DNA from: an uncultured Anaeroplasmataceae bacterium
Lineage (GTDB): Bacteria; Bacillota_I; Bacilli_A; Acholeplasmatales; Anaeroplasmataceae
DNA: 64,000 nt
NCBI GenBank assembly: GCA_949840955.1
Contig: CATKXV010000003.1
Coordinates: forward strand, 62,001-126,000
Direction of reading: 5' to 3'
This document shows, piece after piece, positions 1 to 64,000 of this stretch. Position 1 is the first letter of the stretch. Each line of letters begins with the position of its first letter. The notes under the pieces are model-generated. The model worked only from the letters and a program-made list of their open reading frames with translations, was not told the DNA's origin and searched no databases. A program made the position numbers and the translations under genes.

Positions 1-37
1 CCTCCGCTTCCAATAATATCATTTCTAATTCTTCCAT
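1..37 (-). CDS. frr: Ribosome recycling factor, N-terminal 12 codons (partial)
   Basis: Only the first 12 codons are inside the window (starts MEELEMILLEAE); the rest lies left of position 1. An ATG at 37 is preceded by AGGTGA with 5 nt spacing, and the start lies 8 nt after the pyrH stop, so the two are almost certainly co-transcribed. In Bacilli pyrH is followed by frr, whose product releases ribosomes from mRNA after termination, and frr N-termini have this acidic helical character. The assignment rests on synteny plus this short start and not on a diagnostic motif. Confidence 0.62.
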   Translation of the reverse strand, partial: MEELEMILLEAE

Positions 38-45
38 TTTTTCAC

Positions 46-756
46 CTACTTCACCTTTACAAAAGTTCCTATTTTTTCGCCCTTGACTGCTCGAACAATA
101 TTTCCTTCTGTATTCATATTAAATACGATAATGTTGAGTCCATTATCCTTACATAAGGATGCAGCTGTAGCATCCATTACCTTTAAATCCTTAGATAAAA
201 TCTCAGCAAAGGTTAATTCACTATAAAGCTTTGCCTCTGGATTTATTCGAGGATCAGAATCATATACACCTTCTGTTTTATTCTTAGCCATAAGAACAAT
301 TTCAGCATCGATTTCTGTAGCTCTTAAAACACAAGCAGTATCTGTAGAAAAGTAAGGTGATCCAATACCACCAACAAAAATACAAACACGCCCTTTTTCC
401 AAATGACGAACTGCTCTTCTTCTAATATATGGCTCTGTGATTTCATTGATGGTAAGAGCAGACAAAACTCTTGTTGGAACGCCCAATTGCTCTAAAGCAT
501 CCTGTACTGCAAGACCATTCATGATTGTAGCAAGCATTCCCATATAATCTGCCTGTGCACGCTCCATACCCAACTCAGAGGCTGTTTTTCCTCTCCATAT
601 GTTTCCGCCACCAACAACAATGCCTATTTCAACTCCAAGATCATGAGCATCCTTTATTTGCTTAGCAATGGATCGAACAGTGACAGAATCAATACCAAAG
701 CTAGTTTCACCTTTAATTGCTTCTCCACTCATTTTCAATAAAACGCGCTTGTACAT
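46..756 (-). CDS. pyrH: UMP kinase
   Basis: Phosphorylates UMP to UDP with ATP, the entry to UTP/CTP synthesis; a cytosolic homohexamer in bacteria. The 236-aa product has the amino-acid-kinase fold signatures of PyrH: the N-terminal [11 protein letters not shown] phosphate-binding loop, [10 protein letters not shown], the ADYMGMLAT segment, and [12 protein letters not shown] near the nucleotide site. Length fits the family (about 240 aa). I chose the ATG at 756 over one nine codons upstream (783) because AAGGAGG lies 8-9 nt before it, and the upstream codons overlap that site. It is the third gene of the rpsB-tsf-pyrH-frr cluster. Confidence 0.97.
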
Positions 757-820
757 ATTCTTTTCCTCCTTATTTATATACAAAAATAAGGAAAGGCCAG
801 TAGCCTCCCCTTAAACATAA

Positions 821-1726
821 TTACTTGAAAGCTGCTGACTGTGCTGCAACCTCAGCGGCAAAATCATTTACTTGTTTTTCAATACCTTCACCAACCTCAA
901 GACGTGTAAAGAACACAACCTGAGATTTAGCACCCTTAACATATGCATCAACTGTTTGATCAGGGTTCTTAACAAAAGCTTGAGATAATAAGCAAATCTC
1001 CTTTAAATTTTTATCAAGACGTCCTGGGACAATACGCTCAGCAATAATATTTTCAGGCTTTGGTTTAGCAGCAGAAGCATTTTCATTTAATGCTGCAGCT
1101 AAAATAATTTCTCTTTCCTTTTCAATCACATCAGCTGGAATATCTTCACTAGAAATATATTTTGGATTGAGTGCAGCAACATGCATAGCAATATCCTTAG
1201 CCACTACATCATCATTTCCAGTAAGAATTGTAATGGTTACAATTCTACCCTTCATATGCTTATAAGCACCAAATACCTCATCACTCTTCTTTTCAATAAC
1301 GCTAACACGACGTAAGGTAATCTTTTCTCCAATAACTCCAGATGCCTCTAAAATCACTGTATTTAAATCCTTGCCATCTACAGAAACAGCTAAAGCCTCT
1401 TCTGTGTTCGTAGCATTAGAATTAGCAATAATTTCGCCAACCTTATCTAAAAGATTTAAAAATTTTTCATTTTGAGCAACAAAATCTGTTTGAGAGTTTA
1501 ATTCAAATACAACACATTTATTTCCAGAAATACGATAAGAGCATAGGCCCTCTGCTGCAACAGCACTTTCCTTCTTTACTGCCTTTGCAATACCCTTTTC
1601 ACGAAGCCATGTAACAGCTTCTTCCATATTTCCGTTTGTAGCATCCAATGCTTTTTTACAATCTAGCATTCCTGCAGATGTTTTCTCACGTAATTCTTTT
1701 ACCATTTGTGCAGTAATATTTGCCAT
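821..1726 (-). CDS. tsf: Elongation factor Ts
   Basis: Nucleotide exchange factor that regenerates EF-Tu-GTP in the cytosol. The 301-aa protein has the N-terminal UBA-like helix (VKELREKTSAGMLDCKKAL), the EF-Tu-contacting TDFVAQNEKF motif, and two core subdomains, matching a full-length EF-Ts. The start at 1726 has AGGAGGAAC just upstream. It lies 17 nt after rpsB and 64 nt before pyrH, so it is part of one translation operon driven by the promoter at 2693-2721. Confidence 0.97.
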   Translation of the reverse strand: MANITAQMVKELREKTSAGMLDCKKALDATNGNMEEAVTWLREKGIAKAVKKESAVAAEGLCSYRISGNKCVVFELNSQTDFVAQNEKFLNLLDKVGEIIANSNATNTEEALAVSVDGKDLNTVILEASGVIGEKITLRRVSVIEKKSDEVFGAYKHMKGRIVTITILTGNDDVVAKDIAMHVAALNPKYISSEDIPADVIEKEREIILAAALNENASAAKPKPENIIAERIVPGRLDKNLKEICLLSQAFVKNPDQTVDAYVKGAKSQVVFFTRLEVGEGIEKQVNDFAAEVAAQSAAFK

Positions 1727-1743
1727 AAAATGTTCCTCCTGTA

Positions 1744-2574
1744 TTATTCAGCTGGTGCTTCTTCTACCTTAGCAGGTTTCTTAGCAACAGGCTTTTTTGC
1801 CTTAGGTGTATCCTTAGTAGCATGCTTATCCTTAGTGATTTCCTCACTTAAATTAACCTCTTCAGGCTCAGTAAACTTTTCTACCTCTCCACCATTAGCC
1901 TCGATGACAGCATTTGCCATAACCCATGTAACAAGCTTAACTGCACGAATTGCATCATCATTTGCTGGAATAACATAGTCCACATCATCAGGATCACAGT
2001 TTGTATCCACAATTCCAAATACTGGAATATTTAATTTACGTGCTTCTAAAATAGCATTGCGCTCCTTACGAGGGTCTACGATAAATAAAGCATTTGGAAG
2101 CTTTTGCATATCCTTAATACCGCCTAAGAACTTTTCAAGCTTATTTCTTTCGGCTATAAGTCCAATAACTTCCTTCTTAGGTAGCTTTTCAAAATCTCCA
2201 TTTTCTTCCATTTTGTAAAGATCATGAAGCTTATTGATTCTTTTCTTAATTGTCTTAAAATTGGTTAAAGTACCACCAAGCCATCTTTGGTTTACATAGA
2301 ATTGACCAGAACGAGTAGCCTCCTCCATTACAGCCTCCTGAGCTTGTTTCTTTGTACCAACAAATAGTACTCTTCCTTCATTTTTAACGATTTCTAACAA
2401 AGCTGCATATGCATTTTCGATTTGATTTGCAGTCTTTTGTAAATCGATGATGTAAATTCCATTTCTAGCTGTAAAAATATACTTTGCCATCTTTGGATTC
2501 CATCTACGAGTTGCATGTCCAAAATGAACACCAGACTCTAATAATTGTTTCATTGAAACTACGGTTTCTTCCAT
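1744..2574 (-). CDS. rpsB: 30S ribosomal protein S2
   Basis: Small-subunit ribosomal protein. The 276-aa product has the classic S2 opening ([19 protein letters not shown]), the family segments [27 protein letters not shown] and [19 protein letters not shown], and the C-terminal [13 protein letters not shown] block. A Lys/Ala/Glu-rich tail of about 35 residues extends beyond the usual core. The start at 2574 has AAAGGAG 7 nt upstream. It is the first gene of the rpsB-tsf-pyrH-frr operon, with its own promoter and a roughly 110-nt leader that may be structured. Confidence 0.98.
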
Positions 2575-2686
2575 TTTCTTTTCTCCTTTTTATTTTTGTT
2601 TTTTTCCTCTGCCCTTTTCAACACTTGCCTCCATCAATTTTACTTGCACACGACGACAAACTCAAAGGACATGTGTATTTTGTGCC
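2575..2686 (-). promoter_or_regulatory. rpsB 5' leader, candidate S2 autoregulatory RNA
   Basis: About 110 nt separate the predicted transcription start from the rpsB start codon. The 5' part of the RNA reads AAAGG-CACA ... CCTTT ... TGTGC. AAAGG can pair with CCTTT and CACA/GCACA with TGTG/TGTGC, in the interleaved order 1-2-1'-2' of an H-type pseudoknot. A G/A-rich stretch follows before the Shine-Dalgarno. S2 represses its own mRNA in other bacteria (established for E. coli); a role here is inferred only from complementarity seen by eye. Confidence 0.4.
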
Positions 2687-2692
2687 TTTAAT

Positions 2693-2721
2693 ATAATAAC
2701 ACAGGTTCAATTAAAATTCAA
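2693..2721 (-). promoter_or_regulatory. Promoter for rpsB-tsf-pyrH-frr
   Basis: SigA-type promoter on the minus strand: -35 TTGAAT (2716-2721), 17-nt spacer, -10 TATTAT (2693-2698). The predicted start is near 2686. Confidence 0.75.
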
Positions 2722-2748
2722 GAAAAACTTATAATTCCAACTAAAAAC

Positions 2749-2777
2749 AAAAAAGATTCTGCTTTTTACACAGAATC
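2749..2777 (-). terminator. Terminator of the 2787-3473 lipoprotein gene
   Basis: Minus-strand hairpin GATTCTG / CAGAATC (7 bp, 9-nt loop; arms at 2771-2777 and 2755-2761) followed by a run of six T. It separates the lipoprotein gene from the rpsB promoter just downstream. Confidence 0.85.
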
Positions 2778-2786
2778 CTTCGTTTC

Positions 2787-3473
2787 CTATTCTTCACTTG
2801 GAAGCAAATTTTTGTCTGTTAATGTGATGGTCTGATGCTTTATACCCTCTGTATACTCCTTCACACTAGATTCATAAGTAAAGGCATAATATACAGGAAC
2901 AAAAATAAATACCTTAGTATAATCCTGCGTACCATCATTATAAATACAATAGGTTGGTAGATATGCAACCACTAATGTAGCCTTATCCTCTTCCTTGGAG
3001 CTGTACTCCTTAGGAAGCTTTACACCATACGCTAAGGATAGCTTTCCAAAAAGTGTTTCACTATACCCTTCTGTACTTTTGAAGGTATGCCCTATAAAAT
3101 CTTCCGTAATTCCATACTCCTTATGGTTCATTTCTGTCATAAAGGAAGCTGCATCCGTAGATGGAATTTGATCGTTAAAATAAAGTATTTTTAAATTAAT
3201 TTGCTTAAAACGATCATTCATATATTCATCTAATTCTATTGTCTGATAAAATAAAGTATCCTTAGGATTTTCAGCAATTAAAACATCAGAATAAGCCTTA
3301 CTTTTATCTAAATCCTTATGTAAGCTTTTCCCATTTTGTACCTGATTCAAATTTAAAGCCTCTGCTAAAGCCTTTTGAGGATAATCACGAATGACCTCTC
3401 TTTTTGCTTTAGTTCCACAGCTACTTAAGCCTATTAACATGAAAATGGAACATACCATAAAAAACTTCTTCAT
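2787..3473 (-). CDS. Uncharacterised lipoprotein
   Basis: The 228-aa product starts MKKFF, has a hydrophobic core, and then the lipobox GLSSC with Cys at about residue 20, so it should be lipid-anchored outside the membrane. The mature part has no domain I recognise; it is mixed charged/beta with several Tyr-rich stretches. The start at 3473 has AAAGGAG upstream. It has its own promoter (3501-3529) and terminator (2749-2777), so it is monocistronic, yet it sits between xerC and rpsB where many Bacilli carry hslV-hslU-codY. Function unknown. Confidence 0.85.
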   Translation of the reverse strand: MKKFFMVCSIFMLIGLSSCGTKAKREVIRDYPQKALAEALNLNQVQNGKSLHKDLDKSKAYSDVLIAENPKDTLFYQTIELDEYMNDRFKQINLKILYFNDQIPSTDAASFMTEMNHKEYGITEDFIGHTFKSTEGYSETLFGKLSLAYGVKLPKEYSSKEEDKATLVVAYLPTYCIYNDGTQDYTKVFIFVPVYYAFTYESSVKEYTEGIKHQTITLTDKNLLPSEE

Positions 3474-3500
3474 TTATCTATTCTCCTTTGAACATAAAAA

Positions 3501-3529
3501 ATTATATCAAAAAAACATAAGTTATACAA
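3501..3529 (-). promoter_or_regulatory. Promoter of lipoprotein gene
   Basis: -35 TTGTAT (3524-3529), 17-nt spacer, -10 TATAAT (3501-3506) with an extended TGA in front of the -10. Predicted leader is about 20 nt. Confidence 0.75.
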
Positions 3530-3544
3530 GTAAAATGTAACAAA

Positions 3545-4474
3545 CTACTCCTTTGGATCCTTTTTTTGAGCTCTAGGATGGCTTAGCTCATAGGATTTCT
3601 TAACATTTTCAAAGGTAACATGGGTGTAAATTTGGGTTGTTGATAAATTCTCATGACCTAAAAGCTCTTGTACACTTCTTAAATCTGCACCATGATTTAA
3701 AAGTGCAGTTGCAAAGCTATGTCTCAGCATATGTGGGGAAAGATGAAACGTTTCTCCACAATCTCTTATGAGCTTATTGAGTATAACACGTACCCCTCTA
3801 GGTGTAAGTGTAGTACCATTCTTATTCAAAAAAACAGATCGATTCTCTTGATCCTTAGACAAATATAAAAGATCTAACCGGTATGTAGAAATATACCGTC
3901 TTAAATCGGAAGCCATTTGCTCGTACATTATGACGATACGATCCTTGCTTCCTTTTCCATGAACCACAATAGATAGCTCATTAAAATCAATATCCTTTAT
4001 TTTCAGTCCACAAAGCTCACTCACACGCAAGCCACAGCCATAGAGTACCTCTAATATGCAATAATTTCTTAATCCTAGGGGTGTATTTTGATCGCAAATT
4101 TGAAAAAGCATCTCTATTTCACTTTCCTTTATCATCTTGGGCAATCTTTTTGGAGCCTTTGGAGCCTCTACCTCATCAAAATAATTTAGAGTGACCTCCC
4201 CATTTTTTAATAAGAATTCATAAAAGCTACGTAAAGAGGAAAGCTTTCTGCTTATACTTGTAGAAGCAAGGTTCAGCCCGGATAAATAGGAGATATAATT
4301 CTTACAAACACGACTATTTCTGATTTGCAATAATCCAGCAGCCATTTTTTCACTATGGATAAACTCATAAAATTCATGAATATCTGTCTGATAGCTAATG
4401 ATAGTATAATTCGAATAATTTTTAACATCCCTTAAGTAATCTAAGAATTCTGTCATTGCCTCCTCTTCTGTCAT
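3545..4474 (-). CDS. xerC: Tyrosine recombinase XerC/CodV
   Basis: Site-specific recombinase that, with XerD, resolves chromosome dimers at dif. The 309-aa protein has the N-terminal SAM-like DNA-binding domain (about residues 7-95) and the catalytic domain with Arg in [12 protein letters not shown], Lys in GKGSKDR, the HMLRHSFAT His/Arg box, [15 protein letters not shown] and the Tyr nucleophile in that last motif. The start overlaps the trmFO stop as ATGA (4 nt); a second ATG six codons in is possible. The trmFO-xerC pairing is the conserved Bacilli codV locus, which argues for the housekeeping recombinase and not a phage integrase. Confidence 0.94.
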
Positions 4475-5763
4475 AGCCTATGCACCTCTTCTTCCATTAC
4501 CCTTAAGGCACGCTTTGCATATAAGGCCTTACGCTCCTTCTTTTTGTGTGGCTCCTTCAATTCCTCCATAATACCAAAATTAGCATTCATAGGTTGAAAG
4601 CCATTAGGATTCGCATTGCAAATATACTTAGACATACTTCCCATAACCGTCGTTGCTGGAAATTCAACAAGATCCAATCCTTTTAAATACCGATCCATAT
4701 TAATTGCAGCATAAATCCCAGATGCAGCTGATTCAACATATCCCTCTACCCCACTAATTTGCCCAGCAAAAAATAAATTTGGATACTTTTTGGTTTGAAA
4801 GGTTGGATTTAATATTTTTGGAGCATTAATATATGTATTTTTATGCATTCTTCCATATTTAGCAAATCTAGCCTTTTCTAATCCGGGAATCATTTGAAAT
4901 ACTCTTTTTTGTTCTCCAAATTTTAGATGCGTTTGAAAGCCAACCAAATTGTACATTTGCTTTGCTGCATCATCCTGTCTAAGCTGAACTACAGCATATG
5001 GCTTTGATCCATCCGGACAAAGTAACCCTACTGGTTTCATAGGTCCGAAGGTTAGGGTTTGAGGCCCCCGCTTTGCCATAATCTCAATTGGCATACATCC
5101 TTCAAAAACCTTGATTTCAAAATCCTGAACCTCGGCTCCCTCTGCTGTAATAAGCGCATCATAAAACCGATCAAATTCTTCTTTTGTAAAGGGACAATTA
5201 TAATAGGAGGGTGTTCCCTTATCATATCTTGATTTTAGATAAACCTTAGAATAATCAATAGAATCTGCATAAATAATAGGAGCCTGGGCATCAAAAAAAT
5301 AAAAATCATCTGCATCAAATAATCTTTTAATTTCTAGGCTTAAGGCATCTGTTGTTAATGGTCCTGTAGCTATAATCGTAGGTAGATTGGGATCAAGGGA
5401 TGTGACCTCTTCTTCGATGATTTGAACATTTTTCAAGGCTTTGATTTTTTGAGTTACAGCTAAAGAAAAGCCCTCACGATCAACAGCTAAAGCACCCCCT
5501 GCCTCAACACTATGTGCTCTTGCACATTGGATAATAAGTGAATCAAGTAGCTCCATCTCTTTTTTTAATATGCCACAGGCATTTTCTAAGGAATCGCTTC
5601 GTAAGGAATTTGAGCATACCAATTCTGCAAATTGATCCGTTCGATGAGCAGGTGTCATTTTTTTAGGACGCATTTCATAAAGTGTTATTTCATATCCTTT
5701 TTTTGATAAATAATATGCTGCCTCAACTCCTGCAAGTCCTGCACCTATAATTTGTACCTTCAT
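4471..5763 (-). CDS. trmFO: Methylenetetrahydrofolate-tRNA-(uracil-5-)-methyltransferase TrmFO
   Basis: FAD- and folate-dependent enzyme that makes ribothymidine at U54 of tRNA in Gram-positives. The 430-aa protein begins with the FAD dinucleotide fold ([18 protein letters not shown]), followed by [13 protein letters not shown], the Cys in [11 protein letters not shown], the Cys in FEGCMPIE (the catalytic Cys region in the Bacillus enzyme), and a C-terminal [18 protein letters not shown] motif. Full length for the family. AAGGAGG lies upstream of 5763. It is co-transcribed with the HD gene 12 nt before it and xerC overlapping its stop. Confidence 0.96.
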
Positions 5764-5775
5764 AGATATCCTCCT

Positions 5776-6405
5776 TCATTCCTCCAAAAATAAATCAAAT
5801 TTTAAATCATGTAAAAAGGATTGAATAAATTTCTTTTTTTCATCCCATATTTGCTTAGCTATAGGAGTAACCATATAATTTTGATTTAAAATATGAGCTG
5901 AATGCATCATAATTTCATTAAATACAGCATGATAGGAATCAGGCCCCTTATAGCCCTCAGCAAGTAAATCAAAAACCACTCCCAAAGCTCCCTCCTCATC
6001 AATAAGATCCGCTTCAAGTAAAATGACCATCTCTATGGGAGTTCCTTCTTTTTTTATAAGTCCTTTATCTGAATGACTTGCTATCATCTCATATACTGTA
6101 TCTGTAAAGCATCTTGGAAAGTTCATACGCTCAGCATAGGCTAAAAATATATCAGCTCCAAGCTTAGCATGAGGCTCTATCGCATTTAGAGCATAGCCAC
6201 AATCATGAAAGATAGCTGCTGTATAAACAATTTGCTCATCACAATGCTCTACCCCCTGAATGATTCTTTTTGTCCATCCTAAAACTCTTTGAATATGTTC
6301 AAAACGATTTCTAAAATATAGCTGTGGCTTTTGGCTTCTTATTCCCTTATTTTTAATTAAAATATGCTTGACATATTCTAACATATCCTCATAATTTAAA
6401 TTCAT
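5776..6405 (-). CDS. HD-domain phosphohydrolase
   Basis: The 209-aa protein has an HD metal site: His in FEHIQRV, His-Asp in IFHDCGYA, His in SHSDKG, and a final Asp in EADLIDEEG. The family hydrolyses phosphate esters of nucleotides or signalling nucleotides; the substrate here is not evident. I placed the start at 6405 and not at the ATG at 6411, because AGAGGA ends only 1-2 nt before 6411 but about 8 nt before 6405. First gene of an HD-trmFO-xerC run; no clear promoter is seen between it and the terminator at 6438-6473, so some read-through may feed it. Confidence 0.85.
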   Translation of the reverse strand: MNLNYEDMLEYVKHILIKNKGIRSQKPQLYFRNRFEHIQRVLGWTKRIIQGVEHCDEQIVYTAAIFHDCGYALNAIEPHAKLGADIFLAYAERMNFPRCFTDTVYEMIASHSDKGLIKKEGTPIEMVILLEADLIDEEGALGVVFDLLAEGYKGPDSYHAVFNEIMMHSAHILNQNYMVTPIAKQIWDEKKKFIQSFLHDLKFDLFLEE

Positions 6406-6437
6406 ATTCATTTCCTCTTTTATTCATTATAACACAT

Positions 6438-6473
6438 AAAAAGAAAAATGCCATTATGATTTTTCATAATAGC
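6438..6473 (-). terminator. Terminator of the giant surface-protein gene
   Basis: Ten-base-pair hairpin on the minus strand (arms 6464-6473 and 6450-6459, one G-T pair, 4-nt loop) followed by ATTTTTCTTTTT. Confidence 0.88.
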
Positions 6474-6482
6474 ATACTTCTT

Positions 6483-9400
6483 TTACTTAAAGGTATTCCA
6501 TATAATTTCAAGCAAAGGAGTTTCGTTTACTTGATAAGAATTTCTTAAATCGGCAGTTCCTGCCCCTAAAAATCCACTTTCCTTTTTACCATAATGACGA
6601 TGATTGCCATTATAGGTACACGCTATTAAATCTAAGGAAGCCTTTTGAAGTTCTGTACAATAGAAGCTAATTTCCTTAGCTTCATCCCTCGCTTTTTCAA
6701 AATTCATAGTACCGGTTTTTATAAAATAGAAGGCATCCGTTGCAATCATAGAGGCTTCCATTGCGATAGGGAAATAAACAGATACCAAGCCATCACAATT
6801 TTTAAAGGCATTGCTGCCAATTCTAGATAAGCTTTCATTCAAAATAAGCGTTTGTATCGTGGTATTTCCTGTAAAAGCACTAAACTTTTCCTTCGCATCA
6901 TTTGTCTGCTCTTTTATAGAGGTAACCTTCTTATAGCTTGAGCCTAACAAAGCGTATTCTGGGAAAATTAAAGTAGAAGCTGTTCCAGTATAGCTTGTAA
7001 TACTTGCAAAACCGTTCATATCCTCAAATTCAAAGTACTCCTGCTTTGTTGATGGATAACAAGTAAGGGTATGCGCTCCTTGAATATGCTTAACATCATC
7101 TAAAGATAAATAGGAGGTACTATCAGAAACCCATGCATTGATTTCAAAGCTTTCATAGGTTCCATTTGGCAATATATTTGATATATCGGTTTCTACATTT
7201 CTTCTTATATAATACCCATAATAATTTTTATTGTTCAATTCCTTTTTAGGAACCTCAAACTCTATGAGATCATAGGTTTCAAATATGGTATCCTCTTTAG
7301 CGTAGATTCTTAATTCTAGCCTTTGCATTTCTTCATTAAGGATAAATAAATTTACGAAATTTTTAATTATAAATTCTGGAGTTAACACCAAATTTGAATA
7401 TAGGAAATATCCATTATTGGATAGAATTGCATCCTCCTTTAAGAAAACCTCCTTATCCAGAGGATCCAAAAGATACTCCTCCTCCTTGAATTTTAAATAA
7501 AAATCCAAGCTTACCTCTTCGTATAAGGTAAAGAAATGATATATTCCACTCTTTAATTCATTACAGCTAATTGGGTTTCCTTCAGCATCCAAAAGACCCA
7601 TATACTGATATAAGGTCTGGCCTTCTATATGAATATTAAACATTTCCTGGAAATAGGATTCAAAATCAAAGCCCTCATAATAGCTTATGGTAGCTTCCTC
7701 TGCAAAATCAGAGGTTACAGTTATCTCGATTGTAACATCCCTTAATCTTGCAAAATAGCTATGATTATGATTATCCATATAAAGTTGATCTATATCCTCC
7801 ACAGGCTTTAGATAGGAGTCATCCAAATACCAGCCTACAAGCTCATAATATCTTTGCTGATCATTTATCATCAAAGGAACAATACTATGATTTTGGTAAG
7901 GGAAAATCAGCCTATCCCCTTCAGAATATTGCTTTACCATATTCATTCCATCAAGCAATTCAAAAATTACAGTATGCTTAATTTTACCATTAGAAATCCA
8001 GCTTCCATTAGAATATATGTATTCTTCATCCTTTTGGAACATCTGCTCATACTCATGAATATAGTCATATAATTCATCTAAGGCTACCTTTTGAACAACA
8101 AAGAAAGAATCATCGTTCTTTTGAATATTAGATAATACAAGATTATTACTATTTAAATTGATTACAGAAACCATAGAGAATTTAAAATTCGGAATGCTAT
8201 AAATCATTGGAACAAAAATGATATTTCCTTCTTCATCCAATACATAAGCACCACCTTCATCTGTTTTTGCAACAAGCTGTGATTGAAGGGTTGCCGTTAA
8301 ATTTCCTAAATTAAAATTATCAATCATTTCTCCCATATTCATTCCCAAAGTAAAGGTATCGGTTCCGATAACGACCTCGTTAACACATTGAGATGCATCC
8401 ACGAAGCCATCTCCTTTAGCCTCACTATTATAGATTAGATCTAATATTTTATTTGGTAAGCCAATTCCAAAATCCATAAGATAATAAATTATATTTTCCA
8501 TAAAGGTTGAATAATGGATTTGAACTCGGCGTATACTTATCCCCTTTTCAATTCTATTGATATAAACATAATCATCCTTATAATAAATTTGAACCTTCTT
8601 TTCTGACAGCATCGCAAATACATAAGGTATATCTAGCTCTGCAAGGATAATTGGCTTCCCCTGCTCATCTACATTTACCTTGATATCAACAGGTACCTTA
8701 ATATTAATCATGCTTAAAGCCTGAAGCGTAACTTGTCCAGTAATTTCAAAATTTTTCTCCATAGCATTGTGGTATAGTGCCTCAAATAAATAGGAAGCAT
8801 TGCTGATATCATAGTAATTCTCTAAATCTGTAGGAATATCTAGACTCAGCTCTTTTGAAGTGAATTCTAAATCCAATTGATTTAGCTTTAGATTCTTCTT
8901 TACATTTGTATAGGACACATATAAATTAGAAGCATGGATTCCCGTTATTTGATTCCCGGTTCTATCCAAATGAAATTCCATCACCTGTTCTTCATCTATC
9001 ATAGTAGGAAATAACGCACTTGCATAAATGGAAGCAAAAATAGAATTATTTTCTACACGAATGGAATGGAAGAAATGATTGAAATTTAAAACATTTGCTT
9101 CTTCTGTAAGAGATACACTTGGAAGATCTATCTTCATCAATTGAACCACAGATTCAATTAAGGCCTCTATTCCTGTATAGGTTGATTTGACTTTAATTAC
9201 AGCAGATGGATCCTCAGCATTATTTCCATAGGTTGCAAATACCATTGCTGTATCAAAATCTGCTCCTAAAGTATGTAATGTTGATAAGGAAATGATCTCG
9301 ATATCCAATTGGTGCCAGCCTACTTGCTCTTGGTTCTTATATTCTTGAATCATTGCAGTTAAGCGAGCATCAAATTCATTATTTTCTAAAAGCTTTATAT

Positions 9401-12400
9401 GGAGGTCCCCATTTATATCAGCAATAGGAGTTCCATTAGAATAAATTGAAGTGAAAATATGGATGTTGAATTCCTTATTCTTCATTACTGAATAGGCATC
9501 TACAAAGCATCTTAAAAGCTCTAAAATTTCTTCTTTTCCTAAATAGCTAGAAGGTGCTGTAAGTTCTTCTAGGATAGATTTGGAAATAGTCAAAGGCACG
9601 GTAAATGAAACCTTATCATAATTTCCTTCAATTTTTCCATCTAAGCCATTAGATGTTAAATGAAACAAGATAGCCATTTCACAAGCCTTATTAAGAAGCT
9701 CAGTTAAATTTGCCGTAATTGAAGTTCCCTCAAGTAGTATACCTAAAGAGGCAAAATCAATTTCTATATCCTTAAATGCATTGTTTATAGTAAAGGAATA
9801 GATTGGCTCTATGATTTGCTTTGCCTCAAGGAATAAGGTCTCCAATTCATTTATATTGATTCCAATTGTTTGATTTGAAATAGTGAAATATAGCATATTC
9901 TCCTTTAAAAGAACATCTATATCTACTACAAAGCCCAAGCCCTGAACACAAAGATGACCTGTAAATTCAAAGCCATTCTTTAGAAGAACATCTATACTTC
10001 CTGATACCTGAAGCTGATCTGCCCCATTTGAATGATAAAGCTGAAGAATTGCATCATGGATATCTAGATGAAGCGTCTTAGATTTTAAAACATCGACAAT
10101 ATAGAATACCTCATCAAGGAGCGTATATAAATCCTGCTTTGATATTGTAGCTTCATATTGTACTGGTTTTTTTACAACAGCTTCTCTTTGAGAGAACTGA
10201 AGCTCGAATAAAGACGCAGAGCTGATGGATAAGGTAATCTGATCCTCAACAGTAAAGCCTATCATGATTTCGGATAAAATATCCAAATAGCTACTTAAAT
10301 CTAATTTGATAAACTGCTCACCTAGGGTTATTTTATTTAAAATTTCTTTAACCATATGAACTGAATTGGAATGAGATTGACTCTCTCCATCAAAAATCTT
10401 AGTAGAAATATAATTTACGAGCTCGCCCAAATCCGAATGGTCGAATACTGCTACGTTATCATATATCTTAAGATATACACTATGATTTACATATCCCATT
10501 TCAAACTCAAATTTGAAATTGCGATAAGCTATTCTAAATTCTGCAACTATATCATATGTTATTTCATTTAAAATAAAATCTACTGTACCCGTAATAGATA
10601 AAGGAGAGTCCTCGATTTGTATTTCTCCATTGATATCTAAGCCAAAGGATTCCTTGCCTAGGATATCAAATAGCTTCTTCCCTAAATCTACATATCCTTT
10701 AATATTTGTATAGGCTGCTTCTTCAATTTGTATTTCTTTTTGAATTTCTTTATTTACGCTAAGCTCTATTTCATTTTGGTTTACTCTTATATCAAAGCCT
10801 TGGGATGTTTTTGCTATATGTACTACTACATCCTGAATTCCAAGCTCAATCCAATCTTCTCCTATGGTTGGTCCTTGAAGATTTTTTAAGAGCTCCTCTA
10901 TATTTAGATTTGGTAGTGTAATTTGAGGAAGGAATCCTTCAATACATTTTCTTTCTAGCTTGACCTTAATTTGGTTATAGCTGATATAGATGGATTCATC
11001 CTTATAGGCAACATCTATATCAAAGACTTCTTCCTTATAGCTGATATGAAGCTTACCAATTGCCTCAATGTGAGTAGTGAAATCTACATAAAGCTCATAA
11101 GCTACTCCTATTCCTTCATAGCTTAGGCTTCCACTAATTCCTACATGCTTCTGATTTAGGATTTCCTTTATATCCTGAACATACTTTAATAGGTTCAAGA
11201 TATCCTCCTCTGTATAATAGCTACTTGGGAGCTGAACCTCTTTTTCTTCTATACGCTTTAGATTCATCGTAAGATTGCAAGCTTTATTTTTTATCTCAAC
11301 TAAAACTTGATCCTCAACAACAAGATAGCTTATTCCGATAAGACCTAGCTTTTCAGCATCAAGCTCTATGCCATTCTCCTTAACCTGTAAAACGGATAAG
11401 AAGCCAATTAGGGTCTTCAAATCCAATTGGAAGGAAGGAAGCTCGATTTCAAATTCTTTTAAAATTTTTTGAATGGTATCAGCTAGCGTATCTAAATTCA
11501 ATTGTATTGTATATCCTAAAACACTGAGATATATCTTATTCTCCTTTTGAAGGATAGTTACATCTATACTTTTTCCTTGATAGGTTAGTTCTAAATTCCC
11601 TTCAATTTCATAAGTGCTATGATAATAGAAATTAAGATTACCCGTAATAGATAAAGGAGAGTCCTCGATTTGTATTTCTCCATTGATATCTAAGCCAAAG
11701 GATTCCTTGCCTAGGATATCAAATAGCTTCTTCCCTAAATCTACATATCCTTTAATATTTGTATAGGCTGCTTCTTCAATTTGTATTTCTTTTTGAATTT
11801 CTTTATTTACGCTAAGCTCTATTTCATTTTGGTTTACTCTTATATCAAAGCCTTGGGATGTTTTTGCTATATGTACTACTACATCCTGAATTCCAAGCTC
11901 AATCCAATCTTCTCCTATGGTTGGTCCTTGAAGATTTTTTAAGAGCTCCTCTATATTTAGATTTGGTAGTGTAATTTGAGGAAGGAATCCTTCAATACAT
12001 TTTCTTTCTAGCTTGACCTTAATTTGGTTATAGCTGATATAGATGGATTCATCCTTATAGGCAACATCTATATCAAAGACTTCTTCCTTATAGCTGATAT
12101 GAAGCTTACCAATTGCCTCAATGTGAGTAGTGAAATCTACATAAAGCTCATAAGCTACTCCTATTCCTTCATAGCTTAGGCTTCCACTAATTCCTACATG
12201 CTTCTGATTTAGGATTTCCTTTATATCCTGAACATACTTTAATAGGTTCAAGATATCCTCCTCTGTATAATAGCTACTTGGAAGCTGAATTGCTTTAGAT
12301 TCAATTTCTGAAAGCTCTAGCTTCATTTGGACAGATTGGTTTTCTATTTCTAGATATAGATTTGGATCATTTAGAAGAAATGAAACGACAACCTTTCCAA

Positions 12401-14879
12401 TTTTTTGACTGATTTGATTTAAATCCAATTCTATTTTATCACTTTCGAATCGGAAAGAATGCAACACCTCAAGTAATGTCGATAAATCCAATCCTAGGCT
12501 TTCCTCTAGATGGAATCCAAGAACCTTTTGTATTTCTTCCATTGTGGATGAAAGAGTATTCCAGTTGATTTTTACTGTTTTATCATAAAGCGTTAAATAT
12601 AAATCATTCTGATTGAAAATGATTTTTGCTTTAATCTGCTCTCCATTTATATTTATGGTGAAGCTTCCTTCTATAGTGTAGGATGTATTGGTTAAAACAA
12701 AATCCAAAATACCATCAACGGGTACACTCTGATTTTCAATAGAAATCTCACCTGACATATGGACACTAAAGGACTTCTTTCCAATCATTTGGCTCAAATA
12801 ATCCATAATATCAAGATAGGCTTTTAGCTCAACATAATCTGTTTGATCAAAAGAGGTATCAAAGACTGCCTGCGTATCAAAAGAAAATAAAATGTGATAT
12901 GGATCAATGGATATATCAAAGCCCTTTTCTGTGTCGAGAATAGAAATAGAAAGGTCTTTTAAATGCTCATCCATCATAGATAAATCCAGGTTGATTTTAA
13001 TCGCATTTTCTTCTATCGTTAGTCCCTTCAACAGGGTCTTAAAATCAAGCGTTGATAGGATATTCCATGCTTGTTTTAAATCAAAGTTTGGGCTTTGTGA
13101 AAAGGAAATTCCTTTTTTATTTAAAAACTCTATCAAATCATTTAAAGATAATTTTACTTTATTTTCCTCATAGGTAACATAAAAATAGGAATCTACATAA
13201 TATAGAGTTAGCTTTTCACTGATTCCTTTATTCGGATTTTCAATTTGAAGATCCAACTGTATTGGTTGATTTAGGCTTGTATGAATAAAGGCCTTTCCAG
13301 AAAGACTATACTCCTCTATTTGTGTATCAAAGGTGATAAGAATTCTTTTGTTTTTTAAAATTTCAGTAATATCCTTTATCAAGAAATCCACTTGATTTAA
13401 ATCATTGTATTCTCCTTCAATAGGCAAAAATTTAATGTTTTCCTGTTTTACTATGTCTATTTTAATTTCCTTATTTTGTATATTCAACAAGGAGGATATT
13501 CCTCTTAAATCCAATTCATCACCAGATTTTTGAATATCAAAGGTAAGTGGCATAGAAATTCCCATAAGATTCAAAGCCAAATCTAAACGAACTGTATTCT
13601 CTGTTTCAGTTACAATGGCATTATTGATATCATTCATTATTTGATTGATATCAAAATCAGGAGAAACACCACTTGCATTTTCACCATAAAGAATTTCCTC
13701 TAATAAAGGCTGTAATACCAAGGAGGCTTCTTCAATGTTACATTTTACTTTTAGTTGATTAAAATCGATATAAACTACTTTAGATTCATAAACAATCTGT
13801 AAATCACCAACACTGACCTTAACCTTTACATCATTTAAATCTGAAATATCCAAAGATAGCTTTCCTTCTAAATCCATCCCGTCCTCTAAAGCAATATGGA
13901 TTTTGAAAAGATGCTCCTTTTCCTTACCACTTAAAAGAGATCCAGTAATATAAGATAGTGGGGTGTTTTCCTCTACGGTTGGAGTATCTGCCCCATCTGA
14001 AGGCTCTAAATCCTTATACTGAGTAAAATAATCTAAGGCTGGTCCTAAATCTGGCTTTTCATATGTAAATTTCTCATGAATGTTTGTTTCACAATTTACA
14101 GCAATAGGCGCTACCTTTGGAGTTACATTATACTTTTCCTTTGTATTAACCTCCTGTATACGCCACTCCTTATCAAATATAAATTCAATTTGAATGGAGG
14201 AGAACTTAGCTTCAGTTAAGGAAGAGGCATTGGTTGCCACCTCTCTTTTATACCAAAAGGGTGCATAATCCTTGTCTGGGTTTAAGGATAAGCTGATAGA
14301 GTAGGTTCCATCCCCTAGCTCTGTTAATTCAGATATTTCTAAAATTGTTTCCTTACAAATAATATAAGCTGTAGCTTGGGTTGGAAGCCACCCATATCGA
14401 ATGATATATTGACTATTTGAAATACATTCTGGTTCGTCTTCCTTCCACAGAATTTCATTTTCATTTTTGGAAATAAAATCTCGAATCAAAACCTTTCCAT
14501 CCTTAAAATACTTTTGTTTTCCTAAGGTAACTAGACCTCCAGAAATTGTATCTACAAGCTGTTCCTTTCCATTTACGCGACGATGATTATAAATGGTTTG
14601 TTTTTGTCCAACAGAAATGGCTGTTCCCTCTGTTAAAGATGAATATTGATCTGTATGCTCTAAAACCCATAAAATATAGGCAATATTATCATATGAATCA
14701 TGATCGATAGGGGTTGTACCATCCGTTGGAGCAGGTCTAGTATCGGTTTTATACTTTGCCACTTCTCCTTTACCATAAACAATAGGCTGTTGATTTGCCC
14801 TTGTAAAGTAAAATGCTGCAACTCCACCAATGGTTATTATTAAAATGAAAATAGATAGAAATATAATTTTTTTCTTCAT
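6483..14879 (-). CDS. Giant modular extracellular protein (about 2800 aa)
   Basis: Not a named family I recognise. The N-terminus (KKKIIFLSIFILIITIGGVAAF) is a signal peptide or membrane anchor with no lipobox Cys. From about residue 280 to 2100 it is made of roughly nine diverged modules of about 170-190 aa, each with a helical DILxxLxxVxxILxxK segment followed by alternating amphipathic strands (for example FDIDVAYKDESIYISY). Residues about 865-1080 and 1215-1431 are identical, owing to a 650 bp direct repeat. A Listeria/Bacteroides-type repeat (YYELVGWYLDDSYLKP, about residue 2330) and a BspA-like LRR segment (about 2670-2710) follow. No LPXTG or C-terminal membrane segment is seen. Start: GTG at 14891 is in frame but abuts AAAGGA; ATG 14879 fits better (13-nt spacing). 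Own consensus promoter and terminator; monocistronic. Confidence 0.88.
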   Translation of the reverse strand: MKKKIIFLSIFILIITIGGVAAFYFTRANQQPIVYGKGEVAKYKTDTRPAPTDGTTPIDHDSYDNIAYILWVLEHTDQYSSLTEGTAISVGQKQTIYNHRRVNGKEQLVDTISGGLVTLGKQKYFKDGKVLIRDFISKNENEILWKEDEPECISNSQYIIRYGWLPTQATAYIICKETILEISELTELGDGTYSISLSLNPDKDYAPFWYKREVATNASSLTEAKFSSIQIEFIFDKEWRIQEVNTKEKYNVTPKVAPIAVNCETNIHEKFTYEKPDLGPALDYFTQYKDLEPSDGADTPTVEENTPLSYITGSLLSGKEKEHLFKIHIALEDGMDLEGKLSLDISDLNDVKVKVSVGDLQIVYESKVVYIDFNQLKVKCNIEEASLVLQPLLEEILYGENASGVSPDFDINQIMNDINNAIVTETENTVRLDLALNLMGISMPLTFDIQKSGDELDLRGISSLLNIQNKEIKIDIVKQENIKFLPIEGEYNDLNQVDFLIKDITEILKNKRILITFDTQIEEYSLSGKAFIHTSLNQPIQLDLQIENPNKGISEKLTLYYVDSYFYVTYEENKVKLSLNDLIEFLNKKGISFSQSPNFDLKQAWNILSTLDFKTLLKGLTIEENAIKINLDLSMMDEHLKDLSISILDTEKGFDISIDPYHILFSFDTQAVFDTSFDQTDYVELKAYLDIMDYLSQMIGKKSFSVHMSGEISIENQSVPVDGILDFVLTNTSYTIEGSFTININGEQIKAKIIFNQNDLYLTLYDKTVKINWNTLSSTMEEIQKVLGFHLEESLGLDLSTLLEVLHSFRFESDKIELDLNQISQKIGKVVVSFLLNDPNLYLEIENQSVQMKLELSEIESKAIQLPSSYYTEEDILNLLKYVQDIKEILNQKHVGISGSLSYEGIGVAYELYVDFTTHIEAIGKLHISYKEEVFDIDVAYKDESIYISYNQIKVKLERKCIEGFLPQITLPNLNIEELLKNLQGPTIGEDWIELGIQDVVVHIAKTSQGFDIRVNQNEIELSVNKEIQKEIQIEEAAYTNIKGYVDLGKKLFDILGKESFGLDINGEIQIEDSPLSITGNLNFYYHSTYEIEGNLELTYQGKSIDVTILQKENKIYLSVLGYTIQLNLDTLADTIQKILKEFEIELPSFQLDLKTLIGFLSVLQVKENGIELDAEKLGLIGISYLVVEDQVLVEIKNKACNLTMNLKRIEEKEVQLPSSYYTEEDILNLLKYVQDIKEILNQKHVGISGSLSYEGIGVAYELYVDFTTHIEAIGKLHISYKEEVFDIDVAYKDESIYISYNQIKVKLERKCIEGFLPQITLPNLNIEELLKNLQGPTIGEDWIELGIQDVVVHIAKTSQGFDIRVNQNEIELSVNKEIQKEIQIEEAAYTNIKGYVDLGKKLFDILGKESFGLDINGEIQIEDSPLSITGTVDFILNEITYDIVAEFRIAYRNFKFEFEMGYVNHSVYLKIYDNVAVFDHSDLGELVNYISTKIFDGESQSHSNSVHMVKEILNKITLGEQFIKLDLSSYLDILSEIMIGFTVEDQITLSISSASLFELQFSQREAVVKKPVQYEATISKQDLYTLLDEVFYIVDVLKSKTLHLDIHDAILQLYHSNGADQLQVSGSIDVLLKNGFEFTGHLCVQGLGFVVDIDVLLKENMLYFTISNQTIGININELETLFLEAKQIIEPIYSFTINNAFKDIEIDFASLGILLEGTSITANLTELLNKACEMAILFHLTSNGLDGKIEGNYDKVSFTVPLTISKSILEELTAPSSYLGKEEILELLRCFVDAYSVMKNKEFNIHIFTSIYSNGTPIADINGDLHIKLLENNEFDARLTAMIQEYKNQEQVGWHQLDIEIISLSTLHTLGADFDTAMVFATYGNNAEDPSAVIKVKSTYTGIEALIESVVQLMKIDLPSVSLTEEANVLNFNHFFHSIRVENNSIFASIYASALFPTMIDEEQVMEFHLDRTGNQITGIHASNLYVSYTNVKKNLKLNQLDLEFTSKELSLDIPTDLENYYDISNASYLFEALYHNAMEKNFEITGQVTLQALSMINIKVPVDIKVNVDEQGKPIILAELDIPYVFAMLSEKKVQIYYKDDYVYINRIEKGISIRRVQIHYSTFMENIIYYLMDFGIGLPNKILDLIYNSEAKGDGFVDASQCVNEVVIGTDTFTLGMNMGEMIDNFNLGNLTATLQSQLVAKTDEGGAYVLDEEGNIIFVPMIYSIPNFKFSMVSVINLNSNNLVLSNIQKNDDSFFVVQKVALDELYDYIHEYEQMFQKDEEYIYSNGSWISNGKIKHTVIFELLDGMNMVKQYSEGDRLIFPYQNHSIVPLMINDQQRYYELVGWYLDDSYLKPVEDIDQLYMDNHNHSYFARLRDVTIEITVTSDFAEEATISYYEGFDFESYFQEMFNIHIEGQTLYQYMGLLDAEGNPISCNELKSGIYHFFTLYEEVSLDFYLKFKEEEYLLDPLDKEVFLKEDAILSNNGYFLYSNLVLTPEFIIKNFVNLFILNEEMQRLELRIYAKEDTIFETYDLIEFEVPKKELNNKNYYGYYIRRNVETDISNILPNGTYESFEINAWVSDSTSYLSLDDVKHIQGAHTLTCYPSTKQEYFEFEDMNGFASITSYTGTASTLIFPEYALLGSSYKKVTSIKEQTNDAKEKFSAFTGNTTIQTLILNESLSRIGSNAFKNCDGLVSVYFPIAMEASMIATDAFYFIKTGTMNFEKARDEAKEISFYCTELQKASLDLIACTYNGNHRHYGKKESGFLGAGTADLRNSYQVNETPLLEIIWNTFK
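10587..11236. repeat. Copy A of a 650 bp in-frame direct repeat
   Basis: Matches 11640-12289 with an offset of exactly 1053 bp (351 codons). By eye the copies are identical except at position 11229 (G here, A at the equivalent 12282). The repeat is inside the giant gene and keeps the reading frame. Confidence 0.93.
11640..12289. repeat. Copy B of a 650 bp in-frame direct repeat
   Basis: Second copy of the 10587-11236 repeat. The two encode identical protein segments of about 216 aa separated by about 135 aa of diverged module sequence, consistent with recent gene conversion or unequal exchange, or with an assembly artefact. Confidence 0.93.
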
Positions 14880-14923
14880 ATTCTCAAACACGTCCTTTAG
14901 AATTCCACAATTTACATTATATC

Positions 14924-14952
14924 ATTATACTAAAAAAATTAAAAAATGTCAA
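14924..14952 (-). promoter_or_regulatory. Consensus promoter of the giant gene
   Basis: Perfect SigA consensus: TTGACA (14947-14952), 17-nt AT-only core spacer, TATAAT (14924-14929). The strongest promoter in the window by match. Confidence 0.9.
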
Positions 14953-15007
14953 ATTCGTTTTACAAGTGAAAGTGCTTTTTTCTACAAAAAATATGAAAAA
15001 AGGCGAT

Positions 15008-15042
15008 AAAAAGAACAAAAGGACTACAAATGTAGCCCTTTT
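15008..15042 (-). terminator. Terminator downstream of ackA
   Basis: Minus-strand hairpin GGGCTAC-ATTT-GTAGTCC (7 bp with one G-T pair) extended by flanking AAAA/TTTT and followed by TTTTGTTCTTTTT. The 123 nt between the ackA stop and this hairpin hold two further small inverted repeats (GTCTTA/TAAGAC and CTATCTT/AAGATAG) but no gene. Confidence 0.85.
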
Positions 15043-15165
15043 GCCATTGGGAGAGTTATAGTTTGCTTATGAAAAAGCTTCTATCTTAATAGGGAAAGAT
15101 AGTTTGTCTTATACTTTAAGACATCTATATTATCTCTCCTATTTTTATTTTTTATACATACAAAA

Positions 15166-16356
15166 TTAAATATTTGCAACTCGAACTGTATCTCTTGCAA
15201 TCATTACCTCTTCATTTGTAGGAATAATATATAGCTTAATTTTAGAATCAGGTGTTGATATTAAGCGTTCATCTGAAAAAGTATGATTTAAGTTTTCATC
15301 TAGCTTAACTCCAAGTGGAGCTAATCTTTTAGCAATATTTGCACGTAAATGACTTACATTTTCACCCATACCCGCAGTAAAGCATATCGCATCGCAGCCA
15401 CCTAAGTATAGCCAATAGGAGGCTATATAATCCGCAATACGCTTAGCTTGTACATCAAAGGTAAGCTTACATCTATGATCGCCCTCTTCCATACCCTTTG
15501 TAACATCACGGGCATCATTTGTGCGTCCAGACATACCTAAATATCCTGATTTTTTATTTAGAATATTCACTACCTCAGCAGCTGTTTTATTTTCCTTTGC
15601 ACAAATATAGGATACGACTGTAGGATCTATATTTCCTGTACGTGTTCCCATAGGAATTCCCTCTAGTGGAGTTAACCCCATTGAAGTATCCTTACATAAG
15701 CCTCCATCAACCGCAGAAATGGATGCACCATTTCCTAAATGACAAACAATAATTTTGGTATCCTTTAATGGCTTACCCATAATTTTAGCACAACGCTCAG
15801 ATACATATTTATGAGATGTACCATGGGCACCATACTTACGAATACCATAATTCTCATACCATTCATAAGGGATAGCATACATATAAGCCTCCTCAGGCAT
15901 AGTTTGATGGAAAACTGTATCAAAAACAACTACCTGTGGAACCTTTGGAAGTGCCTTTTGGAAGGCCTTAATTCCAATGATATGAGCTGGATTATGCAGT
16001 GGAGCTAAATCAGCCAATTCATGAATCTTCTCAATAACAGCTTCATCTACTAAGCATGAATCCTTAAAATATTCTCCTCCCTGTACAACACGGTGTCCAA
16101 CTCCAGAGATTTCCTTTAGGTCTTGTACAATTCCTTTTTCTATTAAAGTATGTAACAATAATGCAACACCCTCTGCATGTGTTGGTAAAGCAGGATGAGA
16201 TTCTTCTTTTTTTCCAGAATACTTAATTGTAAATATTCCCTCCTCTAAACCAATACGCTCCATAACTCCAGATGCGATTACTGTTTCTGCTGGCATTTCT
16301 AACAATTGAAATTTGATAGATGAGCTCCCAGCGTTTACTGCCATAATTTTAGACAT
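15166..16356 (-). CDS. ackA: Acetate kinase
   Basis: Converts acetyl phosphate and ADP to acetate and ATP, the energy-yielding step of acetate fermentation, in the cytosol. The 396-aa protein has the ASKHA-fold signatures MAVNAGSSSIKF, the VVFDTVFHQTMP segment, YGAHGTSHKYVS, HLGNGASISAVDGG, TPLEGIPMGTRTG and FTAGMGEN, all intact. The start at 16356 has GAGGAG about 9 nt upstream and overlaps the stop of the preceding methyltransferase gene by one base (TAATG), so translation is probably coupled. Transcribed from the promoter at 17326-17354. Confidence 0.98.
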   Translation of the reverse strand: MSKIMAVNAGSSSIKFQLLEMPAETVIASGVMERIGLEEGIFTIKYSGKKEESHPALPTHAEGVALLLHTLIEKGIVQDLKEISGVGHRVVQGGEYFKDSCLVDEAVIEKIHELADLAPLHNPAHIIGIKAFQKALPKVPQVVVFDTVFHQTMPEEAYMYAIPYEWYENYGIRKYGAHGTSHKYVSERCAKIMGKPLKDTKIIVCHLGNGASISAVDGGLCKDTSMGLTPLEGIPMGTRTGNIDPTVVSYICAKENKTAAEVVNILNKKSGYLGMSGRTNDARDVTKGMEEGDHRCKLTFDVQAKRIADYIASYWLYLGGCDAICFTAGMGENVSHLRANIAKRLAPLGVKLDENLNHTFSDERLISTPDSKIKLYIIPTNEEVMIARDTVRVANI

Positions 16357-17309
16357 TACTTATTCTCCTCACTTCTATTATTTTTATTTTTCTCAAACCA
16401 CGCTTCAATTTCCATTAGGGATTGATTAAACTCCTTAACATCCGTAAAGCTTGGTAGTTTGACCATAAAGCAATTCTTTTTATCCAATACCTTCTTTTGA
16501 ATCACTACAATTATTTTAGGCTTGGCTACAAACATACTATCTGGTAGCTCTACCAATCCTATGATGGAGCTATCCTTTAATAATTGCTTTTTAAATTCCT
16601 GATTCTTATCATAATCAAAAAAATCCTGACTTAAAATTCCAATCATAACACCATTTTTTTTCAGCATCTGATTGTAATGTAAAATAGCCTCGTATGGAAA
16701 ATATTTTTTATTCTCCTCTAATGCAACATTTGGCATATCAAATAGAATGACATCCATTTCCTTTAAGGATAAATTTCTCGTATCCTGGAAAAAAAGCTCA
16801 ACATTTATATTCAGTAAATCACTAACCATTTTCGTGATTTTTGTCATCCAAAGATCATGATCACAAGCGAAGCAGGTGCACTCCTTATCCAAATGATTTA
16901 AAACGGTATGTAACAAATTTCCTGTTCCACACAAAGGATCCAATAGAGTTAGCTTAGAATCTGTATGAAGCTTTGTAATTAAATAGGCTATAAAAATTCC
17001 TAAGGTATCTGGTGTAGTATTTCCATTAGAAATTCTCATTTCTTTAAAGCCCTTTAGGAGAATGGCCTGCATAGCCTTTCGAACATCCTCCACTGTAAAA
17101 TCTACATCAACGATTCGATTATATACAGCATTCAGCTTTTCTTTTGTTTCCTCATCACAATCACAAACAACATCTCCAGATAAAATATTATTAACGGTCA
17201 TTTCAATCAAATCAAAATAGGGTTTGTGAAATGCCTCATATAATATATCATTTGATTCATCTACACAATCATAGAATAGCTCTAAATGCTCCGTTTTAAT
17301 ATCTTGCAT
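16356..17309 (-). CDS. YtxK-like class I methyltransferase-fold protein
   Basis: The 317-aa protein resembles Bacillus YtxK, whose gene also directly precedes ackA. An N-terminal helical region (1-105) is followed by a Rossmann domain with the SAM-binding motif LLDPLCGTGNLLHTVL. Where N6-adenine DNA methylases have NPPY/F, this protein has FDMPNVA, as expected for the YtxK group rather than an active modification enzyme. Target unknown. Start: ATG 17309 is preceded by GGTGA with 5-nt spacing; the ATG at 17327 lies within the -10 box of the promoter and cannot be on the transcript. Confidence 0.86.
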   Translation of the reverse strand: MQDIKTEHLELFYDCVDESNDILYEAFHKPYFDLIEMTVNNILSGDVVCDCDEETKEKLNAVYNRIVDVDFTVEDVRKAMQAILLKGFKEMRISNGNTTPDTLGIFIAYLITKLHTDSKLTLLDPLCGTGNLLHTVLNHLDKECTCFACDHDLWMTKITKMVSDLLNINVELFFQDTRNLSLKEMDVILFDMPNVALEENKKYFPYEAILHYNQMLKKNGVMIGILSQDFFDYDKNQEFKKQLLKDSSIIGLVELPDSMFVAKPKIIVVIQKKVLDKKNCFMVKLPSFTDVKEFNQSLMEIEAWFEKNKNNRSEENK

Positions 17310-17325
17310 AATTTTCACCATAACC

Positions 17326-17354
17326 ATTATAACAAATTGAATAAATCTTGTAAA
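17326..17354 (-). promoter_or_regulatory. Promoter for the methyltransferase-ackA operon
   Basis: TTTACA (17349-17354), 17-nt spacer, TATAAT (17326-17331). The predicted start near 17319 leaves a leader of only about 10 nt before the ATG at 17309. Confidence 0.82.
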
Positions 17355-17377
17355 CTTATTTTCGTATTTTCACAAAT

Positions 17378-17401
17378 TAAAAAAAGATTCTTATCGAATC
17401 T
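17378..17401 (-). terminator. Terminator after the TRIC channel gene
   Basis: AGATTC-GATAA-GAATCT hairpin on the minus strand followed by a run of T; ends the Nudix-HAD-TRIC operon. Confidence 0.85.
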
Positions 17402-17404
17402 CAT

Positions 17405-18052
17405 TTAATCCTTTATTTTTACTTTAGGCAAATTCAATTCAAAATGAAAGGCAATATATCGAATCCCAACAACAAATATAAGAGTTACTCCAGCAGCAAG
17501 AGGGTACATATTTCCATGATAGGTAATTAAATAAAACAATAGAGCACCTAATATGGCAGCAATGCAATAGATATGCTTTCTAAAAATTGCTGGAATATGG
17601 GCAGACATAATATCTCTGAGCATTCCCCCACCCACAGCGGTTAAAACTGAACTGAAAATGATTAAAAAGGGATTATCTATACCAAAATCTTTTGTAAGCT
17701 TTACACCGACAACAACAAAGGCTCCTAATCCTAGGCTATCTATGATATTATAGCTAATTTTATAGGCTTTACTTTTAACAAGCTTTAAATCGTGAAGGAT
17801 GTACATAATCACAAAAACAACAATAGTTGTTATACAGGCTACAATGACATAGGTTGGATTTTCAAAAAGCAATGGCATAGGCCTACCTATAATGATATCC
17901 CGAAATAATCCTCCGCCTACTGCCGTAGTGCAGCCTAAAATAATCACTCCTAAAATATCCATTTTATTTTCAATTGCAATTAAGGCCCCCGAAATGGCAA
18001 AGGCAATTGTACCCACATATTCTAAAATCATTAAGAATAAATCTATATCCAT
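17405..18052 (-). CDS. TRIC-type (UPF0126) membrane channel
   Basis: A 215-aa integral membrane protein with about seven hydrophobic segments arranged as two homologous halves, each with a glycine-rich signature: GGGLFRDIIIG at about residue 47 and GGGMLRDIMSA at about 140. This duplication defines the UPF0126/TRIC family, whose prokaryotic members are trimeric potassium/cation channels. The ribosome site (AGGAG) overlaps the end of the HAD gene 2 nt upstream. Third gene of a Nudix-HAD-TRIC operon. Confidence 0.9.
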   Translation of the reverse strand: MDIDLFLMILEYVGTIAFAISGALIAIENKMDILGVIILGCTTAVGGGLFRDIIIGRPMPLLFENPTYVIVACITTIVVFVIMYILHDLKLVKSKAYKISYNIIDSLGLGAFVVVGVKLTKDFGIDNPFLIIFSSVLTAVGGGMLRDIMSAHIPAIFRKHIYCIAAILGALLFYLITYHGNMYPLAAGVTLIFVVGIRYIAFHFELNLPKVKIKD

Positions 18053-18054
18053 AA

Positions 18055-18696
18055 TTATAACACTCCTATATATTGTAGTAATTCTAAGGGAGAATCGACC
18101 ACCTGATTTGTAAGCTGCAAAAGGTCTTCCTTTTTTCGAAAACCATAGCTGACAAAAACACCATCTACTCCAGAATTTATAACAGTATAAATGTCCACTT
18201 CACTATCACCAATATATAGTACCTCTTCTTTTTTCAAATGATATTGTTTTATCGTTTCTAAAAGAAAGGCTGGGTCTGGCTTTCTCTTCCTGCCCTCAAC
18301 CTCTCCATATACAAAGCTCATAATATTGGGAAACAAATGGTCTATTATGTTCTTTGCGATATCCTCAACCTTATTTGTTAAAACACCTAAAAGTACACCT
18401 TCTCTTTTTAAGGCATACAATACATCTTCTATTTGTGTATAGCTTTTTGTATGGACCATATAATTTTCATAATAGTATTCCTTGAATTTTTTCAAAAGAA
18501 TGTCAATGCTTCCCTTAGCATTGGATGCCCTAAGCAATAAATTTTTTATCCCATTTCCAATAAACGCTCTTGTATCATCTAAGGAAATTTCAGGTAGATT
18601 GCAATAGTTCAAAGCATAATTACAAGCATCCTTTAAATCCTCTAAGGTATCGCATAAGGTTCCATCTAAATCAAAAATAACCATTTTATATTTCAT
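18055..18696 (-). CDS. HAD-superfamily phosphatase, phosphoglycolate phosphatase-like
   Basis: The 213-aa protein has HAD motif I FDLDGTLCDT (nucleophile and acid Asp), an alpha-helical cap, motif II TNK in GVLTNK, motif III Lys (RKRKPDP) and motif IV YIGDSEVD. This layout fits the Gph/PpaX phosphomonoesterase group; the substrate cannot be fixed. The start at 18696 overlaps the Nudix stop by 11 nt and has an AAGG-type ribosome site 9-10 nt upstream. The gene sits between a Nudix hydrolase and a channel, suggesting a house-cleaning role (inference). Confidence 0.9.
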   Translation of the reverse strand: MKYKMVIFDLDGTLCDTLEDLKDACNYALNYCNLPEISLDDTRAFIGNGIKNLLLRASNAKGSIDILLKKFKEYYYENYMVHTKSYTQIEDVLYALKREGVLLGVLTNKVEDIAKNIIDHLFPNIMSFVYGEVEGRKRKPDPAFLLETIKQYHLKKEEVLYIGDSEVDIYTVINSGVDGVFVSYGFRKKEDLLQLTNQVVDSPLELLQYIGVL

Positions 18697-19183
18697 GATG
18701 CTTTACCTTCTCCATAAACATCCGATAAAAACGCTCTGCTAAGCTTCCCTTAGCTATTTTTTCTAAGCCCTCTTCTATGGAAAACCATGCATAATCATCA
18801 ATCTCATAATTGGGTTTTACATCCATGCTATCTACAATTGCAACAAAATTAATCATCAGCGTATTGGATGGAGCGTAATACTCTGTTTTTTGAAAATGAA
18901 GCTCTACTGTATGTAACCCAACCTCTTCTACGATTTCCCTTTGGGCAGCAGCTTCTGCATTTTCAGTTTTATTGATATATCCTGCAACTAAAATATATCG
19001 TTTTTTCCCATATTGCTCTATCAATAAAACCTGATTTTTTTCCTTGTTCCATACGATCATACTTACCGCAGTATTAAATATTTCAAAGCGATACTGCATA
19101 CATGTAGGGCAATAGGGAATGATTCCCTCATGCTTTAATTCTTTTTGCACCAATGGACTCCCACATTCCATACAATACTTCAT
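18686..19183 (-). CDS. Nudix hydrolase with N-terminal zinc ribbon
   Basis: The 165-aa protein starts with a zinc-ribbon of two CxxC pairs (CMEC ... CPTC), as in NudC-like NADH pyrophosphatases. The Nudix box follows: G in AGYINKTENAEAAAQREIVEEVG with the catalytic REIVEEVG intact. It likely hydrolyses a nucleoside-diphosphate derivative; it is shorter than NudC (about 250 aa), so NAD specificity is not implied. I chose ATG 19183 over 19219 because GAGG lies 8 nt before it and the upstream codons overlap the promoter's -10 region. Confidence 0.87.
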   Translation of the reverse strand: MKYCMECGSPLVQKELKHEGIIPYCPTCMQYRFEIFNTAVSMIVWNKEKNQVLLIEQYGKKRYILVAGYINKTENAEAAAQREIVEEVGLHTVELHFQKTEYYAPSNTLMINFVAIVDSMDVKPNYEIDDYAWFSIEEGLEKIAKGSLAERFYRMFMEKVKHHEI

Positions 19184-19217
19184 AGCTATAACCTCAATCC
19201 TTAAATGTTTCATAGAC

Positions 19218-19246
19218 ATTATAGTATTTCAAAGGAAGAAAAGCAA
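19218..19246 (-). promoter_or_regulatory. Promoter for the Nudix-HAD-TRIC operon
   Basis: -35 TTGCTT (19241-19246), 17-nt spacer, -10 TATAAT (19218-19223). The -10 overlaps the alternative upstream ATG at 19219, ruling that start out. Confidence 0.7.
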
Positions 19247-19264
19247 GAATAAAGAAAAAAATAA

Positions 19265-19696
19265 CTATTTTTCAATAATTATTTTTTCACCAATTACAAG
19301 GAGCTTATCTTCATTTAGTTTTAATAAGTCAAGAGGAGATAGCTGATACTTGGAAAGAATATCCTCAACACATTCTCCAGGATTAACTATATGTACCTTT
19401 TCCGTACGATAGGGAATCGCTTGATTTGGAGCAACCTTTAAATTGGATATATCCTTAATATTTAAATTATATTTTGAAATTAAACCCTGGAAGCTATCAT
19501 TTGCCTTCGTTACATAATCTGTTTTCTTTGGTATAAACAGAATCTGATTTGGATAAATCATATTGGATACTAAATGATTTTTTTGCTTCAAATCCTCTAC
19601 ACTTATACCATATTTTTTGGCAATCATATATAAAGAATCGCCTTGCTTAACTACATATTGATCATATGTATTATATGCTGGATTATAATAATTCAC
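19265..19696 (-). CDS. LysM-repeat protein without signal peptide
   Basis: The 143-aa product has three LysM-like units: a clear one (YVVKQGDSLYMIAKKYGIS, then NMIYPNQILFIP), a degenerate one (YVTKANDSFQGLISKYNL) and a third (VHIVNPGECVEDILSKYQL ... VIGEKIIIE). LysM binds GlcNAc-containing glycans such as peptidoglycan, yet no signal peptide or membrane segment is seen, so export is unexplained. Start uncertain: GTG 19696 has GGGTGA 7 nt upstream; ATG 19717 and 19711 have no ribosome site and lie in the T-rich end of the ung terminator. Together with ung it could form a partly terminated unit. Confidence 0.8.
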   Translation of the reverse strand: MNYYNPAYNTYDQYVVKQGDSLYMIAKKYGISVEDLKQKNHLVSNMIYPNQILFIPKKTDYVTKANDSFQGLISKYNLNIKDISNLKVAPNQAIPYRTEKVHIVNPGECVEDILSKYQLSPLDLLKLNEDKLLVIGEKIIIEK

Positions 19697-19723
19697 TTTC
19701 TTTTCACCCATAAACATAATATG

Positions 19724-19752
19724 AAAATAAAAAGCCTAAGGACTAGGCTTTT
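19724..19752 (-). terminator. Terminator overlapping the end of ung
   Basis: AAAAGCCTA / TAGGCTTTT hairpin (9 bp, 5-nt loop; arms 19744-19752 and 19730-19738) followed by TATTTTC. The ung stop codon (19743-19745) is part of the hairpin. Confidence 0.8.
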
Positions 19753-20393
19753 ACCCATTGTATGGGTTTTATGTGATTTGCTATTAAAAATTGATTGGCT
19801 CTAGAAAAAGGTCTAGATCCAAAAAAACCACGATAGGCAGATAGGGGAGACGGATGAGCAGATTTAATAATAAAGTGCTTAGGATTATTTAAAAAGCACT
19901 GCTTGGATTGTGCAGCTGAACCCCAAAGAATAAAAACAATGGGCTGATCTAAGGTATTTAGCTTTTGAATCGCATGATCCGTAAGAATCTCCCAACCTAA
20001 GCCTCTGTGGGAAAAGGCTTGCCCTTCTCTAACCGTGAGTAAGGTATTTAAAAGGAGTACTCCTTGTTCTGCTAAATAATCTAGGTTACCATCTTGCTGA
20101 ATCGTAACCCCTAAGTCTGTACTCATTTCCTTATAAATGTTTTGTAAGGAAGGAGGCAATACAGGGCATAAAACAGAAAAGGCCAATCCATGAGCCTGAT
20201 TTATTTCATGGTAAGGATCCTGCCCTAAAATTACAACCTTTACATTTTCCATCTTTGTCTTAGAAAAGGCATGATATATTTTTCTATACTCTGGAAAACA
20301 ACGATAGGAGGCATATTCCTTGTCTACTGCTTCCTTTAAGTTTTGATAATAGGGAAGCTTTTTTTCTTCCTCAATAAATTCCTTCCACCCCAT
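19743..20393 (-). CDS. ung: Uracil-DNA glycosylase, family 1
   Basis: Removes uracil from DNA, starting base-excision repair. The 216-aa protein has all family-1 motifs: the water-activating GQDPYH, the LLLNTLLTV strand, GWEILTD, the FILWGSAAQ segment, and the DNA-intercalating HPSPLSAYRGFFGSRPFS loop. Full length. The start at 20393 has AAAGGAG upstream and a strong promoter about 80 nt away. Confidence 0.98.
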   Translation of the reverse strand: MGWKEFIEEEKKLPYYQNLKEAVDKEYASYRCFPEYRKIYHAFSKTKMENVKVVILGQDPYHEINQAHGLAFSVLCPVLPPSLQNIYKEMSTDLGVTIQQDGNLDYLAEQGVLLLNTLLTVREGQAFSHRGLGWEILTDHAIQKLNTLDQPIVFILWGSAAQSKQCFLNNPKHFIIKSAHPSPLSAYRGFFGSRPFSRANQFLIANHIKPIQWVKA

Positions 20394-20470
20394 ATTTATA
20401 CTCCTTTATTTTTTTCATATCCATGGTAATACTCTTTCATTATAATTTCATTTCCCATGCTTTTATTTCT

Positions 20471-20499
20471 ATTATATGGGTATACCGTCGCTTTATCAA
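20471..20499 (-). promoter_or_regulatory. Promoter of ung
   Basis: TTGATA (20494-20499), 17-nt spacer, TATAAT (20471-20476); leader about 70 nt. A second TATAAT at about 20440 lacks a good -35. Confidence 0.75.
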
Positions 20500-20541
20500 G
20501 CATTTTATTATGCTTTTTTGCTTTTACAAGGGTTTTATCAT

Positions 20542-20568
20542 AGAAAAAAGAGCTGAGATAAGCTCAGC
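20542..20568 (-). terminator. Terminator of gapA
   Basis: GCTGAG / CTCAGC hairpin with 5-nt loop (arms 20563-20568 and 20552-20557) followed by TCTTTTTTC on the minus strand. Confidence 0.85.
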
Positions 20569-20578
20569 CCTCATTTTT

Positions 20579-21610
20579 TTACTTTAATTCTGCAAAATAC
20601 TTAATGGTTCTAACCATCTGGCTAGTATAGGAATTCTCATTATCATACCAAGATACAACTTGAACCTGATAAGTATCTTCTCCAACCTTAGCAACCATAG
20701 TTTGAGTTGCATCAAATAAAGAACCATATCTCATACCAATTACATCAGATGAAACGATTGGATCCTCATTATAGCCAAAGGATTCAGAAGCAGCAGCCTT
20801 CATTGCAGCATTGATTCCATCAACAGTAACATCCTTACCCTTAACAACTGCTGTTAAAATTGTTGTAGAGCCTGTAGTAACAGGAACACGCTGTGCAGAA
20901 CCAATTAACTTACCATTTAATTCAGGAATAACTAAACCAATTGCCTTTGCAGCACCAGTAGAGTTTGGAACGATATTTGCAGCACCAGCACGTGCTCTTC
21001 TTAAATCGCCCTTTCTATGTGGTCCATCAAGAATCATTTGATCTCCTGTATAAGCATGAATTGTACTCATGATACCAGATTGAATAGCAGCATACTTATT
21101 TAAAGCATCAGCCATAGGAGCTAAACAGTTTGTTGTACAAGAAGCTGCTGAAATGATATTATCATTCTTTGTCAATGTTTTCTCATTTACACCGAATACA
21201 ACCGTTGGAAGATCATTTCCAGCTGGAGCTGAAATAACAACCTTCTTAGCACCGGCAGTAATATGTGCCATAGCTTTTTCCTTCTTTGTATAGAAGCCTG
21301 TACATTCTAATACAACATCTACACCTAAATCACCCCATGGAAGATTTACAGCATCCTTTTCAGCATAAATCGTAATCGTCTTACCATCAACGGTAATAGA
21401 TCCTTCTCCTGCTACAACAGTGTGTAAGCCTTCACCAATATGACCACAATAGCCACCCTGTGCTGTGTCATACTTTAATAAATTTGCTAACATCTTTGGA
21501 TCAGTTAAATCATTTATTGCAACAATTTCATAACCCTTTGCACCAAACATTTGTCTAAATGCTAAACGTCCGATACGTCCAAATCCGTTAATTGCTACTT
21601 TAATAGCCAT
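20579..21610 (-). CDS. gapA: Glyceraldehyde-3-phosphate dehydrogenase
   Basis: Glycolytic enzyme oxidising glyceraldehyde-3-phosphate with NAD and phosphate. The 343-aa protein has the NAD-binding [13 protein letters not shown] start, the Asp of INDLTD that favours NAD over NADP (glycolytic GapA type), the catalytic [12 protein letters not shown] with Cys, [27 protein letters not shown] and the [12 protein letters not shown]-terminal motif. The start at 21610 has AGGAGG upstream. Monocistronic, with its own promoter and terminator. No CggR-type repressor gene lies beside it. Confidence 0.98.
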
Positions 21611-21653
21611 AATTATAAATTCCTCCTAATAAAATTGAATTTTTACGTTATAT

Positions 21654-21682
21654 ATTTTACCACTTTATTTTTTTATTATCAA
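21654..21682 (-). promoter_or_regulatory. Promoter of gapA
   Basis: TTGATA (21677-21682), 17-nt spacer, TAAAAT (21654-21659); leader about 35 nt. Confidence 0.72.
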
Positions 21683-21715
21683 TATTTTTTAACTCGACAG
21701 TATAATACAAAAAAA

Positions 21716-21730
21716 TGTAAACGTTTTTGA
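21716..21730 (+). promoter_or_regulatory. Degenerate cre-like site between gapA and clpP
   Basis: TGTAAACGTTTTTGA. The TGTAAACG half matches the CcpA cre consensus, but the second half (TG instead of CA) does not. It lies upstream of the gapA -35 and inside the clpP leader/promoter region. Tentative. Confidence 0.25.
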
Positions 21731-21762
21731 TATGATATATCCGAAAGAAAGGATGATAAAAA

Positions 21763-22332
21763 ATGACATACATTCCATATGTATTAGAAAAAAGTGCGAA
21801 TGGTGAGCGAAGCTATGATATTTATTCAAGATTGATGCAGGATCGAATTATCTTACTTATAGGAGAAATTGATGACCATATGTCCTCTGTTATAATTTCT
21901 GAGCTTTTATATTTAGATTCAGTGAATCATGATGACATTGATATTTATATTTCTTCTCCTGGTGGATCAATCACATCCGGACTAGCTATCTATGATACCC
22001 TACATCATATAAAATCTAAGGTAAATACGATTGTAGTGGGTATGGCAGCCTCTATGGCAGCCTTTCTATTAGCAAGTGGAACAGGAAAACGCATGGCACT
22101 TCCCCATGCAGAGGTAATGATTCATCAGCCCTATGGAGGAATGCAAGGGGTAGTTTCTGATATAGACATTCAAGCCAAAAGACTCTTAAAAACAAAGGAC
22201 CTAATGAATGAGCTTCTTGCCAAGCTATGTAATCAGCCAAAAGAAAAAATAGACCACGATACAGAACGGGACTATTATATGTCGGCTAAGGAAGCCTTAG
22301 ATTATCATATCATTGATGAAATTCTATCCTAG
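21763..22332 (+). CDS. clpP: ATP-dependent Clp protease proteolytic subunit
   Basis: Serine peptidase barrel that degrades unfolded proteins fed by Clp ATPases. The 189-aa protein has the catalytic Ser in GMAASMAAFLL, His in EVMIHQPYGG and Asp in DTERDYYMS, plus ISSPGGSITSGLAIYDT. It starts directly at the mature-like N-terminus with little propeptide. The start at 21763 has AAAGGAT 7-8 nt upstream. No CtsR-type heptad repeat was found in the 150-nt upstream region shared with gapA, and its own promoter is unclear (a TATAAT at 21701 lacks a good -35). Confidence 0.97.
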   Translation: MTYIPYVLEKSANGERSYDIYSRLMQDRIILLIGEIDDHMSSVIISELLYLDSVNHDDIDIYISSPGGSITSGLAIYDTLHHIKSKVNTIVVGMAASMAAFLLASGTGKRMALPHAEVMIHQPYGGMQGVVSDIDIQAKRLLKTKDLMNELLAKLCNQPKEKIDHDTERDYYMSAKEALDYHIIDEILS

Positions 22333-22350
22333 TTGGGTGGAATTTTTTTT
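22321..22350 (+). terminator. Terminator of clpP with the stop codon in the loop
   Basis: Nine-base-pair stem (22321-22329 with 22335-22343, two G-T pairs) and T8 tail. The 5-nt loop begins with the clpP TAG stop. Confidence 0.85.
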
Positions 22351-22355
22351 AAGCG

Positions 22356-23129
22356 TTAATCCTTTTCTGTTAAAAAGGAACGTCTAATTCTTTCAATGAA
22401 GAATTTGTTCTGATGATTTGCTAAAGCAATTTCAGAAGCCTTTAATTTTAAGGTAGCCCTTTTAAATTCCTTCAAAGGATAAGATTTTTGATCTAAGGTA
22501 ATATGAGCTCCTATGGCATCCTCAGCTTCTAAAGTAATCGTTCTATCCAAGGATAAAACTAAAGGAGAGGACAGAGTACGATATTGATTCGAATTTATAC
22601 CAGCAATTTCAGTTAACTGAAAGGCTTGTAGTTTTGGATCTACCACGGCTCCCCCTAAGGATTTATTGTATGCTGTAGAGCCATAGGCAGTGGATATACA
22701 TAAGCCAGTTCCTCTAAAGGTCTCTAATTTTTTATCATCAATTTTCACAGATAGTATTAAAGGTTTATGTGGAATAAGTATGGTCATTTCATTTACTGCA
22801 AAATCCTTGATTTCTTTATGATCAGCGTAAATTTCACAAGAAATCACATCCAATCGCTCAATCTGAAACTTTCCTGAATTAATATCTTCTACTAAGCTAT
22901 TCAAATCCTCAATTACATAATTTGCAAAAAAGCCTAAATGCCCTGTATGGATTGCAAAAAAAACTGCAGAGGGATATTGATGAACAGCGGAAAGAAATGT
23001 TCCGTCTCCACCAACAACAATAACGTAGTCAGGATGGCTTAAATCATATTCTAATTTTATATTTTTCTTTAAAAAATCATGAATTTCATTAGAAATCTCA
23101 TCATCCTTATGAATTATAACGTATTTCAT
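22356..23129 (-). CDS. nadK: NAD kinase
   Basis: Phosphorylates NAD to NADP, the sole route to NADP. The 257-aa protein has the catalytic VVGGDGTFLSA motif, the ligand loop VNEMTI, and the conserved GTGLCISTAYGSTAYNKSLGG segment. Length fits Gram-positive NadK (about 265). The start at 23129 is chosen over ATGs at 23138 and 23135, because AAGGA sits about 9 nt before it. Its end abuts the clpP terminator in convergent orientation; no separate T-rich terminator is seen on this strand. Confidence 0.96.
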   Translation of the reverse strand: MKYVIIHKDDEISNEIHDFLKKNIKLEYDLSHPDYVIVVGGDGTFLSAVHQYPSAVFFAIHTGHLGFFANYVIEDLNSLVEDINSGKFQIERLDVISCEIYADHKEIKDFAVNEMTILIPHKPLILSVKIDDKKLETFRGTGLCISTAYGSTAYNKSLGGAVVDPKLQAFQLTEIAGINSNQYRTLSSPLVLSLDRTITLEAEDAIGAHITLDQKSYPLKEFKRATLKLKASEIALANHQNKFFIERIRRSFLTEKD

Positions 23130-23157
23130 CAGCATCATTCCTTATCTTTTTAATAAT

Positions 23158-23185
23158 ATTTTATCACAACACTTGATTTTTTCAA
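23158..23185 (-). promoter_or_regulatory. Probable promoter of nadK
   Basis: TTGAAA (23180-23185), 16-nt spacer, TAAAAT (23158-23163). Overlaps the divergent promoter of the CYTH gene. Confidence 0.5.
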
Positions 23186-23201
23186 TCAAATATTAGATAA
23201 T
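23173..23201 (+). promoter_or_regulatory. Promoter of the CYTH gene
   Basis: TTGATT (23173-23178), 17-nt spacer, GATAAT (23196-23201). The -35 is the left arm of an inverted repeat TTGATT-N5-AATCAA shared with the divergent nadK promoter. Confidence 0.6.
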
Positions 23202-23231
23202 ATTTATATAGTTTCAAAAGAGGTAAGCGAG

Positions 23232-23780
23232 ATGAACAAGAATAAAGAGATAGAATTCAAGACATTTATTTCAAAGGAAAACTATGATATGCTGTTAGAA
23301 GAATTCAATCTAGCAAATAATATATTCCCTCAAACGAATTTTTATTTCGATACAGAGGATTCAAAATTAATGAATGAGTATACGGTTTTAAGAATTAGAC
23401 AAAAGGGAAACAATTTTAAGCTAACGAAAAAAACAAGATCAAAGATTGGGGCTGATGAAACCCATATCTTTATCACCAAAGATAAAGCAAAGGATATGCT
23501 CAAGCATGGTTTTAATGCCGATATTATTGGGATTCCTTATGAAGTAAAAAAAGTTGCAGAGCTTACAACCTATCGTGCTTCTTGTCCATATAAGGATGGA
23601 ACACTCTTCTTTGATAGAAGCGAATATTATGGTAAAGTAGATTTTGAAATTGAATATGAGGTTGATGAAGTAAAACAAGGATTAAAGGATTTCAAAGAAT
23701 TCTTAAATTATTATAATATAGAGTTCAAGGAATCCATTAGAAAAAGCAAAAGAGCTTTTGATAATAGAAATAATGAATAA
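23232..23780 (+). CDS. CYTH-domain protein (YjbK-like triphosphatase candidate)
   Basis: The 182-aa protein starts with the family-defining EIEFK, followed by LRIRQKG, KLTKKTR, FFDRSEY and DFEIEYEVDE: the alternating Glu and Lys/Arg strands that line the triphosphate tunnel. CYTH proteins hydrolyse inorganic triphosphate or triphosphate-containing compounds with divalent metal. The Bacillus homologue YjbK lies near a GTP pyrophosphokinase and NAD kinase; here too the divergent neighbour is nadK. Ribosome site GAGG about 9-10 nt before the ATG. Own promoter and terminator. Confidence 0.88.
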   Translation: MNKNKEIEFKTFISKENYDMLLEEFNLANNIFPQTNFYFDTEDSKLMNEYTVLRIRQKGNNFKLTKKTRSKIGADETHIFITKDKAKDMLKHGFNADIIGIPYEVKKVAELTTYRASCPYKDGTLFFDRSEYYGKVDFEIEYEVDEVKQGLKDFKEFLNYYNIEFKESIRKSKRAFDNRNNE

Positions 23781-23781
23781 T

Positions 23782-23809
23782 AGAGTCCACATAGGGGGCT
23801 CTTTTTTTT
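23782..23809 (+). terminator. Terminator of the CYTH gene
   Basis: AGAGTCC pairs with GGGCTCT (one G-T pair), followed by eight T. Confidence 0.85.
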
Positions 23810-23811
23810 AG

Positions 23812-23832
23812 AAAAAAACCGCCATTTGGCGG
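23812..23832 (-). terminator. Terminator of the ABC transporter operon
   Basis: CCGCC-AAAT-GGCGG hairpin on the minus strand followed by T7; the first base of the T tract is 20 nt from the stop at 23853. Confidence 0.85.
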
Positions 23833-23852
23833 TTTTGTATTATAAGCTAATG

Positions 23853-26501
23853 CTATATATCATATTTAGAACAAATCTCAGAAGGTGTTTTCCGAAGTAA
23901 TAGAAAAATCGGAATAATGCCAATAATTAGATTGAATACATATATGCCTAGAAGTCCTAATACAAAGTATAGATTGTTCGCTCTAAGCATAGTTTCTCCA
24001 AGGAATTGATTAATATATTTTGCACTAATATTATAAGAAAACAATACAAATAAATATCCAATTAACGTGGTAAAGGTACTTATAATAATCATATCTATAA
24101 AGGATTTGCCCATAATTTTTATTCTAGATGCTCCTAGGCAGCGATAAACCCCTATAGTATAGATTTCTGTAATCATCTTACTACGCATTATTAAATATAT
24201 AAACACAGCACTAATTAGCAATAAAATAATGGATAATAATTCAAAAATTTTCAGATTAGAGACTTGATTTTCTTTTGCGAGCTCTACATTATGATCATAT
24301 AAGAGAATGGCCTGTTGATCTTCATTTATCTTAAATTGATTCATATTAGAAATGTGGAAGCCTATGGATTCATAAGACGTATTATTTAAAATGGAGGAAT
24401 CCAAAGAAATTATGCTACTTGCTGTTAATGTTTTTCCATTTCCATTATATATACCGACAATTTTTCGATTATCTATTTTTTCCCCAATTTTCTTATCAAG
24501 ATATATAGAGGCCATGCATTCTTCTAGTCCTACTGGCTTTCTGCCTTCATGCACAATATAATCATCATCCGTAAAGGCTGCAGAAGCTGTAAATCTCCAT
24601 TGAGGTACTAATGGAGTATTGATAATACATTCTTGGATAGTTCCTTGATAGGAATCTTCTTTCATTTTATAGGTTCCAACTATTTTATATACTAGTCCGT
24701 TATACGAAATAGCTGGCAATCTTGTATACCCAACATTGTCCTCATGCACAAGAACCTCAAGCACAGGATCCTTATTTACAATTTTAGGTTCTTGAAGATC
24801 TCTTCCTTCTGTAATTTCATAAACAGGTTCCCCCTTTTGATCAACCTCATATTTATAATACCTAAAATTCCCAAAAGCATTTGGATTTTTATAATTTATC
24901 CAATTTGTATAAAAATAGTCTGTTGCATAAATCGTTTTTTGTGCAGAATCACTGATGCCAACAATTTTACCAAATTGTATATTTCCATCCTTTGAATGGA
25001 TTTCAATTGTATCCCCAATTACCTTGTCGGTTGGAGAACCCACACCATATTCATTACTCATTAATCTTGCATTCTTCTCATCAACAACAATTTCATCATT
25101 CTTTTCAGGATATCGCCCATATTTTAAATGAACATCATCCTCATACATACGTAAAACTAACGTATTTAAATTTAAACGAACCTGCTTATGAAAAGTTAAA
25201 TCTAGTTTAAACACCAAATAATCTTCTTCATTTATAATAGAAGGGGTTGTTAAATAACCATTTCGATAATTCTCTTTCATTTCTAATATGGGATCATGAT
25301 CAAAGGTATGGTCAGGAGAGATCATCTTATATTCATTCTTCGCATAAAAGAAATCTGATGTGTCCGTCGTTGCAAAATTGATAGTACAAATGATGCTTGC
25401 CCCAAGCAAAATACCAATGCATAGAAAAGCAAAATATAAAGCCTTACTACGTTTATTTACATTTTTAAAAGAGAGAAAGGATTTTTTAAATTGTTTTCCA
25501 ATGGATAAAATCATATCCTTAAAGCTGTTTTTACCTTTAGAAAACCAGGAGGTATCATAAGGAATGTCTTCTAATGACTTGGAATCTAAATCTCGATAAT
25601 GATCATCAATTAATTTCAAATTTGAGGTTTCTACCAATTTTACAGGCTGATTGGATTGAACATAGATATTCCCATTTCTTATGATGATATCTAAATCAAA
25701 GGGACGTAATTCTTTATCATCAAAATAAATTTTGGTCTTACCTCTACTGCTTTCCTCCTCTATAAGGTTCATATCCCTTAAGTATACTCGATTGGACAAA
25801 TCCGTAGCTAAGGAATTATCTTCCACTTGTTTTTGATAGGACAGGATTGTTCCATCCTTTAATTCAACTATATAATCGGAATAAAACTTAGCAATTTTTA
25901 CATCATGAGTTACCAAAAGTACTAAGGTATGCTTTGAAATTTTCTTCAAAATATTCATTACTTCAAGTGTATTTTCACTATCTAAATTTCCTGTAGGCTC
26001 ATCTGCAATGATTATATTTGCATTTTTTACTAAGGCTCTAGCAATAGCCACACGCTGCTGCTGCCCACCAGAAAGAGCATAAGCTTGCTTCTTTCTATAT
26101 TTAAACATTCCTACGGATTTCAAGGTGTATTCTATTCTTTTTTCAACTTCTTCAGTATCATTAATTCCAACCATTTCTAAAGCAATCTTTAAATTATCAC
26201 TTACCGTTTCTTCCTGTAGTAAATTATAGTTTTGAAAAATATATCCAATATTTTCTTTACGAAACGCATCCATCTTTCTCATATTTGAATTATGTATCGT
26301 TTGATTATCATAGGATATATCTCCGCTAGCTTTATCTAGACCTCCAATCACATTTAACAATGTTGTCTTACCTGAACCTGATGGTCCTAAAATTGAAATC
26401 AATCCTATAGAAGGTAATTCCAAATTCGTTTGATTTATTACCTTTAATTCATTTCTTTTCCCTTTATTATAATACTTGTTTAAATTACAAATTTTAATCA
26501 T
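23853..26501 (-). CDS. ABC transporter, fused ATPase and FtsX-type permease
   Basis: An 882-aa MacB/LolCDE-class protein. Residues about 1-220 form the ATPase: Walker A LGPSGSGKTT, Q-loop FQNYNLL, signature LSGGQQQR, Walker B IIIADEPTG. After a cytosolic linker comes one membrane segment (about 360-380), a large extracytoplasmic domain of about 350 aa, and three C-terminal membrane segments with the FtsX-like MRSKMITEIYTIGVYRCLG coupling motif. Such systems act in mechanotransmission or export, often of peptides or lipoproteins; the substrate is unknown. Start 26501 (8-nt overlap with the upstream gene) is chosen over 26513, which touches the GGAG ribosome site. It probably works with the partner gene just upstream. 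Confidence 0.9.
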   Translation of the reverse strand: MIKICNLNKYYNKGKRNELKVINQTNLELPSIGLISILGPSGSGKTTLLNVIGGLDKASGDISYDNQTIHNSNMRKMDAFRKENIGYIFQNYNLLQEETVSDNLKIALEMVGINDTEEVEKRIEYTLKSVGMFKYRKKQAYALSGGQQQRVAIARALVKNANIIIADEPTGNLDSENTLEVMNILKKISKHTLVLLVTHDVKIAKFYSDYIVELKDGTILSYQKQVEDNSLATDLSNRVYLRDMNLIEEESSRGKTKIYFDDKELRPFDLDIIIRNGNIYVQSNQPVKLVETSNLKLIDDHYRDLDSKSLEDIPYDTSWFSKGKNSFKDMILSIGKQFKKSFLSFKNVNKRSKALYFAFLCIGILLGASIICTINFATTDTSDFFYAKNEYKMISPDHTFDHDPILEMKENYRNGYLTTPSIINEEDYLVFKLDLTFHKQVRLNLNTLVLRMYEDDVHLKYGRYPEKNDEIVVDEKNARLMSNEYGVGSPTDKVIGDTIEIHSKDGNIQFGKIVGISDSAQKTIYATDYFYTNWINYKNPNAFGNFRYYKYEVDQKGEPVYEITEGRDLQEPKIVNKDPVLEVLVHEDNVGYTRLPAISYNGLVYKIVGTYKMKEDSYQGTIQECIINTPLVPQWRFTASAAFTDDDYIVHEGRKPVGLEECMASIYLDKKIGEKIDNRKIVGIYNGNGKTLTASSIISLDSSILNNTSYESIGFHISNMNQFKINEDQQAILLYDHNVELAKENQVSNLKIFELLSIILLLISAVFIYLIMRSKMITEIYTIGVYRCLGASRIKIMGKSFIDMIIISTFTTLIGYLFVLFSYNISAKYINQFLGETMLRANNLYFVLGLLGIYVFNLIIGIIPIFLLLRKTPSEICSKYDI

Positions 26502-28602
26502 TTCTAGCCACATCTCCTTTTAATGAGGTTTGGACACTAAGCTTAAACAATCGCTTGTTAAAACGCCTTGCTATAAATAAGGAAAATAATATCATTGCTA
26601 TATAATATAAAGCAGATATACCAAAAGTATTATAAATTACAATATTTAAAAAAGAAAAACGGGTTGAAAAATATAAGACATAAAAGCTTAGAAAGGCTAC
26701 AATTGATGCAACAATTGCAAAAATAAGCATTTCAATTATAACGATCCAGTTCATTTGCTTATTTAATACACCTAAAGATCTAAGTATTGTATAATCCTTA
26801 TTCTTAGAAATATAAATCCTAGACAATATGGCATAACAAATAAAGGAAAGAACAAATAAAACAATTGTAGAAATGATTACATATCCATAAAATAAAACTA
26901 AATTGATAGAGAATTGCTTATTCTCAACTGAAGGACGAATTACAGTTAAGCCCAATTCTTCTAAATCCTTTATACATGAATTTGGCTTTGCAGCATATAC
27001 AGTTGTTTCATATACTCCATCTGCCTTAAGCTCATAATCAAAGGGTAATGAGAAATAGCATTCATCTTTTGCATAACTAACATAGCTAAATAGATACTTT
27101 TCTGGTTGAATTAGGGGATACATATTTTTTAATATAAATTCTATTTCAAAGGAATTTTCATGTCCCCGCAATTGTTCAGGAAGAAAAATCATTGGTTCAA
27201 CAACATTTTGGTGTATATATGAGCAATTATAAGAAAGGTCTAAATCTTTTACAGCAATATTCATTGCAATATCCTGACGATATACTATATTACAAATCAA
27301 AAACTCTAAATCTTCATTGGATACCAGTAGGGGTGTATTGATATAATCTGACACTCCAAATCCAACAAATTTCCTAACATATCCTGAACTGATTTTTAAA
27401 TTTGTATTTAAATATGGAGAATATGTAAGAGAAAAGGTATCTAAGCTATGCCTTGGAAAAATAATATAAAAATCATCATTTAAAGGGAACCCACCACTTA
27501 TAGGGGTATATGGAATAGGTTGCTTCGTATATATCATAGATATAGCTTCGGTTTCTTTTCCAGATTCATTAATAAACGTTGCTTTAAAGATACTATCCTC
27601 ATAAAAAGCATTATCATATCTTTGATCTCCAATCCTATCCAGCGTATTTTTTTGAATAGGAGAATGATCATAGTTGAAGGCAATTAACCTCTCATTAGCA
27701 TATAATTCAAAATAAGAATCTGGATTATAAGATGATGTATTCGAGCTTTGCATACAAGTCAAATAGAGAAAAAAGGCAATTAAAGATAAGCAAAGAAAGA
27801 CAAGAAAGGAAAAAATAGTCTTCTTAGGTGTTCTTTTGATATTGTTCCATGCTGTCCAAAAAAGAAATTTTTTATGTATTGGTCTAGACAGCATCTCCAC
27901 ATTTTCCTGAGCCTCTTCTTCTATCTTTTGAATCAGATAATCCTCTACAATTTCTCCATCTGAAATTTTAATTCTTCGAGTGACATACTCTTTAACCTCA
28001 TCATAATTATGAGTAACCATTAGAACTAGTTTATCCTTAGCTACCTCCTTTATCAATCGAATAATCTCTTTTCCAGTAGCACTATCTAGATTTCCTGTAG
28101 GCTCATCACAAGCCAATATTTCACAATCAGAGGCCAATGCCCGTGCAATTACACATCTTTGCTTTTCTCCACCAGAAAGCTTGGTTCCCTGATTATTTCT
28201 TCGCTCATAAAGACCAACCTTTTCAATAAGCTGAAGAGCTTCCTCCTTAGCCTCTTGCTTGGTTTTTCCATGAATGAGCATAGGTAGCATAACATTCTCT
28301 AAAACGGTATAGGAATCAATGATGTTATAGTTTTGGTATATAAAACCAATATGATTTTTTCTATATTCGTCTAAATCATTTTGATTAAAATAGGATGTTT
28401 CATTTCCTAAAAAATACATTTCTCCCTCATCATAAGTATCAACACCACAGATGACATTTAGCAAGGTCGATTTACCACTACCCGAATCTCCTGTAATAGC
28501 TACAAACTCATTCTTTTTAAGGGTAAGATTGATATTTCTAAGACCTAAGGTAACTGTCCCTTCATTCGCATAATACTTACTTAAATTCTTAAGCTTAATC
28601 AT
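26494..28602 (-). CDS. ABC transporter, fused ATPase and permease
   Basis: A 702-aa protein of the same class as its downstream neighbour. ATPase domain about residues 1-220 with TGDSGSGKST, IYQNYNIID, LSGGEKQR and EILACDEPTG; one membrane segment at about 265-285, an extracytoplasmic domain of about 260 aa, and three C-terminal membrane segments including the FtsX-like ISKNKDYTILRSLG motif. With one signature each, the two proteins could form a heterodimer (inference). Start 28602 is used because AAAGGAG sits 7-8 nt before it, and the predicted transcript begins near 28618, downstream of the alternative ATG at 28635. Confidence 0.9.
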   Translation of the reverse strand: MIKLKNLSKYYANEGTVTLGLRNINLTLKKNEFVAITGDSGSGKSTLLNVICGVDTYDEGEMYFLGNETSYFNQNDLDEYRKNHIGFIYQNYNIIDSYTVLENVMLPMLIHGKTKQEAKEEALQLIEKVGLYERRNNQGTKLSGGEKQRCVIARALASDCEILACDEPTGNLDSATGKEIIRLIKEVAKDKLVLMVTHNYDEVKEYVTRRIKISDGEIVEDYLIQKIEEEAQENVEMLSRPIHKKFLFWTAWNNIKRTPKKTIFSFLVFLCLSLIAFFLYLTCMQSSNTSSYNPDSYFELYANERLIAFNYDHSPIQKNTLDRIGDQRYDNAFYEDSIFKATFINESGKETEAISMIYTKQPIPYTPISGGFPLNDDFYIIFPRHSLDTFSLTYSPYLNTNLKISSGYVRKFVGFGVSDYINTPLLVSNEDLEFLICNIVYRQDIAMNIAVKDLDLSYNCSYIHQNVVEPMIFLPEQLRGHENSFEIEFILKNMYPLIQPEKYLFSYVSYAKDECYFSLPFDYELKADGVYETTVYAAKPNSCIKDLEELGLTVIRPSVENKQFSINLVLFYGYVIISTIVLFVLSFICYAILSRIYISKNKDYTILRSLGVLNKQMNWIVIIEMLIFAIVASIVAFLSFYVLYFSTRFSFLNIVIYNTFGISALYYIAMILFSLFIARRFNKRLFKLSVQTSLKGDVARND

Positions 28603-28624
28603 ATTTATACTCTCCTTTAGTTTA

Positions 28625-28653
28625 ATTTTAGCCATAAGATTTCAAATATTCAA
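28625..28653 (-). promoter_or_regulatory. Promoter for the two-gene ABC transporter operon
   Basis: TTGAAT (28648-28653), 17-nt spacer, TAAAAT (28625-28630), giving a 16-nt leader. The 28654-28699 stretch holds several TTCAA/TTGAA inverted repeats that could act as a weak hairpin or operator. Confidence 0.65.
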
Positions 28654-28699
28654 GAAATTCAAAATTGAATCTCCTCAACTTTAGGTTGAATTTGAATTC

Positions 28700-31252
28700 T
28701 TACGCTACAATATTATGCTTGAAGGTCTTTTGATTGATATATTCATCTACCGTTTTCTTTAATTCACCTAAAGAAGTCCAGCCTTTAGAAAGTAATATTG
28801 TATTAAACTCAATTTCATCATAGTAGCCACCTAAAGCTTCTTTTGCATCCTGATGAAGATTATAGAAAAATAATTTTCCATAGCCATAGGCTGCATAGCT
28901 TACTGGAGTTTCAATTAAAAGTCTATAAATATCTAAAGCAGCATTTTGATTATATCCATTTTGCTTTAAAAATTGACCAACTCTAGTTACATCCCAGCCC
29001 TCAACATGAATCCCTACATCTAATCTAGTCTCTAACAAGAATCCAGCCAAATGATTATAATAAAGATAATTTAATACATCTAATAATTGAATGTCCGTTG
29101 TTCTTTCCATAGCATATTCATAAAGCTTAAGCTCTACATAGGTTGCCCAGCCCTCTCCATGTGCTGTAGAGGTCATAATTTTGGATATATTATGCAAATC
29201 AAGCTGTTTAGAGAAAATATAAGCATATAAATGTCCTGGATATCCTTCATGGGACATTGTACCCAAAACATCATTCTTATCTCCAAGCTTAACTGGATTT
29301 AAAGTAATATATTCCTGCTTATCATTATCTAAAGCAGATTTCATATAATAAGCCACTGCATTAGAAACCTTTGCAGAAGCCAAATCCATTTCCTTAATTG
29401 TAATGTTTGGAGTGTTATCCAATGTTGGAACTATAGTTGTAGCAAACTCCTTTAAATAATCAATCATTTCTTCTGGAGTTCCTCCAAAGATAGAATGCTG
29501 TGAAAAGAAACGATTTAAATCTGCATTGGTTTGAATTTTATATTTTGTAATCAACGTAGTAGTAGCATCATTAGATAATTTGCTATAGGTATTAAAAGCG
29601 GTTTGTACTTCATTTATATATTTCTTAATATCAAAATTTTCAAGCCCTAAAAGATTACTTAATTCTAATGTAAAAAGCTCTGCACCCTTTTCATATTTTG
29701 CCCAATAGCCTTGATCCTCATTTGCTAATACACCCTTATATGCTTGTAAGCCATCTCTTAGTTCCTTAACTCCTACATAAAAGCAATCAGCAAATGCAGA
29801 AACAATTCTAGCCTTATACTCCTTTTTTTCTGTTGAAGTAATAAAATCCAATCCATCAATTTTTGAGCATAGCACATTTTGCAAATAGTAAAATTCTTCT
29901 TTTTCTGGATGATGTGCATCAAGAACCTCATCTAAATAATTTGTCATTTCTGATATTGTATAATCTGATAATGCATACCCTGCATCCTTCTTTTCTTTCA
30001 CGAACAAAAGATAGGATGGGAAAGCTGTTCTTGTAGATTCAATATATTGAATGACATCCTCAATTTCTGTTTTACCACGAAGGGCGTATGCTTCCATGTA
30101 GGTACCAAAATCTGCAACATAGCCACCAAATTGGTCAATATAATGTAGTTGCATATATTCTACATCTTTAATTTGGTATTGCTTGTATTGATAGGTTAAG
30201 AATGAATCAATTTGATGATATGCTATTTGCTGTCTAGAACTCAAAGAATCATAGGAAAATGCATGTAATTCTTCTAATAAAGAGGAAAAATAAGCAATTG
30301 TATCTTCTAAATCAGCCTCTGGATTCTGTGAAGGGGTATAGGTATACCACTTTGCTGAGTAATGCTCCAACCCAAAATTTTCTGGTTTCTCGCAGAATAT
30401 ATTTACTGAAATTTGGTCTCCTTCTAAATACTCTATAAAGAATTTATCTAAGTAATTTTCAAAGGCCTGATTATTGGGTTGCTTAATATTTAAAATTGCA
30501 TGATGCTCTTCTATAACTTCGTTGTTTGAATCTTTAATTTGAGCAATAGAATAATAAACTCCAGCCTCTGTTTTTGTATTATCCTTATATGAAACACTAT
30601 AGGAATCAGGCAATGTACCTTCAAGTAAAATTTCCTGTTCCGTACCATCATATACTACCTCTTTGCTTGGAAAGGATACTCCATCAAACTGACTTTCCTT
30701 TACTTCTACTGTTATTGAAACAACATCACTTTTTTTATAATAGGTTGATTTTTCTGCACATAACTCAACAGTATAGGTACCTGCCTTGTAAAGGGCATTT
30801 ACTGGATAGCTCTTATTGTCCTTTTTAACAACAACAGAGACCGTCTGTTCTTCATTATTCAGGGTATATAAAGGACGGGCCGCGTTATTATTTGTGTAAA
30901 ATACTTGATTTTTTTCTGCTGTAATAACGGATGTGCACTTTTCAATTGTCAAAATTGCATTTAAGGATAATTCCTTCTCTTTGTATTTTACTTTCGCAAA
31001 TACTCTGTATTCCCCAGGCTTTGTCTTTCCATTCCCCTCATAAGAAATCTCAGCACCTTCTGGTGCGCCTGTCACCTTTATACTATGAGGCTGCCCATCA
31101 TATTCAACAGATGTACTCTCAAACTTCACATCCTCTTCCCATGTAGAGGTTTCTTGTTGTTTATCCCCATTACAGGATACTAATGCCACTGTACCAAAAG
31201 ATACAGCAAATACGACTAAAAATAAATATAATATTTTTTTAATTTTTTTCAT
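28700..31252 (-). CDS. DUF885-type metallopeptidase lipoprotein with Ig-like domains
   Basis: An 850-aa lipoprotein: signal peptide ending in a lipobox (ALVSC, Cys at about 27). Three tandem MBG/Ig-like repeats (about 40-260) carry the VEYDGQPHSI ... KTKPGEYRVFAKV pattern, and a DUF885 peptidase domain occupies residues about 270-840. The zinc site is visible as HEGYPGHL with a downstream HGEGWATYVE supplying the Glu. Expected to cleave peptides at the cell surface; specificity unknown. Start 31252 has GAGGAG 9 nt upstream, while 31261 is too close. An extended -10 (TGATATAAT, -10 at 31313-31318) lies upstream of the terminator that precedes the gene. The surface peptidase next to opp1 suggests peptide supply. 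Confidence 0.88.
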   Translation of the reverse strand: MKKIKKILYLFLVVFAVSFGTVALVSCNGDKQQETSTWEEDVKFESTSVEYDGQPHSIKVTGAPEGAEISYEGNGKTKPGEYRVFAKVKYKEKELSLNAILTIEKCTSVITAEKNQVFYTNNNAARPLYTLNNEEQTVSVVVKKDNKSYPVNALYKAGTYTVELCAEKSTYYKKSDVVSITVEVKESQFDGVSFPSKEVVYDGTEQEILLEGTLPDSYSVSYKDNTKTEAGVYYSIAQIKDSNNEVIEEHHAILNIKQPNNQAFENYLDKFFIEYLEGDQISVNIFCEKPENFGLEHYSAKWYTYTPSQNPEADLEDTIAYFSSLLEELHAFSYDSLSSRQQIAYHQIDSFLTYQYKQYQIKDVEYMQLHYIDQFGGYVADFGTYMEAYALRGKTEIEDVIQYIESTRTAFPSYLLFVKEKKDAGYALSDYTISEMTNYLDEVLDAHHPEKEEFYYLQNVLCSKIDGLDFITSTEKKEYKARIVSAFADCFYVGVKELRDGLQAYKGVLANEDQGYWAKYEKGAELFTLELSNLLGLENFDIKKYINEVQTAFNTYSKLSNDATTTLITKYKIQTNADLNRFFSQHSIFGGTPEEMIDYLKEFATTIVPTLDNTPNITIKEMDLASAKVSNAVAYYMKSALDNDKQEYITLNPVKLGDKNDVLGTMSHEGYPGHLYAYIFSKQLDLHNISKIMTSTAHGEGWATYVELKLYEYAMERTTDIQLLDVLNYLYYNHLAGFLLETRLDVGIHVEGWDVTRVGQFLKQNGYNQNAALDIYRLLIETPVSYAAYGYGKLFFYNLHQDAKEALGGYYDEIEFNTILLSKGWTSLGELKKTVDEYINQKTFKHNIVA

Positions 31253-31271
31253 AAAGTTCATCTCCTCTTAA

Positions 31272-31302
31272 TTAAAAAAGGTATTCATTCTATATGAATA
31301 CC
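31272..31302 (-). terminator. Terminator of the opp1 operon
   Basis: Perfect 9-bp hairpin GGTATTCAT / ATGAATACC followed by a run of T, between the DUF3899 gene and the DUF885 gene. Confidence 0.88.
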
Positions 31303-31313
31303 TCTATCATTCA

Positions 31314-31709
31314 TTATATCACAAAGAATATAATAAGAAATATAATACCAATCAGGAAAAGCATTCCTCCTACGATTAAAAAATGTTTAAATGGCGCAGG
31401 TTTTTCAAGCCTTTTCTTTTTATATTCATAGAAGTTTTCCATTCTAGGATCTTTTTTAAAAACTGCAAATATTCTTTTAATGCCATAGGATAGCATAGAA
31501 AAGCCACCATCATTGCTTATAAAAATCAAAATACCAAAAGCAAATAATAGAAAGCCAGGTATGCAAAATGAATCACATAAATCCTTGATTGTTTCCTTCG
31601 TATTTTCATAATGAAAGCCACCATTCAGTCCAAGTACGCCAAGCACAAGGACTATACCAAAGAACAATGTAACCCAAATTTTAATATTTTTCAAAAGAAA
31701 GTTTTTCAT
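31314..31709 (-). CDS. DUF3899-type membrane protein
   Basis: A 131-aa protein with three hydrophobic segments (about 10-32, 50-68 and 108-131), cytoplasmic Lys-rich loop EYKKKRLEKPAPFKH before the last one. It overlaps the oppF1 stop by ATGA and is the last gene of the opp1 operon, so it may be an accessory of the transporter (inference). I recognise the DUF3899 pattern (FILxFGILIFISNDGxF ... FKKDPR) with moderate confidence; no biochemical role is known. Confidence 0.8.
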   Translation of the reverse strand: MKNFLLKNIKIWVTLFFGIVLVLGVLGLNGGFHYENTKETIKDLCDSFCIPGFLLFAFGILIFISNDGGFSMLSYGIKRIFAVFKKDPRMENFYEYKKKRLEKPAPFKHFLIVGGMLFLIGIIFLIIFFVI

Positions 31710-33154
31710 TGCAACTCTTTCTTATATTCTTCAAATTCTTTATCGTTACAGAAAATCCAATGTCCTGAACAGATTTCTCTTAAAGAAGGCTTATCTACAG
31801 AATAGTCATGTGTCATTATTGGATCATATACAATTCTTTTTCTCTTCTTTTCGTAATCTGGATCTGGCAATGGAATAGCAGATAAAAGTGATTTTGTGTA
31901 TGGATGAAGTGGATGCTCAAATAATTCCTTAGAGGTTGTAAGCTCCACTATGTTTCCAAAATACATAACGGCAATACGATCAGAAAAATATTTAACAACA
32001 GAAAGATTATGAGCAATAAAGACAACGGTTAGATTCATTTTTTCTCTAAGTTCATTTAATAAATTCATAACCTGTGCTTGGATGGAAACATCTAATGCAG
32101 AAATTGGTTCATCTGCAATAATAAGCTCTGGTTCCATAATTATCGCTCTCGCAATACCAATTCTTTGACGCTGTCCCCCTGAGAATTCATGAGGGTAACG
32201 AGAAGCATGCTCTGGAAGTAAGCCTACAAGCTGTAATACCTCATTCACTTTTTCCTGAATATATTTCTTATCTCTTATTCCTCTTATAATTAATCCTTCT
32301 GCTATAATTTCATATACCGTCATTCTTGGATCTAAGGAAGCAATCGGATCTTGAAATATCATTTGCATCTTCGTCATTAGTCTATTTTTCTTAGCCAAAC
32401 GAACTTCCTTTGCATATTCCTTTTTCAACTCTACCTCTTCATCCCACTTAGCATCCTTTAACTCAGCTTTTGCAGCTTGAATTAAAGATGCGTATTTTGA
32501 AATGATATCTGCTTTTTTTTGAGAATAATCCTCTGTTTCCTTATTTAATGAAGATAATTCATTCGCTTTTTTAAGCTTTAAATCATTTAAATTTTGAGTG
32601 GCAACAGCTATTTTTTCTGATCTTATTCTTGCTGTTTCCTCTTTAATTTGAGGGGAGAGATCCGCAAAGGCCTGAAGCTTTGGCTCATATTTTTTCCTTA
32701 CCTCTTCAACTTGATCCTTTATATATTGATCCGTTCCATGCTTATGCTCCCATTTTGCATCACAAAGTTCCTTATTTAATTGTAATAGAATGTCACCATA
32801 ATGATTTAATACTTCTTCCTTCTTTGTTGCATATTCTGCTACATTTTTATCTAATTCAGATAATGCCTTAGCTCGTTCTTTCTTGACTTTAGAAATATTT
32901 TTTCTAATGTCCAAGGTACCTGCAGAAATGACCTGACCCTTAAAACGAACATATCCACTAGAAGGCTCATAGAGCTTAATTATTGTTCTACCTGTTGTGG
33001 TTTTACCACAGCCAGACTCACCAACAATACCAAATACCTCTCCCTTATATACATCAAAAGAAATATCATCAACGGCTTTTAAAACTGTTTTAGGCCCTAT
33101 TTTAAAGTATTGCTTTAAATGAGATACTTCTAATAGCTTTTCTCTATTTTCCAT
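31706..33154 (-). CDS. oppF: Oligopeptide ABC transporter ATPase OppF with coiled-coil insertion
   Basis: Cytosolic ATPase of peptide importer 1, 482 aa against a usual 310-330. Walker A GIVGESGCGKTTTG (about 42-55), Q-loop MIFQDP (about 270), signature FSGGQRQR, Walker B LIIADEPISALD and H-loop AHNLSVV are intact. About 165 residues of charged helix are inserted between Walker A and the Q-loop, containing two similar halves (ELCDAKWEHK and ELKDAKWDEE follow matching helices). The usual C-terminal Cys cluster is reduced to EICSGHWIFC. Start 33154 has AAGGAGG 9 nt upstream; overlaps oppD1 by 11 nt. Confidence 0.92.
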   Translation of the reverse strand: MENREKLLEVSHLKQYFKIGPKTVLKAVDDISFDVYKGEVFGIVGESGCGKTTTGRTIIKLYEPSSGYVRFKGQVISAGTLDIRKNISKVKKERAKALSELDKNVAEYATKKEEVLNHYGDILLQLNKELCDAKWEHKHGTDQYIKDQVEEVRKKYEPKLQAFADLSPQIKEETARIRSEKIAVATQNLNDLKLKKANELSSLNKETEDYSQKKADIISKYASLIQAAKAELKDAKWDEEVELKKEYAKEVRLAKKNRLMTKMQMIFQDPIASLDPRMTVYEIIAEGLIIRGIRDKKYIQEKVNEVLQLVGLLPEHASRYPHEFSGGQRQRIGIARAIIMEPELIIADEPISALDVSIQAQVMNLLNELREKMNLTVVFIAHNLSVVKYFSDRIAVMYFGNIVELTTSKELFEHPLHPYTKSLLSAIPLPDPDYEKKRKRIVYDPIMTHDYSVDKPSLREICSGHWIFCNDKEFEEYKKELQ

Positions 33155-35318
33155 GTTTTTGAGCCTCCTTCCTTGCAGCAAGCATTCTTTCAATTCTTTC
33201 TACTACAATGCTTGGTGGAGTAACCTTAGGAGCAGATGGATGTAACAACCAAGTAGCAGCATAATGTGTATCCGTAACCTTAAACAAAGGAGGTTGCTCC
33301 TCAAAATCAATTTTCATTGCGTACTTATTTCTAGCAGCAAATGCATCTCCCTTTGGAGGATAAATCATATTTGGAGGTGTTCCAGGAATTGGAGATAGCT
33401 TTTCTTTTGTCTCTAAATCTGGAATAGAAGAAAGTAATGCCCAAGTATATGGATGCTTTGGATCATAAAACAATTCATCAGTTGTAGCATATTCAACAAT
33501 CTTTCCTGCATACATAACGGCAATACGATCAGCCATATTGGCAACAACACCCAAATCATGTGTTATAAAAATAATGGATAAATTTCTTTCACGCTTTAAT
33601 TTATTAATTAATTCTAGAATTTGAGCCTGAATTGTAACATCAAGAGCCGTAGTTGGTTCATCACAAATAAGAACATCTGGATCTGCAGAAAGAGCTATGG
33701 CTATTACAATACGCTGTCTCATTCCTCCAGAAAATTGGAATGGATATTGTTTAAATCGTTTTTGAGGCTCAGGAATACCAACCTCCTCCATCAAACGAAT
33801 TGCTCTTTCCTTTGCACTTCTTCTAGATACCTTTTTAACAATATTAGCAGAAAGCTCTTTTAAATAATCAATAATGGATACGGTATAGGTATGTACATTA
33901 AATTGTCCAAATTGTTCAATATCCTCTTGATAATGCAAAATCAATTTTTCTATTATATTTTGCATATTTTTCTTTGCTTGCTCTGGATCCATCTTCATAA
34001 CCTCTGCAACAGTATAGGATGGCTTTTTCCCCTTTGCAATAATTCTGTCAAACTTTTTCTTTTCCTTTAAATACTTCTTTTCATTCTTTAAATTAATTTT
34101 TTCTGCATTGAAATAATTGTGAACCTGCTTACCCATTGATCCTTTGAAGGTTGTAGTGTATGTTTCATTACCAATTTTCAAAGCGTTCTCACATTGATGA
34201 ATCACTGGATAAAGAGCCTTAAGTCTAAGCTTAAACTCTTTCACATCTAGCTTGTCATTCGCATTTAAGTAAACTAATTCCTCATTCATTTTCTCAATTG
34301 CTACCTTTTTAGAATCATTTTTATCATTAAAGGCATTATATACACCTTTTTCTAAGTCCTCGATATATGCCAGCATAAATTCATCATCTAATATCTTGTG
34401 GGTGAATTCATTTAATTCTTCTATAGGCATTTCTGGAACTGATTCATGATTCAATAAATAGTATCCTAATGAGAAGAAATTTGGCATTGTTGCATTATGA
34501 ATTTCTTCAAAATGCTCTTTAACAGCTAGAACTAGCTTTAAAACCTCAGAGCATGAAAATTCTTCTTCCTTACAAAGCACATCAATATCATTCAGCTTCT
34601 GTACAAAAGGATCATCTTCTTTAACTGTAAATTCTCCAAAGGTTTGAGAAATATAATCCTTCGCCCTTGAAATATTTTTAGAAATTCTTGTTCGAATATT
34701 CTTTTCAAGTAAAGCAATTGAATTAGAAAGTTCTTCTATAGCAAAGCCTAATTTTTCTATGGCTATATTATATTTGTTTTGCATAACAATATATTTTTTA
34801 ACAAACTTCTTAAAAATAAGAAGATTTTCTTTATTCTTTTGCTTAACTGCTGCATCCTCGCTAGCATGAAGTGCTTCATCCACATTTTTCCCTAATATCT
34901 TAAAAGCACGATTTAATTTTTTTCGATTTTCTTTTCTAGAAAGTCTGTTCTTTAAAATCATTGCTTCAGTTAATTGCTTACCAATCTTAACAATTGGATT
35001 CAAGCTAGATAATGGATCCTGAAACACCATGGATATTTTATCACCACGTAATGTATGAAATTCTTCTTCAGATATTTGCATTAAATCTTTACCATCATAA
35101 AGAATTTCTCCACTTTCAACAATCGCATTAGGAGCTAATATACCCATAATAGCTCGAGATGTTACTGATTTTCCAGAGCCTGATTCTCCAACAATAGCTA
35201 AGGTTTCACCTTCATATAAATCAAATGAAATATCACGAACAGCTTGAACTCTACCATTATTTGTACGAAATGAAATCTTCAAATTGTTTACTTCTAATTT
35301 TAATTTTTCAGATGCCAT
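33144..35318 (-). CDS. oppD: Oligopeptide ABC transporter ATPase OppD with large insertion
   Basis: Second ATPase of importer 1, 724 aa, about twice the normal 340. Walker A VGESGSGKSVTS and Q-loop MVFQDPLSSLNP lie within the first 110 residues; the signature FSGGMRQR comes only at about 528, followed by LICDEPTTALD and THDLGVV. Roughly 370 mainly helical residues are thus inserted in the helical subdomain that contacts the permeases. All catalytic motifs are intact. Start overlaps the oppC1 stop by one base (TAATG); GAGGAG 10 nt upstream. Confidence 0.93.
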   Translation of the reverse strand: MASEKLKLEVNNLKISFRTNNGRVQAVRDISFDLYEGETLAIVGESGSGKSVTSRAIMGILAPNAIVESGEILYDGKDLMQISEEEFHTLRGDKISMVFQDPLSSLNPIVKIGKQLTEAMILKNRLSRKENRKKLNRAFKILGKNVDEALHASEDAAVKQKNKENLLIFKKFVKKYIVMQNKYNIAIEKLGFAIEELSNSIALLEKNIRTRISKNISRAKDYISQTFGEFTVKEDDPFVQKLNDIDVLCKEEEFSCSEVLKLVLAVKEHFEEIHNATMPNFFSLGYYLLNHESVPEMPIEELNEFTHKILDDEFMLAYIEDLEKGVYNAFNDKNDSKKVAIEKMNEELVYLNANDKLDVKEFKLRLKALYPVIHQCENALKIGNETYTTTFKGSMGKQVHNYFNAEKINLKNEKKYLKEKKKFDRIIAKGKKPSYTVAEVMKMDPEQAKKNMQNIIEKLILHYQEDIEQFGQFNVHTYTVSIIDYLKELSANIVKKVSRRSAKERAIRLMEEVGIPEPQKRFKQYPFQFSGGMRQRIVIAIALSADPDVLICDEPTTALDVTIQAQILELINKLKRERNLSIIFITHDLGVVANMADRIAVMYAGKIVEYATTDELFYDPKHPYTWALLSSIPDLETKEKLSPIPGTPPNMIYPPKGDAFAARNKYAMKIDFEEQPPLFKVTDTHYAATWLLHPSAPKVTPPSIVVERIERMLAARKEAQKHGK

Positions 35319-36865
35319 TAGTCTTCAACTCCTCTCAAGGATGGATTAAATGCATCTCTTAACCCATTACCAAATAGATTAAAGCATAGCATCAACAATG
35401 CAATAATGACTGCTGGCCATAAAATAATATGTGGATAAGTTGATAGATACTGTTGACCATTGGATAGCATTGTTCCAATAGAGGATGCATTAGGTCCATT
35501 TAAATCAATAATACCTAAATAAGACAAGGATGTTTCACTAAAAATAACTCCAGGTATAACTAAAACAGAGGAGGTAATAATCGTTCCTAAGGAGTTAGGG
35601 AAAACATGCTTAAACATCAAGCGGAAATCCTTAGCACCTAATGTACGTGCTGCTAAAACATATTCTTGTCGTTTAAAACGATAGAATTGAGTACGGACAC
35701 TTCTAGCTGTTCCAATCCATCCTGTTGCAATAAAGGCAATAATAAAGGAAACCGCTGGTGAAACTTTATTCGTTTCTACAAGGAAGATGTTAAATAGGGT
35801 AATAACAACCATAGTTGGAACACCTCCTAAAACATCAGTAATACGCTCCATTGTCATATCAACTACACCACCATAATACCCTTCAATTGCACCATAAATA
35901 GATCCAATGAAGAAATTAATAGCAGCTACACAAATAGCCAATATAAGAGAAAGACGAATACCATAGGCTAAACGTACAGCAATATCATATCCTATACCAT
36001 CAGATCCTAATAGAAAAGCTGGTTCTTCTCCATAAGTATAAATATATCTTACATATCTTGAAACACGCACAAAATAGCTATCAGATCCAGCAGGAGTATG
36101 ATAAACTGCTTTCCCATCAGAATCCGTTAAAAAATTCGGAACTAAATATTCGAAATTTTCAATAGATTTAACGGCCTTTCCGTTTTTGTCTAAAGGATAC
36201 CCCTTACTATCTACCTTATACCATAAGTCATCATTTGTAAGATGCATAGGATTTGTCAAATTGGCAGTGTTAATTAAAGGGAAAAATAACTGATATCCCG
36301 TATCCTCTTGCCATTTCAGCATTGCATCATATTCTTCTTTAGTTACTTGAACACGTTCAAATCCTTTTTCTAAATACTGATCAACTCTATATTCAATATA
36401 ATTTAATCCTTCTGAATTATAGGTTTTGTTAATTTTCTTAACAGGATTAAATTCCAAATCATCTAACTCAGAAATTTGAAAAATCTGTTCTGTATTATCA
36501 GGACGATATAAATATAATACTGCTTTCCCATAATCTTGAGCATATGAACTTAAGGTTCCTTTTTTAGTATATTGTCCATTACAAAAACCTAAGTTAGACA
36601 AGAAGTCATTTTTCGGACGCATTAAACTATATTCAACATTATTTTCAGACAATTTTTTTGTAGTACAAAAAGGATAAATGATTCCATATAATACGATTAT
36701 GATTATAATAATAGCAGCTACAACAGAAGCTCTATTTTTCTTAAAACGATTCCATGCATCCTTTAAATATCCTACAGGCTTTGTTTCAAATTTTGTATCA
36801 TGAATTCGGTCATCAAGTTGCACAAATTCAAAACTATTCTCAGGTAAATCTTTTATGTTTTGCAT
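35318..36865 (-). CDS. oppC: Oligopeptide ABC transporter permease OppC with extracytoplasmic insertion
   Basis: Inner permease of importer 1, 515 aa against a usual 300. The first membrane segment (about 46-66) is followed by about 220 extracytoplasmic residues before the canonical permease core that begins GSDGIGYDIAVRLAYGIRLSL. The ATPase-coupling EAA motif (RQEYVLAARTLGAKDFRLMFKHVFPN) and the C-terminal GNGLRDAFNPSLRG are intact. The extra domain faces the binding protein. Overlaps oppB1 by one base. Confidence 0.93.
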   Translation of the reverse strand: MQNIKDLPENSFEFVQLDDRIHDTKFETKPVGYLKDAWNRFKKNRASVVAAIIIIIIVLYGIIYPFCTTKKLSENNVEYSLMRPKNDFLSNLGFCNGQYTKKGTLSSYAQDYGKAVLYLYRPDNTEQIFQISELDDLEFNPVKKINKTYNSEGLNYIEYRVDQYLEKGFERVQVTKEEYDAMLKWQEDTGYQLFFPLINTANLTNPMHLTNDDLWYKVDSKGYPLDKNGKAVKSIENFEYLVPNFLTDSDGKAVYHTPAGSDSYFVRVSRYVRYIYTYGEEPAFLLGSDGIGYDIAVRLAYGIRLSLILAICVAAINFFIGSIYGAIEGYYGGVVDMTMERITDVLGGVPTMVVITLFNIFLVETNKVSPAVSFIIAFIATGWIGTARSVRTQFYRFKRQEYVLAARTLGAKDFRLMFKHVFPNSLGTIITSSVLVIPGVIFSETSLSYLGIIDLNGPNASSIGTMLSNGQQYLSTYPHIILWPAVIIALLMLCFNLFGNGLRDAFNPSLRGVED

Positions 36866-37824
36866 TATTTTGACGCCCCCATTCTGATTCTTGGATCAAT
36901 GAAGCCATAACTCAAGTCTACAACAATACCTGCTGCAAGACCGATAAATACATAAAATACATTACACCCCATAAAAACATCATAATCCAATTGGTTTACT
37001 GAAGTAATATATAAGCTTCCAACTCCAGGTACAGCAAAAATTCCTTCTATAATCAAAGATCCTGACATAATAGAAATAAAGGAAGCAATAATAGATGGTA
37101 GGATAGGTACCATTGCATTTTTTAATGCATGGTGAACAACGGCTTGACTCTTTGTAAGTCCCTTTGTTCTTGCAAGTAGCATATAATCGCTTGTTAAAGT
37201 TTCAGTTAATTCAGCACGAGTAAAACGAGTAAGCCCTGCAATTGTACCGAAGGCTAATGCCATAATTGGCAATACCATTGAATAAAACATTTTCCATGTT
37301 AACCAACCACCAGCATCAGCTAAAGAAGCGGTAATCAATGGGAAAAGCTTCCATTTATGCCCCAAAAATAATTGTAAAATAAAGGCATAAACAAATGAAG
37401 GAACAGAAACGAATAAAATAACTAAGGTAGAAATTACATGATCCTGCCATTTATTCTTTTTTAAAGCTGCGAAAACACCCAATGCGATTCCAATAGGAAT
37501 AGATATTAATAAGGAATACAAGTTCAATAGAATGGTTGGTGGCAATTTGCTACCTATCATTTCAGACACATTAACCATTCTTTGCATCTTCCATGATACA
37601 CCCATGTCCATATGAAAAAATAAATTTCTTAAATAAATTCCCAACTGAACAATAATTGGTTTATTATAACCCAATGCCTCTCTTTTGGCTTTTTCAATTT
37701 CGTTTAGAAATATATTCTGTCCCTCTGATACAGGAACCAATTTAATCAAAACAAAACAAATTGAAATAATAATCAAAAAAGTAACAAGCATTAGGGCTAT
37801 TCTTTTTATTACATATTTTAACAT
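36865..37824 (-). CDS. oppB: Oligopeptide ABC transporter permease OppB
   Basis: Outer permease of importer 1; 319 aa, normal length, six membrane segments. The N-terminus LKYVIKRIALMLVTF and EAA motif (SDYMLLARTKGLTKSQAVVHHALKN) are typical; it ends in VVDLSYGFIDPRIRMG as OppB proteins do. AAGGGG lies upstream of the ATG at 37824. It follows oppA1 after an 82-nt gap that contains a strong hairpin. Confidence 0.95.
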   Translation of the reverse strand: MLKYVIKRIALMLVTFLIIISICFVLIKLVPVSEGQNIFLNEIEKAKREALGYNKPIIVQLGIYLRNLFFHMDMGVSWKMQRMVNVSEMIGSKLPPTILLNLYSLLISIPIGIALGVFAALKKNKWQDHVISTLVILFVSVPSFVYAFILQLFLGHKWKLFPLITASLADAGGWLTWKMFYSMVLPIMALAFGTIAGLTRFTRAELTETLTSDYMLLARTKGLTKSQAVVHHALKNAMVPILPSIIASFISIMSGSLIIEGIFAVPGVGSLYITSVNQLDYDVFMGCNVFYVFIGLAAGIVVDLSYGFIDPRIRMGASK

Positions 37825-37853
37825 TATAAAACCCCTTTTCTAATGCAAACAAT

Positions 37854-37880
37854 CGGGATACTTTAAAAGGAAGTATCCCG
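37854..37880 (-). other. Stem-loop between oppA1 and oppB1
   Basis: Perfect 10-bp inverted repeat CGGGATACTT / AAGTATCCCG with 7-nt loop, not followed by a T-run on the minus strand. It could protect the oppA mRNA 3' end or limit read-through, giving more binding protein than permease. Confidence 0.7.
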
Positions 37881-37906
37881 ACAGTTTATATTTTTACAGC
37901 CAAGAA

Positions 37907-40411
37907 TTATTCGTAGCTTAATGTACCACCATTAGAAGCAACATATTTCTCCCATGCTTGGTCAGAATAAGTATAGTCTAAGTAACGAAGACCACCAAAT
38001 CCATACATAACATTGTATTCATCAGTTGGATACTTTAGACGTTTAGAATCTAATGATACTGATGCATCACAATATAATGGAATACAATAGTATAGGTTCA
38101 ATACATTATATTCTAGTGCTGCTAAAATTTGATTCTTTAGATCAAAGCTTGCGCTTGCAAATTCACCTTGGTTAAGCTCAACACCCCATTGATTATAGGT
38201 CATGGTTCTCTCTTCAGGAGTACCATCGCCATCAAAGTCAAGAGTTAACGTTAAGTTGGTTGCTGATGGATTCCAACAAGCACCTTCATGAATTTGTGTA
38301 CTTTGGTTGGCATCGTTTACATAGCATTCAATCGTACTATATGGCCAGTAAATTGCTCCACCCCATGTAGCAAAAATCATTTCACATTCACCATCAAGTA
38401 GCTTATCATAGTAATCAGATAATGCTTTAGGTTGTAATTCAATACCACCCTTTTCAAAACCAGTACCAACGATTGCTTCTTTTAAGAAAGCCTCTAGAAC
38501 TGTTGCATTCTTACGAGCAGCCTCAGAAACACTAGAACGTGCAGTAACGACTAAATCTAAGGAAACCTTTTGACCATCCTTATAAGTTCCATTTGCTATA
38601 CATTCTTCATATGCCTTTTGCATTAACTCACGAGCTGCTGTTAAATCATATCCAGTAACTGCATTATAAGCCTCTTCTAAAGTCTTATATCTTTCACCAT
38701 CACCATATTTAACATCAAACAAATCAGTAACAACCTTCATTGCTTCTTCAGTATTTCTATATACTGAGTTTGGATTATTTTCAACATCATACATATATAA
38801 ACTATTGATTAAGTAGAATGCTGGTGTACCTGCACCTACTGCATCATTTATGAATTTTTGACGGTTAATAGCAAGTGAGAATGCTTTTCTGAATGTAGTA
38901 TTACCTAAAACTTGCTTGTTATTTCCACTTGAACCTTCTAATTTTTTCAAAGTTTCTAAATTCGTATTAAATACTAATCTCCAAGTATAAGTAGTATTTA
39001 CACCCTTTAACCACTCACTATTACCATATTTAGCCATATCATTAACATCTAGACCGATGTCATCGTATTTACCTTGCTCAAATCCTAGCAATGCAGTTGC
39101 ATGCTGATCAATAACATCAATTACAACAGCTTCTGTCTTATATTGATTTTCATGCTTACCATCAGAATATCCATACCAATTCTCATTACGAGTAAATGTC
39201 ATTTGTTTACCTTTTTGATATGTATCCATTTTATATGGGCCATATGCCATATAAGTATCCTTAGATGTACCATATGTAGTACTTACTAAATCTCCAACAG
39301 TAGTCTTTCCTTTTTCATATAAGCCTTCATATACTAGCCATAAAGAAGACATACTCATCTTGAAATAGAATTCAGAATAAGTACTTTGTAAAACATACAT
39401 AATTGTATAGTCATCTACTTTATAAAGTCCAACTGTATCATCATAGTCTAATTCAGGATTAGTCTTTGGAACAGTAAGAATATACAATGCTATTTTTAAA
39501 GCGTTTAAATCATCTTCTGTAAGCGCTGTTGTCTTATTAACAATAGATAAAATTGTATCAACAGATGGCATATCTAAATTAAGACCACTAGAACTAGACA
39601 TAATAGCATAGAATGAAGTTTGAGTGAAATCTGCTAAAAAATCTGCAAGATTTTTAGAATTCAATTCCATTCTTCCATCTTTCTTAAATAAATCTGGATA
39701 TAATTCATATAAATATTTTCCATCCTTACTAGGAACTGTCAAATATCCATCATAGCCTGACCCCTTAACATCTTCAGGATTTTTACCAAAACCTGCATTT
39801 AAAATCGGAGTTAAGTCAAGCCAAACCTTCTTTCCTGCAACTGTTGGAAATTCAGGATAATTATCTAAAGAAACAAATTGATCTCTTGTGCTCCAGAAAT
39901 AATCATATGCACCAGCAATAGAACTAGCACCAGATACATAGTTGTTTGCACGATAATTTATCATTTTTGGATCTAATAATTGTTTCATTGAATAAACATA
40001 AGTATTCGCATTAATTGGCGTTCCATCTTCCCATTTTGCATCAGGATTTAAGGAAATTTTATACATACGTTCCTTTTCGCCATCTTTAATGTTCCATTTT
40101 TCTCTTTCAGCAGAGGTTGCATTTGGTGTATAGTCTACAATATCTGTAGCCATTTCCCAAGACCAAGTATATGATCCGTCGTTCTTTTCCATATCATATA
40201 TTGGCTCTAAGAAACCAATTTCTGCATAACTAGAAACCAAATTATCTGTATTTGTTTCCCAAGTATGAGGGTTAAATGTTGTAGGTTCAATTGCCATCGT
40301 AGTACGATAGGTATAAGTTTCTTTCTTATCGTCATTACCACTACAGCTTGCTAATGCTACTACCCCTAGAGCAACACAGCTTAAACCCATGATTCTTTTC
40401 AATAATTTCAT
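37907..40411 (-). CDS. oppA: Oligopeptide-binding lipoprotein OppA (SBP family 5)
   Basis: Substrate-binding protein of importer 1, 834 aa, longer than the usual 550-600. Signal peptide then lipobox VALASC. Family-5 features: TTMAIEPTTFNPHTWETNT at the mature start, YKISLNPDAKWEDGTPINANTYVYSMKQL, the FTRNENWYGY strand and NTTFRKAFSLAINRQKFINDA. Start 40411 is chosen over 40432 because AGGAGAG lies 8 nt upstream. First gene of oppABCDF1-DUF3899. A candidate cre site lies upstream. Confidence 0.93.
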   Translation of the reverse strand: MKLLKRIMGLSCVALGVVALASCSGNDDKKETYTYRTTMAIEPTTFNPHTWETNTDNLVSSYAEIGFLEPIYDMEKNDGSYTWSWEMATDIVDYTPNATSAEREKWNIKDGEKERMYKISLNPDAKWEDGTPINANTYVYSMKQLLDPKMINYRANNYVSGASSIAGAYDYFWSTRDQFVSLDNYPEFPTVAGKKVWLDLTPILNAGFGKNPEDVKGSGYDGYLTVPSKDGKYLYELYPDLFKKDGRMELNSKNLADFLADFTQTSFYAIMSSSSGLNLDMPSVDTILSIVNKTTALTEDDLNALKIALYILTVPKTNPELDYDDTVGLYKVDDYTIMYVLQSTYSEFYFKMSMSSLWLVYEGLYEKGKTTVGDLVSTTYGTSKDTYMAYGPYKMDTYQKGKQMTFTRNENWYGYSDGKHENQYKTEAVVIDVIDQHATALLGFEQGKYDDIGLDVNDMAKYGNSEWLKGVNTTYTWRLVFNTNLETLKKLEGSSGNNKQVLGNTTFRKAFSLAINRQKFINDAVGAGTPAFYLINSLYMYDVENNPNSVYRNTEEAMKVVTDLFDVKYGDGERYKTLEEAYNAVTGYDLTAARELMQKAYEECIANGTYKDGQKVSLDLVVTARSSVSEAARKNATVLEAFLKEAIVGTGFEKGGIELQPKALSDYYDKLLDGECEMIFATWGGAIYWPYSTIECYVNDANQSTQIHEGACWNPSATNLTLTLDFDGDGTPEERTMTYNQWGVELNQGEFASASFDLKNQILAALEYNVLNLYYCIPLYCDASVSLDSKRLKYPTDEYNVMYGFGGLRYLDYTYSDQAWEKYVASNGGTLSYE

Positions 40412-40445
40412 TGTGTAATCTCTCCTTTTCATGAAATTTATTGCT

Positions 40446-40474
40446 ATTATAATCTATATTTATTACTATTTCAA
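40446..40474 (-). promoter_or_regulatory. Promoter of the opp1 operon
   Basis: TTGAAA (40469-40474), 17-nt spacer, TATAAT (40446-40451); leader about 28 nt. Confidence 0.82.
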
Positions 40475-40497
40475 TCATTATTCCTCACTTTGTTTTG

Positions 40498-40512
40498 TTG
40501 TAAACGTTTTCT
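40498..40512 (-). promoter_or_regulatory. Candidate CcpA cre site upstream of oppA1
   Basis: Read on the plus strand, TTGTAAACGTTTTCT matches the 15-nt cre consensus WTGNAANCGNWWNCA at all but the last base. It lies about 24 nt upstream of the -35 box. The following 100 nt (40513-40620) are very AT-rich with no gene seen. Confidence 0.4.
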
Positions 40513-40631
40513 AAACAAGAAAATTTGTTTTTTTCAAAAAAAATTGTATTTTTTAACTTTTTTGTGAAATGTTTACTTTACATTTATTTATTTTATGAAA
40601 TAAAATTTTTTTATTATCCCTTTTTATGAAT

Positions 40632-40668
40632 AAAATTAAAATAAGCCTTCTTACTATAAAGGCTTATT
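40632..40668 (-). terminator. Terminator of miaB-ricA
   Basis: Perfect 10-bp AATAAGCCTT / AAGGCTTATT hairpin followed by TTAATTTTATTC. The ricA stop codon is within the upstream arm. Confidence 0.83.
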
Positions 40669-40987
40669 CTGTCAAAGACTCATTTATTTTTTTTTGAATA
40701 ATGGAAGTAAATTCTACTAAAGTTTGATTGACAATATCTAATAATTCTAAATATTCTTCTACAAATGGCAAATCCAATAGTTCTTCATAAATGCTGTCAT
40801 ATTCTTTTTTATATACATGATACTGATTGTGCTGCTGAAATTCCTTTGCATGTACCATTTGCTTTTGCTTCTGCTTTAATTCCTTTAGCTTGGAATTAAT
40901 TTTAGGATTTTGGTCTATGTAGGATTCTAGCTCCTTGATTCTTTTAACCTCAGGCAATTCAAGGAACTCCTGTTTTATATCATTCAC
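40664..40987 (-). CDS. ricA: RicA/YmcA, Y-complex subunit (Com_YlbF family)
   Basis: A 107-aa all-helical protein of the YlbF/YmcA family: ELPEVKRIKELESYIDQNP, then a long coiled-coil helix (KLKELKQKQKQMVHAKEF) and LLDLPFVEEYLELLDIVNQ. In Bacillus RicA (YmcA) joins RicF and RicT in a complex that directs RNase Y and affects competence, sporulation and biofilm; its gene follows miaB there, exactly as here, which separates it from the paralogue RicF/YlbF. Start: GTG 40987 has AGGTGA 5 nt upstream; GTG 40996 would sit on the ribosome site. Overlaps miaB by 8 nt. Confidence 0.86.
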   Translation of the reverse strand: MNDIKQEFLELPEVKRIKELESYIDQNPKINSKLKELKQKQKQMVHAKEFQQHNQYHVYKKEYDSIYEELLDLPFVEEYLELLDIVNQTLVEFTSIIQKKINESLTE

Positions 40988-42434
40988 ACAATTCACCTAT
41001 CATAAACCAAGTCTTAGCCTCTGTAACCTTTACCTTGACAAGCTTTCCAATAAGGGATTTATCATCACATTTAAAATGTGTAAGCTTCAAATGTGGTGTA
41101 TAGCCACACATCATTCCATCCCCATTCTTAGATGGACCATCAACAAGTACCTCTACTACCTGATTTAAAAATCTTTGATGTCCTGCTAAATATCCTTGAT
41201 TCACATAAACATTCAATTCCTCTAATCTTCTATGCTTTTCTGCTTCTGTGATTTCATCAGGCATAGCTGCTGCTGGAGTTCCTTCTCTTTTAGAGTAAAT
41301 AAAAGTAAATGCCCCTTCAAATTTAGCATTTTGAACCAATTTTAATGTATTTTCAAATTGCTCCTTAGTTTCATTTGGAAAGCCAACAATGATATCTGTA
41401 GTTAACGCAATATCTGGTACAAGCTCTCTTAAACGATTTACCTTGGACATATATTCGTCATAGGTATATTTTCTATTCATTTTCTTTAATATCTCATCAT
41501 CTCCAGATTGAACAGGAAGATGAAGCTGAGGCATTACACTACTACAATCTCTCATAGCTCTCATCGTTTTCTCATCTAAATCACGAGGATGGGAGGTTGT
41601 GTATCGAATTCGTTTAATTCCTGTTTTATCTAAATCATAGAGCAAATCTCCAAAGGTATACTCCCCTTCTAAATCCTTCCCATAGGCATTCACATTTTGA
41701 CCTAAGAGTGTTATTTCCATATATCCTAAGGAAACCAATTCCTCTACCTCAGCCAAAATATCTTCCTTGGCTCTACTTCTTTCCTTACCTCTTGTATATG
41801 GAACAATGCAATAGGTACAAAATTCATCACAGCCATACATAATATTGACCCATGCCTTATGATGAGATTCTCTTATCTTAGGGGCATCCTCTAGAATTTC
41901 TCCCTCACTAGAAATCACTTCCACTACCTTTGCTTTCGTCATATACGCTTCATAAATCAACCTTGGTAAATGATTTTTATTATGAGTTCCAATGACCAAA
42001 TCAATAAAATTATATGATTCTAAAATTTTATTCGTGGCATTTTCCTCTTGAGGCATACATCCTGCAATACCAATAAGCATGTCTGGATTTTCTCTTTTTC
42101 TCCCCTTTAACTGCCCCAAAACTCCCCATATTCTTTGTTCAGCATTTTCACGTATTGCACAGGTATTTAAAATAACCAGATCAGCACACATCGGATCGAT
42201 TGCTCTTCTAAAGCCCACCTGCTCTAGGATTCCAGCCATAACCTCACTATCTGCTTCATTTCCTTGACAGCCATAGGTAAATATAGCATAGGTTTTATTT
42301 TTTCCTATTCCTCTATACTTATCCTCTAGCCTATACCGAATCGTTGGTATGGTTTTATTTTTACGCATTCTAGCTTCTTTTAAAGAAGGCATTGCTAATT
42401 TTATATTTTTCATCTCACATTCTATTGAATCCAT
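40980..42434 (-). CDS. miaB: tRNA-2-methylthio-N6-dimethylallyladenosine synthase
   Basis: Radical-SAM enzyme adding methylthio groups at A37 of tRNAs. The 484-aa protein has the UPF0004 domain with its three iron-sulfur Cys (TYGCQGNEADSE, NTCAIRENAEQR, IAGCMPQE), the radical-SAM CDEFCTYC motif (CxxxCxxC), LLGQNVNAYGKD, LHLPVQSGDDEIL and a C-terminal TRAM domain. An N-terminal extension of about 45 residues (1-45) is basic, as in Bacilli MiaB. Ribosome site is weak (AGGAA, about 13 nt away). Upstream promoter at 42608-42636. Confidence 0.96.
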   Translation of the reverse strand: MDSIECEMKNIKLAMPSLKEARMRKNKTIPTIRYRLEDKYRGIGKNKTYAIFTYGCQGNEADSEVMAGILEQVGFRRAIDPMCADLVILNTCAIRENAEQRIWGVLGQLKGRKRENPDMLIGIAGCMPQEENATNKILESYNFIDLVIGTHNKNHLPRLIYEAYMTKAKVVEVISSEGEILEDAPKIRESHHKAWVNIMYGCDEFCTYCIVPYTRGKERSRAKEDILAEVEELVSLGYMEITLLGQNVNAYGKDLEGEYTFGDLLYDLDKTGIKRIRYTTSHPRDLDEKTMRAMRDCSSVMPQLHLPVQSGDDEILKKMNRKYTYDEYMSKVNRLRELVPDIALTTDIIVGFPNETKEQFENTLKLVQNAKFEGAFTFIYSKREGTPAAAMPDEITEAEKHRRLEELNVYVNQGYLAGHQRFLNQVVEVLVDGPSKNGDGMMCGYTPHLKLTHFKCDDKSLIGKLVKVKVTEAKTWFMIGELCE

Positions 42435-42493
42435 CTAGAAATAATTCATTCCTAATGAATTCCTATTCCTTTCTATAATTTCATTATTATGCA

Positions 42494-42517
42494 AGCTAAA
42501 GCTTTAAGCTAACGTTA
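42494..42517. other. Paired palindromes in the miaB leader
   Basis: Two adjacent perfect palindromes, TAAAGCTTTA (42497-42506, with AGC/GCT flanks) and TAACGTTA (42510-42517), lie about 60-80 nt upstream of miaB. They could be operator or leader structure. No other feature is seen at 42435-42600. Confidence 0.35.
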
Positions 42518-42607
42518 AATAAAGAACAAAATTAATATTTTTCTTGGACAACTTACTTAATTTCTTTTTATTTTAAATAATGAAAAAAGTAAATCACCTA
42601 TTTAGTT

Positions 42608-42636
42608 ATTATATACCAAAAAAATATTGAATGCAA
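42608..42636 (-). promoter_or_regulatory. Probable promoter of miaB-ricA
   Basis: TTGCAT (42631-42636), 17-nt spacer, TATAAT (42608-42613); leader about 165 nt. Confidence 0.6.
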
Positions 42637-42694
42637 TTTAAAATTTAGTAGCAATCGTGTACTTTACCAAAATCATATATTTTTATGAAACTAC

Positions 42695-42723
42695 TTGAAA
42701 ATCAAATTCAGATTCTATATAAT
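42695..42723 (+). promoter_or_regulatory. Promoter of the antisense small RNA (RNA II-like)
   Basis: TTGAAA (42695-42700), 17-nt spacer, TATAAT (42718-42723). No ORF with a ribosome site follows on this strand, which points to a non-coding transcript from about 42730. Confidence 0.8.
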
Positions 42724-42735
42724 AGAAATGTCTTA

Positions 42736-42752
42736 GGAAGACTATAAACGCT
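42736..42752. repeat. Direct repeat copy 1 of the type I TA-like locus
   Basis: GGAAGACTATAAACGCT. Matches 42797-42813 at 15 of 17 positions with an 11-nt identical core CTATAAACGCT; offset 61 bp. Lies at the 5' end of the small RNA. Confidence 0.85.
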
Positions 42753-42760
42753 AAATAAAG

Positions 42761-42788
42761 AAAAGGGAAGGTGGCAGCCTTCCCTTTT
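42761..42788. terminator. Shared terminator of the convergent TA-like transcripts
   Basis: Perfect 11-bp stem AAAAGGGAAGG / CCTTCCCTTTT with a 6-nt loop. The minus strand continues TTTTCTTTATTT, the plus strand TTTTCGCATTTT, so termination is likely better for the minus-strand mRNA but possible in both directions. Confidence 0.85.
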
Positions 42789-42796
42789 CGCATTTT

Positions 42797-42813
42797 GGAA
42801 ATCTATAAACGCT
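42797..42813. repeat. Direct repeat copy 2 of the type I TA-like locus
   Basis: GGAAATCTATAAACGCT; second copy, in the 3' untranslated part of the minus-strand mRNA on the far side of the terminator from copy 1. Confidence 0.85.
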
Positions 42814-42888
42814 GTTCATTAGCTGCGCATTCTAACGAAAAGAATAAAGGCGTCCCAATATTCTAAAGAAGGTTTAAAAAATCAATCC

Positions 42889-42960
42889 TTATTTATGATG
42901 ATCTTTTAAAATGCAAGCAACAATCACTAGGATTACTACGAGCAAAATCAGGTATTCCAC
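42889..42960 (-). CDS. Small hydrophobic membrane peptide (23 aa), candidate type I toxin
   Basis: A 23-codon ORF with GTG start at 42960 and an excellent ribosome site, AAAGGAGGG, 6 nt upstream. The peptide starts MEYLILLVVILVIVACILK and ends in a short charged tail (KDHHK): one membrane helix plus basic C-terminus, as in Fst, BsrG and related type I toxins. The exact sequence is not one I recognise. Own strong promoter (43052-43079), leader ORF and terminator; a convergent antisense small RNA lies at its 3' end. An alternative is a non-toxic regulatory micropeptide. Confidence 0.68.
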   Translation of the reverse strand: MEYLILLVVILVIVACILKDHHK

Positions 42961-42975
42961 TGATTACCCTCCTTT

Positions 42976-43017
42976 TTACACGTTCATAGTTTCCTTTGAA
43001 GCGTGTGTTTTGTTCAT
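42976..43017 (-). CDS. Leader ORF (13 aa) upstream of the membrane peptide
   Basis: ATG 43017 is preceded by GGAGGA (spacing only 3 nt) and encodes MNKTHASKETMNV. The stop (42976-42978) touches the ribosome site of the next ORF, so ribosomes on the leader would affect toxin translation. The segment contains a 10-nt direct repeat AACTATGAAC at its start and end. Probably a regulatory leader and not a functional peptide. Confidence 0.45.
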   Translation of the reverse strand: MNKTHASKETMNV

Positions 43018-43031
43018 AGTTCCTCCATGCA

Positions 43032-43043
43032 GAGCATATGCTC
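43032..43043 (-). other. 5'-end palindrome of the membrane-peptide mRNA
   Basis: Perfect 12-nt palindrome GAGCATATGCTC immediately at the predicted mRNA 5' end (start near 43045). A 5' hairpin would stabilise the mRNA, as in other type I toxin messages, or the palindrome could bind a dimeric repressor. Confidence 0.55.
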
Positions 43044-43051
43044 CAAATCCT

Positions 43052-43079
43052 ATTATAACCTATATTTTTTAGATGTCAA
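43052..43079 (-). promoter_or_regulatory. Promoter of the membrane-peptide mRNA (RNA I-like)
   Basis: Consensus TTGACA (43074-43079), 16-nt spacer, consensus TATAAT (43052-43057). The 43080-43229 stretch upstream is AT-rich and holds nothing else recognisable. Confidence 0.85.
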
Positions 43080-43229
43080 ATGGCTAAAAACACCCAAAAA
43101 TTTCATTTTTAGAAAAAAGAAATTTAAAGTGAAATTTATTTTAAATTACAATAGGAATATCTACCATTTTTTCTAAAAATTTATATAAAATATCCAAAAT
43201 GTAATTTATAAATTTATTTCACTTTTTTA

Positions 43230-43258
43230 TTGAATATTTAAAAAATCTATTGTATACT
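43230..43258 (+). promoter_or_regulatory. Promoter of the trpS T-box transcript
   Basis: TTGAAT (43230-43235), 17-nt spacer, TATACT (43253-43258). Confidence 0.8.
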
Positions 43259-43264
43259 TTAATT

Positions 43265-43440
43265 AGTATTTAATGAAGTCCCTATTGTAGCGAGGATGAA
43301 AGGTGAAAGCATCCATATACTTCTTTAAAGAATTGGTTGGACAATTGAAAAAAGAGCTAATGGCAAACATTAGAAATAAGGTGGCACCGCGCATACTATT
43401 GCGTCCTTATGAGTATGATCATAAAGGGCGTTTTTTTATT
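43265..43440 (+). promoter_or_regulatory. T-box riboswitch (tryptophan)
   Basis: Contains the diagnostic T-box AAGGTGGCACCGCG (from 43379), the stem I apical elements GAGGATG ... AAAGGTGAAAGCATCC (43292-43315), and an intrinsic terminator (43402-43437). Two TGG triplets at 43334-43340 are candidate Trp specifier codons. The antiterminator bulge reads TGGC, which pairs with an acceptor end GCCA, fitting the G discriminator of bacterial tRNA-Trp. Uncharged tRNA-Trp would allow read-through into trpS. Confidence 0.93.
43402..43437 (+). terminator. T-box-controlled terminator
   Basis: Stem CGTCC.TTATGA / TCATAAAGGGCG with one bulged A and a T7 tail; mutually exclusive with the antiterminator that uses GGTGGCACCGCG. 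Confidence 0.88.
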
Positions 43441-43457
43441 TTAGGAGGATAAGGTTT

Positions 43458-44441
43458 ATGAAAAGAATGTTAAGTGGAATCAAGCCTACAGGGCAATTGA
43501 CTCTCGGGAACTATATAGGAGCAATCAAGCAATTCATAGAATACCAAGATGAATATGAGATGCTTGTATTTATCGCAGATTTACATGCGTTAACCCTACC
43601 AATAGATGCTAAGGAATTAAGAAAAAATACGAAGGATTTAATTTCTGTTTATTTAGCCTGTGGATTAAATCCAGAAAAGGTTACATTGTTTAAGCAAAGT
43701 GATGTACATGAGCATGCCGAGCTTGGATATATTATGGCTTGTAATTCCTACATGGGCGAATTATCAAGAATGACACAATATAAGGATAAAACAGCAAGGA
43801 TTTCCGATCATGGCTCAATCCCTACTGGTATATTTATCTATCCTACATTAATGGCCGCAGATATTCTGCTTTATGATGCAGATTATATTCCTGTAGGCTT
43901 AGATCAAAAACAGCATGTAGAATTAACTAGAGATTTAGCCATACGATTCAACAATCACTACTCTGAAACCTTTATTGTTCCAGAACCTATAACACCAAAA
44001 ACAGGAGCTAAGATTTCCTCTCTTTCTAATCCGGAAAAGAAAATGAGTAAATCTGAATCTGAAAAGGGAACTCTATATCTTTTGGAGGATTTAGCCATCA
44101 CCAGAAAAAAGATTATGTCTGCTGTAACAGATTGTGATAATGAAATCAAATATGATATGGAGCATAAGCCTGGAATCTCCAATCTTTTAACTATTCTTTC
44201 CTCCCTTACAGGAAAAAGCATAGATGAGCTTGTTCAAGAATATCAAGGTGCTGGATATGGCACATTTAAAAAGGCTGTAGCAGATGTGGTTTGTAATGAG
44301 CTAGCCGAGCTACAAAGAAAAGTAAAGGAAATTCAGGAAAGTAATATAATTGAAAATATATTAGAGGAGGGCGCAAAAAAAGCCTCCTATCTAGCAAGAA
44401 AAAAATTATCCAAAGTATATAGAAAAATAGGCCTGCAATAG
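43458..44441 (+). CDS. trpS: Tryptophanyl-tRNA synthetase
   Basis: Charges tRNA-Trp. The 327-aa class I synthetase has the HIGH-equivalent PTGQLTLGNYIGA, the tryptophan-pocket MLVFIADLHAL and MAADILLYDADYIPVGLDQ segments, and the KMSKS loop (EKKMSKSES). Full length for the bacterial family. AGGAGG lies 8 nt before the ATG. Monocistronic under a Trp T-box with terminator overlapping the stop codon. Confidence 0.98.
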   Translation: MKRMLSGIKPTGQLTLGNYIGAIKQFIEYQDEYEMLVFIADLHALTLPIDAKELRKNTKDLISVYLACGLNPEKVTLFKQSDVHEHAELGYIMACNSYMGELSRMTQYKDKTARISDHGSIPTGIFIYPTLMAADILLYDADYIPVGLDQKQHVELTRDLAIRFNNHYSETFIVPEPITPKTGAKISSLSNPEKKMSKSESEKGTLYLLEDLAITRKKIMSAVTDCDNEIKYDMEHKPGISNLLTILSSLTGKSIDELVQEYQGAGYGTFKKAVADVVCNELAELQRKVKEIQESNIIENILEEGAKKASYLARKKLSKVYRKIGLQ

Positions 44442-44453
44442 GTCTATTTTTTT
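44427..44453. terminator. Bidirectional terminator between trpS and yqeY
   Basis: ATAGGCCT / AGGTCTAT (8 bp, one G-T pair, 5-nt loop), T7 on the plus strand and TTTTCTAT on the minus strand. The trpS stop (TAG, 44439-44441) is in the hairpin. Confidence 0.8.
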
Positions 44454-44493
44454 ATATTTTCTTCCTTCTAGAATCTTTAAGATAAAGCATGCT

Positions 44494-44919
44494 TCATAAA
44501 TATTCTTTCGCTATTTTACTTACAAGTCCCATATCGCAAAGTCCATTAAAATTAGCTTTAAAATGCTTCATAACATTAGGAATTTTTTTATCCTCAAGCT
44601 TTTCAATTTCCTTTCGAATTTCTTCCTCAGACATCATTTGAGGTAAAAATCTACTTAAAACCTGCTTCTGTGCTTCTATTTCAAAAACCTGTTCTGGTCG
44701 CTTAGCTTTTTCATAGCCAGCCTTTTCCTCATCCAACTCCTTAATTGTTTTAGATAGAATCCGAAGACAATCTCCATCAGGTAGCTCCTTGGCTCCTAAG
44801 CCCTGCTCAATGCTTTCCAATTTAAATTTTCCATAAACTACAGATAATATACTTCTTGCCTGCTTATCATGATCCTTTAATGCCTGCATATTTGCTTTAG
44901 CAATTTCATCAAATAACAT
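44494..44919 (-). CDS. yqeY: YqeY/GatB-like tRNA amidotransferase-related protein
   Basis: A 141-aa protein of the GatB_Yqey family: N-terminal helical part (LFDEIAKANMQALKDHDKQARSI) and a C-terminal domain with FLPQMMSEEEIRKEIEKL and the closing GLCDMGLVSKIAKEYL, equivalent to the tRNA-contacting tail of GatB (GxxMGxVM). The exact role is unknown; in Bacillus the gene follows rpsU. Start 44919 has AAAGGAG 10 nt upstream. Monocistronic from its own promoter. Confidence 0.88.
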   Translation of the reverse strand: MLFDEIAKANMQALKDHDKQARSILSVVYGKFKLESIEQGLGAKELPDGDCLRILSKTIKELDEEKAGYEKAKRPEQVFEIEAQKQVLSRFLPQMMSEEEIRKEIEKLEDKKIPNVMKHFKANFNGLCDMGLVSKIAKEYL

Positions 44920-44950
44920 TTTCCATCTTCTCCTTTTCTATTGTACTTCT

Positions 44951-44978
44951 ATTATATACCACATGGCTTTATTGTCAA
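44951..44978 (-). promoter_or_regulatory. Promoter of yqeY
   Basis: TTGACA (44973-44978), 16-nt spacer, TATAAT (44951-44956). Confidence 0.8.
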
Positions 44979-45009
44979 TCCTTTGCTTCTTCCTTACCTA
45001 TAGCATAAG

Positions 45010-45056
45010 AAAAAAGAAAAAAAGACTACTTGCTTAGGCGGGGGCCAAAAGTAGTC
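45010..45056 (-). terminator. Terminator of the sigma/anti-sigma operon
   Basis: GACTACTT / AAGTAGTC stem (8 bp) with a 17-nt C-rich loop and a long T tract. The region 45057-45213 between it and the anti-sigma stop is AT-rich and shows no ORF with a ribosome site. Confidence 0.78.
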
Positions 45057-45213
45057 CTTTTGCTTGTGGTAACTGTATAATTTTTTTCTTATACATATAT
45101 ATAACAATTCAAATTGCTTTTTTATTGGTAAAAAATATTTTTTTCTTAAAAAAATAATAAAAATAACTGATATTGCTTTGATTTAGCCTTCTGAATGGAG
45201 AAATTCTTTTGAA

Positions 45214-46152
45214 TTATGGTAAGATATAACGTTCTGCAGAGGATTCCTCCTCATCTACATTAAAATTATATTTATCATTTTCAATTTCAACCATCAAAGA
45301 ACCACTGGCACTTCCTGTATGATAATTTCCACGATAATGATTATTATTTCCTTGAATTTGAAATTTAAAATATTCATTTTGATAGCTTACATTCATAAAG
45401 ATTTCATCATCCTTGAATTCAAGACTAACTGTTTTACAAATGGCATCCTCATTGTACACTCGATATTCATAGGTGTCCTTTGCACGTTCATCACTGGAAA
45501 TACAAACAGTTGAATGCTCCATGCCAAGCATTAGATTCATAGAATAAAATCCATCGGTTAGCTTGGATTCTCCTAGCACAGAAAGCCTTTTATCCTTCAA
45601 TTCAATATAGCCCTTCAAATAAAGCATTTCTGTAGATGAATTATCCTTAAAGCTTTGTTCATTATAATAGAATCGGCATACCTCATTGCCATTGATTGTT
45701 GTACTTAAATAATAGTCATTCTTTTTCTGATACAGCTTGGATTCTGTTTCTTCAAGATTGAGTATTAAATCTACAAACCCAATAGAATTTGATAACGCAT
45801 CGTCTAGCTCCTTCTCTTGCACGTCTACTGCATTCGGGTTATTCATAAGTGTTGTAAGCAAGGATACCTGATAAGCACATATGGACTGTACCTTGTCTAA
45901 ATCCTTTACCTCCGTATATGAATCACCAGATGGCTCTAAAAGACTCTGCTTTATTGCAATACCAAAACAGGTTAAAGCCAAAAGTGTTAGCATAGCTGGA
46001 GCTAAAAACCAGGTAGAGCGTATAGACTTCTTTTTTCTCACCTGAACTTCTTGACTATATTCTATTTGACTTAAGATCTCATTTCTTACATCTGGAATCG
46101 GTGTTTTTTTTGCTTCCCTTACTAATGTTCTTTTTATGCTTCCCTTACCCAT
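45214..46152 (-). CDS. Membrane protein, candidate anti-sigma factor
   Basis: A 312-aa protein with a basic cytosolic N-terminus of about 45 residues, one membrane segment (about 47-66, TWFLAPAMLTLLALTCFGIAI) and a beta-rich extracytoplasmic domain of about 240 residues. It overlaps the ECF sigma gene by 8 nt, the usual position of a cognate anti-sigma factor; no zinc-binding ZAS motif is visible. Start 46152 has GGAAGG 9 nt upstream (46161 touches it). The extracytoplasmic part is unknown; it might sense envelope state (inference). Confidence 0.8.
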   Translation of the reverse strand: MGKGSIKRTLVREAKKTPIPDVRNEILSQIEYSQEVQVRKKKSIRSTWFLAPAMLTLLALTCFGIAIKQSLLEPSGDSYTEVKDLDKVQSICAYQVSLLTTLMNNPNAVDVQEKELDDALSNSIGFVDLILNLEETESKLYQKKNDYYLSTTINGNEVCRFYYNEQSFKDNSSTEMLYLKGYIELKDKRLSVLGESKLTDGFYSMNLMLGMEHSTVCISSDERAKDTYEYRVYNEDAICKTVSLEFKDDEIFMNVSYQNEYFKFQIQGNNNHYRGNYHTGSASGSLMVEIENDKYNFNVDEEESSAERYILP

Positions 46153-46651
46153 AAAACTCATCCTTCCTTTCCTTTAATTTTTTGATAGCTATATTATAGA
46201 TCCATAAAACTGTACCTAAAGGCTTATCCACAATTCTTGATATATCCTTAAACTTTAGATTTTCAACGATATGAAATAGAACAATTTCTTTTTCTTCCTC
46301 ATTTAAAATATCTAAAATTCTAAAGACATAGGAATCAGATGCTTTTGTAGTAACAATTGAATCTACATACTCCATATCAATTACTTCTTTTTTTCGCTTA
46401 TTATAAGCATTAATTGCAATATTTCTTGCCATAAGAATTAAGAAGGCATTTAGATTTTCCTCCTTATACTTATCTAAATTATTTAAAAATTTAACATAAG
46501 TATCCTGCATTAAATCCTTTGTTTCTTCCTCATCATGGATAATATTTTTGATTGTAAAATATACATTTTTTTTGGTTTGTTCGTAGAAAAGATCGAATTC
46601 AGAATAATCCTTCATCCGAAGCTTTTCAACAATTCGATTCACATTTTTCAT
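46145..46651 (-). CDS. ECF-type RNA polymerase sigma factor
   Basis: A 168-aa protein with sigma-70 region 2 (EETKDLMQDTYVKFLNNLDKY, then NAFLILMARNIAINAYNKRKKE) and region 4 (LNEEEKEIVLFHIVENLKFKDISRIV ... GTVLWIYNIAIKKLKE), and no regions 1 or 3, which is the ECF layout. It would direct RNA polymerase to a small regulon. Start 46651 has AGGGAG upstream. No clear autoregulated promoter could be read in 46652-46735. Confidence 0.88.
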   Translation of the reverse strand: MKNVNRIVEKLRMKDYSEFDLFYEQTKKNVYFTIKNIIHDEEETKDLMQDTYVKFLNNLDKYKEENLNAFLILMARNIAINAYNKRKKEVIDMEYVDSIVTTKASDSYVFRILDILNEEEKEIVLFHIVENLKFKDISRIVDKPLGTVLWIYNIAIKKLKERKDEFYG

Positions 46652-46735
46652 ACGTACTCCCTAATATTTAAAACAAATAACAAGCGTTTTTTATTGGAAA
46701 TTAAGACAATTTTTTCATTTTTATAAATAAGTGAA

Positions 46736-46756
46736 GGATGGTTCTAGGAACCATCC
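46736..46756 (-). terminator. Probable terminator of the subtilase-opp2 operon
   Basis: Perfect 9-bp GGATGGTTC / GAACCATCC hairpin with a 3-nt loop just after the stop at 46762; the following T tract is broken (TTCACTTATTTAT), so termination may be leaky into the sigma gene. Confidence 0.6.
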
Positions 46757-46761
46757 ATATA

Positions 46762-48894
46762 TTACACTGTTGTTTTTCCAATCTCTAAAAAGGCTAAGCC
46801 CATACCTATGTAATATGTGCCTTCCTGTGAGACTGCTTCTAAATTGATTTTATATACATATCCTTTTTCATCTAAAACAAATTCAATTCCTGTAAAAGTA
46901 ATTCCAAGATCAATATCATAATAATATAAGAAATTAGGTAAATCCAAATCCTTTATTGAAATATAATAGGTGTTATGGAAGCTATCATAGGAAACCTTAG
47001 AAAAATCAATTGCATTAAAATTAGGAACGGGTAAATAATATTCAAAGCTTACCTCTTCCTTATTACTGCTATGGAATGGGATTTCTACATAGGCTCCATC
47101 CTTATATTCATAGTATTTTCCATTTTCTATTTTATAGTAATCCGTTATAGATTCATAGCCATCTGGTACTACTGTCTTTATATTTTCTCCATCAAAATAG
47201 AAAGTTGAGCCTGTATATTCATCATATATTGTAGCATTGCTATACTCCTTTTGGAAGGCCTGGCTTAGCTCTTCCCTTTGAGAATCTGTCATTGTTTGTA
47301 ATACAGAGCTATTGTTGGTTGGAATAACCAAAGAGGCTTCTCCTATGCTTGAGTAGGTATAGGACTCCTCAATATAATAGGTTCCACTAGCAGCATCTAC
47401 CTTAGTAATGATTTCTATTTTAGAAATACATTCCTCCTCATTTAAGGTCAATACGAGACTAATTAATGCTGCACCACTCATGGTAGAGAAATTTTTAACC
47501 TCAGTCTTTAAGCCTGCTGGTGTACATACATATACATCTCCTACCTTACCAAAGGAATTTACAGAAAGCTTTAATTTTGCAGGAGATACTGCTATAGGCA
47601 TATAGTTGATAATTTCTTGTTGGGTTGTAAGCTGTGTTCGAACAACCTTTTTATTTTCATCTACCTCATAAATATAATATCTACGATTTGCATTCACATC
47701 CTGAATTTCAAAGTAATAATCATAGCTTCCATTTTGATTTCCACTCATATTTTGCTTGATATGATAGGAATAGCCAGAAACAACATCAGATTCCTGAATT
47801 ATAGTTTTACCATTATCCTCATTGTAATAATAATCAAAAGTATACTTTGCATAATCATTCGCTAAGGCTTTGGTTAGGGTTTGCTTCTCAATAGCAGATA
47901 AGCTGGTTGCTAAATTCGGATCGATATGCTCAGGCTCCTCTGCAAAATCAGGTAGAGCATCAGGCAATACTATGGTTGTAGTTCCTATATTCGTATAGGT
48001 ATATTTTATTTCATTCGTGAAATCACCATAATCATCAGAAGAATTATAGGTAGCCTTAATTTCCTTTAGATATTCATTTTCAAGAACGATTTCTATTGAG
48101 GTAAAGGCTGCATTATCATCACTAATATTAAATATTTTTTGACCAACCAAATCTAATCTTGTTGGAATACATACAATTTTTTCATTTTCAACCTTGAATT
48201 CATTGGTTTGTAAAGAAAAGCTAGCTGGGGTTACATATTTTGAATAATAATCAGAATAAAGATAATTCCCATTATAGTCTAGAGATTCCCATTGAGCATA
48301 GGTCAATGGTGTGTTTCTCCATTCATTTAAGGTTTTTGAATATAAATACACATAATCTGCTTGCTTATCTACAAAAAATTCGAAGGAATTGCTCCCTGTT
48401 TCCTCATATTCTATATGATAGGTATCATAATCTAAATAATTCACTTCATGAATCTCAAAATCATCTTCTAAATCACTTGTAAATTTTTGCTGTATAGAAA
48501 GGGTTACATTATCATAATTTTTCTTTAATGCTTTCTCTAGCGCAGCAAGCAAAGGCTCCTCCTCTACAATAGGATCATCTGGGAGAGGCTTTTTCTTTTC
48601 TATAACCTGTAAGATGAGCTCATAGGTTTGCCCATCATAATGAATTTGATATTTAATTTCTCCAACCGTATTGACACTTCCTGAGATGATAGCAATATTG
48701 ACATCCTCATTATCAATAATTTTATCACCATCCTTAAGCATAAAATAATCTCTTGGATTTATATTTTGCCCAACCTCTACTGTTAGGTTTTCACTACATT
48801 CAAATGTATATTCTTTTTTAGGATCTTCCTTAGTACATGAAGCTATGCTAAGACCTATAAAAAGCATTATGGCTATTGCAATTATTTTTTTCAT
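46762..48894 (-). CDS. Lipoprotein with three tandem repeats of about 190 aa
   Basis: A 710-aa lipoprotein (lipobox SIASC, Cys about 20). After a short Ig-like N-terminal domain (about 28-100) come three homologous units, each opening with a helix like LLAALEKALKKNYDNVTL, running through Tyr-rich strands, and ending in a strand like YTYTNIGTTTIVLP, YTYSSIGEASLVIP, or LAFLEIGKTTV. No known family recognised; the fold suggests a repeated ligand-binding or LolA-like sheet (speculative). GGAGG precedes the start; 14 nt after the small membrane protein, so last gene of the opp2 operon. Confidence 0.85.
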   Translation of the reverse strand: MKKIIAIAIMLFIGLSIASCTKEDPKKEYTFECSENLTVEVGQNINPRDYFMLKDGDKIIDNEDVNIAIISGSVNTVGEIKYQIHYDGQTYELILQVIEKKKPLPDDPIVEEEPLLAALEKALKKNYDNVTLSIQQKFTSDLEDDFEIHEVNYLDYDTYHIEYEETGSNSFEFFVDKQADYVYLYSKTLNEWRNTPLTYAQWESLDYNGNYLYSDYYSKYVTPASFSLQTNEFKVENEKIVCIPTRLDLVGQKIFNISDDNAAFTSIEIVLENEYLKEIKATYNSSDDYGDFTNEIKYTYTNIGTTTIVLPDALPDFAEEPEHIDPNLATSLSAIEKQTLTKALANDYAKYTFDYYYNEDNGKTIIQESDVVSGYSYHIKQNMSGNQNGSYDYYFEIQDVNANRRYYIYEVDENKKVVRTQLTTQQEIINYMPIAVSPAKLKLSVNSFGKVGDVYVCTPAGLKTEVKNFSTMSGAALISLVLTLNEEECISKIEIITKVDAASGTYYIEESYTYSSIGEASLVIPTNNSSVLQTMTDSQREELSQAFQKEYSNATIYDEYTGSTFYFDGENIKTVVPDGYESITDYYKIENGKYYEYKDGAYVEIPFHSSNKEEVSFEYYLPVPNFNAIDFSKVSYDSFHNTYYISIKDLDLPNFLYYYDIDLGITFTGIEFVLDEKGYVYKINLEAVSQEGTYYIGMGLAFLEIGKTTV

Positions 48895-48908
48895 TTATAT
48901 ATCCTCCA

Positions 48909-49139
48909 TTACTTTAACCAAAAATATAATATTAGAAAGCAAATACCAAAACCGATTAAAACACAAATTAATCTTGGAAGCATAACCTGCATCAAGGCTC
49001 TTCGCATCGCTTTTTTTTCTTTTTTATTGACGATTGGCTTTGATTCCTCATTCGCTTGATTGGGATATAATCCACTCATAGAATAAAGTGTTCTTCCATC
49101 ATCTTCCTTATAAATTATCTTTTTCTTCTTTTTCCTCAT
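48909..49139 (-). CDS. Small single-pass membrane protein with DDGRT motif
   Basis: A 76-aa protein: basic start MRKKKKKIIYKEDDGRTLYSM, then a Lys-rich cytosolic part and one C-terminal membrane segment (about 53-75). Short DDGRT-containing membrane proteins occur as unnamed families in Firmicutes; no function known. The start (49139; an in-frame start at 49151 also exists) lies inside oppF2, overlapping its end by 32 nt, so it is translated as part of the opp2 operon. Confidence 0.7.
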   Translation of the reverse strand: MRKKKKKIIYKEDDGRTLYSMSGLYPNQANEESKPIVNKKEKKAMRRALMQVMLPRLICVLIGFGICFLILYFWLK

Positions 49140-50364
49140 GATGTGTACCACTTAATAAATGACATGCAACAAAATGATTTGGCTCTGCCTCAATAAATTC
49201 CGGTACAACGGATTTACATATTTCCATACATTTGCTACAGCGAGTATGAAACTTGCAACCTTGTGGCGGATTGGCAGGAGATGGTAAATCTCCTTCTAAA
49301 ATGATTCTATGCATCTTAACCGTTGGGTCTGGAACAGGTACAGCTGAAAATAAAGCTTCTGTATAAGGATGTAAGGGCTGCTTAAATATATCCTTCTTGC
49401 TTCCAATCTCAACTAATGAGCCTAAATACATTACACCAATAGAATCGGAAATATACTTTACAACAGATAAATCATGAGATATAAAAATATACGTTAAATT
49501 TGATTCTCTTTGTAATTCCTTTAAAAGATTGATGATTTGTGATTGTATAGATACATCTAATGCACTCACAGGCTCATCACATATAACAAGCTTCGGTCGA
49601 ACAGCAAGGGCTCTAGCTATACAAATTCTTTGACGCTGACCTCCTGAAAACTCGTGAGGATATCTTTCATAATAGTGTCGTTGAAGACCACATTTTTCCA
49701 TAATTTGAAAGGTATATTCTCTTACCTCCTCCTTAGGCACAATATGGTGAGCCTTAACGGCTTCTGATATGATTTCTCCAACCGTCATTTTAGGGGATAA
49801 AGAGGAATAGGGATCTTGAAAAATCAACTGCAAATCACAACGAAGCTTTCGTAATTCCTTGCCCTTTTTAGAGCAAATATCCTCTCCCTCAAATAGAATA
49901 TCTCCAGCCGTTTTCTTATAAAGCTTTAATATAGTTCTTCCTAATGTCGTTTTCCCACAGCCTGATTCTCCAACAATTCCAATTGTTTTTCCTCGTTCAA
50001 GCTTAAAGGATACACCATCAACCGCATGAACAAACTTTGTGGGTTTGCCAAAGAAATTTGTAGCAATAGGGAAATATTGCTTTAAGCCTGAAACCTTTAA
50101 AATATAGTCCTTTGCTTCAAGCTGATATTTTTTTCTTCCAAGATGAAAGATAAGTAGATTCTCCTTTAAAACAGGAGCATCTGACATTTTTTCTAGATAT
50201 TCTACTCCATTTTCTGTAATATTTAGCAAGGTATTCTCTTCATCCCTATACTTCCCAAGAAAATGACCGAATGCACAATCTGCTAAAGCTTCATTATCAT
50301 CGATTCTTACGAATTCAATTCTTTTATTTTGATTGGTTAAAACCAAATCACAAACCTTATTCAT
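49108..50364 (-). CDS. oppF: Oligopeptide ABC transporter ATPase OppF (system 2)
   Basis: 418 aa. Residues 1-85 are an unusual N-terminal extension; the ATPase follows with Walker A VGESGCGKTTLG, Q-loop LIFQDPYSSLSP, signature FSGGQRQR, Walker B LVICDEPVSALD, and the C-terminal Cys cluster CKFHTRCSKCMEIC ... ACHL typical of Opp/Dpp ATPases. No mid-domain insertion, in contrast with system 1. GGAGGG 8 nt before the start; overlaps oppD2 by 8 nt. Confidence 0.94.
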   Translation of the reverse strand: MNKVCDLVLTNQNKRIEFVRIDDNEALADCAFGHFLGKYRDEENTLLNITENGVEYLEKMSDAPVLKENLLIFHLGRKKYQLEAKDYILKVSGLKQYFPIATNFFGKPTKFVHAVDGVSFKLERGKTIGIVGESGCGKTTLGRTILKLYKKTAGDILFEGEDICSKKGKELRKLRCDLQLIFQDPYSSLSPKMTVGEIISEAVKAHHIVPKEEVREYTFQIMEKCGLQRHYYERYPHEFSGGQRQRICIARALAVRPKLVICDEPVSALDVSIQSQIINLLKELQRESNLTYIFISHDLSVVKYISDSIGVMYLGSLVEIGSKKDIFKQPLHPYTEALFSAVPVPDPTVKMHRIILEGDLPSPANPPQGCKFHTRCSKCMEICKSVVPEFIEAEPNHFVACHLLSGTHHEEKEEKDNL

Positions 50365-51535
50365 GATTCAATCCCTCCTCATATAGGTGACAAAACACAC
50401 TATGTGTTTCTGATACCCTAATTTCCTCAGGATAAGTCTCACATTTTGCAATACAATCCTTACAGCGATCCTTAAAGAAGCAATGATTTGGCATATTGAT
50501 TGGATTAGGAACATTTCCAGGAATACTATAAAGTGGTTCATCTGTATCTGAGGTGACCATAGGCTTGGATTTTTGTAAGCCCTTTGTATAGGGATGAAGG
50601 GGGTTTGCAAAAATCTCCTCTACTGTTCCTTTTTCAATGATTCTACCAGCATACATTACAATTACATAATCCACCATTTCTGCAATTACACCTAAATCAT
50701 GTGTAATTAAAATAATAGAGGATTGAGTCTTTCTTTGAATATTTTTTAATAAATCTAGGATCTGGGCTTGAATTGTTACATCTAAAGCTGTAGTTGGCTC
50801 ATCTGCAATAATGAGTTTTGGGTCAACAGCTAAGGCCATAGCAATCATTACCCTTTGTCTCATTCCACCAGATAGCTGATGAGGATATCTTTTATAAACC
50901 TCCTCAGGCATAGGAATTCCAACCAAATTCAGCATTTCTATGGAACGTTTTTTTGCCTCTTCCTTTGTCATCTTTTCATTATGAATTAGGGCAACCTCAT
51001 CCAATTGATATCCAATCGTGAATACTGGGTTTAAGGAGGTCATTGGCTCTTGGAATATCATTGTAATATCCTTGCCGCGGATTTTATACATTTCCTTTGT
51101 TGGCATCGCAGCGATATTATAGGCAAGTGCATTTCCATCTTCATCTGTCTTGTCTATATTAAAGCGAATCTGTCCTTCAACAATTTGTCCTTGGGGAGCT
51201 TGAACCAGCTGCATAATAGAAAGACTGGTCACACTCTTCCCACAGCCAGATTCTCCAACCAATCCCACAATTTTATTTTTTGGAACCTCAAAGGAAATTC
51301 CATTTACTGATTTTACAGTACCATTATCAGTAAAAAAGTAGGTGTGCAGGTTCTCTACCTCTAGGGTATTCATTGGATTTTTCATTTGCGTTGTATAAAA
51401 ATCCTCATGAACCTTTTGTTTTTTCTTCTTTTCAAATTCTTTTGTTATTTTAAAATTATTTTTTATGATGGCTCTACTTTCCTTGTAGGATAGTGTCCAT
51501 TTGCTTTTTTCTTTTTTAAAGGTAAATTTTTTCAT
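50357..51535 (-). CDS. oppD: Oligopeptide ABC transporter ATPase OppD (system 2)
   Basis: 392 aa, with a Lys-rich N-terminal extension of about 50 residues before the ATPase. Walker A VGESGCGKSVTS, Q-loop MIFQEPMTSLNP, signature LSGGMRQR, Walker B LIIADEPTTALD, and a C-terminal Cys cluster (CFFKDRCKDCIAKC). Catalytic motifs complete and spacing normal. GAGG about 8-9 nt before the ATG at 51535, 4 nt after oppC2. Confidence 0.94.
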   Translation of the reverse strand: MKKFTFKKEKSKWTLSYKESRAIIKNNFKITKEFEKKKKQKVHEDFYTTQMKNPMNTLEVENLHTYFFTDNGTVKSVNGISFEVPKNKIVGLVGESGCGKSVTSLSIMQLVQAPQGQIVEGQIRFNIDKTDEDGNALAYNIAAMPTKEMYKIRGKDITMIFQEPMTSLNPVFTIGYQLDEVALIHNEKMTKEEAKKRSIEMLNLVGIPMPEEVYKRYPHQLSGGMRQRVMIAMALAVDPKLIIADEPTTALDVTIQAQILDLLKNIQRKTQSSIILITHDLGVIAEMVDYVIVMYAGRIIEKGTVEEIFANPLHPYTKGLQKSKPMVTSDTDEPLYSIPGNVPNPINMPNHCFFKDRCKDCIAKCETYPEEIRVSETHSVFCHLYEEGLNHE

Positions 51536-51539
51536 AGCT

Positions 51540-52589
51540 CTACCTCTTCATCTTTGGATCCATAGCATCTCTTAAGCCATCACCAACAAAGTTAAAGCCT
51601 AAAACTGCTATAACAATTAAGACACCTGCTGGAATCCATAGGAACGGATAATTTGCTAAAATGGTAGGATCGTTGGCAGATGAAATCATCGTTCCCCATG
51701 CAGCATATGGAATAGGAATACCCAAATTCAGATAGCTTAATGTAGATTCATATAATATAATACTTCCCAAGCCCAATGTCATAGATACGATAAGCTGAGG
51801 CATGACATTAGGAACAAGGTGTTTAAAAATTCTTCTTCTTATAGGTAAGCCCATAACCTCCGTTGCTACCATAAATTCCTGTTCTCTTAGGGATAAGATT
51901 TGACCACGAACCATACGGGCTGTTCCACTCCAGCCAAATATTGTCAGGATTACCATAAGATAATAAATACGCATTTTAGGATCAATTTCCCAGGATTTTA
52001 ATACCTCACTGGCAATCAATAAAATAGGAAGCGTTGGAATACAGTTGAAGATATCAACAATACGCATAATGATTTGATCTACCCATTTTCCAAAATAACC
52101 AGCAATTCCTCCTAAGATAACTCCAAGTAAGGTTTCTAATATAACAACCACAAAGCCTAAAGTCAAGGAAATTCTTCCACCATACATCAAACGAATAAAG
52201 ACATCCATCCCCTTTTCATCTGTTCCTAGGAAATGAGATGCACTAGGAGAATCCTTTAGATTGGTATTGATGGTCTGTTCTATAATTTGATAGGTCCATA
52301 TCGTAGATCCGTCTGGTCCTTCAAAGCTGATATAATCCACAACCTCAACGATGCTTGGAGTTTCATCTGTAGTAATTTCTCCCCATTTATAGCCACAGGC
52401 ATGGAGAAGCACTGGACCTAAAAAGGAATAGATAAATAGGAAAACAAGCATAACTAGTCCAACAATAGATAATTTAGATCGAAAAAATCTTCTAAATACC
52501 AAGCGTATCGGTGACATTTCCTTGTATTGAACTTCTTCCTCCGTAGTGTCTTTCTCCTCTACTACCTCTTCTATAACTTCTTTTTCCAT
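51540..52589 (-). CDS. oppC: Oligopeptide ABC transporter permease OppC (system 2)
   Basis: 349 aa. An acidic cytosolic N-terminus precedes membrane segment 1 (about 43-62); a loop of about 75 residues leads to the permease core (GTDEKGMDVFIRLMYGGRISL) with the EAA motif (QEFMVATEVMGLPIRRRIFKHLVPN) and the closing FNFVGDGLRDAMDPKMK. Start 52589 (ATG) is preferred to GTG 52598, as AGGTGA lies 5 nt before it and overlaps the GTG. Follows oppB2 by 9 nt. Confidence 0.94.
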   Translation of the reverse strand: MEKEVIEEVVEEKDTTEEEVQYKEMSPIRLVFRRFFRSKLSIVGLVMLVFLFIYSFLGPVLLHACGYKWGEITTDETPSIVEVVDYISFEGPDGSTIWTYQIIEQTINTNLKDSPSASHFLGTDEKGMDVFIRLMYGGRISLTLGFVVVILETLLGVILGGIAGYFGKWVDQIIMRIVDIFNCIPTLPILLIASEVLKSWEIDPKMRIYYLMVILTIFGWSGTARMVRGQILSLREQEFMVATEVMGLPIRRRIFKHLVPNVMPQLIVSMTLGLGSIILYESTLSYLNLGIPIPYAAWGTMISSANDPTILANYPFLWIPAGVLIVIAVLGFNFVGDGLRDAMDPKMKR

Positions 52590-52598
52590 ATGCCTCAC

Positions 52599-53606
52599 CT
52601 ACTTTCCTAGCTTAACTCTTGGATCCACTACTGCATACATTAAATCAGAAAGTAATGTACCAATAACGGTTAAGATTGCTAAAAACATATTATATCCCAT
52701 TACAAAGGGAATATCTCCTTGCTGCAAAGCCTTATAGGCCAAACGACCAATACCATCAATAGCAAAGACCTCCTCTGTAATCATGGCTCCACCAAAGAGG
52801 GAGGGTAAAATTCCTGCAAGCATGGTCACAAGTGGAATCATGGTATTTCTGAAGGCATGCACATAAATGACACGCTTTTCAGATAAGCCTTTGGCTCTAG
52901 CTGTTCGAATATAATCTGCATTTAAAACATCCAGCATATTGGTTCTTGTATACCTCATCAAGCCTCCTATAGAAAGAACAACCAAAACTACCATAGGTAA
53001 AACAAGATGATGAGCCATATCTAAATAATACCTTAAATGATCCACAAAACCATTCCCATAGGACTGAGATGGATCAACCAATCCACTCACAGGAAACCAG
53101 CCCAAATCAGAGGCAAATACCTTGATCAAAAGTGCTGCGAAGAAATAGGATGGTAAGGATATGCCAATCATCGCTAATATGGTCACGGTATAATCCCGTA
53201 TAGAATATTGATGTGTTGCTGAGGAAATACCCAAAGGGATTGCTATTAAAAATTGGAAAATCATCGCAATAAACGCAATAACAAAGGAAATCCACATGTT
53301 TTCAGCAATTACACTAGAAACCTCCTTTTTATAAATAAATGAGGTTCCTAAATCCCCCTTAAACAGGTTTCCTAGCCATCCAAAATATCCCTTTAAAATA
53401 CCAATAAAGGAATTATCAGCCAGACCATATAGGGCTTTAAATTCATTGATTTGATCCATTGTAATTGTTCCTTGCCCTAGCTGAGCAGAGAAGCTATTTT
53501 CTATATAATCTGTTGGCATCAGTCGTACAAGAAAATATATAATCATAGAAACACCAATGAGAATGATTATGGATAGTCCTAATCTTTTTATGATATATTT
53601 CAGCAT
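52599..53606 (-). CDS. oppB: Oligopeptide ABC transporter permease OppB (system 2)
   Basis: 335 aa, six membrane segments, typical N-terminus LKYIIKRLGLSIIILIGVS, EAA motif (NADYIRTARAKGLSEKRVIYVHAFRN) and C-terminal LLSDLMYAVVDPRVKLG. Normal length for the family. It lies 28 nt after oppA2. Confidence 0.95.
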   Translation of the reverse strand: MLKYIIKRLGLSIIILIGVSMIIYFLVRLMPTDYIENSFSAQLGQGTITMDQINEFKALYGLADNSFIGILKGYFGWLGNLFKGDLGTSFIYKKEVSSVIAENMWISFVIAFIAMIFQFLIAIPLGISSATHQYSIRDYTVTILAMIGISLPSYFFAALLIKVFASDLGWFPVSGLVDPSQSYGNGFVDHLRYYLDMAHHLVLPMVVLVVLSIGGLMRYTRTNMLDVLNADYIRTARAKGLSEKRVIYVHAFRNTMIPLVTMLAGILPSLFGGAMITEEVFAIDGIGRLAYKALQQGDIPFVMGYNMFLAILTVIGTLLSDLMYAVVDPRVKLGK

Positions 53607-53634
53607 ATTCCTACCCCCTTATGCGAATTGTAAA

Positions 53635-56109
53635 TTAATTTTCTTTTAAGCCTAATTCCCAAATACGACTGATTGGTCCGTTATAAGGCGTAATATCTGC
53701 CTTTGGCGTCATCGTTGTTTCATCAATTATATTGGTATTATAAGCATATAAATCACTTCTTTGATATGTTGGAAGCTCAACAGCTAAATCCATAACAATA
53801 TCTAAAGCCTGTGCATAAATTGTTTTTCTTTGAGATTCAATTAAGGTTTCACGTGCTTTATCAATTAAATCAGAAAGCTCAACCACCTTATTGTATTCAT
53901 ATTCATATTTTTTACGATTATTTTTGATTGCCTTATATCCCCAGTTTGTTGTTGATGTGGCTGTTGAATCCATGTGGTAAACCTGATACATATCTGGGTC
54001 TACAGCAGCACTCCATGCAGCAGCCCATACCGTTAAGCTACCCTGATTCAATTTCTTTAACGCATCGTTATCTGGATAAATGGAAATATCAAAGCCATGA
54101 GCATTTAAAATTTCAGAAGCACGCTTTAAAGCTAGATAAGCTGGATGGTCTGTTGAATCTCCTGCTATCGTAAAGGTATATTTTAGGGTATGTCCATTTT
54201 TGGTATATACACCATTTTTATTTTTTACATAGCCTGCATCCTTCACTAATTTTTCTGAGGCTTCTCCTGTAGCATCAAATGCATAATATTGCTCTGTTAA
54301 ATTATCTGGATAAGCCCAGCTAGCCTTCGTCATAGGACGATAAATTGGAGAAGCATAGCCTGGATAATAATCTAAGCATAGCTGAATATTAATCGCATGC
54401 ATAATGGCTCTTCTGACAGCAACATCAGGAATTTTAGCTGCATTAATTCCAATATATCCATATCCATTGGTCATAACATAATTCGAATTATAGCCCTTTG
54501 ATTTATTTGCATTTAAATCATCAATAATCTCTTGCTTACAGGAAGGCTCAATAAAGTGTACCTGATTTGAATAAAGAGCACTCATCAATTGATTGGTAGA
54601 AATTACCTGGTAATTAATATAACGAATCTTTGGTTTTCCCATTAAGAAATAATCATTTCGCTCAAAATAAACAACGTTATGCTCATAAAAATTAGCTGCA
54701 TTGGTTGTAGAGGAATCTCCAGATTTATTACTTGCCTTATATGCTCCAGCACCTACAGGTAAACCAATCTTACTTTGATTCTTAATGACAGTGTCTTGGA
54801 AGGTTTGGCTGGAGTATTCTACACCAAAATTCTCTTCATAATCAAATTTGTCAATAAGCTCCTTTGTAGAATAATAATACATTGGTGCAATGGAAATACC
54901 AAAGTTCCAAATTGCCTTTGGATCCACATCATAAATGGTAATCTCTAATACCTCATTCGTATTGTTTCCTACGGCACCTTCACTATTATAGGTTGGTACT
55001 GCATAGGTTTTTCCATTGACTGTTACCTCTTCTGTTCGATTTGCAAAGCGAATTCCGGATATATTCTTATACTCTCTTTTGGTATCTTGGAAATATTTAT
55101 CCTTTTCTAGGTTTGCAAAATATTCACGAATATTGGTTGCGGTCTGATAATTTGAAATAACAGAAATGATATCCTTAGGAACAACTGTGTCATAAACCGT
55201 TTGGATGGCCTTTTCTCTACTCCAATTTTTACTATCCGCTCCATAGGAATAATCAAATTCATAATTATCCTTATTCCACTGGATATAGCCCTCTGCATAA
55301 AGGAAAGCCTCTGTATCATTGGATAGAGTAACATCCTTCCCTGATTTATCTGTATATTTGATAGATTCATAGGAATCCATATTATTCGTATAATCCTCTT
55401 CTAGCTCCTCCTTAAATAAGGAACAAGCCTTTTCTAAATCCTCTACAGCAGTAGCATAATCCTCACCAAAGCTCTTGGCTTCTTCTGCAATTTCAGCCTT
55501 AAATTGTTCATAATTTAAGGTGGTTCCCTTATGGTTATCCCATACAATTTCAGCTAAATCCACCAAACGTAAAACACGGTCATCTGCTAAATTCATAAAG
55601 TTCTCATTAAAGGAATCCTGAGCAGCCTGATTTGCTGTTTGTGTACGATATTCCTTTAGCCCCACAATATCTGTAGAATACAGCGTTGCAGAACCATAAT
55701 ATAGAGGATCCAAATATTCATAAAAATTGAATAAAACATCCTTCATTGTTAATGGTGTGTTATTGCTAAATTTCACATCATTTTTTAAAACAAATTGATA
55801 TTTTGTAGCAGTTTTCCCATCTACTGTTGTAGGTATTTCTGCATAATCCAATACCACAACAGCTTCATTTTCTCCATAGGCAACCTTTCCATCCTTGTCA
55901 CTTCCAAGCATAGAAATTTGAGTCATACCAACGATATTACTATCGGTTGCTGAAGTTGAATAAAATGGATTAAATACACCATCTAATTCTTGGGTTGCTA
56001 GTACCAATCTTGTACTTTCATTACTAATTTTTTGTTCTGTAGTACATGCAACTAGGCTCATACTACTCACTACTGCCATAGCAGTAATTGCTAATCTTTT
56101 AAAATTCAT
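53635..56109 (-). CDS. oppA: Oligopeptide-binding lipoprotein OppA (system 2, SBP family 5)
   Basis: 824 aa. Signal peptide and lipobox SLVAC (Cys about 22). Family-5 segments: LVLATQELDGVFNPFYSTSA, FVLKNDVKFSNNTPLTMKDVLFNFYEYL, and VAVRRAIMHAINIQLCLDYY. An acidic helical stretch of about 100 residues (about 190-290) is inserted early in the fold and makes it longer than the usual 550-600. Only distantly similar to OppA1, so probably a different peptide range. AGGAGG lies upstream; 13 nt after the preceding lipoprotein gene. Confidence 0.92.
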   Translation of the reverse strand: MNFKRLAITAMAVVSSMSLVACTTEQKISNESTRLVLATQELDGVFNPFYSTSATDSNIVGMTQISMLGSDKDGKVAYGENEAVVVLDYAEIPTTVDGKTATKYQFVLKNDVKFSNNTPLTMKDVLFNFYEYLDPLYYGSATLYSTDIVGLKEYRTQTANQAAQDSFNENFMNLADDRVLRLVDLAEIVWDNHKGTTLNYEQFKAEIAEEAKSFGEDYATAVEDLEKACSLFKEELEEDYTNNMDSYESIKYTDKSGKDVTLSNDTEAFLYAEGYIQWNKDNYEFDYSYGADSKNWSREKAIQTVYDTVVPKDIISVISNYQTATNIREYFANLEKDKYFQDTKREYKNISGIRFANRTEEVTVNGKTYAVPTYNSEGAVGNNTNEVLEITIYDVDPKAIWNFGISIAPMYYYSTKELIDKFDYEENFGVEYSSQTFQDTVIKNQSKIGLPVGAGAYKASNKSGDSSTTNAANFYEHNVVYFERNDYFLMGKPKIRYINYQVISTNQLMSALYSNQVHFIEPSCKQEIIDDLNANKSKGYNSNYVMTNGYGYIGINAAKIPDVAVRRAIMHAINIQLCLDYYPGYASPIYRPMTKASWAYPDNLTEQYYAFDATGEASEKLVKDAGYVKNKNGVYTKNGHTLKYTFTIAGDSTDHPAYLALKRASEILNAHGFDISIYPDNDALKKLNQGSLTVWAAAWSAAVDPDMYQVYHMDSTATSTTNWGYKAIKNNRKKYEYEYNKVVELSDLIDKARETLIESQRKTIYAQALDIVMDLAVELPTYQRSDLYAYNTNIIDETTMTPKADITPYNGPISRIWELGLKEN

Positions 56110-56122
56110 ATAATCCTCCTTT

Positions 56123-57217
56123 TTAACCTCTTTGGTCTATAACCTCATAATTTGATTTGAAATTTTTCACTATCAGCTTTTCCTCATCAAAGATATATAC
56201 AGGCTGATCTATTTTTATCGTTAGCGTTCCTCCACTAGATAAGGATAAGCCCTCTGGTATAATCACCTTGGAGTTTTTAACCTCAACATTCGATATAGTG
56301 ACATTTCCACTTGCCTCTCCAGCAAGTCCAGCAATACTAAGCTCACGAACTGTTTTGGTTGGAAGCAAGATAGTAGCTCCATCAAAGGTAACATTTTGAA
56401 TGGAAGCACCATCGAGTAAACTACTGAAAATGGAATATCGTAAAATAGCACGATTTTGAGCTTCTATTGTAAAATTAGAAATTGTATGACCATTTCCTTC
56501 CAAGGTCCCTGAAAACTCTCTTGCAAATTTTAGGGCTTGTCCATTACAATTAATATCATTTAATAAATAGATGCTTCCTGTTGCACTATTTAGCTCCTCT
56601 AGGGTTGAAACTAGAGTATAGGTTCCTTTGATATATCTCACATACACCTTTACATCTAGGCTTTCCTCACCCCCTGGATGCTGAAAGGCTACATCCCAAG
56701 GACTTGTGAGATTCTTATCCTTAAAAAAGCCATAAGCTGTATAGCCCTCTCGAGTATTAGCCTTACTTAGGAAGTCTGAGAAGGTATCCTTTGCTTCAAC
56801 AGTATAGGTGTAAAGGCTTTGTTCTGTACCTGCCTCATCCACATAAGCAAGCGTATAGCTATACACAATCTTCGTTCCCCATTTGGCATATAGAACGATA
56901 TCCTCCGTTATTTTATCCTTTTTAAAATCCCAAGGCTCTGTTAAATCCGCATCCTTATACCAGCCCAGAAAATCAAAGCCCTGCTTTTTCAAAACACAGT
57001 TAGGTAATTCAGTAGGATCACAAATATAGCTGTTGGGCTCAAAAGCATACTTAATAGAATTGGTTATGTCTGTTACCGCATTCGTAAGAATCCCACCATT
57101 AAAATCAAATTGTACGGTAGAGGTATATCCCTTATCCTTATAGCTTTCTTTACTATCCTTACAGGAGACTAAGAACAAGCCAAACAAAAGGATTAAACCG
57201 TAAAATATTTTTTTCAT
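56123..57217 (-). CDS. Lipoprotein with Listeria/Bacteroides repeats and a beta-helix-like region
   Basis: 364 aa, lipobox FLVSC (Cys about 19). Two Flg_new-type repeats follow: FDFLGWYKDADLTEPWDF ... LYAKWG and AYGFFKDKNLTSPWDV ... VYVRYI. The C-terminal half (from about 200) resembles GLUG/right-handed beta-helix adhesin segments (REFSGTLEGNGHTISNFTI). Such modules occur in surface adhesins and in peptidase accessory domains. It sits between the subtilase (10 nt upstream) and oppA2 (13 nt downstream), in the same operon. Function unknown. Confidence 0.85.
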   Translation of the reverse strand: MKKIFYGLILLFGLFLVSCKDSKESYKDKGYTSTVQFDFNGGILTNAVTDITNSIKYAFEPNSYICDPTELPNCVLKKQGFDFLGWYKDADLTEPWDFKKDKITEDIVLYAKWGTKIVYSYTLAYVDEAGTEQSLYTYTVEAKDTFSDFLSKANTREGYTAYGFFKDKNLTSPWDVAFQHPGGEESLDVKVYVRYIKGTYTLVSTLEELNSATGSIYLLNDINCNGQALKFAREFSGTLEGNGHTISNFTIEAQNRAILRYSIFSSLLDGASIQNVTFDGATILLPTKTVRELSIAGLAGEASGNVTISNVEVKNSKVIIPEGLSLSSGGTLTIKIDQPVYIFDEEKLIVKNFKSNYEVIDQRG

Positions 57218-57227
57218 ACTTAGCCTC

Positions 57228-60200
57228 CTATTCTTCTGTTTTCTTTTTCTTTTTTATGAGTATTATAACGACACTTCCTACAGCGCCAGCTAAAAGCACA
57301 GCTCCCAAGCAAGAGCATAGAATGATAATCCAAGTATTGGATTGCTCCTTTGGTTCTACTTCTTCCTTGTTGGCATTTTTATAGCTTTCATATTCCTTTG
57401 TAAAATCTAGCTCTTCATCTAAGACATCCTCTAAATCTGCTAGCTTTTGTACAAGGGTAGAATAGTTTTCTACAAGAACCTTTTCTGCCTCAGTTAGATT
57501 GGAATAAGACTGATATGCCGTACGAATTCGATCATAGCTATATTTGGAATTATCGACATCAAATAATCTTTGGATAAGTCGAGATGTGATGGAAGCATTG
57601 AGGCATTCCTTAGCTCTAAGATAAAGAGCTATTGTATCCTCTGCTACATAACTCATTTGGGAAGAATCAGCAAGTAGGGAATTATAATAAAATTCAATTT
57701 CTCCTAGCTGATCTGCATCTTTCCAGGTAATGCTTGAAGGAATATATTTACACAACTCATTAAACTTTGATGCACTTAGACCCATAGTTTTTCCACTCGT
57801 AACACGATTCCCATGATCATCTACTACATCATCAAAATAGGTTTTATAAATTAAGCTGTCATAGCCTTCACTATTTTCAGGATAAATATAGGTTAAGCCT
57901 GTAACCTGGCCTACTGTACCAACAAAGTTTTGATAATATAGTGGATAAAGAATAGTTCCAGCAGCATCATAGTAATAATCAAATGGATAAAGCATATCAA
58001 ATTTCGGGAAGGTATCTGGGGTTGGTGTAACCTCTATTGTCATTGTTCCCTCTAATGTTGGAGCCTTATAGGAATGGAAAACCACCTGCTTCAAATTTGG
58101 TGTATTATAGAATCCAAAATTACCGATTGCTTTTAAGGATGAAGGTAAGGTCAGCTTTTCTAAAAAGGTATTTCCACTACAAGCATAATATTCAATACGC
58201 TCTGTACCATCCATTACACTAAATTCCTTTGCTTCTTTTTTCGTTGGATATGCACTTAGCATATAGCCTCCAGATGGAAGCTTCATATATAAAACATCAT
58301 CTATAACAACCGAATGAGTAAGCTCCGTATTAGGCTCTGTATAAAATCTTTCAAGCTCTACTGTACCAGCAAACGCTAAATAATTGACCGTTTTTAAGGT
58401 TGCAGGCACCATAAATTCATGAAGCTTAGTTGCATAAAAGGCATTCGTTCCTATATAAGAAACCTTAGGAAGCTGAATATCCTCTAATCCTGTACAGCCA
58501 TAGAAGCCATATTCCTCAACAACCTCTACCTTTGGTGCATATACGCTTGTAGCAGTGGTCAAGCCATAAAAGGCTCTTGCCTCAATTGTTTTAGCATTAG
58601 GTATATTTAATTTGGTTACTGCGGTTTGATGTAGACAGCCTGCCTCAAAGGTTTCAATAAATTCTAAATTAATTTCCAATAAGGCTTCACAACCAAAGAA
58701 GGCAGATTCTGCTAAGGTTTTTAGTTTTTCTCCTAAAACAACCTCCTCTAAAGCTGTACAATAAGCGAAGGCTTGCATTTCCATTTGCTTAACATAGCTT
58801 AAATCTATTCTTTTAAGAGATGTACAGCCATAGAAGCAATCTACTCCAATATACTGTAAGGACATTGGGAATTCAATCTCTTCAAATATAGGACCATGTT
58901 CTCCACTTACATATTGGGCAAAGGCACCCTCCTCTAGACGCTCTACCTTAGGAAAGCTTACCCTTTTTAGATTATTACAATCAGCAAAGGCACCCTTACC
59001 AACCTCTGTTACATTTTCAAGATTCGCTTCTTCTAAATTGAAGCAATAGAAGAATGCATATTCACCAATTTTTCCTGTCACCTTAGATAAATCTATATTC
59101 TTTAATGATGTACAGCGATAGAAAGCCGCATTTTGAAGAGTGACATTTCTATCCTGTGGCATATGAACCGTAACTACAGGAGTTGCTTGAAATGCAGATT
59201 GACCTACAACGGAATCTGATCCTAAAGTTACCTCCTTTAGAGTAGAGCAATTATAGAAGGCGCCAGCTCCAATGGTTACGTGATTTCCTAAAACAACAGA
59301 GCTTACATTCGTTGCTGATAAAGCATATTCTCCTAAGCTTGTTACATTTTCAAGATTGATTTGGTTCAATTTATTACATTGATAGAATACAAAATCACCA
59401 ATTTCTATCTCCTGCTCTGGTAGAGCTACAGTTAAAAGATTACTACACTCTGCAAAAGCATTGGCTTCAATTTTGGCTAGCTTTGAACCAGCTTCACAGG
59501 CAAAGGAGGTTAAGCTGCTATTTAAAAAAGCACCCTCTTGAATAACTTCTACCTCTTTTGGCAAGATATAATTTCCCAAATTTAAGCCTGGACTAACAAG
59601 AATCAAGGCTGTCATATCCTTATTAAATAATACATTTCTGTTGACTGTATAATATTTTGAACCACTTGCATATATATTTTTTAATGAGTTACAATTATGG
59701 AAGCTAGATACTCCCATATGAAGTAATCTTGTATTTTCCTCAAAGATAAGATTTGTAATTCCAGCACCCTCAAATGCATAATCATCTAGCTCTATATCAG
59801 AGGAAGGTAATGTGAAATTCTTTAAGCCTGTACATTTGTAGAAGGCTCTAGGAGCAATATATTCTACCTTTCCCTCAAAGCTGATATTGCTTAAGGCTGT
59901 ACAATTTGCAAAGGCTCCCTCACCGATATAGACTAAATCATTTTTAATAACAACATTCTGTAATCTTTTGCAGTCCTTAAATACAAAATCAGGGAGACGA
60001 TTGCCATAGAATTCTATGGTACTGATTCTCGTATTTTCGAAGAAACTATCTCCGAGCTTTGTCCATGTTCCAAATAAAACTGTAGTTAATCTAGCACAAT
60101 TTGCAAAGGCACTTTCTCCAGCTCTCTTTAATTCTCTTAAATCCACAGCTTGAATGTATTTACAATTTGCAAAGGCATAATCTCCAATGGTATTTGCACT

Positions 60201-63200
60201 AATGGTATTTGCTTCTAATAAACGCTCACAATCATAGAAGGCTCTTGCCCCTATAACGACAACCTTCTCTAAGTTAATTTCCTCTAAAGAAGTGTTATTA
60301 TAAAAGGCATATTCCATAATCTTTGTACAGCTTGATGGTAAGGTTACCTTTTTTAAGGCTGTACAATTATAGAAGGCAAATTTTCTTATTTCCTCTACTC
60401 CTTCTGGAATGACTACACTTGTTATCGTAGTATTTCCAATAGGATCCTTTTTTGCATCTAAATCCTTATCATCCTCTACCTCTTTATCATTATCAAGAAT
60501 ATAATGGGAGAAGGCAAAGGATTCAATATACATAATACCTTCATCATCTGGGATGACTACCTCGCCACCTTTACCCTTATATTCCATAAGAGTTCGATTC
60601 TCAATAATAAATTCACTCTTAACCTCCACAGAGCATCTTGCAGTTATTGTAGAGGTTTTTCCATCAATTGTCATACGAAGTGTAATTCTAGTTTTACCCT
60701 CTGCAACTGCTGTTACAACTCCATTTTCATCTACAGTAGCAACACGCTCATTAGAGGATTGCCATTCTAGCTTATATCGAGAGGATGGCAAATTCCAAGG
60801 CTCCATCTTATAGCTTAATTTTATCTGCTCGGTTGGATAAAACCGAATGCTTGGAGAGGAATCAAAATAATTGATGGATCCCGTATGCCCTATTTCAGAA
60901 ATGTCATTATCTCCTTCAAAGGCAAATAATGTATTATAGGAGGTAAATTCAAGCTTGGTTAAATCAGCATTTTCACTTGAAAATTCATTATCTGAATTTA
61001 CCTCATTCGATACATGAATGACGATATTAATACTACGACCTGTAGTAGCACTAGTACACCGAATTGTTGCATTACCCTCACGTAAGCCTTCAATTTTACC
61101 ACGAACAACCGTTACTACAGATTCATTTGTAGAGCTCCAGGTAAGATTTTTCAAATAATCTCTTACGATATCCTCCTTACCTGCAATTTTTATATATTCT
61201 GTTAAATCTAATGTATCATGTATTTTTATATTGAATACATCCTCTGTAAAGGCTAGATTCTTACTATCGAGTTCAGGTAAACAAACCTGAAAGATATTAG
61301 AGTTCATCGCATAATCATCGATAAAGAAGGTTAATCCTTCACTTAAATTCGTTTGATATATCAAATCAATATAATCTGTAATTTCGATCGTTACAACGGT
61401 ATCCTCGCCTCGATTCGTTTGATAAACTGGAATAGGATTTTCAGTTAAGGAGGCATATGTCATGGAGCCCGTTTGAGTATTTGTATAAATTGATATAGGT
61501 CGAACAGATTGTACATAATGATTATCATAAACAGTTAAATCGACATAATACCGATCGATTTTGTCTACTCGGTCATATTCCTTTTTGAAATCAGCCTTCT
61601 TTAAAATTGGAGCTTCATAATCCACATAAAAGGAAAAGCTGAAGGTGTCATTTAAATTATTTTGGGTTGAATCCCAATCTAGACTGGCTTGCATTTTCAC
61701 TTCATAGTGGGTGTTGTTATCAAAAAGCGCATCTATCATTTCTAATTCAATAGAGGTAACATGCGGGTATTGTACCCCTGAATAATGCGATTTATAGCAA
61801 TTGTATTCCGTTTTAGACCATACAATCTCATTTGTATCTGTATTTCTTATGGTAATATCCATTTGCTTAGCGCCTCGAAGCAAGCCAGCAAATACAGCAT
61901 ATAAACCACTAATGGAGTCTTTATAATAGGATATTGCTGCATGCTCTGTAGTTGCAGGGATAGCATCATACTGATCTGTATCAATTTGATATACATAGCT
62001 TCCTAGAGGAATAATGTAATCATAATAATATCTTCCTAATGGGGTCGTTGCATAATAATCTGCCTTGATTCTATCATCGTCATCAATCGCAGCATCATAG
62101 GCCTCTGATTCTACCTCATAATAGCTTTTATCAAAGATAGGAGCCTCTGACCAATCTCCAAAGAAGGCAAGTAAAGGAATATTTAAATCAATCCCTTCTT
62201 CTGCTTTTAAGCAAATAAAGCCCTCAACATACATACCATTATCAAAATTTTGATTAATATAAGATTTATCCTTTTTAGACAATTTCATTGTTATGGTAAT
62301 GACAGCATCACCATTTGCCTCAACAACAACATTGTTTTTCTCCTTTTTACCGTTTCCAGCTACATCAAATTCTAAACTAGGGTTTAGCATATATGCCATT
62401 TCAGCCACATAGTTAGAATCTGATGTAGATAAAGATTCTGTCATAATCAAAGAGGAGAGATCATAAGTTAATACTTGATTAGACAAATTCTTCAAATGGA
62501 AACTAAAGATATATTCACCACTTCTCTTAGGGTCATCCCCTAATTCGATTTTCGTCTTATTTGAATTTTCTACATAAAGATAAGCATTCGTATTTACTGA
62601 ATTATAAAGACTTGCAAGTCCTGCTCCCTGCTTTCTTGGAGAGTATGGATTTCCCTTTTGATCTAAGGCAATTGTAGCAGTAGACATACATAACTGATTC
62701 ACCATATCTCTAATTTCAGTTGTAGAAAGGTTAGGATATTTTTCCTTAACATATTGACGGATTAGAATAGTAATACCACACATATTAGGGGAAGCCATAG
62801 AGGTACCTGATAATTTATCATAGCCCCCACCAGGGATTGCTGATAAAATATTCCCACCATGAGCTGTAATTTCTGGCTTCAGCTCTAGGCTTGGTGTAGG
62901 TCCCCAGCTTGAAAAATCAGACATAAATGGACCTGCTAAATTATTGGCATTAAATTCTAAAACTCCCTCAGCCTTAGAGGCCAAAAGAATACCATCATCC
63001 TTAGAAATTGAAATCACTGGAATTTTTACATCATTTCCTACAGTCATAATAATATCTCCAAAGACATTATTATAAACGATACAAGCAATCGCTCCAGCCT
63101 CAGCAGCATACTGTACCTTTTCCTCAAAGGATATATCTCCACGCTTAACCAAAGCAATTTTACCCTTTACATCAATTCCCATATAGTTGGCTGTCATACC

Positions 63201-64000
63201 AACACCTGGAACAGTAACATAATCATAGGTTACAGATGTACTTCCCGTAACTCCAAGCATTTCAAAGAAATTATATTCCTTTGCAGATTGATTAAAGGAT
63301 TCATGGAAAAATACAGTTTGTTCGCCATTAGCAAGCATATACTTATCCTTATTCCCATTAATGGAAGCAACAGACATAGCTCCTTTATAGGTAGACGGAG
63401 CTCCAACCGTAGCTGAATCTGGATTTGTAGTCTTATTGGTATTACCAAAGGCTGATCCATAGGCACTGCTATAGTCATTAGAAGCTGCAACAACTAAAGA
63501 TATACCTGCCTCTTCAATAGAATCATATATTTTATTTTTATATGTTTGGTCTACTTCTCTTGTAAAGCCACAGGAAGTGCCCAAGGACATATTAATTGCA
63601 TCAACACCAAGGAGGACAGCATCATCTAATCCAGCAAGGATATCTCCATCATCTGCACCATCCTTATAATCTGAGAACACCTTCATAATGGCAAGCTGTG
63701 TATCAACAGCAACACCATGAATTGTAGAATCATAGCCTCCAATTATACCAGCAACATGGGTTCCATGCTCACTATGATAAGGCATAATATCTGGATCCTT
63801 ATCTGCATAATCATAGCCATAAGGAATTTTACTAGAATAATAAACATCCCGAGTCTCTAAACCCTCACTATAGCCACTAGCCACGGTATTGGGTAATATT
63901 TTCCCTATATCTTCTCTACTCATTAAAGGATCTTCCGTTATATGTGTAGTAAAAGCAGTATGTGTATAATCACAACCAGTATCCAGTATAGCTACAATTG
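57228..64000 (-). CDS. Surface subtilase (S8) with BspA-like leucine-rich repeats, 5' end missing
   Basis: The frame is open to the right edge, so the signal peptide and propeptide are outside; 2256 aa visible. Catalytic triad: Asp in VAILDTGCDYTHTAF (63960-64000), His in HSEHGTHVAGIIGG, Ser in SGTSMASPNMCG. A PA domain is inserted before the Ser (ALVKRGDISFEEKV). Then come lactocepin-like beta domains, two Big_2-type domains (SSNERVATVDENGVVTAVAEG), about 30 BspA/LRR_5 repeats, a helical stretch, and a C-terminal membrane anchor followed by KKKKKTEE; no LPXTG. Likely degrades proteins at the cell surface to feed the Opp2 importer encoded downstream. Confidence 0.93.
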   Translation of the reverse strand, partial: IVAILDTGCDYTHTAFTTHITEDPLMSREDIGKILPNTVASGYSEGLETRDVYYSSKIPYGYDYADKDPDIMPYHSEHGTHVAGIIGGYDSTIHGVAVDTQLAIMKVFSDYKDGADDGDILAGLDDAVLLGVDAINMSLGTSCGFTREVDQTYKNKIYDSIEEAGISLVVAASNDYSSAYGSAFGNTNKTTNPDSATVGAPSTYKGAMSVASINGNKDKYMLANGEQTVFFHESFNQSAKEYNFFEMLGVTGSTSVTYDYVTVPGVGMTANYMGIDVKGKIALVKRGDISFEEKVQYAAEAGAIACIVYNNVFGDIIMTVGNDVKIPVISISKDDGILLASKAEGVLEFNANNLAGPFMSDFSSWGPTPSLELKPEITAHGGNILSAIPGGGYDKLSGTSMASPNMCGITILIRQYVKEKYPNLSTTEIRDMVNQLCMSTATIALDQKGNPYSPRKQGAGLASLYNSVNTNAYLYVENSNKTKIELGDDPKRSGEYIFSFHLKNLSNQVLTYDLSSLIMTESLSTSDSNYVAEMAYMLNPSLEFDVAGNGKKEKNNVVVEANGDAVITITMKLSKKDKSYINQNFDNGMYVEGFICLKAEEGIDLNIPLLAFFGDWSEAPIFDKSYYEVESEAYDAAIDDDDRIKADYYATTPLGRYYYDYIIPLGSYVYQIDTDQYDAIPATTEHAAISYYKDSISGLYAVFAGLLRGAKQMDITIRNTDTNEIVWSKTEYNCYKSHYSGVQYPHVTSIELEMIDALFDNNTHYEVKMQASLDWDSTQNNLNDTFSFSFYVDYEAPILKKADFKKEYDRVDKIDRYYVDLTVYDNHYVQSVRPISIYTNTQTGSMTYASLTENPIPVYQTNRGEDTVVTIEITDYIDLIYQTNLSEGLTFFIDDYAMNSNIFQVCLPELDSKNLAFTEDVFNIKIHDTLDLTEYIKIAGKEDIVRDYLKNLTWSSTNESVVTVVRGKIEGLREGNATIRCTSATTGRSINIVIHVSNEVNSDNEFSSENADLTKLEFTSYNTLFAFEGDNDISEIGHTGSINYFDSSPSIRFYPTEQIKLSYKMEPWNLPSSRYKLEWQSSNERVATVDENGVVTAVAEGKTRITLRMTIDGKTSTITARCSVEVKSEFIIENRTLMEYKGKGGEVVIPDDEGIMYIESFAFSHYILDNDKEVEDDKDLDAKKDPIGNTTITSVVIPEGVEEIRKFAFYNCTALKKVTLPSSCTKIMEYAFYNNTSLEEINLEKVVVIGARAFYDCERLLEANTISANTIGDYAFANCKYIQAVDLRELKRAGESAFANCARLTTVLFGTWTKLGDSFFENTRISTIEFYGNRLPDFVFKDCKRLQNVVIKNDLVYIGEGAFANCTALSNISFEGKVEYIAPRAFYKCTGLKNFTLPSSDIELDDYAFEGAGITNLIFEENTRLLHMGVSSFHNCNSLKNIYASGSKYYTVNRNVLFNKDMTALILVSPGLNLGNYILPKEVEVIQEGAFLNSSLTSFACEAGSKLAKIEANAFAECSNLLTVALPEQEIEIGDFVFYQCNKLNQINLENVTSLGEYALSATNVSSVVLGNHVTIGAGAFYNCSTLKEVTLGSDSVVGQSAFQATPVVTVHMPQDRNVTLQNAAFYRCTSLKNIDLSKVTGKIGEYAFFYCFNLEEANLENVTEVGKGAFADCNNLKRVSFPKVERLEEGAFAQYVSGEHGPIFEEIEFPMSLQYIGVDCFYGCTSLKRIDLSYVKQMEMQAFAYCTALEEVVLGEKLKTLAESAFFGCEALLEINLEFIETFEAGCLHQTAVTKLNIPNAKTIEARAFYGLTTATSVYAPKVEVVEEYGFYGCTGLEDIQLPKVSYIGTNAFYATKLHEFMVPATLKTVNYLAFAGTVELERFYTEPNTELTHSVVIDDVLYMKLPSGGYMLSAYPTKKEAKEFSVMDGTERIEYYACSGNTFLEKLTLPSSLKAIGNFGFYNTPNLKQVVFHSYKAPTLEGTMTIEVTPTPDTFPKFDMLYPFDYYYDAAGTILYPLYYQNFVGTVGQVTGLTYIYPENSEGYDSLIYKTYFDDVVDDHGNRVTSGKTMGLSASKFNELCKYIPSSITWKDADQLGEIEFYYNSLLADSSQMSYVAEDTIALYLRAKECLNASITSRLIQRLFDVDNSKYSYDRIRTAYQSYSNLTEAEKVLVENYSTLVQKLADLEDVLDEELDFTKEYESYKNANKEEVEPKEQSNTWIIILCSCLGAVLLAGAVGSVVIILIKKKKKTEE
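58060..60600 (-). repeat. BspA-type LRR_5 repeat array within the subtilase
   Basis: Roughly 30 units of 20-25 residues of the form IGEYAFxxCxxLxxVxLPxxVxxI, such as CTALKKVTLPSSCTKIMEYAF. Such arrays mediate binding to host or matrix proteins in other bacteria; here they are fused behind a protease. Confidence 0.85.

Follow-up and report, generated by a model that had tools for sequence, protein, structure and literature searches.

Bacterial surface genes that contain repeats are subject to concerted evolution and gene conversion, recombination homogenising their intragenic repeats and changing their number. The giant gene studied here is alike in that its repeats appear to be homogenised and renumbered by recombination, but the exchange keeps a two-module register, and identical modules are therefore never neighbours. 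The gene comes from a gut bacterium of the family Anaeroplasmataceae and lies in a stretch of 64,000 nt (hereafter the window), itself within a 199-kb contig of a 2.1-Mb assembly of 34 contigs, and its product contains ten homologous modules of ~160-230 aa, delimited with an iterated profile HMM. The closest described proteins are the Periscope Proteins SasG, Rib, and Sgo_0707 (PNAS 2021, PMC8201768). Shared with them are the long surface-type protein, the array of similar folded domains, the variable domain number, and near-identical DNA repeats thought to permit intragenic recombination; SasG, moreover, repeats a two-domain unit, G5/E. Yet Periscope Proteins have highly similar domains throughout the stalk, whereas most modules here share 20-35% identity, near-identity being confined to one or two pairs: adjacent modules share 21-30%, in keeping with the initial annotation, which had called neighbouring modules similar at fold level only, and modules 4 and 6 alone are identical. 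The anchor also differs, an N-terminal membrane segment here versus a C-terminal wall motif there, as does the module fold, LolA/LprG-like in our case, and length variation is here known between species. The tandem array of folded domains is present (ten modules, folded model), its extracellular site being read from the N-terminal segment only, which makes a surface protein plausible. We class the giant protein with the Periscope-like, length-variable proteins, from which a novel kind of module and a step of two modules set it apart. BspA-type LRR proteins, with multiple repeats as their main body, are more distant: a single 83-aa LRR_5 stretch stands at the C terminus, where it could act as a ligand binder. 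Periscope Proteins, for their part, project a terminal domain for ligand binding from their wall anchor.

At the level of the single module, the comparison is with the LolA, LprG, and LppX-LprAFG carriers. The AlphaFold model of modules 4-5 (mean pLDDT 87.6, pTM 0.76) predicts a helix together with a large and curved antiparallel sheet that carries a helical insert, the half-barrel of these carriers, and Foldseek returned LprG, LprF, and LolA with probability 1.00. VIA-align superposes LprG and LprF with module 4, and LolA with module 5, at Z of about 8-10 (module 4 versus LprG, 9.1-9.8; module 5 versus LolA, about 8-9), the top alignment reaching Z 9.8 with an rmsd of 4.3 over 146 residues. 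Those top Foldseek hits whose alignments were long but poor (SGS1, laminin, sliding clamps) were rejected as sheet-on-sheet matches. As modelled, the modules are LolA/LprG-like, a match of fold and not a proof of homology. Sequence profiles do not recognise them: the Pfam LppX_LprAFG match is weak (E 0.0097, 16.2 bits, under the cut-off of 24), NCBIfam gave no match, and the module profile found nothing significant among PDB sequences (best E 0.038). In contrast with the solved members, which are single-module, ten modules share one chain here, at 6-15% sequence identity to the carriers, and lipid binding is putative. Our literature searches found neither a description of the giant protein family nor a report of about ten LolA/LprG-fold modules per polypeptide.

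Layout and distribution of the giant gene

The features of the gene are collected in table 1. Its true start is likely the ATG at 14879 (aa 5), and the start MKKKIIFL is conserved in the alignment of relatives (A1). The N-terminal membrane segment is presumed to be an export signal or anchor, and the protein is probably exported and membrane-anchored; no wall-anchor Pfam domain was reported for it. Relatives were found by scanning contigs with the N-terminal alignment, a whole-protein scan of contigs having given none. Of 55 genomes in the family, 38 have the N-terminal domain. Genomes with relatives of this domain bear the names Anaeroplasmataceae, Anaeroplasma, or Acholeplasmatales; most are gut or rumen metagenome assemblies, and the type strain Anaeroplasma bactoclasticum ATCC 27112 is among them. 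In some relatives (G015, G073, G031, G078, and G014) the frame that holds the domain is short, about 300 aa, and has no module array. The order of the genes (ackA, giant gene, HDIG gene, trmFO, xerC) is for the most part conserved across the genus. A second giant gene lies in the window (57228-63923, minus strand, at least 2231 aa), with subtilase (S8), PA, Fn3-like, and Big_2 domains and eight LRR_5 stretches; it is without near-exact internal repeat.

Table 1. Features of the giant gene in window coordinates
Feature	Position	Strand	Basis
Giant gene, 2802 aa, GTG start at 14891	6483..14891	-	ORF list, translation; full-length relative in G006, 44%
N-terminal hydrophobic membrane segment, aa ~9-31, IIFLSIFILIITIGGVAAFYFT	14799..14867	-	by inspection; conserved in A1 relatives
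Conserved N-terminal domain, 58-70% identical within genus	13998..14759	-	alignment A1
Module 1, aa 329-500	13392..13907	-	iterated profile HMM
Module 2, aa 505-689	12825..13379	-	iterated profile HMM
Module 3, aa 697-880, 37% identity to module 5	12252..12803	-	iterated profile HMM
Module 4, aa 887-1046, 100% identity to module 6	11754..12233	-	iterated profile HMM; LolA/LprG-type fold (predicted)
Module 5, aa 1055-1231; first ~30 aa = module 7 head, remainder module-3 type	11199..11729	-	iterated profile HMM
Module 6, aa 1238-1397, 100% identity to module 4	10701..11180	-	iterated profile HMM
Module 7, aa 1406-1587	10131..10676	-	iterated profile HMM
Module 8, aa 1597-1789	9525..10103	-	iterated profile HMM
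Module 9, aa 1798-2030	8802..9500	-	iterated profile HMM
Module 10, aa 2044-2203, partial profile match	8283..8762	-	iterated profile HMM
C-terminal BspA-type LRR_5, aa 2671-2753	6633..6881	-	Pfam PF13306, E 1.1e-7, 32.2 bits vs cut-off 27.7
Near-identical copy 1 (gene order), aa 868-1085: linker + module 4 + module 5 head	11639..12289	-	direct comparison
Near-identical copy 2 (gene order), aa 1219-1436: linker + module 6 + module 7 head	10586..11236	-	direct comparison
Non-repeated 402-bp stretch separating the copies = module 5 core + tail	11237..11638	-	

An exact in-frame repeat between modules of unequal age

The initial annotation had pointed to a near-perfect in-frame repeat with one difference and an offset of exactly 351 codons, and direct comparison bears this out. 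Positions 10586-11228 and 11639-12281 are an exact direct repeat of 643 bp, followed by a single mismatch (G/A at 11229) and seven further matches out to 11236/12289; flank included, the copies agree at 650 of 651 positions. They are spaced 1053 bp apart, so the reading frame is kept. At the same offset, identity drops to chance immediately beyond the low-coordinate end of the repeat, and within about 100 bp beyond its opposite end. No other direct repeat of 60 bp or more occurs across the window (20-bp seed). As a control for rarity we took a 464-kb sample of the source genome in pieces of 20 kb, where the runner-up exact direct repeat within any piece measures 183 bp (L053 1192-1374, G000:C3 at about 41.2 kb, offset 213 bp; same contig as the giant gene). 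In module terms, the repeat takes in the linker before module 4, that module in full, and some 30 residues at the start of module 5, matched at the second site by the linker before module 6, module 6, and the head of module 7.

The modules around the repeat tell of very different ages. Identity is 100% between modules 4 and 6, only 37% between modules 3 and 5, and 20-35% in the remaining pairs; the repeat has about 132 silent sites with zero changes, while the cores of modules 3 and 5 are near saturation (dS about 2.3). A single plain tandem duplication therefore cannot produce both. In the module tree, modules 3 and 5 group with the module-3 class and the identical modules 4 and 6 fall near the module-4 class (a weak placement), which makes 3-4 the older unit. 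From the dS contrast, this unit would have been duplicated long ago or assembled from diverged parts, and the 650-bp tract copied recently; set against each other, the 37% and 100% identities thus suggest an older two-module duplication recently overwritten by gene conversion. Could purifying selection instead have held modules 4 and 6 identical since an old duplication? The modules look functional, the frame is kept, and the segments have dN/dS of 0.05-0.47 between close species, with the largest values in the middle and towards the C terminus, which indicates constraint and is no proof of diversifying selection. Selection on the protein, however, cannot hold about 132 silent sites identical, and across species a given module position shares only 30-32% identity. 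The identity at silent sites refutes this explanation, to which we give practically no credence.

The account we favour, and hold to be fairly probable as a whole, is that of an array of LolA/LprG-fold modules that evolves as two-module units undergo homologous recombination with each other. Modules 3-4-5-6 would go back to an older duplication, of the module-3/module-4 unit; later, a single tract of ~650 bp would have been copied between matching places two modules apart, in either direction. This tract would comprise the linker ahead of module 4, the module itself, and some 30 codons at the start of the one after it, ending on both sides where the likeness between the sites ends. We infer gene conversion as the last step in the source genome, and RecA, which is present, would be the probable agent. 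Were the unit freshly duplicated and its module-3 or module-5 core then replaced by that of a diverged strain, the outcome would look identical; the two cores lie at about the same distance (27-35%) from the module-3 class in the relatives compared, so that no donor is seen there.

The same class of event in related species

In G006, a 1122-bp unit occurs twice with one mismatch over 1145 bp, and the junction lies within 23 nt (ATCAATAAAGAATCCTTAGGAGT) common to both sites, which reads as a fresh tandem duplication. In G007 the two copies are old (57% and 59%) and unhomogenised. A single unit is found in G003, the first half 82-91% like copy 1 of G007 and the second half 80-87% like copy 2, and the TrmFO of the two genomes is 97% identical; this chimera appears to be a two-to-one contraction, as expected from crossover between misaligned units. 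Identity within one duplicated unit of G019 rises abruptly, from about 65-85% to 100%. Other genomes show further variants: a single module copied two places along, with 540 bp without mismatch (G008); a near-complete unit copy of 1037 bp with one mismatch at an offset of 1059 (G028); a near-complete copy again, with a 975-bp unit and a third partial copy (G013). G009 and G005 have one unit each and G004 neither. Thus, the gene conversion or unequal crossing-over originally proposed finds its counterparts in the duplication of G006, the contraction to a chimera in G003, and the homogenisation in G000 (the source genome) and G019. Judged from these sequences, copying in the giant gene family appears to be a recurrent process and not one event, having occurred independently in several species. 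With one genome per species, the module count runs from 6 to about 20, and four species with 96-98% identical TrmFO have between 8 and 10 modules. The suspected hotspot of length variation accordingly holds at the between-species level, with recurrent near-exact copies in the same stretch.

Several other long frames were seen. L045 (G012:C1:156000-175000) has about 20 modules in a 4628-aa frame and no near-exact internal copies. In G003, an uninterrupted frame of 16,337 codons (L116-L118, C3, from base 396, plus strand; 49 kb, no N) has a membrane segment at its start and dockerin-like sequence at its end, and in G009 a 10,680-codon frame matches the LRR region. We also considered whether relatives' contigs end inside the gene through breakage at repeats, and set this aside: in G007 the contig ends share a branched overlap of 76 bp, which strain mixture explains equally.

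Could the repeat be an error of assembly, one module 4 used twice or a longer array collapsed to two copies? The 643-bp exact repeat is longer than a short read, contigs of several relatives end inside the giant gene, and in G001 a scaffold gap sits at such a repeat, flanked by a 77-bp tail of it at an offset of 366 codons. Yet unique sequence differs on both outer flanks and between the copies, the reading frame is intact, and false reuse would leave the diverged core of module 5, a member of the module-3 class, unexplained. Because independent assemblies carry the same class of event in the same stretch with different units (975-1122 bp) and boundaries, a pure artefact is very unlikely, although the copy number in the source assembly may be wrong.

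A fresh unequal crossing-over between two strains deserves somewhat more weight, though we still think it unlikely. An array through the head of module 7 would have been joined to another array from module 3 onward, the module-3 alleles being very different. One such event would account for the register as well as for module 4 and the head of module 7, and the G006 junction lies at a similar place, near a module head. Central modules do diverge fast, best same-class matches being about 25-35% between species whose neighbouring trmFO and ackA products are 84-91% identical; between G000 and G006, modules 2-8 are 25-39% identical, as against 69% for the N-terminal domain and 45-56% for modules 1, 9, and 10 and the C-terminal part, so that the central modules diverge fastest. 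This reading nevertheless demands conspecific strains at 37% in module 3 and identical through module 4, whereas the closest species pairs retain 60-77% in both modules.

Two-module register and biological meaning

In the source genome and its relatives, near-identical pairs all stand at lag 2 and adjacent modules never exceed 43% identity; the rearrangements in relatives fall in the same gene stretch, in frame and in two-module steps. This fits recombination pairing like with like, odd and even modules there being separate sequence classes. Identical neighbours may also misfold together, an argument reviewed for multidomain proteins (PMC8201768). Under the favoured account of two-module recombination, length variation may itself be a function of the giant protein, the advantage presumably coming from altering its reach or face. 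A bolder proposal, which we find quite doubtful, is that a membrane-tethered chain of lipid carriers passes lipids (e.g. host or dietary sterols, fatty acids) cellward, two-module recombination tuning its length and lipid specificity and the misfolding of identical neighbours imposing the step.

Anaeroplasmataceae are usually called peptidoglycan-deficient. To take the host as wall-less is, however, countered by three penicillin-binding transpeptidase matches over cut-off in the source genome (G000:C11:35766-36689, C6:9477-10307, and C9:38028-38693), in line with the peptidoglycan genes reported in 40-60% of Anaeroplasmataceae genomes (PMC10868615). Given these matches, the host may have a wall.

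Overall, fresh duplication stands next to drift, conversion, and contraction when this one gene family is compared across related species, and with all steps thus visible the length change of a giant repeat protein can be read directly. The lag-2 rule, in turn, makes selection against identical neighbouring domains testable in nature.
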